Assembly (NCBI RefSeq): GCF_000959525.1 | Contig: NZ_CP009831.1 | Location: forward strand, 806,001-870,000 | DNA: 64,000 nucleotides | DNA from: Burkholderia multivorans ATCC BAA-247 | GTDB lineage: Bacteria > Pseudomonadota > Gammaproteobacteria > Burkholderiales > Burkholderiaceae | Direction: 5' to 3' | Shown: one piece after another, positions 1 to 64,000 of the stretch | How positions within the stretch are numbered: the stretch's first letter is position 1 | Layout: each line of letters opens with the position of its first letter | Program-made: the position numbers and the translations under genes | The notes under the pieces: model-generated | Seen by the model: the letters and a program-made list of their open reading frames with translations, nothing else | Database searches by the model: none | Told to the model about the DNA's origin: nothing

Positions 1-2
1 GG

Positions 3-269
3 ACGATCGCGGTCGCGAACGCGCACAAGGGCAAGGTGAAGCTGACGTTCATGCACGGCGCGCAGCTGCCCGATCCGCACGCGCTGTTCAACGCGGGCCT
101 CGAAGGCAATGCGCGGCGTGCGATCGATTTCGTCGAAGGCGACCGGATCGACACGCGCGCGCTGAAGGCGCTCGTGCGCGCGGCGATCGACTACAACCGC
201 ACACATCTGAAGAAGAACGCGCGAGCGGACGCCGGCGCGAAAGCGGCGCGAAGCCGCAACGCGGCGTGA
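3..269 (+). CDS. DUF1801 domain protein, C-terminal part (5' end outside window)
   Basis: The reading frame is open from the first complete codon of the window to TGA at 267-269, so the gene begins upstream; the GTG at 36 is internal. The visible part has the pattern KVKLTF...LPDPHALFNAGLEGN followed by RAIDFVEGD and an alanine-rich helix, as in the C-terminal half of DUF1801 (YdhG-like) proteins. The family has no settled biochemical role. The last 20 residues are lysine/alanine/arginine-rich and look like a disordered tail. Confidence 0.7.
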   Translation, partial: TIAVANAHKGKVKLTFMHGAQLPDPHALFNAGLEGNARRAIDFVEGDRIDTRALKALVRAAIDYNRTHLKKNARADAGAKAARSRNAA

Positions 270-328
270 TGCGCTAGCCGGAAGCCGGCACGTGCGTCGG
301 CGTCATGTCGCGCGCGAAACAGGCAGTC

Positions 329-355
329 AAAAAAAACGCCGACACGAGGTCGGCG
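329..355 (-). terminator. Intrinsic terminator of acnA
   Basis: Read on the minus strand there is a 7-bp perfect stem (CGCCGAC/GTCGGCG, arms at 349-355 and 337-343) with a 5-nt loop, followed by an eight-base T run (complement of 329-336). It lies about 60 bases past the acnA stop and is placed to end that transcript. Confidence 0.85.
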
Positions 356-413
356 TATCCAAATCGGCCGTCACCACCCGCGAGGCGGCAACGGCACCTG
401 CAAAGCGGCGTGC

Positions 414-3131
<2,718 letters not shown>

Positions 3132-3191
3132 GGTGATTTTCCTGGGTTAAGGCGAGGAAAGAAGAGCTCCTGTTTGTTCTGTACCTGACGG

Positions 3192-4646
3192 CTAGATCAT
3201 ATACAGATCGACGTATTCATTGACCGGCATCGCTTCGAGCTTTGCCTGGTCCAGCGACACGTCGAGAATCGCTTGTTGCTGCTTTGCCGGAAAGCGGCGC
3301 GCAAGGTTCGTGCGGAACTTGTCGACCAGCAGCGGGATGCCGTCGGCGCGGCGCCGCCGGTGGCCGATCGGATATTCGACCGCGACTTCGGCAAGCGTCG
3401 ATCCGTTCGCGAACTCGATCGTCAGCGCATTGGCGATCGATCGCTTGTTCGGATCGTGGTAGTCCTTCGTGAACTGCGGATCTTCGACGCAGATCGTCTT
3501 CGCGCGCAGCGCGTCGATGCGCGGGTCGGCGGCGACCGCGTCTTCGTAGTCCGCAGCGGTCAGCCGGCCGAACAGCAGCGGCACGGCAACCATGTATTGA
3601 ATGCAGTGGTCGCGGTCGGCGGGATTCGCGAGCGGCCCCTGCTTGTCGATGATGCGGATCGCGGCGGCGTGCGTGCGGATCGTGATTCGCGCGATCTCGT
3701 CGGTCGAGCGGCCGGCCGCCGCCAGCGCATCGCGCAGCTGCAGCGCGGCCTCGACGGCCGTCTGCGCATGGAATTCGGCGGGAAACGCGATCTTGAACAG
3801 CACGTTTTCCATCACGTAGGTGCCGTACGGACGCTGGAAGCGGAACGGCTTGCCGCCGAACAGGACGTCGTAGAAGCCCCACGTGCGCGCGCTCAGCGCG
3901 GACGGATAGCCCATTTCGCCCGTCTTCGCGATCAGCGCGAGGCGCACCGCGCGGGAGGTCGCGTCGCCGGCCGCCCACGACTTGCGCGAACCGGTGTTCG
4001 GCGCGTGGCGGTAAGTGCGCAGCGGATGTCCGTCGACGAACGCGTTCGATACCGCATTGATCAGCTCGTCGCGCGTGAGCCCGAGCAGCCGCCCGACGAC
4101 GGCCGTCGAGGCGACCTTCACGAGCAGCACGTGGTCGAGCCCGACCGCGTTGAACGAATTTTCGAGTGCGAGACAGCCCTGGATCTCATGGGCCTGAATC
4201 ATCGCGATCAGCACGTCGCGCATCGCGAGCGGCGGCTTGCCGGCCGCGACGGCGGTGCGGGACAGCCAGTCGGCCGTCGCCAGGATGCCGCCCAGGTTGT
4301 CGGACGGATGACCCCATTCGGCGGCGAGCCAGGTGTCGTTGAAGTCCAGCCAGCGGATCGCCGCGCCGATGTCGAACGCGGCCTTGACCGGGTCGAGCTG
4401 GAACGAGGTGCCGGGCACCTTCGCGCCGTTCGGCACGATCGTGCCGGGCACGACGGGCCCGAGCAGCTTGGTGCAGGCAGGGTAGGACAGCGCCTCGAGT
4501 CCGCAGCCCAGCGTGTCGATCAGGCAATGCCGCGCCGTCTCCAGCGCGAGTGCGCTGTCGATTGCACCGGCATTCAGCACGTAGTCGACGATGTCGACGA
4601 GTACCGTATCCGGAGCGGGGCGGACGTTGGAGACCGGAGCGGACAT
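3192..4646 (-). CDS. prpD: MmgE/PrpD family 2-methylcitrate dehydratase
   Basis: This 484-residue protein matches the MmgE/PrpD family along its whole length, with [10 protein letters not shown] at the start and NEYVDLYMI at the end; E. coli PrpD has 483 residues. It dehydrates 2-methylcitrate to 2-methyl-cis-aconitate and often has side activity on citrate. I chose the ATG at 4644-4646 because the family begins there; the same frame stays open upstream to 4970 but that part overlaps the neighbouring secreted-protein gene and has no family similarity. It sits between acnA and the MliC-like gene on the same strand. prpB, prpC and prpR are absent, so this is an isolated copy or a bifunctional methylcitrate/aconitate dehydratase. 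Confidence 0.9.
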
Positions 4647-4669
4647 CGAGGCGCCTGTGCGGAGCGTCC

Positions 4670-5173
4670 TTAGTTGACGGCCGGCTTGAGCTCGTTTGCC
4701 TGCGTCGGTGCGGCGCCGCCTTGCGCCATTTCCGGCGTCACGCATTCGTCGGCGAGACGCTCGCCGCCGTTCGCGTCGGTAAACAGCATCGCCTTGCTCG
4801 GGATCACGACGAGCTTGAAGCCTGCGGCCGGATCGTAGAAGGTGTCGGCGCCGGTCGTCGTTGCTTCGCGCGGCAGCTTGTAGTTCTTCTTCGCCCAGTG
4901 GACCGTGACGACCTGGTCGCGTTTCATGTCGCCGGCGAGGTCGAACGACAGGCCGTCCTTGCACGACCACTTGACTGCGCCGTCCGGCACCGGATCGACC
5001 TTGGCGGCTGCGCGTGCCTGCGCCTTCTTGCTGCGCGGGATGATGCGCTTGGCCGGCGCGGGGCGCTTGGCCGTCTTCTTCGCGGTCGTGCCCTGTGCGA
5101 ACGCGCTCGGCGCCGAGACCAGCATCGTGGCGGACAGCGCGCCGATGACGGTGGCGATCAGGAGTTTCTTCAT
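4670..5173 (-). CDS. Secreted protein with a MliC-like domain
   Basis: This 167-residue protein starts with a clear Sec signal peptide ([20 protein letters not shown], cleavage near AFA-QG). A lysine/alanine/proline-rich linker runs to about residue 60. The C-terminal part, [12 protein letters not shown]...[20 protein letters not shown]...LADEC, resembles the lysozyme-inhibitor MliC/PliC fold: paired cysteines at each end and a short beta-sheet core. Family assignment is by pattern only and could be wrong. The location would be periplasmic. It lies 23 bases upstream of prpD on the same strand, which need not imply a shared role. Confidence 0.6.
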
Positions 5174-5409
5174 GGAGTCAGAACCTTTCGATAATCAGTT
5201 GACAAAGGCCGGCAGGTCGAGCTGCCGGCCGGTTTGAAACTGCACGCGCCCCGAAAGCGCGCAGCGGCCGCTATTTTCACCTATTTGGCCGCGCATATTT
5301 CAGGTTTTCGGGCTCCGTTACGTTTTTTGTCGTTTCGCAAACCGGCGGGCCGATCGTGCGCCGTCGACGCGCGGAAATCCGCCGGACGCGCGGGCCCGCG
5401 AGCGGCCGC

Positions 5410-6417
5410 TCACGTGGCGTCTCCGGCGGCCGACGAACCGAACAGCGGCGCGGCTTCGGGCGGCACCGGCTGGCCCGTCGCACGCGCGCGACGCAGCACC
5501 GACCAGTAATAGCGGTAGCTCGCGCGGTCGTGCAGCGTGTCGCCGTGGCGCGTCGGCCCCCAGTCGGCCGCCTGCGCGGCCAGCAGGATCTCGGCGGCGA
5601 GCGCGATCTCGTCGGTGCGCGGCGCGAACGCGTCGACGATCGGCCGGATCTGCGCGGGATGGATGCTCCACATCCGCGTGAACGCGAATTCGTCGCGCGC
5701 GCGGCGCGCATCGCCGGCGACGACGGCCATGTCGCGCACTTCGGTGGTCACGTTGTGGGACGGCGTCTTGCCCTGCGCATGGCACGCGGCCGCGATCTCG
5801 AGCTTCGCGCGGCGCACGAGCGGATGCTCGAACTGGCCGGGCGAGCGCATCGCGGTGTCGGGAATCGCGCCGTGGTGCGCGGACACGAAGTCCATCAGCC
5901 CGAAGCTCAGCGTGCCGACCATCGGCAGCGCGGCGAGCGTCGCGGCTTGCGCGAGCGCGCCGTGCGTCTCGACCAGCACGTCGACCGGAATCGGCTGCGC
6001 GATGCCGAGCTCGCGACGCGTGCCTTCGATGAACGCGCACATTTCGGCCGCATCGGCGGCGTTCGCGATCTTGGGCAGCGTGAGGTAGGCGGGCGGGCGC
6101 GCCGCGCGCAGGATGATGCGCACGTCGTCGCGCCAATGCGGATGGGAGAAGTCGTGGATGCGGGCGCCGACGCGCCCGAAGCGGTTCTCGGCGCTGCCGA
6201 GCAGCTCGGCGACGAGTTCCGCGTGCGCGGCTTCGTGGCCGACGGCCGCGCCGTCCTCGCAATCGAGCGTGATGTCGAACACCGGGCCCAGCTCGGCCTG
6301 CAGCGCAAGCGACTTGCGCATCAGTTTCTCGCTGCCCGCGTAGTGATCGCAGCATGGCAGGATCGCGGGCGGCGACGCACCGTCGTACAACACTTGTGCA
6401 GGAGTAAGCGCGGGCAT
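5410..6417 (-). CDS. HpcH/HpaI aldolase/citrate lyase (CitE-like) family protein
   Basis: This 335-residue TIM-barrel protein resembles CitE and other CoA-ester lyases. The visible motifs are FDITLDCEDGAAVGHE, which holds the Mg-binding acidic residues, the strand PIPVDVLVETHGAL with a conserved Glu, and MWSIHPAQI near the C-terminal metal/CoA region. Such enzymes cleave or form malyl-, citramalyl- or citryl-CoA; the substrate here cannot be read from sequence. I chose ATG 6415-6417 because it has a purine-rich GAAGAG just upstream, whereas the longer frame to 6492 has neither a ribosome site nor family similarity. It lies downstream of mdh on the same strand, which fits a C4-acid or acyl-CoA role. 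Confidence 0.85.
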   Translation of the reverse strand: MPALTPAQVLYDGASPPAILPCCDHYAGSEKLMRKSLALQAELGPVFDITLDCEDGAAVGHEAAHAELVAELLGSAENRFGRVGARIHDFSHPHWRDDVRIILRAARPPAYLTLPKIANAADAAEMCAFIEGTRRELGIAQPIPVDVLVETHGALAQAATLAALPMVGTLSFGLMDFVSAHHGAIPDTAMRSPGQFEHPLVRRAKLEIAAACHAQGKTPSHNVTTEVRDMAVVAGDARRARDEFAFTRMWSIHPAQIRPIVDAFAPRTDEIALAAEILLAAQAADWGPTRHGDTLHDRASYRYYWSVLRRARATGQPVPPEAAPLFGSSAAGDAT

Positions 6418-6540
6418 CTCTTCTACGTCAGGAAGCGGGCAACGTGGAGAATATCGGATTCGGACGCGTTCTGCGCTGACGCGCGACGGCAAAACGCGTC
6501 CGGATCGGATGGCCGGCGCGGCGGCGTGCCGGCCGGCCGT

Positions 6541-6566
6541 GCCGGGCCGCGTGCACGCGGCCCGGC
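6541..6566. terminator. Perfect 26-base GC palindrome after mdh
   Basis: GCCGGGCCGCG and its exact complement flank a TGCA centre. It sits 20 bases past the mdh stop (minus strand). No T run follows on either strand, so it is either a Rho-assisted end or a 3'-stabilising hairpin. Confidence 0.5.
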
Positions 6567-6586
6567 AGGCGCTCGATGCCGCCTGC

Positions 6587-7573
6587 TTAGTTCTTCAGCA
6601 GGTGAGCGACGCCGTCGCGCTCTTCGAGCAGCTCGGCGAGCGTCGCGTCCATCTTCTCGCGCGAGAACGCGTCGATCTCGAGGCCTTCGACACGCTTGTA
6701 TTCGCCGTTTTCGCAGGTGACCGGCACGCCGTAGATGATGTCTTCGGGGATGCCGTACGAGCCGTCCGACGGGATGCCCATCGTGACCCACTTGCCGTTC
6801 GTGCCGAGCACCCAGTCACGCACGTGGTCGATCGCCGCGTTGGCTGCCGACGCCGCCGACGACAGGCCGCGCGCTTCAATGATCGCCGCGCCGCGCTTGC
6901 CGACGGTCGGGATGAACGTGTTGCGGTTCCATTCGTCGTCGTTGATCAGCTTCAGCAGCGATTCGCCTTCGGCGGTCGCGAAGCGGAAGTCGGGGTACAT
7001 CGTCGGCGAGTGGTTGCCCCACACGGCGAGCTTCTCGATCGACGCGACCGGCTTGCCCGACTTCGCCGCAAGCTGCGACAGCGCGCGGTTGTGGTCCAGA
7101 CGCAGCATCGCGGTGAAGTTCTTCTTCGGCAGATCCGGCGCCGACTTCATCGCGATGTAGGCGTTCGTGTTCGCCGGGTTGCCGACGACCAGCACCTTCA
7201 CGTCGCGGCTCGCGACTTCGTTCAGCGCCGCGCCCTGGACCGTGAAGATTTCCGCGTTTGCCGACAGCAGGTCCTTGCGCTCCATGCCCTTCGAGCGCGG
7301 ACGTGCGCCGACCAGCAGCGCGACGTCGGCGTCCTTGAACGCAACCTTCGGATCGTCGGTGATCACGACGCCCGCGAGCAGCGGGAACGCGCAATCGTCG
7401 AGTTCCATCACGACGCCTTTGACGGCGGCTTGGGCTTGCGGGAGGTCGAGCAGTTGCAGGATGACCGGCTGGTCCTTGCCGAGCAGGTCGCCGTTCGCGA
7501 TGCGGAACAGCAGCGAGTAAGCGATTTGACCTGCGGCGCCGGTGACGGCAACGCGCTTTGCGGGCTTAGCCAT
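6587..7573 (-). CDS. mdh: Malate dehydrogenase
   Basis: This 328-residue NAD-dependent enzyme oxidises malate to oxaloacetate. It begins with the Rossmann motif [20 protein letters not shown]. The substrate arginines lie in [15 protein letters not shown] and LRLDHNRA, and the catalytic histidine is H188 in [12 protein letters not shown]. The length and the GAAGQI motif fit the bacterial/cytosolic MDH subfamily typical of beta-proteobacteria. The gene is read leftward from a promoter near 7760-7788 and is divergent from a GntR-type regulator; the genes after it on the same strand are the CitE-like lyase, MliC-like, prpD and acnA. Confidence 0.97.
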
Positions 7574-7759
7574 TGAAAATCTCCAGGACGGGATGAAGCG
7601 ATGGACGCTAGGTAAAACGCCATTCTATGCGCGTTACACGAAGCGTTGCTTTGAAAGCAGGGCGGAGGACTCGCGAGGCAGACGCGGTGAACCTGGAGAC
7701 GGCCGTGGCACGTAGCCGGGGACGCGCTGTCAGCACCCGCGAACCCTTGCTCGCCCCGG

Positions 7760-7788
7760 AGTGTAGGAGCCGGCAGGCGCAAAGTCAA
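7760..7788 (-). promoter_or_regulatory. Predicted sigma-70 promoter of mdh
   Basis: On the minus strand TTGACT (complement of 7783-7788) is followed after exactly 17 bases by TACACT (complement of 7760-7765). This predicts a start near 7753 and a 5' leader of about 180 bases before mdh. Confidence 0.65.
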
Positions 7789-7800
7789 ACGGTATCATAT

Positions 7801-7814
7801 GTCTTATATAAGAC
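7801..7814. promoter_or_regulatory. Perfect 14-bp palindrome, probable operator of the divergent GntR regulator
   Basis: GTCTTATATAAGAC reads the same on both strands. It lies between mdh and the gntR-type gene, 12 bases upstream of the predicted mdh -35 box, and its AT centre could overlap the -10 region of the rightward promoter. Its size and symmetry fit a GntR/HutC dimer site; the assignment to this regulator is inference from position. Confidence 0.6.
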
Positions 7815-7863
7815 AGATGTTTTGCGCAATTTGAGTGGACGGAAAACTGCGGTTTGTGATGAA

Positions 7864-8688
7864 ATGCGCGCCATGACATCGAACCAGGCGAATACCGCGA
7901 ATCCCACCGGCGCAGGCAGCCCAGGGCAGCCGGGCGCGAGCGATTCCGCGCCTGCATCCGCGGCCGCGCAGTCGCCGACGTTCAGCCCGTTATACCAGCA
8001 GATCAAGGCATTGATCACGCAGAGCCTCGAAAGCGGCGAATGGAAGCCGGGCGAGATCATTCCGAGCGAAGTCGAGCTCGCGGCGCGCTACAAGGTCAGC
8101 CAGGGCACCGTGCGCAAGGCGATCGACGAGTTGGCCGCCGAAAACCTCGTGGTCAGGCGTCAGGGCAAGGGCACGTTTGTTGCAACGCACAACGAAGAGC
8201 GCGCGCAGTTCCGTTTCCTGCGGCTGCTCGCGGACGACGGCGCCGAGCACGCGCACGTGAGCCGGCTGCTCGAATGCCGGCGTCTGCGCGCGCCGGCCGA
8301 GATCGCGCGCCAGCTCGAGCTGAAGCCGGCCGATCCGGTCGTGCAGGTGCGGCGCCTGCTCGAGTTCGAGGGCGAGGCGACGGTGCTCGACGAGATCTGG
8401 CTGCCGGGCGCGATGTTCCGCGGCCTCACGTTCGAGCGGCTCAGCGAGTACAAGGGGCCGCTCTACGCGATGTTCGAAACGGAATTCGGCACGCGCATGA
8501 TCCGGGCGTCGGAGAAGATCCGCGCGGTGGCGGCGGAGCCCACGGTGGCCGACCTGCTGCACGTGCCCGCGGGCTTTCCGTTGCTGTCGGTCGAGCGTGT
8601 GTCCTATACCTATGGCGATCGGCCCGTCGAAGTGCGGCGCGGCTGGTATGTCACGACCGGGTACTACTATCAGAACGACTTGAGCTGA
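7864..8688 (+). CDS. GntR family (HutC/FarR type) transcriptional regulator
   Basis: This protein has 274 residues from ATG 7864, or 271 from ATG 7873. After a low-complexity Ala/Ser/Pro/Gly leader of about 35 residues comes a GntR winged helix (LYQQIKALI...PSEVELAARYKVSQGTVRKA...GKGTFVA), then a UTRA ligand-binding domain (SRLLECRRLRAP...LLSVERVSYTYGDRPVEVRRGWY). It is divergent from mdh and upstream of sdhCDAB, so it probably senses an organic acid or acyl compound and controls the TCA genes on one or both sides, including itself. The frame stays open upstream to 7627 but overlaps the promoter region. Confidence 0.9.
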   Translation: MRAMTSNQANTANPTGAGSPGQPGASDSAPASAAAQSPTFSPLYQQIKALITQSLESGEWKPGEIIPSEVELAARYKVSQGTVRKAIDELAAENLVVRRQGKGTFVATHNEERAQFRFLRLLADDGAEHAHVSRLLECRRLRAPAEIARQLELKPADPVVQVRRLLEFEGEATVLDEIWLPGAMFRGLTFERLSEYKGPLYAMFETEFGTRMIRASEKIRAVAAEPTVADLLHVPAGFPLLSVERVSYTYGDRPVEVRRGWYVTTGYYYQNDLS

Positions 8689-8859
8689 CGACGTATCGGC
8701 GCAAGCGCCGTGCATTCGCGTTCGACACGTTCGCGAAGCACGTTTCGGGCCGCCTTTGTTCTCGTTCGCGTAACGATCCAGAGCAGACTTTCGCTGCAGC
8801 GCGATATAAAAAGGCGCTAAAATTGCGGATTAGTGTGACAACATAAGTAGGGGTCTAGC

Positions 8860-9276
8860 ATGACTGACGCAGTAAGAAAACCGAGGCCGGAATACCGGAA
8901 CATCGGATTCGGCGACATCACGATGAATTATCGCCTGCCGCTGGCGGCGAAGTTGTCGATCCTCCATCGAGTCAGCGGCGCGCTGCTGTTCCTGTTCCTT
9001 CCGTTCCTGCTGTTCCTCTTCGATCAGAGCCTCACGTCCGAGCTCAGCTTCGAAGTCTTCAAGGCCTTCCTCTCCAACATCGTCGTCAAGCTGATCGTCC
9101 TCGTGTTGTCCTGGGCGTTCTTCCACCATTTCTGCGCCGGCATTCGCCACCTGCTGATGGACGTCAATCACGACGCCGTCTCGAAGGAAGGCGGCAAGCG
9201 GACGGCAGTCGTCGTCTTCGTCGTCTCGATCGCGCTGACGATCGCCATGGCACTCAAACTGTTCGGAGCATTCTAA
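8860..9276 (+). CDS. sdhC: Succinate dehydrogenase cytochrome b556 subunit
   Basis: This 138-residue membrane anchor has three hydrophobic helices (about residues 30-55, 68-90 and 110-135). The amino-terminal RPEYRNIGF...LPLAAKLSILHRVSGALLF carries the family signature, and HHFCAGIRHLLMDVNH holds the heme/quinone-site histidines. With SdhD it anchors SdhAB and passes electrons to ubiquinone. It is the first gene of sdhCDABE-gltA. AGGGGT upstream of the ATG serves as ribosome site. The 170 bases between gntR and sdhC are the only room for a dedicated sdh promoter; no convincing -35/-10 pair was seen. Confidence 0.95.
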   Translation: MTDAVRKPRPEYRNIGFGDITMNYRLPLAAKLSILHRVSGALLFLFLPFLLFLFDQSLTSELSFEVFKAFLSNIVVKLIVLVLSWAFFHHFCAGIRHLLMDVNHDAVSKEGGKRTAVVVFVVSIALTIAMALKLFGAF

Positions 9277-9280
9277 GAAA

Positions 9281-9649
9281 ATGGCAGCCAACAACCGAAT
9301 CGGCTCGAAGCGCCTCGTCGTCGGCGCGCACTACGGCCTGCGCGACTGGCTCGCGCAGCGCGTCACCGCCACGATCATGGCGGTCTACACGGTCATTCTG
9401 CTCGTCCTGTTCTTCGGCGCGCACGACTTCTCCTACGAAGGCTGGGCGTCGATCTTCTCCGCACAATGGATGAAGCTCGCGACCTTCGTGACGCTGCTTT
9501 CCCTCTTCTATCACGCATGGGTCGGCGTGCGCGACATCTGGATGGACTACGTGAAGCCCGTCGGTGTGCGCCTGCTGCTGCAATCGCTGACCATCGTCTG
9601 GCTGCTCGCATGTGCGGGCTACGCCGCGCAGATTCTCTGGAGAGTGTAA
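9281..9649 (+). CDS. sdhD: Succinate dehydrogenase hydrophobic membrane anchor subunit
   Basis: This 122-residue protein has three membrane helices. It shows LRDWLAQRVTATIMAVYT near the start and the family motif HAWVGVRDIWMDYVKP, whose His and Asp-Tyr line the heme b and quinone site. It starts 4 bases after the sdhC stop, so the two are translated together. Length agrees with beta- and gamma-proteobacterial SdhD. Confidence 0.95.
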   Translation: MAANNRIGSKRLVVGAHYGLRDWLAQRVTATIMAVYTVILLVLFFGAHDFSYEGWASIFSAQWMKLATFVTLLSLFYHAWVGVRDIWMDYVKPVGVRLLLQSLTIVWLLACAGYAAQILWRV

Positions 9650-9652
9650 AGA

Positions 9653-11428
9653 ATGGCTGCAATCAAAACTTCCCTCCCGCGTCGCAAGTTCGACGTCGTG
9701 ATCGTCGGCGCGGGCGGCTCCGGCTTGCGCGCGGCGCTGCAACTGTCGCGCGCGGGCCTGTCGGTCGGCGTGCTGTCGAAGGTGTTCCCGACCCGTTCGC
9801 ATACGGTGGCCGCGCAGGGCGGCATCGGCGCGTCGCTCGGCAACATGAGCGAAGACAACTGGCACTTCCACTTCTACGACACGATCAAGGGCTCCGACTG
9901 GCTCGGCGACCAGGACGCGATCGAATTCATGTGCCGTGAAGCGCCGAACGTCGTGTACGAGCTCGAGCACTTCGGCATGCCGTTCGACCGCAACGCCGAC
10001 GGCACGATCTATCAGCGTCCGTTCGGCGGCCACACCGCGAACTACGGCGAGAAGCCGGTCCAGCGCGCCTGCGCGGCCGCCGACCGTACCGGTCACGCGC
10101 TGCTGCACACGCTGTACCAGCAGAACGTCGAAGCGAAGACGCAGTTCTTCGTCGAATGGATGGCGCTCGACCTGATCCGCGACGCGGACGGCGACGTGCT
10201 CGGCGTGACGGCGCTCGAAATGGAAACGGGCGACGTCTACATCATGGAAGGCAAGACGACGCTGTTCGCGACGGGCGGCGCAGGCCGGATCTTCGCGGCG
10301 TCGACCAACGCGTTCATCAACACCGGCGACGGCCTCGGCATGGCGGCGCGCGCAGGCGTGGCGCTGCAGGACATGGAGTTCTGGCAGTTCCACCCGACCG
10401 GCGTGGCCGGCGCGGGCGTGCTGATCACCGAAGGCGTGCGCGGCGAAGGCGGCATTCTGCGCAACGCGAACGGCGAGCGCTTCATGGAGCGCTACGCGCC
10501 GACGCTGAAGGATCTGGCGCCGCGCGATTTCGTGTCGCGCTCGATGGACCAGGAAATCAAGGAAGGCCGCGGCGTCGGTCCGAACAAGGATCACGTGCTG
10601 CTCGACCTGTCGCACATCGGCGCCGAGACGATCATGAAGCGTCTGCCGTCGATCCGCGAAATCGCGTTGAAGTTCGCGAACGTCGACTGCATCAAGGAGC
10701 CGATCCCGGTCGTCCCGACGATCCACTATCAGATGGGCGGCATCCCGACCAACATCCACGGTCAGGTCGTCGGCACGTCGCGCGATCACAAGGAGCCGAT
10801 CAACGGCTTCTACGCAGTGGGCGAATGCTCGTGCGTGTCGGTGCACGGCGCGAACCGCCTCGGCACGAACTCGCTGCTGGACCTCGTGGTGTTCGGCCGT
10901 GCGGCCGGCAACCACATCGTCGAGCAGGTGAAGAAGCAGAAGGAACACAAGCCGCTGCCGGCCGACGCGGGCGAATTCTCGCTGGCGCGCCTGAACAAGC
11001 TCGACAAGTCGAGCTCGGGCGAGTACACGCAGGACGTCGCGAACGACATCCGTGCGACGATGCAGAAGCATGCAGGCGTGTTCCGCACCTCGGCGCTGCT
11101 GAAGGAAGGCGTCGAACTGATGGACGGCCTCAAGCAGCGTGTCGAGCACATCCATCTGAAGGACAAGTCGAAGGTGTTCAACACCGCGCGCGTCGAAGCG
11201 CTCGAGCTGGAGAACCTGATCGAAGTCGCCCGCGCGACGATGGTCTCGGCCGAGGCGCGCAAGGAAAGCCGCGGCGCGCACGCGCACAGCGACTACGAGC
11301 ACCGCGACGACGAGAACTGGCTGCGTCACACGCTGTGGTACAGCGAAGGTGACCGCCTCGACTACAAGCCGGTTCAAATGCAGCCGCTGACGGTCGAGTC
11401 CGTGCCGCCGAAGGCGCGTACGTTCTAA
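9653..11428 (+). CDS. sdhA: Succinate dehydrogenase flavoprotein subunit
   Basis: This 591-residue catalytic subunit oxidises succinate to fumarate. The FAD-binding start is [21 protein letters not shown]. The covalent-FAD histidine is in [17 protein letters not shown]. Active-site blocks include [17 protein letters not shown] and [15 protein letters not shown], and the tail [16 protein letters not shown] is typical. It starts 3 bases after sdhD and is matured by SdhE, encoded three genes further on. Confidence 0.98.
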
Positions 11429-11449
11429 GCCGAATCAAAGGAATCTGAA

Positions 11450-12151
11450 ATGGCAAAACGCATTTTTGAAGTCTACCGCTACGATCCGGACAAGGACGCG
11501 GCGCCGCGCATGCAGACGTACGAGCTCGAGATCAAGCACGAGCGCATGTTGCTGGACGCGCTGGTCAAGCTGAAGGCGCTGGACGAGACGCTGTCGTTCC
11601 GCCGTTCGTGCCGAGAAGGCGTGTGCGGTTCGGACGCGATGAACATCAACGGCAAGAACGGGCTCGCGTGCCTGACGAACCTGAACGACCTGCCGCAGAA
11701 GATCGTGCTGCGTCCGCTGCCGGGCCTGCCCGTCGTGCGCGACCTGATCGTCGACATGACGCACTTCTTCAACCAGTACCACTCGATCAAGCCGTACCTG
11801 ATCAACGACGCGCCGCCGCCGGAGAAGGAACGTCTGCAGTCGCCGGAAGAGCGCGACGAGCTCGACGGCGTGTACGAGTGCATTCTGTGCGCAAGCTGCT
11901 CGACGTCGTGCCCGAGCTTCTGGTGGAACCCGGACAAGTTCGTCGGCCCGGCCGGCCTGCTGCAGGCTTACCGCTTCATCGCGGACAGCCGCGACACGGC
12001 TACCGGCGAGCGCCTGGACAACCTCGAAGACCCGTACCGTCTGTTCCGTTGCCATACGATCATGAACTGCGTCGACGTCTGCCCGAAGGGCCTGAACCCG
12101 ACGAAGGCGATCGGCAAGATCAAGGAACTGATGGTCCGCCGCGCGGTTTAA
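11450..12151 (+). CDS. sdhB: Succinate dehydrogenase iron-sulfur subunit
   Basis: This 233-residue subunit carries the electron relay. The [2Fe-2S] ligands are in [21 protein letters not shown]. The [4Fe-4S] and [3Fe-4S] ligands are in [18 protein letters not shown] and [17 protein letters not shown]. It begins 21 bases after sdhA. All cluster cysteines are present. Confidence 0.98.
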
Positions 12152-12160
12152 TGATGATGA

Positions 12161-12230
12161 CCCCCAAGCTCACTTCGTTCGCCGCCCCCCGACGGGGCGT
12201 CGACGCCCTTGGGGCTGCCCTGCGGGTGTC
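12161..12230. repeat. Intergenic nested stem-loop resembling a dispersed beta-proteobacterial repeat
   Basis: Between sdhB and sdhE, CCCCAAG (12162-12168) pairs with CTTGGGG (12208-12214). Inside, CGCCCC (12183-12188) pairs with GGGGCG (12194-12199). The string between, CTCACTTCGTTCGCCG, is one I recall from short dispersed repeats in Burkholderiales genomes; only one copy is in this window, so the repeat status is from memory. Confidence 0.5.
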
Positions 12231-12236
12231 TTTGTG

Positions 12237-12509
12237 ATGAGCGACCACTCGCATCAATCCGACCCGCACCGCCGCGCGCGCCTTCGCTGGCGCGCCCGGC
12301 GGGGTCTGCTGGAGAACGACATCGTCTTCGAGCGTTTCTTCAGCCGATACGAGCATGACCTCACCGATGCAGACGTGGGCGCGTTGTCGCGCCTGCTCGA
12401 TCTGAGCGACAACGACCTGATGGACTTGCTCCTCGCGCGCAAGGAACCAGAAGGCGACCTTGACAGCCCCGACGTTCACCGGCTGTTGGAGATGCTGCGC
12501 AACGTGTAA
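12237..12509 (+). CDS. sdhE: FAD assembly factor SdhE
   Basis: This protein of about 90 residues belongs to the SdhE/YgfY/Sdh5 family, which promotes covalent FAD attachment to SdhA. The conserved RARLRWRARRGLLENDIVFE contains the RGxxE motif, followed by an acidic helical C-terminus (LSDNDLMDLLLARKE). I prefer ATG 12237 over the GTG immediately before it. It sits between sdhB and gltA, as is usual in this lineage. Confidence 0.93.
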   Translation: MSDHSHQSDPHRRARLRWRARRGLLENDIVFERFFSRYEHDLTDADVGALSRLLDLSDNDLMDLLLARKEPEGDLDSPDVHRLLEMLRNV

Positions 12510-12562
12510 CGCGTTACGCCCGTTATCGAATCCCGTTTCTTTATTTCGATTGAGGATGTGCC

Positions 12563-13864
12563 ATGACTCCGTCTGATGTTAAAGCCACGCTATCGTTCAG
12601 CGACAATTCGCCGAGCGTCGAACTGCCGATCTACAAGGGCACGATGGGCCCGGACGTGATCGACATCCGCAAGCTGTACGGCCAGACCGGCAAGTTCACG
12701 TACGACCCGGGCTTCATGTCGACGGCGTCGTGCAATTCGGCGATCACGTACATCGACGGCGACAAGGGCGAGCTGCTGTATCGCGGCTACCCGATCGACA
12801 ACCTCGCGCAGAACGCCGACTTCCTCGAGACCTGCTATCTGCTGCTGAAGGGCGAGCTGCCGAACGCAGCGCAGAAGAAGGAATTCGTCGACACCGTCAC
12901 GAAGCACACGATGGTGCACGAGCAGATGCACTTCTTCTTCCGCGGCTTCCGCCGCGATGCGCACCCGATGGCGATCCTGGTCGCCGCGGTCGGCGCGCTG
13001 TCGGCGTTCTACCACGACTCGCTCGACATCAACGATCCGCGTCACCGTGAAGTGTCGGCGATCCGCATGATCGCGAAGCTGCCGACGCTCGTCGCGATGG
13101 CGTACAAGTACAGCATCGGCCAGCCGTTCGTCTATCCGAAGAACGATCTGTCGTACAGCGCGAACTTCATGCGGATGATGTTCTCGAATCCGTGCGAAGA
13201 GTATCAAGTCAACGACGTGCTCGTCCGCGCGCTCGACCGCATCCTGATCCTGCACGCCGATCACGAGCAGAACGCATCGACCTCGACGGTCCGTCTCGCG
13301 GGCTCGTCGGGGGCGAACCCGTTCGCGTGTATCGCAGCCGGTATCGCGTGTCTGTGGGGCCCGGCGCACGGCGGCGCGAACGAAGCCGCACTGAACATGC
13401 TCGAGCAGATCGGCACGCCGGAAAACATTCCCGAGTTCATCAAGCAGGTGAAGGACAAGAATTCGGGCGTGAAGCTGATGGGCTTCGGCCACCGCGTGTA
13501 CAAGAACTACGATCCGCGCGCGAAGCTGATGCGCGAAACGTGCTACGAAGTGCTGAACGAACTCGGCCTGCACGACGATCCGCTGTTCAAGCTCGCGATG
13601 CAGCTCGAAAAGATCGCGCTGGAAGACGAATACTTCGTGTCGCGCAAGCTGTACCCGAACGTCGACTTCTACTCGGGCATCGTTCAGCGCGCGCTGGGCA
13701 TCCCGACGTCGATGTTCACCTGCATCTTCGCGATGGCACGTACGGTCGGCTGGATCGCGCAGTGGAACGAAATGATCGCCGATCCGGAGCAGAAGATCGG
13801 TCGTCCGCGTCAGCTGTTCATCGGCGACACGCCGCGCGAAGCGAAGCCGCTGAACGCACGTTAA
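12563..13864 (+). CDS. gltA: Citrate synthase
   Basis: This 433-residue type II (hexameric, Gram-negative) citrate synthase condenses acetyl-CoA and oxaloacetate. The catalytic motifs are [14 protein letters not shown] and [14 protein letters not shown], and the conserved aspartate lies in NVDFYSGIV. The N-terminal region with [20 protein letters not shown] fits the NADH-sensitive class. It is the last gene of the sdh set, 53 bases after sdhE, with GAGGAT before the ATG, and a strong terminator follows. Confidence 0.98.
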
Positions 13865-13923
13865 GCCGTGCACGACGCGAGCCGGCCGGGAGGCCGCTCG
13901 CGTCCGGCGCTTGCCGCATGCCG

Positions 13924-13954
13924 CACCCCGGTGGGTCGTCCCGCCGGGGTGTTT
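13924..13954. terminator. Terminator between gltA and the AraC-type gene
   Basis: CACCCCGG (13924-13931) pairs with CCGGGGTG (13944-13951), followed by TTTT on the plus strand. It ends the sdh-gltA transcript and lies directly at the end of the convergent AraC-family gene. Confidence 0.8.
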
Positions 13955-14923
13955 TCATTTGCGCGGCGTGCGTTTGCGCCGCTCGAGCGATGGCGGGCGC
14001 GTGTCGAGCGGCGGTGCGTCGGCGTCGGTGTCGGGCGCGCGGCCGCGTTGCGCGAAGTACTGCCGGTACGCGCCCGGTGTCATGCCGCGCGCCGCGAGAA
14101 ACTGGCGATTGAAGTTCGCGGGATTCGGAATCCCGCAGCGCGCGGCGACCGTCGCGATCGGCCAGTCGGTCGCGACGAGATGGCGGCACGCATGCGCGAT
14201 GCGCAAGCGCTGCACGTAGCGGCCGACGCTTTCGCCGAGATGGCGGACGAACATCCGCTGCAGCGTGCGTTCGGACAGATGCGCCACCGCGGCGAGCGCG
14301 CCGATGCGCAGCGGTTCGTGAAAGTGGCGGTCGATCGCATCGAGCACGCGGTCGAAGCGCTCGGCTTCGGGCGCGTCCGCGTCGCTGGCCGCGCGGCCGT
14401 CGTGCCGCTCGTAGGCCTGTGCGGTCGCGAGCGGTTCGCCGCCGGCTTCGGCGAGATCGGCGAGCGTATCGAGCGCCGCGGCGAGGCGCACGCGCGGCGA
14501 CGGATCGAGCAGTCGCGGCAGCCTCGCGCGCATCGCGCGCGCGGTCTCCGTATCGAAGCGCAGGCCCGGCGCCGCGCGCCGCAGCAGCGAGCGCAGCGGC
14601 ACGTATTCGGCGCAGCAGTCGGCGAGGCGCCGCACCCAGTCGCCGTCGAACCAGACGACGAGCGCGACTTCGGGCGCATCCGGATCGATGCGCGCGTTCG
14701 ACGACCAGGTATGTGGAAGATTCGGCGGCACGAGGACGAGATCCTCGTCCGCATAGCGCGCGACGTGATCGCCGATGAAGCGCCGGCCGCGGCTGTTCAG
14801 CGTAAGCGTCAGCTCGTATTCCGGATGGCGGTGCCATTCGAACGGGATGCGCGCGAGCTGCCGGTGATACACGCGGATCGAACAGCCGGGAGCGAACGTC
14901 ACGTGTTCGTATTGCGGTTTCAT
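13955..14923 (-). CDS. AraC family transcriptional regulator
   Basis: This 322-residue protein has an N-terminal cupin (residues about 10-90, FAPGCSIRVYHRQLARIPFEWHRHPEYELTL in the first strands) and a C-terminal AraC double helix-turn-helix (about 200-305, FHEPLRIGALAAVAHLSERT...IATVAARCGIPNPANFNRQF). The ATG at 14921-14923 (MKPQYEHV) begins the cupin; the frame extends to 15004 without domain support. It is divergent from the VOC gene at 14995, which is its most likely local target. Confidence 0.88.
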   Translation of the reverse strand: MKPQYEHVTFAPGCSIRVYHRQLARIPFEWHRHPEYELTLTLNSRGRRFIGDHVARYADEDLVLVPPNLPHTWSSNARIDPDAPEVALVVWFDGDWVRRLADCCAEYVPLRSLLRRAAPGLRFDTETARAMRARLPRLLDPSPRVRLAAALDTLADLAEAGGEPLATAQAYERHDGRAASDADAPEAERFDRVLDAIDRHFHEPLRIGALAAVAHLSERTLQRMFVRHLGESVGRYVQRLRIAHACRHLVATDWPIATVAARCGIPNPANFNRQFLAARGMTPGAYRQYFAQRGRAPDTDADAPPLDTRPPSLERRKRTPRK

Positions 14924-14994
14924 CGCGGGCTCCGGGCGAGGGCGGTCGCGGCGTCGTGGCATGATCGGATCGATCGTCACGACGGAGCGAAGCC

Positions 14995-15384
14995 ATGTTT
15001 TCACATGTTTGCGTAGGCGTCAGCGATACCGCGCGCGCGTACGACTTCTATGCGCCGCTGTGCGCGGCACTCGGACTGCGGCTCAAGTTTCGCGAGCCGG
15101 ACGGCTGGTGCGGCTGGATGCCGGCCGATACCGACCGCCCGCTGTTCTTCTTCGGTCGACCGCTCGACGATCGCGCGCCCGAACCGGGCAACGGCTACAC
15201 GATCGCGTTCGACGCGCCGACGCGCGCGCACGTCGACCGCTGCCACGCACTCGCGCTGCAGCACGGCGGCATCTGTGAAGGGCCGCCCGGCCTGCGCCCG
15301 CACTATCACCGCGACTATTACGGCGCGTATTTCCGCGATCCGGACGGCAACAAGCTCTGCGTGGTCTGCCATCGGCCGGCGTGA
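14995..15384 (+). CDS. VOC (glyoxalase/bleomycin-resistance fold) family protein
   Basis: This 129-residue single-domain protein begins [20 protein letters not shown] and ends [17 protein letters not shown], the two betaalphabetabetabeta halves of the vicinal oxygen chelate fold with candidate metal ligands H4 and the Glu/Tyr positions of the second half. Members act on small electrophiles or bind antibiotics; the substrate is unknown. It is divergent from an AraC-type regulator that probably controls it. Confidence 0.85.
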
Positions 15385-15494
15385 TGCGGCGTTGTCAGGA
15401 TTGTATCGATTGTTGGCCGGATAGCGGTGAACATCGTGGCGCGCCGGGCTTACGCTGTCGACTCATCACGACACGCTTGAGCGAGGAGACAGCC

Positions 15495-16745
15495 ATGCCC
15501 CTGACGATCGACGATCTGCCTGCCGCGATCCGCGCGGCGAAAACCGCGTTGCGCGCGAACCTGCCCGACTACGCGTCGGCGTTTCGCGAACTCGAAGGCG
15601 ACATCGCGCGCCAGGTCGAGGCGATTCGGCGCGCGCACGCACACGGCCGCGACGTGATTCCGGTGCTGCAGTACACCGACATCGCGAACGGCGCGGTCGA
15701 TCCGCACACGATCGCGGCGATTCGCACGCATGGCGCGGTCGTCGTGCGCGGCGTGTTCGAGCCGCGGCAGGCGCGCGACTGGAACGACGAGATCGGCGCC
15801 TATCTCGACGCGAACCGCTTTGCCGAGCGGCTGCACGCGCGCGCCGAAGACCGCTATTTCGGCAATCTCGCGTCGGGCAAGCCGCAGATCTACGGCGTGT
15901 ACTGGTCGAAGCCGCAGATCGCCGCGCGGCAGTCGCCGGCGCTCACGCAGGCACGCATCTTCCTGAACCGGCTGTGGCGCCATGCGGACGGCGCACGCGT
16001 GCACTTCGATCCCGACCGCGTGCCGGCGTATGCGGACCGGATCCGGCGCCGGCCGCCCGGCTCGACGTCGCTCGGGCTGTCGCCGCACGTCGACGGCGGC
16101 TCCGTCGAGCGCTGGCTCGGCGCGAACTTCCGGCAGGTCTATCGTCACGTGCTGGCCGGACGCTGGCGCGACTACGATCCGTTCGATGCGGCGTTCCGGC
16201 CCGATGTGGAGGAGATTCCGTCGCCGGCCGTGTGCTCGATGTTCCGCACGTTTCAGGGCTGGACCGCACTGACGCCGCAAGGGCCGGGCGACGGCACGCT
16301 GCAGCTGATTCCGGTCGCGAACGCGATGGCGTATGTCGTGCTGCGTGCGCTGCAGGACGACGTCGCCGCCGACGACCTGTGCGGCGCGCGCCCCGGCCGC
16401 GCGCTGTCGATCCTGCCGGAGTGGCACGCGCTGCTGCTCGATGCGCTCGTGCCGATTCCGCACATGGAGCCGGGCGACGCGGTGTTCTGGCACGGCGACG
16501 TCGTGCATGCGGTCGAGGACGCGCATCGCGGCAGCGGCGACAGCAACGTGATGTACATCGCGGCCGCGCCCGGCTGCGCGAAGAACGATGCGTACCTGCG
16601 GCGTCAGTGGCCCGCGTTCGTGCGCGGCGAGAGCCCGCCCGATTTTCCGGCCGATCATTTCGAGGTCGAGTTCGACGGCCGCGCGCGCGAAGGCGATCTC
16701 AGTGGGCTCGGCCGCGCGCAGATGGGGGCCGATCTCGGCGCGTAG
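15495..16745 (+). CDS. DUF1479 family protein (YbiU-like)
   Basis: This 416-residue protein corresponds over its whole length to DUF1479/YbiU. It contains [15 protein letters not shown] and a later [12 protein letters not shown], which look like a 2-oxoglutarate/Fe(II) oxygenase facial triad (H-x-D ... H); that enzymatic reading is inference. The ATG at 15495 follows GAGGAG, a good ribosome site; the frame is open upstream to 15381 without similarity. Confidence 0.85.
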
Positions 16746-16860
16746 TCGGCGCGCAACCGGCACGTCGCCGTCCCGCGTCGGCCGTTCGTACGAATGCGCA
16801 CCGCGTGTCTCGGACGGTGACTGTTCGGCGTATCCGCCGAATCGGCTGCGCGCCGCGCGC

Positions 16861-16928
16861 AATTCGACGCAATCGGCTGCGAGCGCGCGCCAAATCGACG
16901 CGAATTGCGCAATTTGGCTTCCGATAAT
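16861..16928 (+). promoter_or_regulatory. Repeat-containing regulatory region upstream of ddaH
   Basis: An imperfect direct repeat (AATTCGACGCAAT at 16861, AAATCGACGCGAATT at 16892) is followed by an inverted repeat GCCAAAT (16889-16895)/ATTTGGC (16912-16918) and a -10-like GATAAT (16923-16928). The surroundings are otherwise GC-rich. The Lrp-type regulator encoded after ddaH is a plausible binder. Confidence 0.4.
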
Positions 16929-16991
16929 GGTCCGAACCAACGCAAGCCGTGCCGCGCGACGCGATGCGCGGCGATGACCCTGGAGAAGCCG

Positions 16992-17750
16992 ATGCAATTC
17001 ACGCAAGCGATCGTTCGCCGCCCCGCGCCGACCTGTGGCGCGGGTATCACCACGGCCGCGCTCGGCGCGCCCGACTACGACAAGACGCTCGCGCAGTTCG
17101 ACGCATACTGCGACGTGCTGCGCGCGCTCGGCGTCGCGGTGACCGAGCTGCCGCCGCTGCCCGCGTTTCCCGATGCCCATTTCGTCGAGGACGTCGCAGT
17201 CGTGACGCCCGAGTTCGCGGTGATCACGCGGCCCGGTGCGCCTGCGCGGCGCGGCGAGACCGTGCACATCGAGACGGCGCTCGCCGCGCATCGCGACCTG
17301 CTGCCGATGCGCGCCGGCCGCCTCGACGGCGGCGACGTGATGCTCGTCGGCAAGCGCTTCCATATCGGCCTGACGAGCCGCACCGACGCGGAAGGCATCG
17401 CCGAGTTGGACTCGCTGGTGTCGCGCTACGGTTATTCGGTCGTCGCGGTGCCGGTGGCCGCCGGCCTGCATCTGAAGTCGGTCGTCAACGCGCTCGGCGA
17501 CGACACGCTGCTCGTCACCGAAGCGCTCGCCGCGCATCCGGCCTTCGCCGGGTATCGACGGATCGCGATCCGCGCCGAGGACGAATATGCGGGCAACACG
17601 CTGCGCGTGAACGGCACGCTGATCACGCCGGCCGGCTACCCGCGCGTGCACGACGCGATTGCACCGCTCGGCCTGCCGCTGCATGTGATCGACACGAGCG
17701 AGTTCCGCAAGATGGACGGCGGCCTCACGTGTCTGTCGCTGCGGTTCTAG
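16992..17750 (+). CDS. ddaH: Dimethylarginine dimethylaminohydrolase
   Basis: This 252-residue protein hydrolyses N-methylated arginines to citrulline and methylamines. The pentein-fold markers are FPDAHFVEDVAVV (substrate-binding acids), RLDGGDVML, the catalytic H160 in GLHLKSVVNALG, and the nucleophile C247 in GGLTCLSLRF. Length agrees with P. aeruginosa DDAH (254). I chose ATG 16992, which has GGAG upstream. An Lrp/AsnC-type gene follows, then a ruined amino-acid permease, which suggests a former arginine/ornithine uptake and breakdown unit. Confidence 0.92.
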   Translation: MQFTQAIVRRPAPTCGAGITTAALGAPDYDKTLAQFDAYCDVLRALGVAVTELPPLPAFPDAHFVEDVAVVTPEFAVITRPGAPARRGETVHIETALAAHRDLLPMRAGRLDGGDVMLVGKRFHIGLTSRTDAEGIAELDSLVSRYGYSVVAVPVAAGLHLKSVVNALGDDTLLVTEALAAHPAFAGYRRIAIRAEDEYAGNTLRVNGTLITPAGYPRVHDAIAPLGLPLHVIDTSEFRKMDGGLTCLSLRF

Positions 17751-17843
17751 CCGATTGGCGCGCAGTCGCGTCGGCCGGATAATGTGGCCCGCGCGGAACC
17801 GGAGCAGGCGTTCCGCGCACCAGCCACGACCCGACCGGAGCGA

Positions 17844-18314
17844 ATGCGGATGACGGACAAGAAGATGCAGCTCGACAAGATCGATCTCCGGATCCTCGAC
17901 ATCCTGCGCACCGACGGCCGGATTTCGTACCGGAAGCTCTCGGAACTCGTGAATCTCACGCCGCGTCCGTGTCAGGCACGCGTGGAACGGCTCGAGGCGC
18001 TCGGCGTGATCGCGGGTTACCGCGCGGTGATCAACGCGCCGCGCGCGACCAAGCCGATCGTCGTGATCGCGCAGATCGTGCTGGCCGATCACGGACGTTC
18101 GCAGGCGCCGTTCGAGGACGAGATGCGCGCGAATCCGGCCGTGCTCGATTGCTGGCTCGTCAGCGGCACGTTCGATTTCGTCGTGCGGATCGCGTGCGAG
18201 GATCTGGACGAATACCGCCGAATCGCGAATGCGTGGCTCGACAGCCCGCGGTTCCGGATCGAGAAGATCGTGACGACGGCCGAGCTGCAGGCGATCAAGC
18301 GCAGCGTCGTTTGA
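17844..18314 (+). CDS. Lrp/AsnC family transcriptional regulator
   Basis: This protein has 156 residues from ATG 17844; ATG 17850 (MTDKKMQ) is equally possible because both share the GGAG at 17836. The N-terminal helix-turn-helix spans about residues 10-55 (DLRILDILRTDGRISYRKLSELVNLTPRPCQARVERL), followed by a ligand-binding RAM domain (IAQIVLAD...DCWLVSGTFDFVVRIAC). It lies downstream of ddaH and immediately before a permease pseudogene; control of arginine-related genes is inferred from position. Confidence 0.9.
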   Translation: MRMTDKKMQLDKIDLRILDILRTDGRISYRKLSELVNLTPRPCQARVERLEALGVIAGYRAVINAPRATKPIVVIAQIVLADHGRSQAPFEDEMRANPAVLDCWLVSGTFDFVVRIACEDLDEYRRIANAWLDSPRFRIEKIVTTAELQAIKRSVV

Positions 18315-18341
18315 CGCGATCGCGCGCCGCGCCGTCGCGCC

Positions 18342-19391
18342 GAGTACTGGTTCTCGCCGATCAAGGTCGTTACCGTCGTCGCTTTCATCGCGGCGGGGCT
18401 GCTAATCGCGGCCGGCGTGATCGGCAGCGGGCATCCGGTCGGCTGGCGCAATTTCACGACGGGCGATGCGCCGTTCGTCGGCGGCTCGCATGCGATGATG
18501 AGCGTCGCGCTGATCGCGGTATTCTCGTTTCTCGGCACGGAGCTTGTCGGAATCACGGCCGGCGAATCGGCGAACCCACGCAAGACGATCCCGCGCGCGG
18601 TGAAGCAGATCTTCTGGCGCATCATGCTGTTCTATGTGCTCGCGATCTTCGTGATCGGGCTGCTGGTGCCGTAGACCGATCCCAACCTGCTCAAGAGCGA
18701 CGTGACCGACATCGGCGTGAGCCCGTTCACGCTTGTGTTCAGCGACGCGGGCTTTCCGCTCGCCGCCGGCGCGATGAATCTCGTGATCCTCACGGCGGTG
18801 CTGTCGGCCGGCAACTCCGGCACGTATGCGGCGACGCGGATGCTCTACAACCTCGCTGCCGAGGGCCGCGCGCCCGCGATGTTCGCGACGCTGTCGCCGG
18901 GCGGCGTGCCGCGCAATGCGCTCTACGCGACGATGGCGGTCGGCGGACTCTGTTTCCTGACGTCGCTGGCCAGCAATCAGAGCATCTATCTCTGGCTGCT
19001 CAATACGGTCGGCATTACCGGCTTCATCGCGTGGCTCGGTATCGCGGTCTGCCATTACCGGTTCCGCAAGGGCTTCGTGAAGCAGGGGCACCGGCTCGAC
19101 GAGCTGCCGTACCGCGCGAAGTGGTTCCCGTTCGGGCCGCTGTTCGCGATCGCGGTCTGCATCGCGATCTCGCTCGGGCAGGATTACCAGGCGTTCTTCG
19201 CGCCGCGCATCGACTGGACGGAGGTGCTGTCGATCTATGTGTGGATTCCGCTGTTCGTCGCGATCTGGTATGCGTATCGCCGCGCGCACAAGAGCCGGCT
19301 CGTGCGCTACGACGAGATGGAGATCGGTCCGTGGTTGACGCGCGCAGTGGATGAGCGCGCGGAAACGCAGGCGCGCGCGGACGGCGCATAA
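18342..19391 (+). pseudogene. Amino-acid permease (LysP-like APC family), 5'-truncated with an internal stop
   Basis: The frame from EYWFSPIKVVTVVAF matches APC-family permeases starting about 160 residues into a protein of about 490, so roughly the first third is missing. Further on, IFVIGLLVP is followed by TAG (18672-18674) where relatives have a tyrosine, then TDPNLL continues in the same frame to the end at 19391. The conserved segments FSFLGTELVGITAGESANP and LSAGNSGTYAATRMLYNLA are intact. No start codon or ribosome site suits the first part. It begins within 30 bases of the Lrp-type stop, so a deletion joined the two. A pseudogene, not a sequencing artefact, is favoured because there are two separate defects. 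Confidence 0.85.
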
Positions 19392-19414
19392 CGTGCGGCC
19401 CGCCGCCGGCAGCG

Positions 19415-20140
19415 CTACGCGTCCAGCTCGGGGTAGTGGCGGAAGATCCCCATGTCGTTGAAGGGGATGCGGCGTTCCGACGCGAGATAGCGCGCAATCG
19501 GCGGATGCTGCTCGACGCGATCGCGCAGGGCGACGAGCCCTGCGATCTTTTTCTCCTCGCGCTTCATCGCCTTCGGGAACGCATAACGCAGCCCTTCGAT
19601 CAGCTGGAACGTCGACAGATCCGCATAGCTGAGCGCGTTGCCGGCGAGGTAGCCGCTCTTGTGCGGATTCTGCGCGAGTACGCGCTCGAAGTAACCGAGA
19701 AACTTCGGCAGGCGATGCGCGAGGAAATCGGCCGAGCGCTCGGCGGCTTCCGCTTTCTGATCCTCGTAGTACAGACCGCTGCCGATCGGGTGGTGCGTAT
19801 CGTGAATCTCGGTGACGAAGTCGGCGATGGTCAACTGCAGCTGATGCACCCACAACCGTCCCGCTTCGTCGTCGGGCGCGAGGCCGAGCCGCGTGCCGAG
19901 AAACAGCAGAATGTTCGCCGTCTGCCCGATCACGATGTCGCCGGCTTTCAGAAACGGCGGCGCGAACGGCACGCATTCGGCCTTCGTGCTGTCCATCATC
20001 CGCATCATGGCCGACACGCCCATGCCGCGCCCCGACTCGCGCGCGACGTCGACGTAGTCCGCTTCGGCCGCTTCGAGCGCGAGCCGCACATATTCGCCTC
20101 GGCCCTGGATCTCGGGCCAGTAATAGAGTTCATATCGCAT
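19415..20140 (-). CDS. Glutathione S-transferase family protein
   Basis: This 241-residue protein has the thioredoxin-like N-terminal domain (MRYELYYWPEIQGRGEYVRLAL...GQTANILLFLG) and an all-helical C-terminal domain (LVHQLQ-like helix, then GNALSYADLSTFQLIEGL). The Tyr near the N-terminus is the likely glutathione activator, as in alpha/mu/pi-like classes. The physiological substrate is unknown. It is convergent with the permease pseudogene. Confidence 0.88.
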   Translation of the reverse strand: MRYELYYWPEIQGRGEYVRLALEAAEADYVDVARESGRGMGVSAMMRMMDSTKAECVPFAPPFLKAGDIVIGQTANILLFLGTRLGLAPDDEAGRLWVHQLQLTIADFVTEIHDTHHPIGSGLYYEDQKAEAAERSADFLAHRLPKFLGYFERVLAQNPHKSGYLAGNALSYADLSTFQLIEGLRYAFPKAMKREEKKIAGLVALRDRVEQHPPIARYLASERRIPFNDMGIFRHYPELDA

Positions 20141-20309
20141 GCCGTTCTCCTGCCCGACGCCGCGGGCGTCGCGAAATCATGATGGCGCGGTGCGCATGGG
20201 CCCACGCCGTGCGAATAGACAGTCTAGGCAATCGCGAAGAAATTGCTGCGCGCGCGACGACGTGCGACATGTATGCGGTCGGTGTCATTCGCACGACTTC
20301 GCATTTTTC

Positions 20310-20717
20310 ATGAAGCAGAATCCATTGACTTCCTCACGCAGAAAATTCCTGGAGGTTGCGGGGGCCGCGCCGCTGCTGAGCGCATGCGGTGGCGACGACG
20401 TCGCATGGGTGCCCGTGACCGATGCCGCGCTGGCTGCACAGATGTCCGCGAAGCTGAATGCGCAGCTCGGCGATGCCGCAACGGTCGACGCGATGCTGCC
20501 GGTGACGGATACGTGTTGCCGGCGCTTACGGCCGGCCGGCAAACGTCGCCGCGATGGCGGGGAAGCGCAGCGCGCGGCCGCCTCGGCCGCGTCGCGCGCT
20601 TCGTGCCCCGTTTGCCGGGTAATGCCGATACAGGTATTGGCACTACCAGCCAAACCACTGTTTTTAATGGGTTTTTCGGCGTTTCGCGTGCGCCGTTGCG
20701 CGTTCTGCGTGGCATAA
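20310..20717 (+). pseudogene. Decayed lipoprotein/Tat-exported protein start
   Basis: The frame begins with SSRRKFLEVAGAAPLLSACGGDD, a signal peptide with twin arginines and a lipobox-like LLSAC. About 40 further residues (VTDAALAAQMSAKLNAQLGDA) resemble the start of serine beta-lactamase-like hydrolases. After about residue 70 the sequence turns into cysteine/arginine-rich translation with no family character, so the rest of the gene has been deleted. The frame stays open to 20717 by chance or because of the short leader-like frame described separately. The ATG has no good ribosome site. Confidence 0.45.
20622..20717 (+). other. Candidate leucine-rich leader peptide before leuC
   Basis: ATG 20622 opens a 31-codon frame reading [18 protein letters not shown]... 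It uses TTG, CTA, CTG and TTA for leucine within twelve codons; TTA and CTA are very rare in this genome. It ends 46 bases before leuC. No clear terminator/antiterminator pair was found, and the frame is also the tail of the decayed lipoprotein frame, so chance is possible. Confidence 0.3.
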
Positions 20718-20763
20718 TCGACCGCATCCGCAAGGCTTGATGTCACAACGACCCCGCATACCC

Positions 20764-22173
20764 ATGGCACAGACTCTCTACGACAAACTGTGGAATTCCC
20801 ACGTCGTCCACACCGAGGAAGACGGCACGGCATTGCTGTATATCGACCGTCAACTGCTGCATGAAGTCACGAGCCCGCAGGCGTTCGAAGGGCTGAAGAT
20901 CGCGCAGCGTCCGGTGTGGCGCATCAGCGCGAACCTGGCCGTGTCCGACCACAACGTGCCGACCACCGATCGCAGCCACGGTATCGCCGATCCCGTCTCG
21001 AAGCTGCAGGTCGACACGCTCGACGCGAACTGCGATGCGTTCGGCATCACGCAGTTCAAGATGAACGACGTGCGTCAGGGCATCGTGCACATCATCGGGC
21101 CGGAGCAGGGCGCGACGCTGCCGGGCATGACGATCGTGTGCGGCGATTCGCACACGTCGACGCACGGCGCGTTCGGCGCGCTCGCGCACGGCATCGGCAC
21201 GTCGGAAGTCGAGCACGTGCTCGCGACGCAAACTTTGCTGCAGAAGAAGAGCAAGAACATGCTCGTGAAGGTCGAGGGCGCACTGCCGCGCGGCTGCACC
21301 GCGAAGGACATCGTGCTCGCGATCATCGGCAAGATCGGCACGGCAGGCGGCACCGGCTATGCGATCGAATTCGGCGGCTCGACGATCCGCGCGCTGTCGA
21401 TGGAAGGCCGGATGACGGTCTGCAACATGGCGATCGAAGCCGGCGCGCGCGCGGGCATGGTCGCCGTCGACGACACGACGATCGACTACCTGAAGGGCCG
21501 TCCGTTCGTGCCGAGCGGCGCGGAATGGGATCAGGCCGTCGAATACTGGCGCCAGTTCAAGTCGGACGAAGGCGCGCATTTCGATCGCGTCGTCGAGCTG
21601 AACGCGGCGGAGATCGTCCCGCAAGTCACGTGGGGCACGTCGCCGGAAATGGTCACGTCGATCGACGGTCGCGTGCCCGATCCCGAGCGCGAGAAGGATC
21701 CGGTCAAGCGCGACGCGATGGAGCGCGCGCTCGCCTACATGGCGCTCGAACCGAACACGCCGATCGAATCGATCAAGGTCGACAAGATCTTCATCGGCTC
21801 GTGCACGAACGCGCGCATCGAGGACATCCGCGCGGCCGCGTACGTCGTGAAGAAGCTGAACCGCCGCGTCGCATCGAACGTGCGGCTTGCGATGGTCGTG
21901 CCGGGCTCGGGCCTCGTGAAGGCGCAGGCCGAGCGCGAAGGCCTCGACAAGGTGTTTACCGATGCGGGCTTCGAATGGCGCGAGCCGGGCTGCTCGATGT
22001 GTCTGGCGATGAACGCCGACCGCCTCGAGCCGGGCGAGCGCTGCGCCTCGACGTCGAACCGCAACTTCGAAGGCCGGCAGGGCGCGGGCGGCCGCACGCA
22101 CCTCGTCAGCCCCGCGATGGCGGCGGCCGCGGCGATCGAAGGCCATTTCGTCGACATTCGCAAGCTGGGGTAA
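20764..22173 (+). CDS. leuC: 3-isopropylmalate dehydratase large subunit
   Basis: This 469-residue subunit, with LeuD, isomerises 2-isopropylmalate to 3-isopropylmalate in leucine synthesis using a [4Fe-4S] cluster. The ligand regions are [15 protein letters not shown] and [15 protein letters not shown]; substrate/cluster motifs [19 protein letters not shown] and [18 protein letters not shown] are intact. I chose ATG 20764 ([15 protein letters not shown]), the family start; the ATG at 20737 adds nine atypical residues. It is the first gene of leuC-(entericidin)-leuD-leuB. Confidence 0.97.
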
Positions 22174-22176
22174 CGC

Positions 22177-22323
22177 GTGACGGCATCGAAATGGGTTGCG
22201 CGGCTCGCTGCCGCGCTGGCGCTCGCGGGGCTCGGCTTCGGCCTTGCGGGCTGCAACACCGTCCGAGGCTTCGGCGAGGACGTCAATGCCGCCGGCAGCG
22301 CACTGAAGCGCGCCGCGGAGTGA
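22177..22323 (+). CDS. Entericidin-type small lipoprotein
   Basis: This 48-residue frame starts with GTG 22177, only 3 bases after the leuC stop. It encodes a hydrophobic signal ([17 protein letters not shown]) and the lipobox LAGC followed by [17 protein letters not shown], the entericidin EcnA/EcnB signature. Maturation would leave a lipoprotein of about 23 residues. Its role in the leu operon is unknown; the placement between leuC and leuD recurs, from memory, in related genomes. Confidence 0.88.
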
Positions 22324-22387
22324 CACCGCCGAGAATTTGTCGATGTGCGCCGGCCGCGGGCCGGCCCTTCAACCGGATAGACGGATC

Positions 22388-23038
22388 ATGGAAAAATTCA
22401 CTGTGCATACCGGCGTCGTGGCGCCGCTCGATCGCGAGAACGTCGACACCGACGCGATCATTCCGAAGCAGTTCCTGAAGTCGATCAAGCGCACGGGCTT
22501 CGGCCCGAACGCGTTCGACGAGTGGCGCTATCTCGATCACGGCGAGCCCGGGCAGGACAACTCGAAGCGTCCGCTGAACCCGGACTTCGTGCTGAACCAG
22601 CCGCGCTACCAGGGCGCGTCGATTCTCGTCACGCGCAAGAACTTCGGCTGCGGCAGCTCGCGCGAGCACGCGCCGTGGGCGCTGCAGCAGTACGGCTTCC
22701 GCGCGATCATCGCGCCGAGCTTCGCGGACATCTTCTTCAACAACTGCTTCAAGAACGGGCTGCTGCCGATCGTGCTGACCGAGCAGCAGGTCGATCATCT
22801 GATCAACGAGACGGTCGCGTTCAACGGCTATCAGCTGACGATCGATCTCGAGGCGCAGGTCGTGCGCGCGCCGGACGGCCGCGAGTATCCGTTCGAGATC
22901 ACCGCGTTCCGCAAGTACTGCCTGCTGAACGGCTTCGACGACATCGGCCTCACGCTGCGTCACGCGGACAAGATCCGCCAGTTCGAAGCGGAGCGGCTCG
23001 CGAAGCAGCCGTGGCTCAACAACAAGCTGGTCGGCTGA
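22388..23038 (+). CDS. leuD: 3-isopropylmalate dehydratase small subunit
   Basis: This 216-residue swivel-domain subunit partners LeuC. It starts [29 protein letters not shown] and contains [20 protein letters not shown], the substrate-recognition loop of the family. It lies 64 bases after the entericidin stop. Length agrees with the beta/gamma-proteobacterial LeuD (about 200-216). Confidence 0.96.
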
Positions 23039-23114
23039 AGTCGTCCTTCGGGCGGGCGCGCGCGCCGCGCGTTCGCCCGCCAGCCATCATCCCTTATTCA
23101 GTCAGGAACAACGC

Positions 23115-24182
23115 ATGAAGATTGCAGTGCTGCCGGGCGACGGCATCGGTCCGGAAATCGTCACCGAAGCGGTGAAGGTGCTGAACGCACTCGACGAGAA
23201 GTTCGAACTCGAACAGGCGCCGGTCGGCGGCGCGGGCTACGAGGCGAGTGGTCATCCGCTGCCGGACGCGACGCTGAAGCTCGCGAAGGAAGCCGACGCG
23301 ATCCTGTTCGGCGCGGTCGGCGACTGGAAGTACGACTCGCTCGAACGCGCGCTGCGTCCCGAGCAGGCGATTCTCGGGCTGCGCAAGCACCTCGAGCTGT
23401 TCGCGAACTTCCGTCCGGCGATCTGCTATCCGCAGCTCGTCGACGCGTCGCCGCTGAAGCCCGAACTCGTCGCTGGCCTCGACATCCTGATCGTGCGCGA
23501 ACTGAACGGCGATATCTATTTCGGCCAGCCGCGCGGCGTGCGGGCAGCGCCGGACGGCCCGTTCGCCGGTGAGCGCGAAGGCTTCGACACGATGCGCTAT
23601 TCGGAGCCGGAAGTGCGCCGCATCGCGCACGTCGCGTTCCAGGCCGCGCAAAAGCGCGCGAAGAAGCTGCTGTCGGTCGACAAGTCGAACGTGCTCGAGA
23701 CGTCGCAGTTCTGGCGCGACATCATGATCGACGTGTCGAAGGAATACGCGGACGTCGAGCTGTCGCACATGTACGTCGACAACGCGGCGATGCAGCTCGC
23801 AAAGGCGCCGAAGCAGTTCGACGTGATCGTCACCGGCAACATGTTCGGCGACATCCTGTCGGATGAAGCGTCGATGCTGACGGGTTCGATCGGCATGCTG
23901 CCGTCGGCGTCGCTCGACAAGAACAACAAGGGTCTGTACGAGCCGTCGCACGGTTCGGCGCCGGACATCGCAGGCAAGGGCATCGCGAATCCGCTCGCGA
24001 CGATCCTGTCGGCCGCAATGCTGCTGCGCTATTCGCTGAATCGCGCCGAGCAGGCCGACCGCATCGAGCGCGCGGTCAAAACGGTGCTCGAACAGGGCTA
24101 CCGCACCGGCGACATCGCGACGCCGGGCTGCAAGCAGGTCGGCACGGCGGCGATGGGCGACGCAGTGGTCGCGGCGCTCTGA
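23115..24182 (+). CDS. leuB: 3-isopropylmalate dehydrogenase
   Basis: This 355-residue NAD-dependent oxidative decarboxylase carries out the third committed step of leucine synthesis. It opens with [15 protein letters not shown], and has the metal/substrate block [28 protein letters not shown] and the C-terminal [19 protein letters not shown]. It follows leuD after 76 bases and is followed by a hairpin at 24211-24245. Confidence 0.97.
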
Positions 24183-24210
24183 GCGGCCGGCAAGTCACGA
24201 TGTAGAAAGG

Positions 24211-24245
24211 GCGCGAACGGGCCGAAAAAATCGGTTCGTTCGCGC
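24211..24245 (+). terminator. Hairpin after leuB
   Basis: GCGCGAACG (24211-24219) pairs with CGTTCGCGC (24237-24245), and the interior CCGA/TCGG pair extends the stem around AAAAA. There is no T run after it, so termination may be weak or Rho-assisted. It separates leuB from the asd promoter. Confidence 0.5.
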
Positions 24246-24256
24246 ACGGTTGGCCG

Positions 24257-24285
24257 TTGTGCGGGCAACCGGCTTTGTGTAGACT
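24257..24285 (+). promoter_or_regulatory. Predicted sigma-70 promoter of the asd leader
   Basis: TTGTGC (24257-24262) and TAGACT (24280-24285) are separated by exactly 17 bases. A start 7 bases after the -10 box falls on the A of the leader-peptide ATG at 24292. Confidence 0.5.
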
Positions 24286-24291
24286 CGAACG

Positions 24292-24411
24292 ATGGCGCTG
24301 ATTTCCCTGATCTCCCCGGTCCTGAAACTCCACGGCAACACTGCCCGTGCGGGTGCGCGCGCCATCGTCATCACGAAAACCATTACCACGAAAACGATCA
24401 TTAAACGCTGA
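24292..24411 (+). CDS. Thr/Ile/Lys-rich leader peptide upstream of asd (predicted attenuation leader)
   Basis: A 39-codon frame begins at ATG 24292, directly after an in-frame stop at 24280, and ends at TGA 24409-24411. Its last 15 residues are [15 protein letters not shown]: five Thr, five Ile and three Lys. These are end products of the pathway that Asd feeds. Lysine is AAA each time although AAG dominates here. The arrangement is like E. coli thrL. No ribosome site precedes the ATG, but the predicted transcript would start at or next to it, which allows leaderless translation. The stop lies 82 bases before asd. Confidence 0.65.
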
Positions 24412-24423
24412 TCGTCCGTCGTG

Positions 24424-24472
24424 CCCGCCTGTTTCCCCGCGCGGTCACGCCGGGGGCGGAAATGGCGGGGAA
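24424..24472 (+). promoter_or_regulatory. Alternative hairpins between the leader peptide and asd
   Basis: TTCCCCGC (24433-24440) can pair with GCGGGGAA (24465-24472), or its core CCCCG with CGGGG (24451-24455). CCCGCC (24424-24429) can also pair with GGCGGG (24464-24469). The choices are mutually exclusive, as expected of an attenuator. No T run follows, and the asd ribosome site (AAAGG, 24482-24486) lies just beyond, so control may act on translation or Rho access. Confidence 0.45.
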
Positions 24473-24493
24473 GCTCCATTCAAAGGGTTAGTC

Positions 24494-25615
24494 ATGAACG
24501 TAGGTCTCGTAGGTTGGCGCGGCATGGTCGGCAGCGTCCTGATGCAGCGCATGCAGGAAGAGGGCGATTTCGACCTGATCGAACCGGTGTTTTTCAGCAC
24601 CAGCAACTCGGGCGGCAAGGCACCGTCGTTCGCGAAAAACGAGACCACGCTGAAGGACGCGACCAACGTCGACGAACTGAAGAAGTGCGACGTCATCATC
24701 ACGTGCCAGGGCGGCGACTACACGAACGACGTGTTCCCGAAGCTGCGCGCGGCGGGCTGGAACGGCTACTGGATCGATGCGGCTTCGTCGCTGCGGATGA
24801 AGGACGACGCGGTCATCATCCTCGATCCGGTGAACCTCGACGTGATCAAGGACGCGCTCGTCAAGGGCACGAAGAACTTCATCGGCGGCAACTGCACGGT
24901 CAGCCTGATGCTGATGGCGCTCGGCGGCCTGTTCCGCGAGAACCTCGTCGACTGGATGACGGCCATGACGTATCAGGCCGCGTCGGGCGCGGGCGCGCAG
25001 AACATGCGTGAACTGCTGTCGCAGATGGGCGCGCTGCACGGCGCGGTGCAGCAGCAGCTCGCCGATCCGGCATCGGCGATCCTCGACATCGATCGCCGCG
25101 TGCTGGCCACGATGAACAGCGACGCGATGCCGACGAGCCATTTCGGCGTGCCGCTCGCGGGTTCGCTGATTCCGTGGATCGACAAGGATCTCGGCAACGG
25201 CATGTCCAAGGAAGAATGGAAGGGCGGCGCGGAAACGAACAAGATCCTCGGCAAGCCGGCGATGGGCGAGCCGGGCTCGATCCCGGTCGACGGGCTGTGC
25301 GTGCGGATCGGCGCAATGCGCTGCCACTCGCAGGCGCTGACGATCAAGCTGAAGAAGGACGTGCCGCTCGACGAGATCGACGGCATTCTCGCGTCGGCGA
25401 ACGACTGGGTGAAGGTCGTGCCGAACGAGCGCGAAGCGTCGATGCACGATCTGTCGCCGGCGAAGGTCACCGGCACGCTGACCGTGCCGGTCGGCCGTCT
25501 GCGCAAGCTCGCGATGGGCGGCGAATACCTGTCGGCGTTTACGGTCGGCGATCAACTGCTGTGGGGCGCGGCCGAACCGCTGCGCCGTATGCTGCGCATC
25601 CTGCTCGACAAGTAA
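24494..25615 (+). CDS. asd: Aspartate-semialdehyde dehydrogenase
   Basis: This 373-residue NADPH enzyme converts aspartyl phosphate to aspartate semialdehyde, the branch point to Lys, Thr, Ile, Met and diaminopimelate. It starts [20 protein letters not shown] (nucleotide-binding fold); the catalytic nucleophile is C134 in [16 protein letters not shown], and [16 protein letters not shown] holds the catalytic histidine. I chose ATG 24494, the family start, after AAAGG; the open frame before it overlaps the leader region. It lies between leuB and fimV, as in Pseudomonas. Confidence 0.97.
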
Positions 25616-25650
25616 GACGTGATCGCGCGCCGGCCGGCGCGCGATGCGAC

Positions 25651-25689
25651 GCGCCTGCGTGCCTTCAACGGGCCGCAGGCGCGTTTTTT
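25651..25689 (+). terminator. Intrinsic terminator of asd
   Basis: GCGCCTGC (25651-25658) pairs with GCAGGCGC (25675-25682), followed by G and six T. It lies 36 bases after the asd stop. Confidence 0.85.
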
Positions 25690-25716
25690 ATCGGCGGGCG
25701 CAGTGCCCGAAAATGC

Positions 25717-25751
25717 GAAAGCCCCGAACCGCTCTCCCGGCCGGGGCTTTC
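25717..25751. terminator. Second, symmetric terminator hairpin
   Basis: GAAAGCCCCG (25717-25726) pairs perfectly with CGGGGCTTTC (25742-25751). It could act in both directions and backs up the asd terminator. Confidence 0.7.
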
Positions 25752-26091
25752 TTGCATCGATTCCTTTGGCACGAGGAAGTGACGCGGTGCGCAGTATAAG
25801 GCACGCAGTCGACGAGCATGTTGATAATGTTGTCGGGATTTACATCAATTGATGCTCGATTTTTGATAATGGCGCGTGGCGTGCAGCCGCGTATCGGGCG
25901 CCTGTTCCCGGTCGTGCGCGCCGACGAATTCGGCCCGAACGCGATCGTGTGAAGTAAACTATGCGGTTACGACGCGCAGACCGGCCGAAAGCGTCGCGTT
26001 CAGCGCGACGCTTTTGCATTTCTGCGGCGACTTTACTGACGCTTCCAAACGCGAATCCCAGCCGCGCACGCGCGCGGCGATAGAGCCAACG
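25752..26091 (+). promoter_or_regulatory. fimV upstream region with AT-rich stretch and two inverted repeats
   Basis: CGAGCAT (25813-25819) faces ATGCTCG (25852-25858) in an AT-rich stretch with -10-like GATAAT (25865-25870). A perfect 10-bp hairpin, AAGCGTCGCG/CGCGACGCTT (25989-25998 and 26004-26013), then TTT, lies about 75 bases before fimV and would be in its 5' leader if transcription starts upstream. No gene is seen here. Confidence 0.45.
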
Positions 26092-28419
26092 ATGTCCCGA
26101 ATTTCCTTGTTTCCGCGTCGATCCCGTCTGTCGCGCGCCGTCTGCGGCGCGCTGGCGGTGCTGGCGCTCGGCGCGGCCGCCTCGACATGGGCGGCCGGCA
26201 CCGGCGATGCGCCTGCGTCTGCCGTCGCATCCGGCAATCCGGCGCCGCTGACCGTGACGGTCCAGCCGGGCCAGTCCCTCAACGACATCGCGATCGCGGC
26301 GACGCAGTCGCGCGATCCCGCCGTGCTTGCGCGCGCGGGCCGAGCGCTGTTCGACGCGAACCCGCAGGCGTTCATGAAACGCGATCCGAGCCGGCTGAAA
26401 GTCGGTGCGACGCTGACGGTGCCCGCGCTCGACGCGTCGGGGGCCGCGATCGCGGCGGGCGCGTCCGCGCCGGCGACGGCATCGGCGGCATCGAGCGCCG
26501 CTGCCGCGTCGGGCGCTGCGTCGGCCGCGCAGCACGCTGCGTCGGCTGCGCACGGTGCATCGGCGGCCTCGGCGGCCGCGCCGATTCAGCATCCGGCTGC
26601 ATCGGGCACCGCGCATGGCGCGAGCGCCCCGGCCGGTGCGTCGTTCGTCGCGCCGTCGTCGGACGCGGCGGCCGCGCGTGGTGCGTCCGCGGCCGATACG
26701 GCGTCCGCGGCCGCGGCGGCGGCCGGTGCGAGCGGTCCGCACATGTGGAGCGGCACGATTCAGCCGGCGCCGTCGTCGGCGAGCGACGCGACCGCGCAAT
26801 CGTCCCAAACCGTGCAGCCGACATCCGGCGTGCGCGCGCCGGCCGGTGCGGCGCCTGCGGCCGCCGCGTCGCAGCCGCGGCCGTCTAGCCTGCAGCAGCT
26901 GCTTGCACTGAAAAATCGCGTGCTGATGGAGCTGCAGAAGCACGGCATCGGCAAGCCGGCCGCAACGACGGCGCCGGTTGTTCCTGCGCCGACCGCGCCC
27001 GTCACGCCGCGTGCGCCGGACGACGCCGGTGCGTCGTCGGCTGCTGCGGCATCGAGCGCGGACGCGGCGTCCGGCACGGCCGCGAGCGCGGCGTCGGCGG
27101 CGGCGCCGTCCGTGCAGGCGAGCGCGCCGGTTGTCGCGACGCCGCCGGCAAATCGCGGCGAACCGATCGACTGGCGGCCGGCTGCACTGGCCGGCGCGGC
27201 CGTCGTCGTGCTCGTGGGCGGGCTCGTGTGGCGCAAGCGCCGCAAGCATCGTCACGCCGAGGCGGTAGCGGCCGGTGCCGCGGACGACGCTTCGCCGTCG
27301 GCCGAGCAGGCACTGCCGATCGAACCGGAGACGCCGGTGTCGCGCGACGTGGTGTCGGACGTGAATTTCGCGGCCATTGCTTCGGCAGCGGCGGAGGCGG
27401 TTGCGCCGACGAACGAGGTCGCGTCGACGCCGGAAGCGGCGAAGCCTGAAGAGTCGAACCGGGAAGCCGCAAAACCGGAACCGACGAACCTGCAAGCGGC
27501 GAATCCGGAAGCGTCGAACCGGGAAGCAGCGAACCGGGAACCGACGAACTCGGAAGCGACGAATCCGGAAGCGGCGAGACCGGGAGCGGCGAATCCGGAA
27601 GCGGCGAAACCGGAAGCGGCGAGACCGGAAGCGGCGAATCCGGAAGCGGCGAATCCGGAAGCGGCGAAACCGCTAGCCTCGAACCGGGAACCGACGAGCC
27701 CGGAAGCGACGAACCCGCTCGACGACCGGCCGCAACCGTCTTCGTCCGTCGAACCGGTCCACCCGACGGACGGCGCACCGCTACCGCACGACGCGAAACC
27801 GGCCTTCGACGCCGAACCGTCCGCACCGCTCGCGTCCTCCGTCCCGGTCGCAGATGCCGCCGCGCCGTCGACTACCGATCCGCAACACGCTGCGCTGATG
27901 CAGAACGCGATCACGGCGCTCGGCAGTCTCGACATGCCGCTGCCGCCGCGCGCGGCGGGCGAGACGTCGCCATCAAGCGACGATGCGGAAGCCACCCATA
28001 TCGCAACTAACGGTCAAACCGCGCCGCACCCGCCAGTTGGCGCGAACAATACGTCCACCGAACATCCGGCCGACCACGAAGACGAGCTCGAATGGGACGA
28101 CGACGCGCCGCATGCCGACACGTCCGCGCGCCCGGCCGCGCCGTCGCCGCTGTCGCCGCTCGGCGGCGCGCAGTTCGGCGCGCTGAATCTCGATTTCGAC
28201 CTCGACCTGCCGTCGGCGCCGGGCGCGGAGCTGCCTGCGCTGACGCCCGAGGAGCTCGCGCGCATCGCACGCAACAAGCTCGATCTGGCGGCCGAATATG
28301 TGGAACTGGGCGACCTGTCCGGCGCACGCGCGCTGCTGCAGGAAGTGGTCGACGCGAACGATGCGGCGACGCGCGACGATGCGCGCGCGATGCTCGCGAA
28401 ACTGTCGGAAGACGCGTGA
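26092..28419 (+). CDS. fimV: FimV-like pole/type IV pilus assembly protein
   Basis: This 775-residue protein has the FimV architecture. A signal segment (residues 1-37) is followed by a LysM-related peptidoglycan-binding part ([19 protein letters not shown] to [12 protein letters not shown], about 55-120). A long Ala/Ser/Pro periplasmic region comes next, with a coiled segment ([21 protein letters not shown]) near residue 270. One membrane helix lies at about 363-379 ([20 protein letters not shown]). An extended cytoplasmic region follows, with pentapeptide repeats at 447-541. The C-terminal FimV domain ([20 protein letters not shown]) ends the protein. FimV organises the cell pole and type II/IV secretion. 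Its stop overlaps the truA start (TGATG). Confidence 0.88.
27430..27714 (+). repeat. Nineteen 15-base units encoding pentapeptides in fimV
   Basis: The 15-base unit, typically GCGGCGAATCCGGAA, encodes [20 protein letters not shown] and variants such as REPTN and PEATN. Nineteen units run in one frame (codons 447-541). Central copies are nearly identical and outer copies have diverged, as expected of expansion by slippage or recombination. Confidence 0.9.
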
Positions 28420-29231
28420 TGCGGATCGCGCTGGGCATACAGTACGACGGCGCCGCGTTCTGCGGCTGGCAGGCGCAGCCGCACGGCAACACGGTACAGG
28501 ACGCGCTCGAGCGCGCGCTTGCGGAGTTCGCGCGCGTGCCGCTGCATACGACGGTCGCGGGGCGCACCGACACGGGCGTGCACGGGCTCGGACAGGTCGT
28601 GCATTTCGACACCGAGCTCGACCGCGCGGACTTCTCGTGGGTCCGCGGCACGAACGCGTTTTTGCCGCCGACGGTCGCCGTGCAATGGGCGAAGCCGATG
28701 CCGGACGCGTTCCACGCGCGCTTCTCCGCGTTCGAGCGCACCTATTACTATGCGTTGTACGTGCATCCGGTGCGTTCGCCGATGCTCGACGGCCGCGCGG
28801 GCTGGGTCCACACGCCGCTCGACGAGGACGCGATGCGCGCCGCCGCCGCGCATCTGCTCGGCGAGCACGACTTTTCGGCGTTCCGTTCGTCGGAATGCCA
28901 GTCGAAGACGCCGGTGAAGCATTTGTACGAGATCGACATCCGCCGCGTCGGACACTTCCTGCATTTCCGGTTCCGCGCGAATGCGTTCCTGCATCATATG
29001 GTGCGCAACCTGATGGGCTGCCTCGTCGCGGTCGGACGCGGCCGCTATCCGGCCGACTGGGTCGCCGACGTGCTGGCCGGCCGCGACCGCAACCGCGCAG
29101 CGCCCACCTTCATGGCCGACGGGCTGTATCTCGCGCACGTCGGCTACCCGGCGGAATTCGCCGTCCCGCCCGCGCAGCTCGGCAGCGTGCCGTGGAGCAG
29201 CGTCTGGGCCGACCTGGACCCGCAACCATGA
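28419..29231 (+). CDS. truA: tRNA pseudouridine synthase A
   Basis: This 270-residue enzyme makes pseudouridine at tRNA positions 38-40. The catalytic aspartate is D51 in [17 protein letters not shown]; other motifs are [14 protein letters not shown] and [14 protein letters not shown]. The ATG overlaps the fimV stop and the 3' end overlaps trpF, so fimV-truA-trpF are translationally coupled. Confidence 0.96.
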
Positions 29232-29926
29232 ACGATCCCGTTTCTTCCCGCTCGCCTGTCGAATCCGCCGTGCCGCCGCGCACGCGCATCAAGCTGTGCG
29301 GGCTGTCGCGCCCGGACGACGTGCTGCATGCGGCCGCGCTCGGCGCCGATGCGATCGGCCTCGTGTTCTACGCGAAAAGTCCGCGCGCCGTGACGATCGC
29401 GCAGGCGGCCGAGCTCGCGCGGCTCGCGCCGCCGTTCGTGTCGGTGGTCGGGCTGTTCGTGAACGCGACGGCGGCCGAGATCGAAGCGGTCGTACGCGAC
29501 GTGCCGCTCACGCTGCTGCAGTTCCACGGGGACGAAACGCCGGAGCAGTGCGACGCGCTCGGCCGGGCGGCGCGCCTGCCGTGGGTGCGCGCAGTGCGCG
29601 TCGGGCCCTCGACGCAGTCGGCCGATTTGGTAGAATCGTCACTTCATTACTCGAAAGCGCGCGGCCTCCTGTTCGACACACTGGTGCCGGACTACGGCGG
29701 CAGCGGCAAGGTCTTCGATTGGTCACTTATTCCCGCAGAGCTCGCGCGTCGGGCCGTTTTGAGTGGTGGCTTGAACGCGCAAAACGTCGGTGACGCGATC
29801 CGCCAGCTGCGTCCATTCGCTGTCGATGTCTCGAGCGGCATCGAAGTGGAGGACGCAAAGGGCGTGAAGGATCACGCCCGAATGGCGGCGTTCGTGCGCG
29901 CGGTGCGCGACGCGGACGCCCGGTGA
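29228..29926 (+). CDS. trpF: Phosphoribosylanthranilate isomerase
   Basis: This 232-residue (betaalpha)8 barrel catalyses the Amadori rearrangement in tryptophan synthesis. The catalytic cysteine is in [13 protein letters not shown], and the phosphate-binding end is [14 protein letters not shown] with [17 protein letters not shown]. The first 20 residues are an extra Pro/Ser-rich tail. The ATG overlaps the truA stop; trpB follows after 57 bases. Confidence 0.96.
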
Positions 29927-29983
29927 TGCCAGCCGGTGCGACTCCCACAGCGGGGCGCACCGACCGATCGAGAGTGACACATC

Positions 29984-31177
29984 ATGTACAACCTTCCTGA
30001 CGATCGCGGCCACTTCGGCCCGTATGGCGGCGTGTTCGTCGCCGAGACGCTGATTCACGCGCTGGACGAACTGCGCGGCGCGTACGCGAAATACCAAAAC
30101 GACCCCGATTTCGTCGCCGAGTTTCAGCGCGAACTGAAGCACTTCGTCGGCCGTCCGTCGCCGATCTATCACGCGCAGCGCTGGAGCGACACGCTCGGCG
30201 GTGCGCAGATCTATCTGAAGCGCGAGGATCTGAACCACACCGGCGCGCACAAGATCAACAACGTGATCGGCCAGGCGCTGCTCGCCAAGCGCATGGGCAA
30301 GAAACGCGTGATCGCCGAGACGGGCGCCGGCCAGCACGGCGTCGCCACGGCGACGATCTGCGCGCGCTTCGGGATGGAGTGCGTCGTCTACATGGGCGCC
30401 GAGGACGTGCGCCGCCAGGCCGCGAACGTGTACCGGATGAAGCTGCTCGGCGCGACCGTCGTGCCGGTCGAATCGGGTTCGCGCACGCTGAAGGACGCGC
30501 TGAACGAGGCGATGCGCGACTGGGTCACGAACATCGAGAACACGTTCTACATCATCGGCACGGTCGCGGGCCCGCATCCGTATCCGATGATGGTGCGCGA
30601 CTTCCAGCGCGTGATCGGCGACGAATGCAAGGTGCAGATGCCGGAACTCGCCGGCCGCCAGCCGGACGCGGTGATCGCCTGCGTCGGCGGCGGCTCGAAC
30701 GCGATGGGCATTTTCTATCCGTACATCGACGATGCGTCGGTGCAGCTGATCGGCGTCGAAGCCGCGGGCGACGGCCTCGACACCGGCCATCACGCGGCCT
30801 CGCTGATCGCCGGCAGCCCCGGCGTGCTGCACGGCAACCGCACCTATCTGCTGCAGGACGACAACGGCCAGATCATCGAGACGCATTCGGTGTCGGCGGG
30901 CCTCGACTACCCCGGCGTCGGTCCCGAACACGCATGGCTGAAGGACAGCGGCCGCGCGCAGTACGTCGGGATCACCGACGAAGAGGCGCTGAAAGCGTTC
31001 CACGACTGCTGCCGGATCGAGGGCATCATCCCCGCGCTCGAGTCGAGCCACGCGATCGCGTATGGCGTGAAGCTCGCGCCGACGTTGCCGAAGGACAAGA
31101 TCCTGCTCGTCAATCTGTCGGGCCGCGGCGACAAGGACATGCATACGGTCGCCGAGCGATCGGGCATCACGCTCTGA
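29984..31177 (+). CDS. trpB: Tryptophan synthase beta subunit
   Basis: This 397-residue PLP enzyme joins indole and serine. The PLP lysine is K90 in [24 protein letters not shown] binds the cofactor phosphate and [10 protein letters not shown] lies at the active site. Length is standard for TrpB1. The subunit partner trpA is separated from it by a DNA methyltransferase gene that starts 7 bases after trpB. Confidence 0.98.
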
Positions 31178-31184
31178 CGGTCCG

Positions 31185-32036
31185 ATGCGCGAACTGATCG
31201 AAGAGCCGGGCGGCGGTGCCGCGGCCGACGAACCGGCGGCGCAGGCCGCCGCCGTCGCGCCGCGCGCGCTGCCGCCCGGGATCGAACTGCACAACCGCGA
31301 TTTCCTGACCGAGGCCGCACGGCTGCCCGACGCGTCGATCGACCTGATCGTCGCGGATCCGCCGTACGGGCTCGGCAAGGACTACGGCAACGACTCGGAC
31401 AAGCGCTCGGGCGACGCGTTTCTCGGATGGACGCGCGAATGGCTCGAACTCGCGATTCCGAAGCTCAAGCCGAGCGGCTCGATGTACGTGTTCTGCACCT
31501 GGCAGTACGCGCCGGAGATCTTCAGTTTCCTGAAGACGAAGCTCACGATGATCAACGAGATCATCTGGGACCGCCGCGTGCCGAGCATGGGCGGCACAAC
31601 GCGCCGGTTCACGTCGGTGCACGACAACATCGGCTTTTTCGCGGTCTCGAAAGCGTATTACTTCGATCTCGATCCGGTTCGCATCCCTTACGACGCCGAT
31701 ACGAAGAAGGCCCGCTCGCGCAAGCTGTTCGAAGGCAGCAAGTGGCTGGAGATGGGCTACAACCCGAAGGACGTCTGGTCGGTCTCGCGCCTGCACCGGC
31801 AGCACGCGGAGCGCGTCGATCATCCGACCCAGAAGCCGCTCGAAATCATCGAGCGGATGGTGCTCGCGAGCTGCCCGCCGGGCGGCCGCGTGCTCGATCC
31901 GTTCATGGGCAGCGGCACGACCGCGGTGGCCTGCGCACGGCAGGGGCGCGACTTCGTCGGCTACGAGATCAACGAAAGTTACTGCGCGATCGCGCGCGAG
32001 CGCGTGCATGCGCTCGCGGCGCAGGCGTGCGCATGA
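31185..32036 (+). CDS. Orphan beta-class DNA methyltransferase (N6-adenine or N4-cytosine)
   Basis: This 283-residue protein has DPPY at residues 58-61 (LIVADPPYGLG) before FMGSGTT near residue 240 (DPFMGSGTTAVACA), the beta-class order of catalytic and AdoMet motifs. HPTQKPLEIIERM precedes the AdoMet motif, as in CcrM-like and restriction-linked enzymes. No restriction endonuclease or specificity gene is nearby, so it is solitary. It is embedded between trpB and trpA and would be transcribed with them. From memory, homologues at this locus in Burkholderia cenocepacia (BCAM0992) and Ralstonia solanacearum (RSc1982) methylate GTWWAC; the same specificity here is inference. Confidence 0.93.
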   Translation: MRELIEEPGGGAAADEPAAQAAAVAPRALPPGIELHNRDFLTEAARLPDASIDLIVADPPYGLGKDYGNDSDKRSGDAFLGWTREWLELAIPKLKPSGSMYVFCTWQYAPEIFSFLKTKLTMINEIIWDRRVPSMGGTTRRFTSVHDNIGFFAVSKAYYFDLDPVRIPYDADTKKARSRKLFEGSKWLEMGYNPKDVWSVSRLHRQHAERVDHPTQKPLEIIERMVLASCPPGGRVLDPFMGSGTTAVACARQGRDFVGYEINESYCAIARERVHALAAQACA

Positions 32037-32126
32037 CGCACGCCGCCGCATCGCCGGTCGCACACTTTGCACGGATCCGGCCGGGGCGCTGACGCGCCGC
32101 GTCCGGATCGACACAGGAAAATTGCC

Positions 32127-32942
32127 ATGTCGCGTATTCAGCAGACCTTCGCCGCACTCGCCCAGCAGGGCCGAAAGGGCCTGATCCCGTTCATCACGGC
32201 CGGCGACCCGGATCCCGCGAAAACGGTCGAATTCATGCACGCGCTCGCCGCCGGCGGCGCGGACGTCATCGAGCTCGGCGTGCCGTTCTCGGACCCGATG
32301 GCCGACGGCCCGGTGATCCAGCGCTCGTCGGAACGCGCGCTCGCGCGCGGCGTCACGCTCAAGCACGTGCTCGCCGACGTCAAGCGCTTTCGCGAGACCA
32401 ACCAGACGACGCCTGTCGTGCTGATGGGCTATGCGAATCCGGTCGAGCGGCACGGCGTCGACGCGTTCGCGGCCGACGCGCGCGCGGCGGGTGTCGACGG
32501 CGTGCTCGTCGTCGACTATCCGCCCGAAGAAGCGGCCGCGTTCGCCGAGAAAATGCGTGCGGCCGGCATCGATCCGATCTTCCTGCTCGCGCCGACGTCG
32601 ACCGACGCGCGCATCGCGGAAGTGGGCAAGATCGCGAGCGGCTACGTGTACTACGTGTCGCTGAAGGGCGTGACCGGTGCCGGAAATCTGGATGTTTCGA
32701 GCATTGCGGGTAAAATCCCGGCCATCAAGTCGCGCGTGCCGGTTCCGGTGGGCGTCGGCTTCGGCATCCGCGACGCCGAAACGGCACGTGCGGTGGCCGA
32801 GGTGTCGGACGCCGTCGTGATCGGCAGCCGCCTCGTTCAGCTGCTCGAAAGCGCTGCGCCGGAAGGTGCCGTCGCCGCGCTGCAGGCCTTCATTGCAGAG
32901 CTGCGCGCCGCGCTGGACGGCGCGGCGAAGACGGCGCGATAA
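32127..32942 (+). CDS. trpA: Tryptophan synthase alpha subunit
   Basis: This 271-residue (betaalpha)8 barrel cleaves indole-3-glycerol phosphate to indole. The catalytic Glu and Asp are in [32 protein letters not shown] binds phosphate. I chose ATG 32127 after ACAGGAAA. It is 90 bases beyond the methyltransferase stop and 64 bases before accD. Confidence 0.97.
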
Positions 32943-33006
32943 CCAACAACACAGGAAGCGGAGCGGGCCGCACGGCCCGTCCCGCCACGGAACAGGAAAC
33001 CATACG

Positions 33007-33879
33007 ATGAGCTGGCTCGACAAACTGTTGCCGCCGAAGATCAAGCAGACGGACCCGAAAAGCCGCAAGGGCATTCCGGAAGGCCTGTGGGTCAAGTGCC
33101 CGTCCTGCGAGGCCGTGCTGTACCGCAACGACGTGGACGCGAATCTGCACGTCTGCCCGAAGTGCGATCACCACATGCGCATCGGTGCACGCGAGCGTCT
33201 CGATGCGCTGCTCGATCCGGAAGGCCGCTACGAGATCGGCCAGGAAATCGTGCCGGTCGACTCGCTGAAGTTCAAGGACAGCCGCAAGTACCCCGACCGT
33301 CTGAAGGAAGCGATGGACGAAACGGGCGAAACCGACGCGATGGTCGTGATGGGCGGTGCGATCCACACGCTGCCTGTCGTCGCCGCATGCTTCGAGTTCT
33401 CGTTCATGGGCGGCTCGATGGGTTCGGTCGTCGGCGAACGCTTCGCGCGCGGCGCGCAGAATGCGCTCGAACAGCACGTGCCGTTCATCTGCTTTACCGC
33501 ATCGGGCGGCGCGCGGATGCAGGAAAGCCTGCTGTCGCTGATGCAGATGGCCAAGACCACCGCGATGCTGACCAAGCTGTCCGAAGCGAAGCTGCCGTTC
33601 ATTTCGGTGCTGACCGATCCGACGATGGGCGGCGTGTCGGCGAGCTTCGCATTCCTCGGCGACGTCGTGATCGCCGAGCCGAAGGCGCTGATCGGCTTTG
33701 CGGGCCCGCGCGTGATCGAGCAGACGGTTCGCGAGAAGCTGCCGGAAGGCTTCCAGCGCGCCGAGTTCCTGCTGAAGACGGGCGCGATCGACATGATCGT
33801 CGACCGGCGCAAGATGCGCGACGAGATCGCGCAACTGCTCGCGCTGCTGCAGCGACAACCGGCCGACGCGCTCGCCTGA
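33007..33879 (+). CDS. accD: Acetyl-CoA carboxylase carboxyltransferase beta subunit
   Basis: This 290-residue subunit, with AccA, transfers CO2 from biotin to acetyl-CoA, the first step of fatty acid synthesis. The N-terminal zinc ribbon is [15 protein letters not shown]...[13 protein letters not shown] (four cysteines present). The crotonase-fold part contains [20 protein letters not shown] and [14 protein letters not shown] strong hairpin follows. Confidence 0.98.
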
Positions 33880-33900
33880 GCGCAGCGCCCGGCATGAACC

Positions 33901-33945
33901 GCGCGCGTCGCCCGACCGGTCCGTCGGGCGGCGCGCTTCGTTTTT
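33901..33945 (+). terminator. Terminator after accD
   Basis: A long GC stem (GCGCGC-GTC-GCCCGAC against GTCGGGC-G-GCGCGC) around CGGTCC is followed by TTCGTTTTT. folC starts about 35 bases later, so folC must be reached by readthrough or by a promoter inside this short space. Confidence 0.75.
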
Positions 33946-33980
33946 CGGCGTAGTGACGGTACCGATCCAGATTTGATCCG

Positions 33981-35291
33981 ATGAGCACTTTTCCCACCCT
34001 CGACGCGTGGCTCTCGCACCTCGAGCGCGCACACCCGGTCGGCATCGACATGGGCCTCACCCGCATCGGGCAGGTCAAGGCGGCGCTGAAACTCGAATTC
34101 GCGTGTCCGGTGATCACGGTCGGCGGCACGAACGGCAAGGGGTCGACGTGCGCGTTCCTCGAGACGATCCTCGTGCGCGCGGGCTATAAGGTCGGCTGCC
34201 ATACGTCGCCGCATCTGCTCGAATTCAACGAACGCGCGCGCGTGAACGGCGAGGTCGTCAGCGACGCGGAACTGCTGCCGCATTTCGAGGCCGTCGAAGC
34301 CGCGCGCACGTCGCTGCCGGAGCCCGTCTCGCTCACGTATTTCGAATTCACGACGCTCGCGATCCTGCATCTGTTCGCGTCGCGCGGGCTCGATGCGGTG
34401 ATCCTCGAAGTCGGCCTCGGCGGCCGCCTCGATGCGGTCAACATCATCGACACCGACTGCGCGATCGTCACGAGCATCGACATCGACCACACCGAATATC
34501 TCGGCGACACGCGCGAGAAGATCGCGTTCGAGAAGGCCGGAATCTTCCGTCCGGGCAAGCCGGCGATCTGCGGCGATCCCGCTGCGCCGCAGACGCTCGT
34601 CGATCACGCGGCCGCGATCGGCGCCGATCTGTGGCTCGTCGGCCGCGATTTCCGCTACGAGGCGCAGCCGGGCGCGGAGCGCCAGCAGTGGAGCTACATC
34701 GGCCGCGACAAGCGCTATCCGGCGCTCGCGTATCCGGCACTGCGCGGCGCGAATCAGCTGATCAACGCGTCCGCGGCGCTGGCCGCGCTCGAGGCGTTGC
34801 GTCCGCAACTGCCGGTGTCCGCGCAGGACATCCGGCTCGGCCTCGCGAACGTCGAGCTGCCCGGTCGCTTCCAGGTGCTGCCCGGCAAGCCGGCGATCGT
34901 GCTCGACGTCGCGCACAACCCGCATGCGGCGGCCGTGCTCGAGCAGAACCTCGGCAACATGGGCTTCTTTCCGTACACGTACGCGGTGTTCGGGGCCATG
35001 CACGACAAGGACATCGACGGCGTGCTGCGTCACCTGAAGGGCGAGATCGACCACTGGTGCGTGACGGATCTGCCGCTGCCGCGCGCGGCCAGCGCGGAGC
35101 AGCTCGAAGCGGCGCTGCGCAATGCCGGCGTGCAGGACGGGCCCGATTCGAGCGTCACGCGCTACGCGTCGCCGGCCGACGCGTTTAGCGATGCGCTAAA
35201 AAGAGCATCCGAGAATGATAGAATCGTGGTTTTCGGCAGTTTCCATACGGTTGCCGGCGTGATGGCCTACCGTAAATCGCAGCAACACTGA
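33981..35291 (+). CDS. folC: Bifunctional folylpolyglutamate synthase/dihydrofolate synthase
   Basis: This 436-residue Mur-ligase-like enzyme adds glutamate to dihydropteroate and folates. The P-loop is ITVGGTNGKGSTCAFLE; VGLGGRLDAVNIID and the C-terminal DVAHNPHAAAVL (ADP-glutamate domain) are typical. It keeps the accD-folC-dedD-cvpA-purF order found in E. coli and Pseudomonas. Confidence 0.96.
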   Translation: MSTFPTLDAWLSHLERAHPVGIDMGLTRIGQVKAALKLEFACPVITVGGTNGKGSTCAFLETILVRAGYKVGCHTSPHLLEFNERARVNGEVVSDAELLPHFEAVEAARTSLPEPVSLTYFEFTTLAILHLFASRGLDAVILEVGLGGRLDAVNIIDTDCAIVTSIDIDHTEYLGDTREKIAFEKAGIFRPGKPAICGDPAAPQTLVDHAAAIGADLWLVGRDFRYEAQPGAERQQWSYIGRDKRYPALAYPALRGANQLINASAALAALEALRPQLPVSAQDIRLGLANVELPGRFQVLPGKPAIVLDVAHNPHAAAVLEQNLGNMGFFPYTYAVFGAMHDKDIDGVLRHLKGEIDHWCVTDLPLPRAASAEQLEAALRNAGVQDGPDSSVTRYASPADAFSDALKRASENDRIVVFGSFHTVAGVMAYRKSQQH

Positions 35292-35320
35292 CTGACGGGC
35301 AGTTTCGGACTCAGCCATTC

Positions 35321-36139
35321 ATGGGAATTTTCTCGTTCGGCAAGAAAGACGACGACGCGCCCACCCGGCGCGGCGGTCGTACCGGGGCCTCCCGGACCGT
35401 GCGCACCGAGCGCACTGAACGCGTCGAGCGACGCTCGCGCCGCACCGAGCGTCCGGAATCGGACGCACTGCTCCTCGATCCGACCCTTCCAGAAAAGCAA
35501 CGCGCGCGCCGTCGTCTCGTGGGCGCGATCGCCCTCGTCGTCGCGGCGGTGATCGTGCTGCCGATGGTGCTCGATTCGCATCCGAAGCCGGTCACCGACG
35601 ACATCGCGATCGACATTCCGAACCGGCCCGCGCATCAGCCGGCCGCGTCGCGCGACGACGATGCGGCCGACGTGCAGGCCGGCGTCGCGCACGACGAGCC
35701 GCCGGCGTCCGAGGCCGTTGCGGCTGCACCGGCCCCTGCGCCGAAAGCGGCTGCGAAACCGGCCCCGAAACCCGATACGACCGCGACGGCGAGCGTGACG
35801 CCGCCGAAGGCCGCGGCACCGGCCGCGCCTAAGCCGGCCGCGCCTAAGCCGGCGCCGGTCGCGAGCGCCGAGGCGGCGGGTGCCGACACGAGCGACGCGT
35901 CGTCGCCGTCGTCGCCGGCCGGCGCGCGCTTCGCGGTGCAGCTCGGCTCGTTCAAGGACGACGCGACCGCCCGTTCGTGGGCGACGAAATTGAAATCGGC
36001 GGGCGTGCCCGCATATGTCGAGCGTCGCAAGCAGGCGGACGGCAGCACGGCTACACTGTTGCGTGCGGGTCCGTTTGCGGATCGCGCGGCCGCGTCCGCC
36101 GCGATCGCGAAGGTGCGCGAAGCCGGGCTGACGCAGTAG
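35321..36139 (+). CDS. SPOR domain protein (DedD-like)
   Basis: This 272-residue protein has an Arg-rich cytoplasmic N-terminus and one membrane helix at about residues 63-84 (RRLVGAIALVVAAVIVLPMVL). A long Ala/Pro/Lys periplasmic linker leads to a C-terminal SPOR domain from about residue 204 (RFAVQLGSFKDDATARSWATKL...TLLRAGPFADRAAA). SPOR domains bind denuded septal peptidoglycan, so a cell-division role is likely. The topology and the folC-cvpA context match DedD. Confidence 0.9.
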   Translation: MGIFSFGKKDDDAPTRRGGRTGASRTVRTERTERVERRSRRTERPESDALLLDPTLPEKQRARRRLVGAIALVVAAVIVLPMVLDSHPKPVTDDIAIDIPNRPAHQPAASRDDDAADVQAGVAHDEPPASEAVAAAPAPAPKAAAKPAPKPDTTATASVTPPKAAAPAAPKPAAPKPAPVASAEAAGADTSDASSPSSPAGARFAVQLGSFKDDATARSWATKLKSAGVPAYVERRKQADGSTATLLRAGPFADRAAASAAIAKVREAGLTQ

Positions 36140-36145
36140 CGCACG

Positions 36146-36640
36146 ATGCTGACGGCTTTCGACTACGCTGTATTGGCGGTGATCGCGTTGTCGGCGTTGC
36201 GCGGTGCGTGGCGCGGCTTCGTGTCGGAGATTTTCGGGCTGATCGGCTGGATCGCGGCGATCGTGATCGCGAGCCGCTACGTCGGGCTGGTCGTCCCGTA
36301 TATCCCGGCGAACTGGCCGGGCGGCGCGCTGACGCAGTGGGTGATCGCGTTTGCGCTGCTGGTGATCGGCGTCGTGCTCGTCGCGGGCGTCGCGAACGCG
36401 CTGCTGTCGCGGATCGCGCAGGCGACCGGCCTCGGCGGCGTCGATCGCTCGTTGGGCATGATGTTCGGCCTCGTGCGCGGCTGCGTGCTGGTGGTGTTGC
36501 TGGTCGCGGCGGCCGGGCTGACCGAGTTGCCCAAACAGGATTTCTGGCGCAATGCGCTATTGCGTCCGATTGCCGAGCAGGGCGTGCACGAGCTGAAGCA
36601 GCTCCTGCCCGACGGCATGGCCCAGTACGTGCGCGTGTGA
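36146..36640 (+). CDS. cvpA: CvpA family membrane protein
   Basis: This 164-residue protein has four predicted helices, starting FDYAVLAVIALSALRGAWRGFVSEIFGLIGWI, the CvpA signature. It was first named for colicin V production; the exact function is unclear. It starts 6 bases after the SPOR gene and lies just before purF, a near-universal pairing. Confidence 0.93.
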   Translation: MLTAFDYAVLAVIALSALRGAWRGFVSEIFGLIGWIAAIVIASRYVGLVVPYIPANWPGGALTQWVIAFALLVIGVVLVAGVANALLSRIAQATGLGGVDRSLGMMFGLVRGCVLVVLLVAAAGLTELPKQDFWRNALLRPIAEQGVHELKQLLPDGMAQYVRV

Positions 36641-36692
36641 GCGTACGCACGGGGCAGGACGGAACCGATTTTGTCATTCTGAAGGACATGCC

Positions 36693-38225
36693 ATGTGCGG
36701 CATCGTAGGCGTTATCTCCCAATCCCCGGTCAACCAGCTGATCTATGACAGCCTGCTGCTGCTGCAGCATCGCGGTCAGGACGCGGCAGGCATCGCGACG
36801 GCGGACGGCAGCAATTTCCACATGTACAAGGCGAACGGCATGGTGCGCGACGTGTTCCGCACGCGCAACATGCGCAGCCTGCCCGGCACGTTCGGGATCG
36901 GCCAGGTCCGCTATCCGACGGCCGGTTCCGCATCGAGCGAAGCCGAGGCGCAGCCGTTCTACGTGAACGCACCGTTCGGGATCATCCTCGCGCACAACGG
37001 CAACCTGACGAACTGGCAACAGCTGAAGGACGAGATGTTCCGGATCGACCGCCGGCACATCAACACCAATTCCGACAGTGAGGTGCTGCTCAACGTGTTC
37101 GCGCACGAGCTGCAGCTCTCGACGACGGGCCTCGAGCTCGATCCGGCCGCGCTGTTCAAGGCGGTCGCGGGCGTGCACCGCCGCGTGCACGGCTCGTATG
37201 CGATCGTCTCGCTGATCGCCGGCTACGGTCTGCTCGCGTTCCGCGATCCGTTCGGCATCCGCCCGCTCTGCATCGGCAAGCTCGAGACCGAGCACGGCAC
37301 CGAATGGATGGTCGCGTCGGAATCGGTCGCGGTCGAAGGCATCGGCTTCGAGTTCGTGCGCGACGTGCTGCCGGGCGAAGCGATCTTCATCGACCAGGCG
37401 GGCAACTTCCACAGCCAGCAGTGCGCGGACAATCCGACGCTGAATCCGTGCATGTTCGAGTACGTCTATCTCGCGCGTCCGGACTCGTGCCTCGACGGCG
37501 TGCCCGTCTACAACGTGCGCCTGCGCATGGGCGACTATCTCGCCGAGAAGATCAAGCGCGAGCTGCCGAACGTGCCGATCGACGTCGTGATGCCGATTCC
37601 CGATTCGTCGCGCCCGGCCGCGATGCAGGTCGCCGCGAAGCTCGGCGTCGAGTATCGCGAAGGCTTCTTCAAGAACCGCTACGTCGGCCGCACGTTCATC
37701 ATGCCGGGGCAGGCGGTGCGCAAGAAGTCGGTGCGCCAGAAGCTCAACGCGATGAGCATCGAGTTCAAGGACAAAAACGTGCTGATCGTCGACGATTCGA
37801 TCGTGCGCGGCACGACATCGCACGAGATCGTGCAGATGGCGCGCGATGCGGGCGCGAAGTCGGTGATTTTCGCGTCGGCGGCGCCGCCCGTGAAATTCCC
37901 GAACGTGTACGGCATCGACATGCCGACGCGCGGCGAACTCGTCGCGCACGGCCGCAGCGACGAGGAAGTCGCGAAGATCATCGGCGCCGATCATCTGATC
38001 TATCAGGACGTCGACGATCTGCGCCGCGCGGTGCGCGACATCAACCCGAAGCTCGAGCGCTTCGAGGCGTCGTGCTTCGACGGCAACTACATCACCGGCG
38101 ACGTGACGCCCGAGTATCTCGATGCGATCGAGCGCGCGCGCCTGACGCCCGCATCGCAGGCCGACCGCGACACGGCGAGCGATACCGCACGGTCGCAGAT
38201 GAACCTGCAGCTGTCGGTCGAGTGA
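36693..38225 (+). CDS. purF: Amidophosphoribosyltransferase
   Basis: This 510-residue enzyme makes phosphoribosylamine from PRPP and glutamine, the first purine step. C2 after the removed Met is the glutaminase nucleophile (MCGIVGVISQSPVNQLIYDS), and VLIVDDSIVRGTTSHEIV is the PRPP-binding loop. Length and motifs fit the E. coli-like class without a [4Fe-4S] cluster. Confidence 0.98.
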   Translation: MCGIVGVISQSPVNQLIYDSLLLLQHRGQDAAGIATADGSNFHMYKANGMVRDVFRTRNMRSLPGTFGIGQVRYPTAGSASSEAEAQPFYVNAPFGIILAHNGNLTNWQQLKDEMFRIDRRHINTNSDSEVLLNVFAHELQLSTTGLELDPAALFKAVAGVHRRVHGSYAIVSLIAGYGLLAFRDPFGIRPLCIGKLETEHGTEWMVASESVAVEGIGFEFVRDVLPGEAIFIDQAGNFHSQQCADNPTLNPCMFEYVYLARPDSCLDGVPVYNVRLRMGDYLAEKIKRELPNVPIDVVMPIPDSSRPAAMQVAAKLGVEYREGFFKNRYVGRTFIMPGQAVRKKSVRQKLNAMSIEFKDKNVLIVDDSIVRGTTSHEIVQMARDAGAKSVIFASAAPPVKFPNVYGIDMPTRGELVAHGRSDEEVAKIIGADHLIYQDVDDLRRAVRDINPKLERFEASCFDGNYITGDVTPEYLDAIERARLTPASQADRDTASDTARSQMNLQLSVE

Positions 38226-38268
38226 TTGCCGGCGCACGCTTGTGCCGAAGCGTGCTAGGATGTGGCCT

Positions 38269-38330
38269 TGCGTCGATTTGATTTCAGCTTGCGGACGCGG
38301 GGCTTCTTCCCAAAACAGCTAAAGCGAAGG
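38269..38330 (+). ncRNA. SAM-II riboswitch aptamer upstream of metZ
   Basis: Stem P1 is GCGTC (38271-38275 region) with GACGC (38294-38298), enclosing a 19-base loop that begins GATTTG and ends CTTGCG. Downstream the conserved AAAACAGCTAAAGCG follows. The pseudoknot stem forms between TTC (38283-38285) plus GCTT (38287-38290) and AAGC (38322-38325) plus GAA (38326-38328), with one bulged A. These are the SAM-II (metA-type) features. An extra small GGG/CCC hairpin is inserted before the last strand. It would sense S-adenosylmethionine and lower metZ expression. Confidence 0.8.
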
Positions 38331-38374
38331 CCGGCGGCAGCCGGCCCGAGTCGATCGCTGTCGTACCGCACCGA

Positions 38375-38410
38375 AGCCCGCTGATGCAGACGCATGGCGG
38401 GCTTTTTGTT
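38375..38410 (+). terminator. Intrinsic terminator between the SAM-II aptamer and metZ
   Basis: AGCCCGC (38375-38381) pairs with GCGGGCT (38397-38403), followed by TTTTGTTT. It lies after the aptamer and 48 bases before metZ, so it is the probable expression platform of the riboswitch. A further hairpin, GGCCGG/CCGGCC around 38329-38346, lies between and may be the alternative fold. Confidence 0.75.
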
Positions 38411-38457
38411 TGGCCTGGCTCGCGCGCACGCGCGGCCATCGAATACGGAAAACGGAC

Positions 38458-39648
38458 ATGGACGACTCCCTCAACTTCGACACGCTCGCCGTGCGCGCGG
38501 GCACGCTGCGCACCGATTTCAACGAGCATTCGGAAGCGCTGTTCCTGACCTCGAGCTTCTGCTTCAAGAACGCGGCCGAAGCGGCCGAGCGCTTCGCGAA
38601 TTCGGAAGACTACTTCACCTATTCGCGCTTCACGAACCCGACCGTCACGATGTTCCAGGAACGCCTGGCCGCGCTCGAAGGCGGCGAGGCGTGCATCGCG
38701 ACCGCGTCCGGGATGGCGGCGATCATGTCGGTCGTGATGGCCGCGCTGCAGGCGGGCGATCACCTCGTCAGCTCGCGCAGCCTGTTCGGCTCGACGCTCG
38801 GCATGTTCTCGCAGATCTTCAGCAAGTTCGGCATCACGACGACCTTCGTCGATCCGACCGATCTGAACGCATGGAAGGAAGCGGTGCGTCCGGAGACGAA
38901 GATGTTCTTCCTCGAGACGCCGTCGAATCCGCTGACCGAACTCGCCGACATCGAGGCGATCGGCAAGATCGCCAAGGACGCGAACGCGCTGTTCGTCGTC
39001 GACAACTGTTTCTGCAGCCCCGTGCTGCAGCAGCCGCTGAAGCTCGGCGCGGACGTCGTCATGCATTCGGCGACGAAATTCCTCGACGGGCAGGGCCGCG
39101 TGCTCGGCGGCGCGCTGGTCGGCTCGAAGGCATTCATCATGGGCAAGGTGTTTCCGTTCGTGCGCAGCGCGGGCCCGACGCTGTCCGCGTTCAACGCGTG
39201 GGTGCTGCTGAAGGGGATGGAAACGCTGTCGCTGCGCGTCGAGAAGCAGTCGGCGAACGCGCTCGAGATCGCGCGCTGGCTCGATTCGCACCCGGCCGTC
39301 GCGCGCGTGTTCTATCCGGGCCTCGAATCGCATCCGCAGCATGAACTCGCGAAGCGCCAGCAGAAGGCCGGCGGCGCGATCGTCTCGTTCGAGCTGAAGG
39401 GCGACACGCCCGAACAGCAGCGCGCGAACGCATGGCGCGTGATCGACAACACGAAGCTGATTTCGATCACGGGCAACCTCGGCGATACGCGCACGACGAT
39501 CACGCATCCGGCGACGACGACCCATGCGCGCATCACGCCCGAAGCGCGCGCGGCGGCGGGGATTACCGAAGGGCTGATCCGGCTCGCGGTCGGCCTCGAG
39601 AACGCGGGCGACCTGCGCAACGATCTCGCGCGCGGCCTCGAAGGCTGA
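38458..39648 (+). CDS. metZ: O-succinylhomoserine sulfhydrylase
   Basis: This 396-residue PLP enzyme of the Cys/Met metabolism family makes homocysteine directly from O-succinylhomoserine and sulfide. The PLP lysine is K207 in MHSATKFLDGQGRVLGG; FTYSRFTNPTVTMFQERLAALEGGE and ITGNLGDTRTTITHPATTTH are typical of MetZ. It ends the leu-to-met supercluster and is preceded by the SAM-II element and a terminator, so it is probably repressed when S-adenosylmethionine is plentiful. Confidence 0.94.
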   Translation: MDDSLNFDTLAVRAGTLRTDFNEHSEALFLTSSFCFKNAAEAAERFANSEDYFTYSRFTNPTVTMFQERLAALEGGEACIATASGMAAIMSVVMAALQAGDHLVSSRSLFGSTLGMFSQIFSKFGITTTFVDPTDLNAWKEAVRPETKMFFLETPSNPLTELADIEAIGKIAKDANALFVVDNCFCSPVLQQPLKLGADVVMHSATKFLDGQGRVLGGALVGSKAFIMGKVFPFVRSAGPTLSAFNAWVLLKGMETLSLRVEKQSANALEIARWLDSHPAVARVFYPGLESHPQHELAKRQQKAGGAIVSFELKGDTPEQQRANAWRVIDNTKLISITGNLGDTRTTITHPATTTHARITPEARAAAGITEGLIRLAVGLENAGDLRNDLARGLEG

Positions 39649-39715
39649 ACGCGGCGGCCCGGCGCGTTCGTTTATTGCGGGGTCGGTTGCGGCCGCGCGG
39701 CGCAGCGGCCGCTTG

Positions 39716-43306
<3,591 letters not shown>

Positions 43307-45523
43307 TTGCGACGTCTGATTCTGGTTGGCATGACGATGTGCGCGGTGCTGTCTGCCGGCGCCGCATCGGCCGAAACCGTGTTGCCCGCGACCACGTCGT
43401 GGATCGGCAACACGTTCGGCTACGGCGACGGCCGCTGGACGCAAATCGACATCCGCGCGATCGCGGTCACGCCCGACGGCAAGGTGTATACGAACGCGCC
43501 GTGGGACGAGAGCGGCGCCGAGGCGAGCGTCTATCAGGACGGCAAGATGCTCGGCTTCGCGGGCGGCACGCATGGCTGGGGCAATCTCGGCGGCAACGCG
43601 ATCGCGGTGAACAGCAAGTATGCGTATGTCGCGATCGGCGTCGGCAACGAACGCGGCCGGCTGCAGTCGCCCGGCATCTGGCCCGACAAGGGCAAGCAGT
43701 GGTTCGGCATCTCGCGGCGCGCGATCGGCGACATGAAGCAGCCTGCGCCGTTTCGCGCGGCGCCGTCGGTCGCGCCCGGCGGGCGGGCGGACGCAGGCCG
43801 CGCGCGGATGGCCGCGAGCTTCATGGTGGTCAACGAAGTGCCGGCCGCGGCGAAGCCGGACGCCGGTGAGCTGAAAGCCGAAGTCGGCGGTCTCGCGGCC
43901 GACGACAAGACGCTGTTCGCGACCAACCCGTCGCACGACGCGGTCGACGTCTACGACGCGGAGACGATGCAGAAAAAGGGCACGTGGAGCGCACACGAGC
44001 CCGGACGCATCGCGCTCGCCGCCGACGGCACGCTGTGGCTGCTGACCGACACGCTGAACGGCCCCGCGCACCTCGTGCACGTGCGTGCCGACGGCCGCAA
44101 GATCGACGACGCGCCCGCGCTACCGGACGGCACCGACGCGGTCGACGTCGCGGTCGACACGAAGGGGCGCGTGTTCGTCGCCGACAACGGCCCGCGCCAG
44201 CAGATCCTGATTTTCTCGAAGAGCGGCGAGCGCTATGCGCCGTCCGGCACGCTCGGCGTGCGCGGCGGCATTTTCGCCGGTCCCGTGCCGGGCCGTCCGG
44301 GCCCGCAGCGCTTCAACGGGCTGACCGGCGTCGGCGTCGACCGCGCGGGCAACGTCTATGTCGCGATGAACGGGATCGGCCCGCGTCACGACACGATCGG
44401 CGCCGGCCTCGGCGCGGTGCTCGAGAGCTACACGCCGGACGGCACGCTGCGCTGGCAGGTGCAGGGGCTGCTGTTCGTCGACGGCGCGTGGCTCGATCCC
44501 GCGCGGCCCGACAGCGTGTACACCGGCAACAAGCGCTTCGAGCTCGATCTGTCGAAGCCGCCCGGCCAGGACTGGAAATATGTCGGCTTCCTGTCGAACC
44601 GCTTCAAGTATCCCGACGATCCGGTGTTCCACACCGACCAGTGGCCCGGCATGCCGACCGCACGCCGTCTCGACGGCCGCACGTTCCTGTACCTGACCGA
44701 CATGTATGCCGATCACCTGAAGATCTATCGCTTCGACGCGAAGCGCGACGGCGAAGTCGCGATTCCGTCCGGGCTGATCGCGGGCCGTGCGCGGCCGGTC
44801 GACAAGGTGCCGAACAAGCCGCCGGGCGGCGACTGGCTGTGGCGCGACGCGAACGGCAACGGCCGGCTCGACGCGGACGAATTCGAGATCAATACGACCG
44901 GCAACGCGAAGGCGGGCGGGTGGGGCTGGTGGGTCGACACGAAGGGCGACATCTGGCGCACGAGCGACGTGCGCGGGATTCACCGGTTCCGCTACGGCGG
45001 CGTCGACAAGGCCGGCAACCCGATCTACGCGTACGACAAGGTCACGACGTATCCGATGCCGAAGCCGTTCACGCAGCTGCGTCGCGCGATCTACGACGCG
45101 CGCACGGATTCGCTCTACGTGACGGGCTATACGGCGGACGCGCCGCCGCAGCCCGGCATCAACAAGGAAGTCGGCCGCGTGCTGGTGCGCTTCGACAAGT
45201 GGTCGACAGGCTCGCCGGTCGCGCGCTACACGATCGCGCTGCCGTGGCAGCTCGATGCGAAGCCGATTCTCGACCTGATCGGCATCACCGTCGAAGGCCG
45301 CTACCTCTTCACGGTCGAGCCGGTCGGCAAGATCCACGTGTACGACAACGAAACCGGCAAGGAAGTCGGCGTGATGAGTCCGGGGCCGGAGGTCGGCCGC
45401 GCGTCGGGATGGGTCGACGTGCCGTTCGGCATCAGCGCGTTCCGCCGCGAGAACGGCGAGTACCTCGTGTTCGTCGAGGAAGACGCGCGCGGCAAGGTGC
45501 TGATGTATCGCTGGAAACCGTGA
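43307..45523 (+). CDS. bceP: Exported beta-propeller protein (BceP position)
   Basis: This 738-residue protein starts with TTG 43307 behind GGAG and has a signal peptide (RRLILVGMTMCAVLSAGAASA). Repeated short blades such as VAVDTKGRVFVADNGP, VGVDRAGNVYVAMNG and the terminal VGKIHVYDNETGK are NHL/SMP-30-like. An EF-hand-like loop, RDANGNGRLDADEFE (near residue 515), could bind calcium. No known carbohydrate enzyme family was recognised. Its place, 26 bases before the flippase gene, suggests a periplasmic role in cepacian handling. The function is unknown. Confidence 0.8.
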   Translation: MRRLILVGMTMCAVLSAGAASAETVLPATTSWIGNTFGYGDGRWTQIDIRAIAVTPDGKVYTNAPWDESGAEASVYQDGKMLGFAGGTHGWGNLGGNAIAVNSKYAYVAIGVGNERGRLQSPGIWPDKGKQWFGISRRAIGDMKQPAPFRAAPSVAPGGRADAGRARMAASFMVVNEVPAAAKPDAGELKAEVGGLAADDKTLFATNPSHDAVDVYDAETMQKKGTWSAHEPGRIALAADGTLWLLTDTLNGPAHLVHVRADGRKIDDAPALPDGTDAVDVAVDTKGRVFVADNGPRQQILIFSKSGERYAPSGTLGVRGGIFAGPVPGRPGPQRFNGLTGVGVDRAGNVYVAMNGIGPRHDTIGAGLGAVLESYTPDGTLRWQVQGLLFVDGAWLDPARPDSVYTGNKRFELDLSKPPGQDWKYVGFLSNRFKYPDDPVFHTDQWPGMPTARRLDGRTFLYLTDMYADHLKIYRFDAKRDGEVAIPSGLIAGRARPVDKVPNKPPGGDWLWRDANGNGRLDADEFEINTTGNAKAGGWGWWVDTKGDIWRTSDVRGIHRFRYGGVDKAGNPIYAYDKVTTYPMPKPFTQLRRAIYDARTDSLYVTGYTADAPPQPGINKEVGRVLVRFDKWSTGSPVARYTIALPWQLDAKPILDLIGITVEGRYLFTVEPVGKIHVYDNETGKEVGVMSPGPEVGRASGWVDVPFGISAFRRENGEYLVFVEEDARGKVLMYRWKP

Positions 45524-45549
45524 CGCGCGGCCGTCGACAAGGCACAGGC

Positions 45550-47016
45550 ATGGACAAACGCATACTGAAGAACGTATCGATCAATTTCGTCGGGCTGATT
45601 CTGCCGACCTTCGTGTCGCTGGTCACGGTGCCCGCGTATATCCACGCGCTCGGCGTCGAGCGCTACGGCGTCGTCAGTCTCGTGTGGACGCTGATCGGCT
45701 ATTTCGGGATTCTCGATCTCGGCATGAGCATGGCCGCGCAGAACCACATCTCGAAGGCGCTCGCGAGCGGCGATGCGGCCGAAAGCGCGCGCGTGTTCTG
45801 GAGCGCGTTCTGGCTCAATCTCGGTACCGGCATCGCGGGCGGGCTGCTGATCTATTTCGGCGCATTCGTCTACACCGCGTATTTCACGAAGGTGTCGGCC
45901 GCGATGCAGCACGAGGTGTATCTCGCGCTGCCGTGGCTCGCGCTCGCGATTCCGCTCGCGAACGTGTCGTGGGTGTTCGCGGGCGCGATCAACGGCGCCG
46001 AGCGCTTCGGCGTGTTCAACACGAACCAGACGATCGGCACGTTCCTGTTCCAGCTGCTGCCGCTCGGCGCGGCCTGGTGGATCGCGCCGAACCTGCAGAC
46101 GGTGCTCGCCGCCGCGGTCGTCGCGCGACTCGTCGCCGCGGTGATGCTCGGCTATGCGAGCGTGCGCGTGCTCGGGATCCGGCGCGTCGATCCGCCGCAA
46201 TGGGGCACCGCGAAAGGACTGTTCAACTTCGGCGGCTGGATGCTGATCGCGAGCACGACGAGCATGATCGCCGACACGCTCGACCGCGTGATGCTCGGCG
46301 CCGGCATGGGCGCGAAGTTCGTCACCTACTACACGGTGCCGCAGAACCTCGTCACGCGGCTGAACATGCTGCCGAACGCGCTCGTGCGCACGCTGTTCCC
46401 GCGCCTGTCGGCGCTCGGCCGCGAGCATGCCGACACGCTCGCGCGCCAGTCGCTCGAATTCCTGAACGGCGTGTTCACGCCGGTCGCGATCGTCGCGATC
46501 TTTGCGTTGGCGCCGTTCCTGACGCTGTGGGTCGGCCCCGATCTGGCCGCGCATTCGGCGCCGGTCGGGCGCGTGCTCGTGGTCGGCGTGTGGCTCGTCG
46601 GCCAGGCCAGCGTCACGCGGATCCTGATCCAGTCGCAGGTCAACCCGGCGCGCGCGGCGCTGGCCGGGCTCGTCCAGATGCCGTTCTTCGTCGGCGCGCT
46701 GTGGCTCGGCATTCATCGCTACGGGCTAATCGGCGCGGCGGTGGTCGTCGCCGCCCGCGCGCTGGTCGACTACGGCGTGCTGCTCTATCTGTCGGCGATC
46801 CGGATGCGCGCGATCGTGCTCGACATGGTCGCGCACCTCGCGTTCCTGCTCGTGAGCCTCGCGCTTGCGAACGCCTGGACGGGGCTCGCCGAATCCATCG
46901 GCATGTGCGCGATCGTGCTGACGCTGAACGTCGCCTGGTCGCTCACGATGACGCCGGGGCTGCGCGCGCTGGCGTCCGGCCTGATCGGCCGTCTCAATGC
47001 GAGGAAAACCACATGA
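45550..47016 (+). CDS. bceQ: Polysaccharide flippase, Wzx/MATE-like (BceQ position)
   Basis: This 488-residue membrane protein has about 12-14 helices. The start (KNVSINFVGLILPTFVSLVTVPAYIHALGVERYGVVSLVW) is typical of O-antigen/EPS flippases of the MVF superfamily. It should move lipid-linked repeat units across the inner membrane. Its stop overlaps the bceR start (ATGA). Confidence 0.9.
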   Translation: MDKRILKNVSINFVGLILPTFVSLVTVPAYIHALGVERYGVVSLVWTLIGYFGILDLGMSMAAQNHISKALASGDAAESARVFWSAFWLNLGTGIAGGLLIYFGAFVYTAYFTKVSAAMQHEVYLALPWLALAIPLANVSWVFAGAINGAERFGVFNTNQTIGTFLFQLLPLGAAWWIAPNLQTVLAAAVVARLVAAVMLGYASVRVLGIRRVDPPQWGTAKGLFNFGGWMLIASTTSMIADTLDRVMLGAGMGAKFVTYYTVPQNLVTRLNMLPNALVRTLFPRLSALGREHADTLARQSLEFLNGVFTPVAIVAIFALAPFLTLWVGPDLAAHSAPVGRVLVVGVWLVGQASVTRILIQSQVNPARAALAGLVQMPFFVGALWLGIHRYGLIGAAVVVAARALVDYGVLLYLSAIRMRAIVLDMVAHLAFLLVSLALANAWTGLAESIGMCAIVLTLNVAWSLTMTPGLRALASGLIGRLNARKTT

Positions 47017-49478
47017 ATCGCGATCTGGCGGAACACGCCCTTCTCAATGCGGCGCCGGCCGACGCGACGGTCGCAGCCGTCGCCGGCGAAGCGGGCACGC
47101 TGCGCGCCGTGCCGCGCGACGAACCGGCGCCCGCGCGCGATGCGTCGCGCCCGCTGCGCGTCGCGATCGTCCACGACTGGCTGGTCACCTATGCGGGCGC
47201 CGAGCGCGTGCTCGAGCAGATCCTCGCGTGCTTTCCCGACGCGGACCTGTTCAGCCTCGTCGACTTTCTCGACGATCGCGCGTTCGTGCGCGGCAAGCCG
47301 GTGACGACGACGTTCATCCAGAAGCTGCCGTTCGCGCGCACCAAGTACCGCAGCTATCTGCCGCTGATGCCGCTCGCGATCGAGCAGCTCGACGTGTCGG
47401 GCTACGACCTCGTGATCTCGAGCAGCCACGCGGTCGCGAAAGGCGTGCTGACCGGTCCCGACCAGGTGCACATCAGCTACGTGCATTCGCCGATCCGCTA
47501 CGCGTGGGATCTGCAGCACCAGTATCTGGAACAGTCGAACCTCACGCACGGGCCGAAGTCGCTGCTCGCGCGGATGATCCTGCATTACATCCGCAACTGG
47601 GACACGCGTACCGCGAACGCCGTCGACGGTTTCATCGCGAATTCGGCGTTCATCGCCCGGCGCATCCGCAAGGTCTATCACCGCGATGCGGCCGTGATCT
47701 TTCCGCCGGTCGACGTCGACGCGTTCTCGCTGAACGAGGTGAAGGACGACTTCTACCTGACTGCATCGCGGATGGTGCCGTACAAGAAGATCGACCTGAT
47801 CGTCGACGCATTCTCGCGCACGCCCGAGCGCAAGCTCGTCGTGATCGGCGACGGCCCCGAGATGGACAAGATCCGCGCGAAGGCCGGCCCGAACGTCGAG
47901 ATCATGGGCTACCAGCCGTTCGCGGTGCTGCACGACCGCATGCGCCGCGCGAAGGCGTTCGTGTTCGCTGCCGAGGAGGACTTCGGCATTTCGGTCGTCG
48001 AGGCGCAGGCCTGCGGCACGCCGGTGATCGCGTACGGCAAGGGCGGCGCGCTCGAAACGGTGCTCGATCCGCGCGCCGACATGAACCCGACCGGACTGTT
48101 CTTCGACGAGCAGACGCCGCAGGCGATCGTCGCGGCCGTCGACGATTTCGAGCGCGCGCCGCAGCGCTTCACGCCGCGTGCGTGCCGCGCGAACGCGGAG
48201 CGGTTCTCGGCCGACACGTTCCGGCGACGTTTTCTCGATTACGTGGAGACGGCGCTGCCGGGCGCGACCGCCCAGCGCGGCGCGCCGGCAGCGTCGCCGG
48301 CCCCGCGCGGGCCGGCGACGCTCGTGCTCGACCAGAGCGGCGTGCTCGGCGGCGCGGAGCTGTCGCTGCTGGAAATCATGAAGCACATGCGCGCGAACGC
48401 GGACGTGCTGCTGTTCGACGACGGTCCGTTTCGCGCGGCGCTCGAGGAAATCGGTGCGCGCGTCGACGTGGTCGAGCAGGGCGCGCTCGCGGGCGTGCGC
48501 AAGCAGGGCGGTGTGTCGCTCGGCGCGCTCGCGCAACTGTGGCGGCTCGTGCGCGACGTCGCACACCGCGCGCGCCGTGCGGAAGTCATCTATGCGAACA
48601 CGCAGCGCGCGATGGTGGTCGCCGCGCTCGCCGGGCGGCTCGCGCGCAAGCCGGTCGTCTGGCATTTGCGCGACATCGTCAGCGCCGACCATTTCGGCGG
48701 CAAGCAGCTGCTCGCGATCAAGCATTGCGCGCGGCTCGGCGTCACGCGCGTGATCGCGAATTCGGATGCGTCGGCGCAGGCGTTCCGCGCGCTGACCGGG
48801 TTCACGCCGCAGCACGTCGACGTCGTGTTCAACGGGATTGCCGCGGAGCCGTTCGATGCGCTCGACAACGTGAGCCAGGCCGCGCTGCGTGCGCGTTTCG
48901 GGTTGCCGGCCGATGCGTGGCTGGTCGGCTCGTTCAGCCGCCTCGCGCGCTGGAAAGGGCAGCATGTACTGCTCGAAGCGGCCGCGCGGCTGCCGGACGT
49001 GCACGTCGTGCTCGTCGGCGCACCGCTGTTCGGCGAGGACGAATACGCGGCGCAGCTGCATGAAACCGTCGCGCGGCACGGGATGGACGGCCGCGTGCAT
49101 TTCCTCGGCTTCCAGCGCGATGTTGCCGCCTGCATGAAGGCCGTCGACGTCGTCGCGCATACGTCGATCACGCCCGAGCCGTTCGGCCGCGTGATCGTCG
49201 AGGGGATGCTCGCGCGCCGGCCGGTCGTCGCGGCGCGTGCGGGCGGCGTCGTCGAGATCGTCGAGCACGGCGACAACGGCCTGCTCTGCGAGCCGGGCGA
49301 CGCGACGGCGCTCGCGGACGCGCTCGTCGCGCTGCAGTCCGACGCCGCGCTGCGCGCACGACTCGTCGCGAGCGGTCGCGCGACCGCACTGCGGCGGTTC
49401 GGCACGCGCACGTATGTCGAGCGCGTCGAGAAGATTCTCGCGGATACCGCGCGCGCTGCGAAAGCGAAACGTCAGTAA
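47013..49478 (+). CDS. bceR: Two-domain glycosyltransferase family 4 protein (BceR position)
   Basis: This 821-residue protein holds two GT4 units. The first (about residues 48-400) starts RVAIVHDWLVTYAGAERVLEQIL and has the nucleotide-sugar motif FGISVVEAQACGTPVIA near residue 325. The second (about 430-815) starts LVLDQSGVLGGAELSLLEIM and has [20 protein letters not shown] near residue 720. The first 45 residues are a variable tail. Two fused retaining transferases could add two successive sugars of the cepacian unit; which ones is not readable. The ATG overlaps the flippase stop. Confidence 0.9.
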   Translation: MNRDLAEHALLNAAPADATVAAVAGEAGTLRAVPRDEPAPARDASRPLRVAIVHDWLVTYAGAERVLEQILACFPDADLFSLVDFLDDRAFVRGKPVTTTFIQKLPFARTKYRSYLPLMPLAIEQLDVSGYDLVISSSHAVAKGVLTGPDQVHISYVHSPIRYAWDLQHQYLEQSNLTHGPKSLLARMILHYIRNWDTRTANAVDGFIANSAFIARRIRKVYHRDAAVIFPPVDVDAFSLNEVKDDFYLTASRMVPYKKIDLIVDAFSRTPERKLVVIGDGPEMDKIRAKAGPNVEIMGYQPFAVLHDRMRRAKAFVFAAEEDFGISVVEAQACGTPVIAYGKGGALETVLDPRADMNPTGLFFDEQTPQAIVAAVDDFERAPQRFTPRACRANAERFSADTFRRRFLDYVETALPGATAQRGAPAASPAPRGPATLVLDQSGVLGGAELSLLEIMKHMRANADVLLFDDGPFRAALEEIGARVDVVEQGALAGVRKQGGVSLGALAQLWRLVRDVAHRARRAEVIYANTQRAMVVAALAGRLARKPVVWHLRDIVSADHFGGKQLLAIKHCARLGVTRVIANSDASAQAFRALTGFTPQHVDVVFNGIAAEPFDALDNVSQAALRARFGLPADAWLVGSFSRLARWKGQHVLLEAAARLPDVHVVLVGAPLFGEDEYAAQLHETVARHGMDGRVHFLGFQRDVAACMKAVDVVAHTSITPEPFGRVIVEGMLARRPVVAARAGGVVEIVEHGDNGLLCEPGDATALADALVALQSDAALRARLVASGRATALRRFGTRTYVERVEKILADTARAAKAKRQ

Positions 49479-49519
49479 GCGGTGCGCGGCCGCGCGCGCC
49501 GTCCGCGTCGATCGATATG

Positions 49520-49561
49520 CGCCCTCACGCCGCCGTGCGCGGTGTGAGGGCGTTGTCTTTT
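49520..49561 (+). terminator. Terminator of the bceP-Q-R unit
   Basis: CGCCCTCAC (49520-49528) pairs with GTGAGGGCG (49544-49552), followed by TTGTCTTTT. It lies 41 bases past bceR. Confidence 0.8.
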
Positions 49562-49593
49562 CGCGAGGCTAGCGCAGGCGCGATCGGTTGGAT

Positions 49594-49664
<71 letters not shown>

Positions 49665-49744
49665 GGGCGATAAAAAGCCCGCGCCGTTGCATGCGACGCG
49701 GGGTGCGGGAAACGTGCGCGCCGATGCGCGGAGCGCCGGTGTGT

Positions 49745-50920
49745 TCAGGCGGCGCGTTCGGGCGCCGCGGCGACGACGCGTGCGGTGCGCGTCGGCTTCA
49801 GGCTTGCCGACCAGCGCATCGCCGGCCGTTCGAACAGCAGGTAGAACAGATACGCGACCGGAATCGCGACGGCGATGAAGCCGAACGACGGCCAGATCGA
49901 CAACTGCAATTGCGAGCGGAACAGCACCGAGCCGAGGCAGACGAACAGCGGCAGATGGATCAGGTACAGCGAGTAGCTGAAATCGCCGAACCAGCCGAGC
50001 ACGCGCAGCGGCAGCGTCGGCCGCGGCGGGCACGCGAGCGCGCGGTACAGGAAGCACGCGAAGCCGGCCGCCCACAGCTGGAACGCGCCGTACTGCCCGA
50101 AATGGAACGCGCCGCAGCCGGCCGCGAGCAGCAGCGCGGCCGCGCCGTACCAGCCGCGCGACGGCACGGCGGCCGCGCCGCGCGCCGGTTGCGCGCGCAC
50201 GTCTGCGATCCAGGCACCGATCGTCCACGACAGCCAGTACGACGTGAAGAACTGCAGGTCGTGCCGTTCGAGCAGCCATGCGGACACGACGTTGACGAGC
50301 GCGACGGCCGCGACGACCGCCGGCATGCCGACGCGCCGGCGCACCGCGAACAGCAGCGGATAGATCGCATAGAACTGCACTTCGAGCGACAGCGTCCACA
50401 GCGCGCCGTTCGACCCGTACGTGTAGCCCGCGACGCCTTGCAGCGAGAACAGGTTCACGAGGAACGCCGCGACGCCGATGTCGCGGATCTTGTGGCTGAC
50501 CGGCTGGATCTGCAGGCTGATCGCGTCGAGCGCGAGCGTCAGCAGCAGCGCGGCGAGCAACACCGGATAGATGCGCGCGAAGCGCCGCGCCCACAAGTTC
50601 GGCACGTCGAACCGGTAGCCGGGATCGGCTGCGAGCTTCAGCGCCGCGTTGCGATGGATGCAGTAGCCGCTGATCACGAAGAAGATCGGCACACCGGCCG
50701 AGCCCCACGCGAACGGGAAGGTCAGATAGCCGACGATCACGCTCGGGTCGAGCGCGTGACCGTAAGCGCGATGGAAGCTCTGCATGCCGACCCACACGAC
50801 CTGCCGGCAGTGGAAATATGCGACGAGCAGCGCCGCGAAGCCGCGCATGGCGTCGATCACGTGCTCCTTGCGATCGGCGACGGGTGGGGCGGCGAAAGAC
50901 GATCCGCTGAAAGCTTGCAT
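49745..50920 (-). CDS. bceS: Acyltransferase-3 family membrane protein (BceS position)
   Basis: This 391-residue multi-helix protein shows DAMRGFAALLVAYFHCRQVV, GVPIFFVISGYCIHRN and LWTLSLEVQFYAIYP, the acyltransferase-3 pattern. The ATG at 50918-50920 (MQAFSGSS) has AAGGA upstream; the in-frame ATG at 50959 adds 13 unlike residues. It probably acylates the polymer or its precursor. It is transcribed alone, convergent with bceR. Confidence 0.86.
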   Translation of the reverse strand: MQAFSGSSFAAPPVADRKEHVIDAMRGFAALLVAYFHCRQVVWVGMQSFHRAYGHALDPSVIVGYLTFPFAWGSAGVPIFFVISGYCIHRNAALKLAADPGYRFDVPNLWARRFARIYPVLLAALLLTLALDAISLQIQPVSHKIRDIGVAAFLVNLFSLQGVAGYTYGSNGALWTLSLEVQFYAIYPLLFAVRRRVGMPAVVAAVALVNVVSAWLLERHDLQFFTSYWLSWTIGAWIADVRAQPARGAAAVPSRGWYGAAALLLAAGCGAFHFGQYGAFQLWAAGFACFLYRALACPPRPTLPLRVLGWFGDFSYSLYLIHLPLFVCLGSVLFRSQLQLSIWPSFGFIAVAIPVAYLFYLLFERPAMRWSASLKPTRTARVVAAAPERAA

Positions 50921-51131
50921 GCGATTCGGTTCCTTGCGACGGATGAAGGGACGATCCAATCGTAATCCGCAAGAATTCGATCAATGAATAAAAAAATCGC
51001 GATCGAAAATCGCGTTATTTCAGCATGTGGATTTACAGGGACTTGAAAGGCGCGGCCGGTGCCGGGTAAATTATTTACCGATTTTTTTCTGATAGTTTGA
51101 AGCTCCAGTTGATTGATGCAAGGAGCGCAAG

Positions 51132-51275
51132 ATGGACATGCATTGGATCGCGAGCGCCGGCGTACTGCTGGTGATGGCCGTGCTGTCGGCGTACCGCGAG
51201 GCGCTGAAGAACGAACCGATTCGGCCGGGCCTCGAGCGCGGCGGCGTGCCGCTTATCGAGGAATTCGAATCGTAA
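51132..51275 (+). CDS. Small single-helix membrane protein inside the cepacian cluster
   Basis: This 47-residue frame follows an excellent ribosome site (AAGGAG, 6 bases before ATG 51132). Residues 5-20 (WIASAGVLLVMAVLSA) form one hydrophobic helix. The remaining 27 residues are charged and soluble, YREALKNEPIRPGLERGG then an acidic end. I do not recognise a family. It stands between divergent bceS and bceT and points toward bceT. The ribosome site, the codon choice and the helix plus charged-tail pattern support a real gene. Confidence 0.7.
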   Translation: MDMHWIASAGVLLVMAVLSAYREALKNEPIRPGLERGGVPLIEEFES

Positions 51276-51504
51276 CCATTTGTATCCGGCCGATCGGTAA
51301 TTTGTTTCTGCTTCGGCAATCGATTCGGCAATATCGACCGCTTCAAATGGCGATCGATTTACCGGAAATCATGGGCAACCGGTCCATATCGAAAGCGAAT
51401 GGCAGGGAATGGGCGGTAGCGGCGATTCCCGATATGCCGTTCTGAAAACAATCGCGCCGGGTCGCGGAGCGACGCGGCGCAATCAATGCAATCAGGATGC
51501 GAAC

Positions 51505-52392
51505 ATGTTGAAAGTCAACAAGGCCGTGTTTCCCGTCGCCGGTCTCGGCACGCGGTTCCTTCCGGCAACGAAGGCGAGCCCGAAAGAGATGCTGCCCGTC
51601 GTCGACAAGCCGCTGATCCAGTATGCGGTCGAGGAGGCGATCAACGCCGGCATTACCGAGATGATCTTCGTGACGGGCCGCAGCAAGCGCGCGATCGAGG
51701 ATCATTTCGACAAGTCGTACGAGATCGAGGCCGAGCTCGAGGCGCGCGGCAAGGAAAAGCTGCTGGAGCTCGTGCGCAGCATCAAGCCGAGCCATGTCGA
51801 CTGCTTCTACGTGCGCCAGCCGGAAGCGCTCGGGCTCGGGCATGCCGTGCTGTGCGCCGAGAAGCTCGTGCACGGCGAGCCGTTCGCGGTGATTCTCGCG
51901 GACGATCTGCTGCACGGCGAGCAGCCCGTGCTCAAGCAGCTCGTCGACGTATTCGATCACTATCACAGCTCGGTGATCGGCGTGGAGACGATCGCGCGCG
52001 AGGACAGCCGCTCGTACGGCGTGATCGAAGGCCGCGAGTGGGAAGAGGACGTGATCAAGCTGTCCGGCATCATCGAGAAGCCGGCGCCCGAAGATGCGCC
52101 GTCGAACCTCGGCGTGGTCGGCCGTTACGTGTTCATGCCGACGATCTTCGACCACCTGCGGCGGCTGAAGCCGGGCGCTGGCGGCGAGCTGCAGCTAACG
52201 GACGCCGTCCAGTCGCTGCTCGCGAACGAGCAGGTGCTGGCGTATCGCTACTACGGCACGCGTTTCGACTGCGGCAGCAAGCTCGGCTATCTGAAGGCGA
52301 CGGTCGAGCTTGCGCTTCAGCATCCGGAAGTCAGCCGCGAATTCGAAGCGTATCTGCGTACCTGTCTGCCCGCGCTGGCTGCCGTCGCATAA
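51505..52392 (+). CDS. bceT: UTP-glucose-1-phosphate uridylyltransferase (BceT position)
   Basis: This 295-residue GalU-type enzyme makes UDP-glucose. The N-terminal [33 protein letters not shown] binds nucleotide, and [21 protein letters not shown] and [17 protein letters not shown] are conserved. I chose ATG 51505, the family start. The preceding 230 bases are relatively AT-rich, hold no further gene, and carry the likely promoter. UDP-glucose supplies glucose, galactose and glucuronate units of cepacian. Confidence 0.94.
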
Positions 52393-52436
52393 GTCTCCGC
52401 GCAGCGCTGCCGTTTCAGGTGGTGGTTGTTCCGTTG

Positions 52437-52468
52437 GCCCCGGCCGCTTCGGCGTCCGGGGCTTTTTT
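52437..52468 (+). terminator. Terminator of bceT
   Basis: GCCCCGG (52437-52443) pairs with CCGGGGC (52456-52462), followed by six T. It lies 45 bases past bceT. Confidence 0.85.
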
Positions 52469-52550
52469 GCGTGTGCGGGGTGTGCGGCGCGTGCGGTTGC
52501 AGGTCGGTGCAGCGGTCGGGGTGGAATGATGCGCTGGTGTACGGGCGCAG

Positions 52551-52722
52551 CGGAGTAGCGGAGTAGCGGAGTAGCGGTGCAACGGCTCACGGCTCACGGC
52601 TCAATGCGAAGGGCGCACAGCACACGGCTCATGGCTCATGGCTCGCGGTTCACGCCGAACGCCGAACGCCGAACGCCCAACGCCCAACGCCCAACGCCCA
52701 ACGCCCAACGCCCAACGCCCAC
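52551..52722. repeat. Cluster of tandem repeats between bceT and bceU
   Basis: Three arrays are packed here. CGGAGTAG occurs three times (52551-52574). ACGGCTC occurs three times (52582-52602), with ACGGCTC and two ATGGCTC again at 52624-52644. CGCCGAA occurs three times and then CGCCCAA six times (52653-52715), followed by CGCCCAC. Most units are 7 bases long. The stretch 52469-52752 has no gene. Confidence 0.93.
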
Positions 52723-52752
52723 CGGCACGTCGCCGTGTACGTACCGACGCCG

Positions 52753-53871
52753 TCAGCGCGCGGACGTCCCGGCCGGCACGACGAAGCGGCGCGCGAGGTG
52801 CGCCGCGATCGGCTTCTTGAATTCGAGCAGCCGTTTCTCGAGGTAGCGCCACGACAGATGCGCGAGCAGCGTCGCGAGCGCGAACTGCAGCATTTCGGGC
52901 AACACCGTCCGCACGGCTTGCGGCACGTGCAGGTGCGCGTAGAGCGCGGGCATCACGCCGATGCGTGCCGGAATCAGGTTGTGGAAGAGATAGAAGCCGT
53001 AGCTGATCGTGCCGAGATATGCGAGCGGCGCGCAGTCGAGCAGCGCGACGACCGGATGATCGGGGCGCGTGACGATCCACAGCAGCAGCGCGCCGAGCGA
53101 CGCCGACAGACCGAGATCCGCGAGCGCCGCGACGCCGTCGGACAGCGTCGCGCACGCGGGCAGCGCGAGGAAGAACACGACGCCGGCCGCGCCGAGCCAA
53201 CCGGGCGCGATGCGCGGCGCGTCGCGTGTGCCGCGGTCGGCGAGCATCATCGCGCCGACGCCGCCGAGCGCGATCAACGCGAAATTCCACGGGGAAAACG
53301 CGTAGATCAGCACCGGCGACGCGTCGCACAGATACAGCGCGACATGCGCGGCTGCGCAGAGCGCAATGGCCGCGATGCCGAGCGCGACGTGTCGCGCGGC
53401 CGGCACCGCGAGCAGCACGAGCGGCGCGATCAGATAGAACTGCTGCTCGACTGCGAGACTCCAGAAGTGCGACGTCGAGCCGGGCCAGCCGTCCTTCACG
53501 ACGCCGATCCAGTAATTCGACAGGAACGCCGCGTGCCACGCGAGCCCGAGATTCACGTCGCGCTGATAGAACAGCGCGTGCGCGATCGCGAGCGCGGCGA
53601 GCAGCAGGTAGTAGACGGGAAAGATGCGCAGCGCGCGTTTGGCGAGGAACAGCGCCAGCGCATGCCGGCGCGTCATCGCGGCGCGCTCGACCGCCTGCCG
53701 GTTGCGATGCAGCTCGCCGACGATCAGGTATCCGCTGATGAGGAAAAACGTCCACACGCCGAGCTTGCCGACGTCGACGGCGAGCACGTGGCCTTTGTGG
53801 GACAGGAAAACGAGGATGACGGCGATGGCTCGCAGGCCGTCGAGTCCTTTGACGTATCTGACTTCGCGCAT
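52753..53871 (-). CDS. bceU: Acyltransferase-3 family membrane protein (BceU position)
   Basis: This 372-residue multi-helix protein contains [39 protein letters not shown] and FWSLAVEQQFYLIAPL. The ATG at 53869-53871 (MREVRYVKG) begins the conserved part; the frame runs on upstream to 54171 without similarity. It is the third such enzyme in the cluster, which fits the multiple acetylation of cepacian. It ends next to the repeat cluster. Confidence 0.86.
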   Translation of the reverse strand: MREVRYVKGLDGLRAIAVILVFLSHKGHVLAVDVGKLGVWTFFLISGYLIVGELHRNRQAVERAAMTRRHALALFLAKRALRIFPVYYLLLAALAIAHALFYQRDVNLGLAWHAAFLSNYWIGVVKDGWPGSTSHFWSLAVEQQFYLIAPLVLLAVPAARHVALGIAAIALCAAAHVALYLCDASPVLIYAFSPWNFALIALGGVGAMMLADRGTRDAPRIAPGWLGAAGVVFFLALPACATLSDGVAALADLGLSASLGALLLWIVTRPDHPVVALLDCAPLAYLGTISYGFYLFHNLIPARIGVMPALYAHLHVPQAVRTVLPEMLQFALATLLAHLSWRYLEKRLLEFKKPIAAHLARRFVVPAGTSAR

Positions 53872-54128
53872 GAAGACATCCGGGCGTTGAGCGAGGTCAG
53901 TATAGGCGCGCAAATATCGAACGTAATTCGCGTGCGGACGCATACGTATAGGTGTTTTGCTGCGTTCGCGCGTCGTCGGAGTCGGCGGCGCGCAACAAAA
54001 CCTGCGGGAAACCCCGCGAAAACGCATAAAAGTACTGCACGAAGCGTCGAGGCGCTTGTAGAATCCGGCGTTGAAGCGCGCGCGTCGCGTGCTTCGTGTA
54101 TCCAACGACCACACCTGGTAGGAGAAAC

Positions 54129-54572
54129 ATGGCGACTTCCGCAAAAAAGGTGGCCAAGAAGGCTGCCGCACCGGCCAAGAAAGTGGCTGCCAAAAAAGCA
54201 GCGCCCGCGAAGAAAGTAGTGGCCAAGAAGGCCGTCGCGAAGGCGCCCGCCGCTCCGACGCCGCTGAAGGACAAGTTCACGAAGGCGTCGCTCGCAGCGC
54301 ACATCGCTGAGCGCGCGGCCGTGGAAGTGAAGGCAGTGAAGGCAGTGCTCGCCGCACTCGAGAACGTCGTGCTGGGCTCGATCCACAAGAAGGGCGCGGG
54401 CGAGTTCACGCTGCCGGGTCTGCTGAAGATTACGGCGCAAGCCGTGCCGGCGAAGAAGAAGCGCTTCGGCAAGGATCCGTTCACCGGCGAAGAGCGCTGG
54501 TTCCCGGCCAAGCCGGCTACGGTGCGCGTGAAGGCACGTGCGCTGAAGAAGCTGAAGGACGCAGCGGCGTAA
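54129..54572 (+). CDS. HU-type nucleoid protein with a histone-H1-like Lys/Ala N-terminal tail
   Basis: This 147-residue protein has residues 1-45 made of AAKKVA/APAKK-type repeats, strongly basic like eukaryotic histone H1 tails and AlgP. Residues about 46-147 match HU/IHF-like DNA-binding proteins (TKASLAAHIAERAAVEVKAV, GEFTLPGLLKI, then FTGEERWFPAKPATVRV). I chose ATG 54129 after GGAGAAAC. It stands alone, with its own terminator, just outside the cepacian cluster, and may compact or regulate AT-rich DNA there; that link is inference. Confidence 0.87.
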   Translation: MATSAKKVAKKAAAPAKKVAAKKAAPAKKVVAKKAVAKAPAAPTPLKDKFTKASLAAHIAERAAVEVKAVKAVLAALENVVLGSIHKKGAGEFTLPGLLKITAQAVPAKKKRFGKDPFTGEERWFPAKPATVRVKARALKKLKDAAA

Positions 54573-54625
54573 TGCCGCGCGACGGCAGCCGGCTGCGGCC
54601 GGCCGCCGTCGCACTGTCCGACGAG

Positions 54626-54658
54626 ATCCCCGCCCGCGAAAGCGCGCGGGGATTTTTA
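54626..54658 (+). terminator. Terminator of the HU-type gene
   Basis: ATCCCCGC...GCG pairs with CGC...GCGGGGAT around an AAA loop (one mismatch), followed by TTTTATT. It lies 54 bases past the stop. Confidence 0.8.
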
Positions 54659-54679
54659 TTGCGCCGCGGGTGCCGTAAT

Positions 54680-54727
54680 CGCAGCCGCAGCCGCAGCCGC
54701 AGCCGCAGCCGCGACCGCAGTCGCAAC
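54680..54727. repeat. Hexanucleotide repeat CGCAGC
   Basis: Five exact CGCAGC units (54680-54709) are followed by three altered units, CGCGAC, CGCAGT and CGCAAC. The array lies between the HU-type gene and the convergent VOC gene. Confidence 0.9.
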
Positions 54728-54761
54728 CGCGTATCGCGCGTCGGCCGCCGCGTGCCGTACG

Positions 54762-55235
54762 TTACGCGGGCGTGCCGGCATAGGCCGCCTTCAGCGCGGC
54801 GACGTCGAACTTGATCATCTGCATCATCGCGCTCGCGACGCGCCCGGCCTTCACGGGATCGCGATCGGCCATCATTGGAATCAGTTCGGCCGGCACGATC
54901 TGCCACGACACGCCGTAGCGGTCGCGCAGCCATCCGCAGGCGTCGGCGGCGCCGCCGTTGTCGAGCAGCGCGTGCCAGTAGCGGTCGAGCTCGGCCTGAT
55001 CCGCGCAGCTCACCATTAGCGAAATCGCGTGATTGAACGACTCGGTCCGCTCGTGGCTCATCGCGATGAACGGCTGCCCGAACAGCTCGAACTCGACCAT
55101 TCGCGTGCCGCCGGTACCTTGCACTGCGGTGACACGCACGACGCGCGAGTCGGGGAAAATCGATGCGTAGAACGCCGCGGCTTCTTCGGCTTCGGTCGAG
55201 TACCAGAGGAACGGCGTGATCTTCTGAATCGTCAT
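54762..55235 (-). CDS. VOC family protein (PhnB/3-demethylubiquinone methyltransferase-like fold)
   Basis: This 157-residue protein opens KITPFLWYSTEAEEAAAFYASIFPDS and includes DRYGVSWQIVPAELIPMMAD, the signature of the VOC subgroup once mislabelled as a ubiquinone methyltransferase. The enzymatic role is unknown. I chose the ATG at 55233-55235, preceded by AAGGAG; the open frame to 55394 is not supported. Confidence 0.87.
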   Translation of the reverse strand: MTIQKITPFLWYSTEAEEAAAFYASIFPDSRVVRVTAVQGTGGTRMVEFELFGQPFIAMSHERTESFNHAISLMVSCADQAELDRYWHALLDNGGAADACGWLRDRYGVSWQIVPAELIPMMADRDPVKAGRVASAMMQMIKFDVAALKAAYAGTPA

Positions 55236-55433
55236 CGCGAATCTCCTTGTCAGGTTGGGGTCGACGCAAACGGCGCGCCTCCGTTGGAACGACGGTCGAC
55301 GACTGTCGAAATCGACATGCCGCAGCGAGCCATCTTCGCACCGTATCGGCTGGCCCGACAGTGCGATCGACGCCCGAGCGTCGTGCCGGCGCACGCGGGC
55401 AGCGGAATCGACGCACGAGCCGCCCGGTGGACG

Positions 55434-55474
55434 AAAAAAAGCCAGTCGCGGCCGAAACCGATGACTGGCTTTTC
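55434..55474 (-). terminator. Terminator of the porin gene
   Basis: AAAAGCCAGTC and GACTGGCTTTT form a perfect stem (GCCAGTC at 55441-55447, GACTGGC at 55463-55469). On the minus strand it ends in a long T run. It lies about 50 bases past the porin stop. Confidence 0.85.
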
Positions 55475-55523
55475 AGTTCGGCGGCAGCGCGTCGAAACGC
55501 GCTGTACGCCGGATACGTCGTTT

Positions 55524-56681
55524 TTAGAACTTGTGGCGCAGGCCGAGGGCAACGATCTCTTGCGAGCTCTTGCCGGCGATGCCGTACGAACCGATCGACG
55601 CTTGTGCCGACGTGCCGTCCGCGTTGCGGCCGCTGGCGTGCTGGTACGCGCCGACCAGGTAGATGTCGGTGCGCTTCGACAGCGAGTAGTCGGCGCCGAG
55701 CGAGACCTGGTGGTACTTCGCGTCGTTGTCGCCGCTTGCCTTCGTGTAGATGTAGCCGACGCCCAGCAGCAGCGGTGCCGTCGCCTGATACGTCACGAAT
55801 GCACGGCCGGTGTTGTACTTCTGGTTCGTGCCGAACGCCGAGTTCGCATCCGCCTTGTACTGCGCGTTGCTGTAGCCGAGGCCGACCGTCACCGGGCCGA
55901 ACGCATACTGGGCCGCCGCTTGGGCGATGCCGATCGACGTCGACGACGTGAACGCGTTGTTGATGAAGTTGCCATCGCCGTCGAAGATTGCGTCCGACGT
56001 GCCGGTCCAGCCCGTGCGCGTGCCGGTGGCGCTGAGTGCCGACGCGTTGTTCGCGTGGAAGTAACCGGCAGCCAGGCCGAGCGGGCCATTGTTGTAGGCA
56101 GCAGCTGCGGCCCACGTCTGACCCTTGCCCGTCGCGCCGGCGACGCCGCCGAGTGCGTACATCGCTTCGAACTGCAGGCCACCCCAGACCGGCGACGTGT
56201 ACTTGATCGCGTTGCTGACGCGCAGGCTGTTGTCGTTGTTGTCGACGTCACCCGGCGTAGCGAAGACGCTGCCGAAATAGTTGTCGGCCGTCACAGCCTG
56301 AACCAGGTCGACGAGCGGGTCATATTGACGACCCAGCGTCAGCGTACCGAGCTGGTTGCTTTGCAGACCGACGAAAGCCTGGCGACCGAACATGCGCTGG
56401 CCTTGGCCCAGTGCGCCGTTTGCCGAGTTGAAGCCGTTTTCCAACTGGAAGATTGCCTTCAGGCCGCCGCCCAGATCTTCGGCACCTTTCAGGCCCCAGC
56501 GGCTGCCTTGCAGGTTGCCGCTGCCCATCGACCACGAGTTGTTGCCTTGGCCTGCGTTACCGTGCACGTAGGTGATCGACGTATCGATCACGCCGTACAG
56601 CGTCACGCTGGATTGAGCCTGTGCAGCGCCAGCGGCGCCCAGCAGGGCGAGCGAGAGGGCCGAGAGAGCAAGTTTCTTCAT
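55524..56681 (-). CDS. Gram-negative porin (trimeric, OmpC-like)
   Basis: This 385-residue outer-membrane protein starts with a signal peptide (MKKLALSALSLALLGAAGAA, cleavage near AQA-QS) and continues SSVTLYGVIDTSITYVHGN, the beta-proteobacterial porin start. The constriction-loop block LGTLTLGRQYDPLVDLV is present. It ends with an aromatic strand and terminal Phe (IVALGLRHKF), as needed for BAM assembly. It forms a 16-stranded trimeric channel for small solutes, and its specificity is unknown. Confidence 0.95.
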   Translation of the reverse strand: MKKLALSALSLALLGAAGAAQAQSSVTLYGVIDTSITYVHGNAGQGNNSWSMGSGNLQGSRWGLKGAEDLGGGLKAIFQLENGFNSANGALGQGQRMFGRQAFVGLQSNQLGTLTLGRQYDPLVDLVQAVTADNYFGSVFATPGDVDNNDNSLRVSNAIKYTSPVWGGLQFEAMYALGGVAGATGKGQTWAAAAAYNNGPLGLAAGYFHANNASALSATGTRTGWTGTSDAIFDGDGNFINNAFTSSTSIGIAQAAAQYAFGPVTVGLGYSNAQYKADANSAFGTNQKYNTGRAFVTYQATAPLLLGVGYIYTKASGDNDAKYHQVSLGADYSLSKRTDIYLVGAYQHASGRNADGTSAQASIGSYGIAGKSSQEIVALGLRHKF

Positions 56682-57123
56682 CGTTGAGTATCTCCACGCA
56701 AGTGATTCGTGATTCGTTATTTGTTGCGGATTGGAGAATAGCTCAGTGCCATACAGGCAAGAAAGACTAAAAAATAAAGTGTCTCGAAAAGATCACACCA
56801 ACGAAAAGTCCATATATTTCAAGCACATCGCTAACTGTTCCTGTTTTTGAAATAGTTGACATTTGCTGCGCTGCGATTGTTGCGGAGGGTGGTGGTCGCC
56901 ACAACATGACGCGTGATTTGGCGGCACCGCGCACTGAAATCGGGGTGTGCAAACGTTTGCGATTGCAGCGTTGCGCATGCAAGTGCCGCGCCAGCGCGAC
57001 GTGCCTATCGGCTGAACAAAAACGCATCGCAGGAAAGGGAAGATCGGCGTGAGGAGCGCGACCGCTTGCACGACCGCGCGTCGCCGGCGTAATCGCGTGC
57101 CGGCCGCTACGCCGGAGCGCCGG
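56682..57123. other. Gene-free region upstream of the porin gene
   Basis: The part next to the porin (56700-56880) is strikingly AT-rich for this genome, with TTGAAA-like boxes on the minus strand but no clear -10 partner, and it must hold the porin promoter. The distal part contains CCGGCGTA (57084-57091)/TACGCCGG (57108-57115), a perfect 8-bp inverted repeat just past the end of the YihY-type gene that may end its transcript. No coding frame is supported. Confidence 0.5.
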
Positions 57124-58086
57124 TCAATCGTCGCGCGTGCGCTCGCCCGGTGCGCGAGCGGCTCGCGCATCGCGCGCCGTTGCGTCGGGCGCCGCCGCAT
57201 CGCGCGCCGTCGCATCCGTGCGCCGATATGCCTCGCCGCGCGCAGCCGAGAATTCCGCGCCGAGCAGCAGCACGAGCGCGGAGAAGTACAGCCACATCAG
57301 CAGCACCGCGAACGAGCCCGCCGCACCGAACGCACTCGCGGTGCCCGCGCGCGCGAGGTAGAGCGCGAACAGCTTCTTGCCGCCGGAGAACAGGATCGCC
57401 GACACGATTCCGCCGACCGCGGCGTCGCGCCATGCGACGTGCGCGTCGGGCAGGAATTTCAGCAGCGCGGAGAACGCGCCCGCGAGCACCGCGACGCCGA
57501 CGACGAGCTGCAGCACGTTCGTGACCACGACGTAAGGCGAATCGCCGAGCAGCCAGGTGCCGATGAACGTGATCGCCGTGTCGAGCACGAGCGACACGAT
57601 CAGCAGGAACGCGACGCCGAGCACGAGCCCGAACGACACGAGCCGCACGCGCACGAGCCCGAGTACGCTCGACCAGCGGCTTTCGGTCGCCGGCCAGATC
57701 ACGTTCAGCGCCGTGTTCAGCGACGCGAACGTCGCCGACGCGCCGATCGCGAGCGCCGCGAACGAGATCAGCGTCGCGATGCCGCCGCGCTCGCCGGCGC
57801 GGTGGGCGTTCTGCACGATGGTCTGGATGCTGGCCGCCGCGTCGTCGCCGATCAGTTGATGCGCCTGCTCGAACACCTGGCCGCGCGCGGCCTCGTCGCC
57901 GTAGAACCAGCCGGCCACCGCGATCACCATCACGAGCGTCGGCGCGAGCGAGAACGCGGAGAAGAACGCGATGCCGGCCGCCATCGACGAGCAGCGGTCG
58001 GACGAAAAGCGCTTGAACGCGGTCAGTGCCCAGTTCGCCTGACGCTGCGCGAGCCGCGTGGCCTCGGAAGTGATCGGTCGTTTCAT
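57124..58086 (-). CDS. YihY/BrkB family inner-membrane protein
   Basis: This 320-residue protein has about six helices. The N-terminal RFSSDRCSSMAAGIAFFSAFSLAPTLVMVIAV matches the YihY/UPF0761 family, and SFAVLLMWLYFSALVLLLGAEFSA closes the conserved part; the C-terminal 45 residues are charged and repetitive. Members were called virulence factor BrkB or, wrongly, RNase BN; the function is unsettled. The start chosen is the ATG at 58084-58086 (MKRPITS). Confidence 0.88.
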   Translation of the reverse strand: MKRPITSEATRLAQRQANWALTAFKRFSSDRCSSMAAGIAFFSAFSLAPTLVMVIAVAGWFYGDEAARGQVFEQAHQLIGDDAAASIQTIVQNAHRAGERGGIATLISFAALAIGASATFASLNTALNVIWPATESRWSSVLGLVRVRLVSFGLVLGVAFLLIVSLVLDTAITFIGTWLLGDSPYVVVTNVLQLVVGVAVLAGAFSALLKFLPDAHVAWRDAAVGGIVSAILFSGGKKLFALYLARAGTASAFGAAGSFAVLLMWLYFSALVLLLGAEFSAARGEAYRRTDATARDAAAPDATARDARAARAPGERTRDD

Positions 58087-58174
58087 GATGGTCGTGGCGA
58101 CGTCCGGCGCCCCGCCGGTGCGTCGCAATCGCATTGATCGGGATTCAAGTATTGATCCGAAGAGCCGTACATAG

Positions 58175-58201
58175 TTGCGAAGTTTGCGAAGTGTCTATAA
58201 T
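58175..58201 (+). promoter_or_regulatory. Predicted promoter of the formate dehydrogenase operon
   Basis: A perfect -10 box TATAAT (58196-58201) is preceded after 15 bases by TTGCGA (58175-58180). The start would be near 58208, 34 bases before the first ATG. The short spacer makes an activator-dependent promoter possible. Confidence 0.5.
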
Positions 58202-58241
58202 TGCTTTGAGCTTCCTACCCCACAATAACGCCGAGACCACC

Positions 58242-61200
58242 ATGCTACATATGTCCCGGCGCCAGTTCCTGAAGGTGACGGCAACGTCGCTTGCCGGATC
58301 GAGCCTGGCCCTGATGGGCTTTTCTCCGTCCGAAGCGCTTGCCGAAGTCCGACAGTACAAGCTGGCGCGCACAGTCGAAACGCGCAACACCTGTCCTTAC
58401 TGTTCAGTCGGTTGCGGCATCCTGATGTACGGCCTGGGCGACGGCGCGAAGAACGCGCAGTCGAGCATCATCCACATCGAGGGCGACCCCGATCATCCGG
58501 TCAATCGCGGCACGCTGTGCCCGAAGGGCGCGAGCCTGATCGACTTCATCCACAGCCCGAACCGCCTGACGCACCCGGAATACCGCGCGCCCGGCTCGGA
58601 CAAGTGGGAGCGCATCTCGTGGAGCGACGCGCTCGACCGGATCGCGAAGCTGATGAAGGCCGACCGCGACGCGAACTTCGTCGAGACGACCGAAGACGGC
58701 GCCAAGGTCAACCGCTGGCTCACGACCGGCATGCTGGCCGCGTCTGCGGGCAGCAACGAAGTCGGCTATCTGACGCACAAGGCTGTCCGCAGCCTCGGGA
58801 TGCTCGCATTCGACAATCAGGCGCGTGTCTGACATGGCCCGACGGTGGCAGGTCTTGCCCCGACGTTTGGCCGTGGAGCGATGACGAACCATTGGGTCGA
58901 CATCAAGAACGCGGATCTGATTCTCGTGATGGGCGGCAATGCAGCCGAGGCCCATCCGTGCGGTTTCAAATGGGTGACGGAAGCGAAGGCGCACCGCAAG
59001 GCGCGGCTGATCGTCGTCGACCCGCGCTTTACGCGTACGGCCTCGGTGGCCGACTACTACGCGCCGATCCGTACCGGGACCGACATCGCGTTCCTGGGCG
59101 GCGTGATCAACTATTTGCTGACGAACGACAAGATCCAGCATGAGTACGTGAAGCACTACACGGACTTCACGTTCATCGTGCGTGAGGATTTCGCGTTCAA
59201 CGACGGTCTCTATTCCGGCTACGATGCGGACAAGCACGCGTATCCGGACAAGTCGAGCTGGGATTACGAGCGCGGCGACGACGGGTTCGTGAAGGTCGAC
59301 CCGACGCTGCAGCATCCGCGCTGCGTCTACAACCTGCTGAAGCAGCACTACGCGCGCTATACGCCGGAAGTGGTCGAACAGGTCTGCGGCACGCCGAAGG
59401 AGAAGTTCCTGAAGGTGTGCGAGATGCTGGCGACGACGGCCGTGCCCGGCCGCGCGGCGACCGTGCTGTACGCGCTCGGCTGGACCCATCACTCGATCGG
59501 CGCGCAGATCATCCGCACCGGCGCGATGGTACAGCTGCTGCTCGGCAACATCGGCATCGCCGGCGGCGGGATGAACGCGCTGCGCGGGCACTCGAACATC
59601 CAGGGGCTGACCGACCTCGGGCTGATGTCGAACCTGCTGCCCGGCTACATGACGCTGCCGATGCAGGGCGAGCAGGATTTCAACGCGTATATCGACAAGC
59701 GCGCGCAAAAGCCGCTGCGCCCGAACCAGCTCAGCTACTGGAAGAACTACAAGGCGTTCCACGTCAGCTTCATGAAGGCGTGGTGGGGCGACGCGGCGAC
59801 CGCCGAGAACAACTGGGCGTACGACTACCTGCCGAAGCTCGACAAGCAGTACGACCTGCTGCAGACGATCGAGCTGATGCACGCCGGCAAGATGAACGGC
59901 TACATCTGCCAGGGCTTCAATCCGCTCGCGGCGGCGCCCGCGAAGGTGAAGACCGCGCAGGCACTCGCGAAGCTGAAGTGGCTCGTCATCATGGATCCGC
60001 TCGCGACCGAAACGTCGGAGTTCTGGAAGCCGCACGGCGACTACAACGACGTCGATCCGTCGAAGATCCAGACCGAGGTGTTCCGGCTGCCGACCACCTG
60101 CTTCGCGGAGGAGAACGGCTCGCTCGTCAGTTCGAGCCGCGTGCTGCAGTGGCACTGGAAGGGCGCCGAGCCGCCGGGCGAGGCGCGTAGCGATCTCGAG
60201 ATCATGGCCGGGCTGTTCGTGCGGCTGCGCCAGATGTACCGCACCGACGGCGGCAAGTATCCGGATCCGATCGTGAACCTCTCGTGGCCGTACGCGGATC
60301 CGGAAAGCCCGACGCCCGAAGAGCTCGCGAAGGAGTTCAACGGCCGCGCGCTCGCCGATCTACCCGATCCGAAGGATCCGTCGAAGGTGCTCGTGAAGAA
60401 GGGCGAGCAGCTTGCCGCGTTCGCGCAGCTGAAGGACGACGGCACGACCGCGAGCGGCTGCTGGATTTTCTGCGGCGCGTGGACGCAGGCCGGCAACCAG
60501 ATGGCGCGGCGCGACAACTCGGATCCGACCGGCATCGGCCAGACGCTGAACTGGGCCTGGGCATGGCCCGCGAACCGGCGGATCCTGTACAACCGCGCGT
60601 CGGCCGACCTGGCCGGCAAGCCGTTCGATCCGACCCGCAAGCTCGTCGCGTGGAACGGCACGGCATGGACCGGCGCGGACGTGCCCGATTTCAAGGCCGA
60701 CGAGCCGCCCGAAAACGGGATGGGGCCGTTCATCATGAACCCGGAAGGCGTGGCGCGCTTCTTCGCGCGCGCGCAGATGAACGAAGGCCCGTTCCCCGAG
60801 CACTACGAGCCGTTCGAGACGCCGCTGTCCGCGAATCCGCTGCATCCGGACAACCCGCAGGCGCTGAACAACCCGGCCGCCCGCGTGTTCGCGGACGATC
60901 GCGCTTCGTTCGGCAAGGTGGCGGATTTCCCGTACGTCGCGACGACCTACCGGCTGACCGAGCATTTCCACTACTGGACCAAGCACGCGCGGCTGAATTC
61001 GATCATCCAGCCCGAGCAATTCGTCGAGATCGGCGAAGACCTCGCGAAGGAAGTCGGCGTCGCGCACGGCGATCGCGTGAAGGTGTCGTCCAAGCGCGGC
61101 TACATCGTCGCGGTGGCGCTCGTCACGAAGCGGATCAAGCCGCTGACCGTCGACGGCAAGAAGGTCCAGACGGTCGGCGTGCCGCTGCACTGGGGCTTCA

Positions 61201-61313
61201 AGGGGCTGGCGAAGCCCGGCTATCTCGCCAATACGCTGACTCCGTCCGTGGGTGACGGCAACTCGTACACACCGGAATTCAAGTCGTTTCTGGTGAAGGT
61301 CGAAAAGGCGTAA
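58242..61313 (+). CDS. fdoG: Formate dehydrogenase major subunit, selenocysteine- and molybdenum-containing
   Basis: One gene of 1023 residues with TGA at 58830-58832 read as selenocysteine (residue 197), in the context [16 protein letters not shown] shared with FdnG/FdoG. The Tat signal is [20 protein letters not shown]. The [4Fe-4S] ligands start at C51 (CPYCSVGC). The molybdopterin domains run to the C-terminal [14 protein letters not shown]. It oxidises formate to CO2 in the periplasm and passes electrons through FdoH and FdoI to quinone. Both halves are in the same frame and a SECIS hairpin follows the TGA, so this is not a frameshifted pseudogene. ATG 58251 (MSRRQF) is an alternative start. 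FdoH starts 10 bases later. Confidence 0.95.
58830..58865 (+). promoter_or_regulatory. Bacterial SECIS element in fdoG
   Basis: Directly after the UGA, GGCA (58847-58850) pairs with TGCC (58856-58859) around the loop GGTCT. Below it CGG (58843-58845) pairs with CCG (58860-58862), leaving a bulged T at 58846. The GGUCU loop and the bulged U are the features that SelB recognises in E. coli fdhF/fdnG. Confidence 0.85.
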
Positions 61314-61323
61314 GGGGGACGAG

Positions 61324-62238
61324 ATGGCATTGCAATCGCTGGACATCAAGCGCGTATCGGCCACCACGACGCCGCCGCCCACGGCGCGCGAACCGGTGAC
61401 CGGAAGCGTCGCGAAACTGATCGACGTATCGAAGTGCATCGGCTGCAAGGCATGCCAGACGGCATGCATGGAGTGGAACGACCTGCGCGACGAAATCGGC
61501 ACCAACGTCGGCGTGTACGACAATCCGGCCGACCTCACCGAGCATTCGTGGACGGTCATGCGGTTCTCCGAATACGAGAACCCGCACGGCGACCTCGAAT
61601 GGCTGATCCGCAAGGACGGCTGCATGCACTGCGAGGATCCGGGCTGTCTGAAGGCGTGCCCGTCGCCGGGCGCGATCGTGCAGTACAACAACGGGATCGT
61701 CGATTTCCACGAGGAGAACTGCATCGGCTGCGGCTACTGCGTGACCGGCTGCCCGTTCAACGTGCCGCGGATCTCGAAGAAGGATCATCGCGCCTACAAG
61801 TGCACGCTCTGTTCGGACCGCGTCGCCGTCGGCCAGGAGCCGGCCTGCGTGAAGACCTGCCCGACCGGCGCGATCGTGTTCGGCACGAAGGAGGACATGA
61901 AGCAGCACGCAGCCGAGCGGATCGAGGACCTGAAGGAGCGCGGCTTCGAGCATGCGGGGCTGTACGACCCGCAGGGCGTCGGGGGCACGCACGTGATGTA
62001 CGTGCTGCACCATGCGGACAAACCGTCGCTGTATCACGGGCTGCCCGACAATCCGTCGATCAGCCCGATGGTGCGGCTGTGGAAGGGCATCGCGAAGCCG
62101 CTGGCGGTGGCGGGCCTCGCGCTGACCGCGCTGGCCGGCTTCTTCCACTACGTGCGCGTCGGCCCGAACGAGGTGACCGACGAAGAGGAAGCCGCCGCCC
62201 GCGACGAGGCGCGACGCATCAAGGAGGACGCGAAATGA
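61324..62238 (+). CDS. fdoH: Formate dehydrogenase iron-sulfur (beta) subunit
   Basis: This 304-residue subunit has four ferredoxin-type cysteine groups: [42 protein letters not shown] and [21 protein letters not shown]. They hold four [4Fe-4S] clusters that carry electrons from FdoG to FdoI. One C-terminal membrane helix ([19 protein letters not shown]) anchors it. Its stop overlaps the fdoI start (ATGA). Confidence 0.96.
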
Positions 62239-62861
62239 AGCACGACGACCCGAACCTGATCGTCCGCTATACGGCGAACGAGCGCACGAATCACTGGATC
62301 ACCGCGATCACGTTCGTGCTGCTCGCGCTGTCCGGGCTCGCGCTGTTTCATCCGTCGATGTTCTGGCTGACCGCGCTGTTCGGTGGTGGCCAATGGACGC
62401 GGATCCTGCATCCGTTCGTCGGCCTCGTGATGTTCGTGTCGTTCGCGCTGCTCGTCGTGCGGTTCTGGCACCACAATCTGCTCGACGCGGACGACCGGCA
62501 ATGGATCCGGCAGATCGACGACGTCGTCGCGAACCGCGAGGACCGGCTGCCGCCCGTCGGCCGCTATAACGCCGGCCAGAAGCTGCTATTCTTCACGCTG
62601 GTGGCGTGCCTGCTGCTGCTCCTGCTGTCCGGGATCGTGATCTGGCGGCGCTACTTCTCGTTCTACTTCCCGATCGGGGTGATCCGTGCGGCGGCCGTCG
62701 TGCATGCGGTGGCGGCGTTCGTGCTGATCGCGAGCATCATCGTGCACATTTATGCGGCACTGTGGGTGAAGGGCTCGATCGGCGCGATGGTGCGCGGCAC
62801 CGTCACGCTGGGCTGGGCGCGCAAGCACCACCCGAAATGGTTCCGTGAAAGCGTGAAGTAG
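62235..62861 (+). CDS. fdoI: Formate dehydrogenase cytochrome b556 (gamma) subunit
   Basis: This 208-residue membrane protein has four helices and the histidines typical of the FdnI/FdoI family ([45 protein letters not shown]). It binds two b hemes and reduces quinone. The coupled overlap with fdoH and the following fdhE complete the operon. Confidence 0.95.
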
Positions 62862-62930
62862 CGCTGGGGAACGGGGTGGTGCGCCGGTCGTTTCGGCAGC
62901 GCCGATCCGTCAGCGGCCGGAATCGCCTGA

Positions 62931-62960
62931 AAGCGCCGATGCGTCGGCGCTTGTTTTTTT
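62931..62960 (+). terminator. Strong terminator directly before fdhE
   Basis: AAGCGCCGA (62931-62939) pairs perfectly with TCGGCGCTT (62944-62952), followed by G and seven T. It ends only 13 bases before the fdhE start codon and abuts its ribosome site. Confidence 0.85.
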
Positions 62961-62973
62961 GGAAGACACTTTC

Positions 62974-63909
62974 GTGACACAACGTATTCTCGAACCGACC
63001 GAGATCTCGGCCCTCGATCATTCCGCGATCCCGCGTTTCCGGCTGCCGGAGCGCGACGCCGTGTTTTCCGCGCGCGCGACGCGGCTGCGCAAGCTCGCCG
63101 ATCTGAACCCGATCGCCGGTTATCTGCGCCTGATGGCGACGGTCGCCGACGCGCAACACGCGATGCTGCAATCGCAGCACGCGCCGCTGCCGACGTCCGA
63201 CGCGATCGCGCGCGCGCAGCAGCATTCGATGCCGATCGTGCCGGCGCTCGGTGTCGAGCGCGATCCGCGATGGCGCGCGGTGCTGTACGAACTGCTCGAC
63301 CGCGTCGAGGGCGCGGGGCTCGTGAACCCGTCGCTCGCGAAGCTGCTCGACCGGCTGCGGCTGATGTCGCCGGCGGAACTCGATGCGCAAGCCGACGCGG
63401 TGCTCGCGCTGCGCTTCGCGGAAGTCGATCCGGCCACCGCACCGTTCCTGATGGCGGCGCTGCAGGTCGTGTGGACCGACGTCGCGAGCCGCGTCGCGGC
63501 CGCCGACGCGCCGTATCTCGACCAGCCGGGGCTGTGTCCGGTGTGCGGCACGCACCCCGTCGCGAGCGTGATCCGCGTAGGCGGACAGGTCCAGGGCTAC
63601 CGTTTCCTGCAGTGCGGACTGTGCGCGACCGAGTGGCACATGGTGCGCACCAAATGCTCGAACTGCGATTCGACGAAGGGCATCGCGTATCACGGCGTCG
63701 AAGGCGGCAGCGACGCGCTGAAGGCCGAGTCGTGCGACGAGTGCAAGACCTATCGGAAAATCGGCTATCAGGAAAAGGACTACGAGTTCGAACCGCTGGC
63801 CGACGATCTCGCGAGCCTCACGCTTGACCTGCTGATGAGCGACGCCGGCTATCGCCGCAGTTCGCCCAATCCGCTGCTGTGGCCCGATCTGTCCCGGGAG
63901 GCCGATTGA
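62974..63909 (+). CDS. fdhE: Formate dehydrogenase accessory protein FdhE
   Basis: This 311-residue cytoplasmic rubredoxin-like chaperone is needed for active respiratory formate dehydrogenase. The cysteine pairs are CPVCGTHP, CGLCATEW, CSNCDSTKG and CDECKTY in the C-terminal half, as in E. coli FdhE (309 residues). I chose GTG 62974 because GGAAGA lies 7 bases before it; TTG 62959 in the same frame lies inside the terminator T run. Further selenium or formate genes (selA, selB) would be expected beyond the window; the last 90 bases show no recognisable gene. Confidence 0.93.
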   Translation: MTQRILEPTEISALDHSAIPRFRLPERDAVFSARATRLRKLADLNPIAGYLRLMATVADAQHAMLQSQHAPLPTSDAIARAQQHSMPIVPALGVERDPRWRAVLYELLDRVEGAGLVNPSLAKLLDRLRLMSPAELDAQADAVLALRFAEVDPATAPFLMAALQVVWTDVASRVAAADAPYLDQPGLCPVCGTHPVASVIRVGGQVQGYRFLQCGLCATEWHMVRTKCSNCDSTKGIAYHGVEGGSDALKAESCDECKTYRKIGYQEKDYEFEPLADDLASLTLDLLMSDAGYRRSSPNPLLWPDLSREAD

Positions 63910-64000
63910 TCGGCCGGCAGCACGGCGCGGTGTCTGCGCTGCGGTCGTCCGTCGCGAAGCGCCGGGCCCCGGCGCGCGTTCGCGCATGCGCGGCCGATTC

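Follow-up and report, generated by a model that had tools for sequence, protein, structure and literature searches.

A conserved Thr/Ile/Lys-rich leader peptide upstream of asd in Burkholderia and related genera, probably part of a leaderless, ribosome-sensing attenuator

The asd gene of Burkholderia multivorans, encoding aspartate-semialdehyde dehydrogenase, is preceded by an unannotated 39-codon open reading frame in which 13 of the final 15 codons specify Thr, Ile or Lys. We consider it probable that the asd control region is a leaderless, thr-like, ribosome-sensing attenuator, whatever its output step. This reading builds on a conserved ORF, its tail, the spacing of an upstream box, complementary RNA segments and the register of the stop codon, all of which are observed in the sequences. 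The product of Asd is the common precursor of Lys and diaminopimelate (cell wall), Thr, Ile and Met, and Asd is essential for cell-wall growth in most bacteria.

The window, that is, the whole 64-kb stretch of DNA that was analysed, belongs to a genome of 6.3 Mb. Matches to Pfam and NCBIfam models bore out the identity of asd given in the first-pass annotation. The leader frame lies in the spacer between a leuB-like gene and asd, and 80-90 nt separate the leader stop codon from the asd ATG, which is long for re-initiation. The features of the region are as follows.

23115-24182: leuB-like gene upstream of the leader (Pfam Iso_dh match)
24257-24262, + strand: candidate -35 element TTGTGC, 17 nt before the -10-like box (sequence)
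24280-24285, + strand: -10-like box TAGACT, 6 nt before the leader ATG (sequence; conserved spacing)
24292-24411, + strand: leader ORF of 39 codons, predicted to be leaderless, unannotated (sequence, conservation)
24331-24349, + strand: hairpin P inside the ORF, CACGG:CCGTG (arm pattern in 86 of 136 loci)
24364-24408, + strand: control codons, the final 15, of which 13 are Thr, Ile or Lys (codon count)
24394-24400, + strand: segment 1, ACGAUCA, in the last codons (complementary to the start of segment 2)
24409-24428, + strand: segment 2, starting on the stop codon (complementary to segments 1 and 3)
24433-24440, + strand: 5' arm of stem B, UUCCCCGC (conserved helix)
24441-24459, + strand: segment 3, GCGGUCACGCCGGGGGCGG, enclosed by stem B as its loop (complementary to segment 2)
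24465-24472, + strand: 3' arm of stem B, GCGGGGAA (conserved helix)
24482-24487, + strand: asd ribosome-binding site AAAGGG (sequence)
24494-25615, + strand: asd, aspartate-semialdehyde dehydrogenase (TIGR01745, PF01118, PF02774)

The first-pass annotation had singled out the 39-codon frame as rich in Thr, Ile and Lys. In its six frames the window has 1284 stop codons with 15 open codons before them, and the runner-up among these tails contains only 8 such residues, so the enrichment is genuine and well outside what chance would give. The leader peptide matched no Pfam family at an E-value of 0.001 and no NCBIfam family at an E-value of 1. Across 91 distinct leader peptides, the final 15 residues contained on average 11.4 and at least 9 Thr, Ile or Lys, figures that rest partly on leaders chosen for having at least seven of these residues in the final 15 codons. 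Met, which is also derived from the Asd product, made up 0.1% of the tail residues in the same 91 peptides, and this near absence counts against the attenuator reading.

No Shine-Dalgarno sequence was seen on inspection of the sequence before the leader ATG, in line with the earlier statement that the leader lacks a ribosome site. The box-to-ATG distance was 6-8 nt in all 72 distinct leaders located (59 at 6, 4 at 7 and 9 at 8 nt), and 6, 7, 8 and 9 nt in 47, 7, 19 and 4, respectively, of the 77 leaders from the listed named loci; the range is partly set by the search because the finders allowed 5-9 nt. The peak at 6 nt and the absence of a Shine-Dalgarno sequence are no artefact of that finder range. 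One further leader (L032) carries the box TACTAT at 6 nt. Within the 64 kb, both strands included, a box 5-8 nt before the ATG of a frame shorter than 500 codons occurs only twice. The other TAnAnT case, at 11463 on the - strand before a 12-codon frame, is probably due to chance.

With a start about 7 nt after the box, transcription would begin on or next to the leader ATG, and leaderless initiation of the leader peptide is predicted on this basis. The spacing in the leaders of relatives thus supports the earlier prediction of a transcription start on the ATG itself. The promoter with a 17-base spacer proposed in the first-pass annotation fared less well: TTGTGC and the spacer are present, but of the 48 aligned leaders only those from the window's genus retain the -35 candidate, and a strict sigma-70 scan called no promoter. 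The term 'asd' is absent from the main text of the start-site papers on B. cenocepacia and C. metallidurans.

When 299 genomes of the family were searched with the peptide, every one of the 41 sampled from the window's genus proved to carry the leader before asd, and other genera gave weaker matches. A covariance model of the 3' half of the leader (R1), built on 37 aligned sequences, matched 194 of the 299 family genomes, in 9 of 25 genera. The comparison with relatives that had been suggested as a check therefore came out in favour of a conserved Thr/Ile/Lys run before asd, in these 9 of the 25 family genera sampled. The host genome contains one match to R1, plus a chance-level match at an E-value of 4.68. 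With stricter filters, R1 was also run on a sample of 300 genomes from the order; it hit five, every one a member of the window's family.

Scanning named genomes with a pattern yielded at least 119 matching stretches, 80 of which were listed. Apart from L232, the listed loci belong to Burkholderia, Paraburkholderia, Caballeronia, Trinickia, Cupriavidus and Ralstonia. The element lies directly before asd in 79 of the 80, and a proper leader was found in 77; the other three are L175 and L215, at locus ends, and L232. This last locus, labelled Methylocapsa, was considered as a true member and rejected as a chance match, having neither asd nor a leader ORF. All three leader scans required a box 5-9 nt from the ATG, and two of them also required at least seven Thr, Ile or Lys in the final 15 codons. 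They recovered leaders at 99 of 100 loci (72 distinct), 36 of 40 and 77 of 80. The misses were L032 (box TACTAT; added later), L135-L138 (reduced genomes), L175 and L215 (locus end) and L232 (chance). In addition, the element pattern missed L009 because of one changed base in stem B.

Among 40 regions chosen by their asd genes, 21 lacked the element in the pattern search. L072, one of the 21, belongs to a reduced genome that R1 does match (G060, E-value 4.3e-8). The corrected leuB-asd gap is roughly 25-100 nt in most of the leader-less regions listed, and about 210 nt in L067 and L091. Five genera (g7, g11, g15, g16 and g17) had no R1 match among the matches listed. Their Asd proteins are about 78-85% identical to that of the window, and those of the leader-bearing genera g3, g5 and g24 about 70-80%. 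Because Asd of the leader-less genera is as close or closer, either they have lost the leader or asd has been transferred across lineages.

The RNA around the leader stop codon contains segments with more than one possible partner. Segment 1 is complementary to UGAUCGU (24409-24415), stop codon included, and the part of segment 2 reading UCGUCCGUCGUGCCCGC (24412-24428) is complementary to segment 3, which reads GCGGUCACGCCGGGCGA in several genera. The 2:3 helix has up to 15 pairs with two single mismatches. Both the 1:2 and the 2:3 pairing overlap or adjoin the stop codon, and since stem B encloses segment 3, 2:3 and B cross. Mutually exclusive hairpins had been placed earlier at 24424-24472; the partners are indeed there, and the conserved pairings extend beyond that interval to involve 24394-24428. 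Visual inspection had suggested a shorter stem, CCGUC..CCCG with CGGG.GACGG, which gave way to the longer 2:3 helix after a duplex calculation.

A strand-swap test covered 58 distinct combinations of 2:3. The native duplexes summed to -1441.5 kcal/mol, whereas shuffled ones gave -1353 +/- 15 kcal/mol, and none of 1000 shuffles was as good. In two-sided pair comparisons the native pairing won 1021 times out of 1609. For 11 of 13 representatives, no more than 33 of 500 shuffles equalled the native 2:3; the window's own 2:3 was not better than shuffled strands (118/500), and L059 also failed (300/500). The stem alignment used 60 of 70 distinct sequences, and three sequences without the exact CGTG core were left out of one sequence table. 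In the 60 aligned sequences, 91.3% of the cells of 2:3 plus B were paired, against 43-59% when the alignment was slid by 1-3 columns. Two-sided changes in 2:3 plus B amounted to 17 cells, 12 of them from one event, a C-G to U-A double change in 2:3 that is found in 12 of the 60 sequences.

By two of five covariation measures, namely the number of pairs with two-sided changes (2) and of pair types (13), 2:3 plus B did not exceed shuffles, and 1:2 exceeded them by none of the five. Stem B is nearly invariant in free-living members. As proof of structure, the pair counts are modest for 2:3 and nil for 1:2.

Single stems have been rebuilt in reduced genomes, all from one genus: stem B as UAUUCUAAG:CUUAGAAUA in L135, 2:3 as AUGUCCACCC:GGGUGGACAU in L138, and 1:2 as ACGAUUA:UAAUCGU in the centroid fold of L137. 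No leaderless Thr/Ile/Lys ORF was found by the script in these three loci, whose genomes measure 1.1-1.2 Mb. L136 likewise went unrecognised by the finder, and R1 matches its genome weakly (G028, E-value 0.0026). Decay of the attenuator could be followed in such reduced genomes.

Leader translation, folding order, the direction of the switch and the output step are what we infer from this arrangement. Transcription would begin on the leader ATG or no more than about two bases away, and the bare 5' end is where ribosomes would load. When Thr, Ile or Lys is short, the ribosome would stall in the codon run and cover segment 1, leaving segment 2 free to pair with segment 3 once the latter has been made; formation of 2:3 would hinder stem B, and asd would be expressed. 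Segment 3 is transcribed before the 3' arm of B, and a stalled ribosome would let 2:3 form first. When the amino acids are plentiful, the ribosome would reach the stop codon and cover the first half of segment 2, 2:3 would be weakened, another fold would form and asd expression would fall. In assigning ON to the 2:3 state we follow the analogy of known attenuators.

Whether it is TGA, TAG or TAA, the leader stop codon precedes the GUG core of segment 2 by 11-15 nt in every one of the 109 distinct leaders, so a ribosome halted on it would be expected, given the usual size of a ribosome footprint, to shield the outer half of segment 2. Hairpin P, inside the ORF, has the arms CACGG:CCGTG in 81 of 136 loci and CGCGG:CCGCG in another 5, the pattern being absent in the remaining 50; P is possibly a pause hairpin.

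Folding calculations compared two constrained states, the best fold with the 3' arm of B open and the best fold containing B. With segment 2 free, the open state minus the B state averaged +0.34 kcal/mol (sd 3.19), and the open state was favoured in 35 of 73 leaders. Masking 12 nt from the stop codon onward favoured B by 5.70 kcal/mol, with the open state preferred in 3 of 73, and masking 9 nt favoured B by 4.94 kcal/mol, with the open state preferred in 9 of 73. The two constrained states thus shift with masking in the direction that the attenuator expects. The open state is not always 2:3, being another hairpin in the window.

A simple two-state equilibrium switch was not borne out. Specifically, over the stretch that runs from the stop codon through stem B, the equilibrium of 65 of the 73 leaders is dominated by a nested third fold, in which segment 2 pairs with the 3' arm of B and the 5' arm of B with segment 3. 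The number is 67 when 9 or 12 nt are masked, and masking therefore does not flip the equilibrium. A longer RNA including the asd start was scanned with each distinct stop-to-asd stretch represented once, which reduced the 72 distinct leaders to 45. There, the probability of stem B was 0.68 with a ribosome stalled in the run, 0.42 with a ribosome on the stop codon and 0.38 without a ribosome, and it was higher in the stalled than in the stop state in 33 leaders and lower in 5 of the 45. This gain of stem B contradicts the simple model, except if folding is under kinetic control. Because the equilibrium results are unlike a simple switch, the attenuation model needs folding during transcription, and energy models do not settle the RNA switch.

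A scan of 24150-24600 called no intrinsic (U-tract) terminator, in agreement with the earlier remark that no T-run terminator is seen. We tentatively suggest, with clearly less than even confidence, that the output may be Rho-dependent termination on the C-rich leader RNA; control of asd translation comes only slightly behind, and some other step is also conceivable. The best 78-nt C/G ratio of the window leader is 2.15, a value reached by 0.13% of background stretches. The ratio is at least 1.61 in the 91 distinct leaders, the 95th and 99th percentiles of the background being 1.41 and 1.70. The fit of these ratios to a Rho loading site is only circumstantial because Thr, Ile and Lys codons are themselves G-poor.

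Alternatively, the leader might control the translation of asd, the ribosome on the stop codon leaving RNA that pairs with the asd start region and a stalled ribosome freeing the start. This is a possibility to which we give rather limited credence. It agrees with the lack of a U-tract terminator and with the behaviour of the asd start region (-18 to +6), whose exposure was 0.386 with the ribosome on the stop codon and 0.511 with it stalled; the region was more open in the stalled state in 30 and less open in 2 of the 45 leaders (Wilcoxon p 7e-7). Moreover, the asd site is paired in the minimum-energy folds computed for the window and L040, and a translational attenuator based on a leaderless uORF is cited for mycobacteria in the excerpt available of PMC13236596. 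On the other hand, the asd Shine-Dalgarno bases themselves were unchanged (0.532 on the stop codon, 0.513 stalled; p 0.26), the start region was as open without a ribosome (0.507) as with a stalled one, and the pairing partners, judged by eye, differ between genera. Since the wider start region does change its exposure, the translational reading stays a candidate despite the unchanged Shine-Dalgarno bases.

The crossing of 2:3 and B could also mean that the two coexist as an H-type pseudoknot, which would be the regulatory structure and which a translating ribosome would melt or permit. We regard this as unlikely. Segment 2, the 5' arm of B, segment 3 and the 3' arm of B follow one another in the appropriate order with 0 nt between the 5' arm of B and segment 3, and both helices are conserved; however, by a geometric estimate, a full 15-pair 2:3 leaves the connecting loop too short, so only the inner part of 2:3 could coexist with B.

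Returning to the proposed ribosome-sensing attenuator, its sensing part would fit the variation of the leader peptide. In several genera (e.g. L073, L083, L065 and L124-L155) the N-termini are unrelated and the tail is kept; meanwhile, the order of Thr, Ile and Lys changes between leaders and their number stays high. A diverging N-terminus with a kept, reordered tail is the pattern expected of a codon sensor, not of a sensor of peptide shape. It is very unlikely, for these same reasons, that the leader is an arrest peptide that itself stalls the ribosome instead of reporting tRNA charging: the motif MAxISxIS...KLHGxTARA is strongly conserved in several genera and the C-terminus is basic, but the N-terminal sequence is lost in other genera and the residue order in the tail changes while the count remains high.

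The codons of the tail also depart from the usage of neighbouring genes. AAA accounts for 239 of 253 tail Lys codons, against only 3 of 53 in leuD, leuB and asd of the window, and ATT for 188 of 361 tail Ile codons, against 6 of 53 in those genes. This preference, which runs against the neighbour-gene bias, may reflect sensing of tRNA isoacceptors or a constraint on the RNA. The first-pass annotation had expected silent drift outside the Thr/Ile/Lys run, which was contradicted by the data: across 29 loci of the genus, none of the leader's 19 fourfold sites varies, whereas 55 of 120 do so over codons 1-250 of asd. The nucleotides of the leader are therefore constrained as well as its residues.

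That the leader merely boosts asd translation via re-initiation without sensing amino acids, a role proposed for leader genes in the excerpt available of PMC4833913, is highly improbable, as asd has its own ribosome-binding site, the codon bias of the tail would be unexplained and the stop-to-ATG distance of 80-90 nt is long.

A more speculative combination, which we think improbable, is that a leaderless peptide reads Thr, Ile and Lys, not Met, and controls asd through a switchable pseudoknot with no terminator, and that the RNA, so tightly constrained, or the conserved peptide may in addition act in trans. If the attenuator reading is true, a sensor of several end products at the Asd branch point would be a new control point in well-studied bacteria, and a leaderless attenuator would be added in the beta-proteobacteria. 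Furthermore, the lack of a U-tract terminator would make attenuation without intrinsic terminators directly testable.

The leader of the thr operon is the thrL attenuator, represented in Rfam as Thr_leader (RF00506). Common to thrL and the asd leader are a short Thr/Ile-dense ORF before a gene of the aspartate family and, potentially, alternative RNA pairings around the stop codon. In having codons for the pathway's end products clustered in a small frame ahead of the biosynthetic gene, the asd leader fits the ribosome-mediated amino-acid attenuators. Unlike thrL, the asd leader would control asd, contains many Lys codons, has neither a Shine-Dalgarno sequence nor a U-tract terminator, and has a stem B that crosses 2:3. 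An Rfam scan of 23900-25700 gave no relevant family and no Thr_leader match at E-values up to 10. The asd leader is therefore not classed as Thr_leader, and, lacking a U-tract terminator, it is not classed as a classical transcription attenuator either.

No such leader before asd in these bacteria was found in the available excerpts of open-licence PubMed Central papers, and an older description is possible; 'asd' and 'threonine' are absent from the main text of PMC2965389. According to the excerpt available of PMC7298713, the trpL leader ORF of Sinorhizobium meliloti starts at the first base of the transcript and acts in ribosome-dependent attenuation; the asd leader shares the predicted leaderless start, whereas trpL concerns another amino acid and another gene and uses a transcription terminator. 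The ilvBNC leader of Corynebacterium glutamicum has its start site one base from the start codon and no ribosome-binding site, as described in the excerpt available of PMC11857589. It resembles what is predicted for the asd leader in its start and in its hairpin switch, but relies on branched-chain codons and a terminator hairpin and occurs in unrelated bacteria. Finally, the mycobacterial polycysteine leaderless short ORFs (Canestrari 2020, as cited in the excerpt available of PMC13236596) resemble the asd leader, as predicted here, in being a leaderless uORF rich in the regulated amino acid, with Cys codons and other genes in their case.
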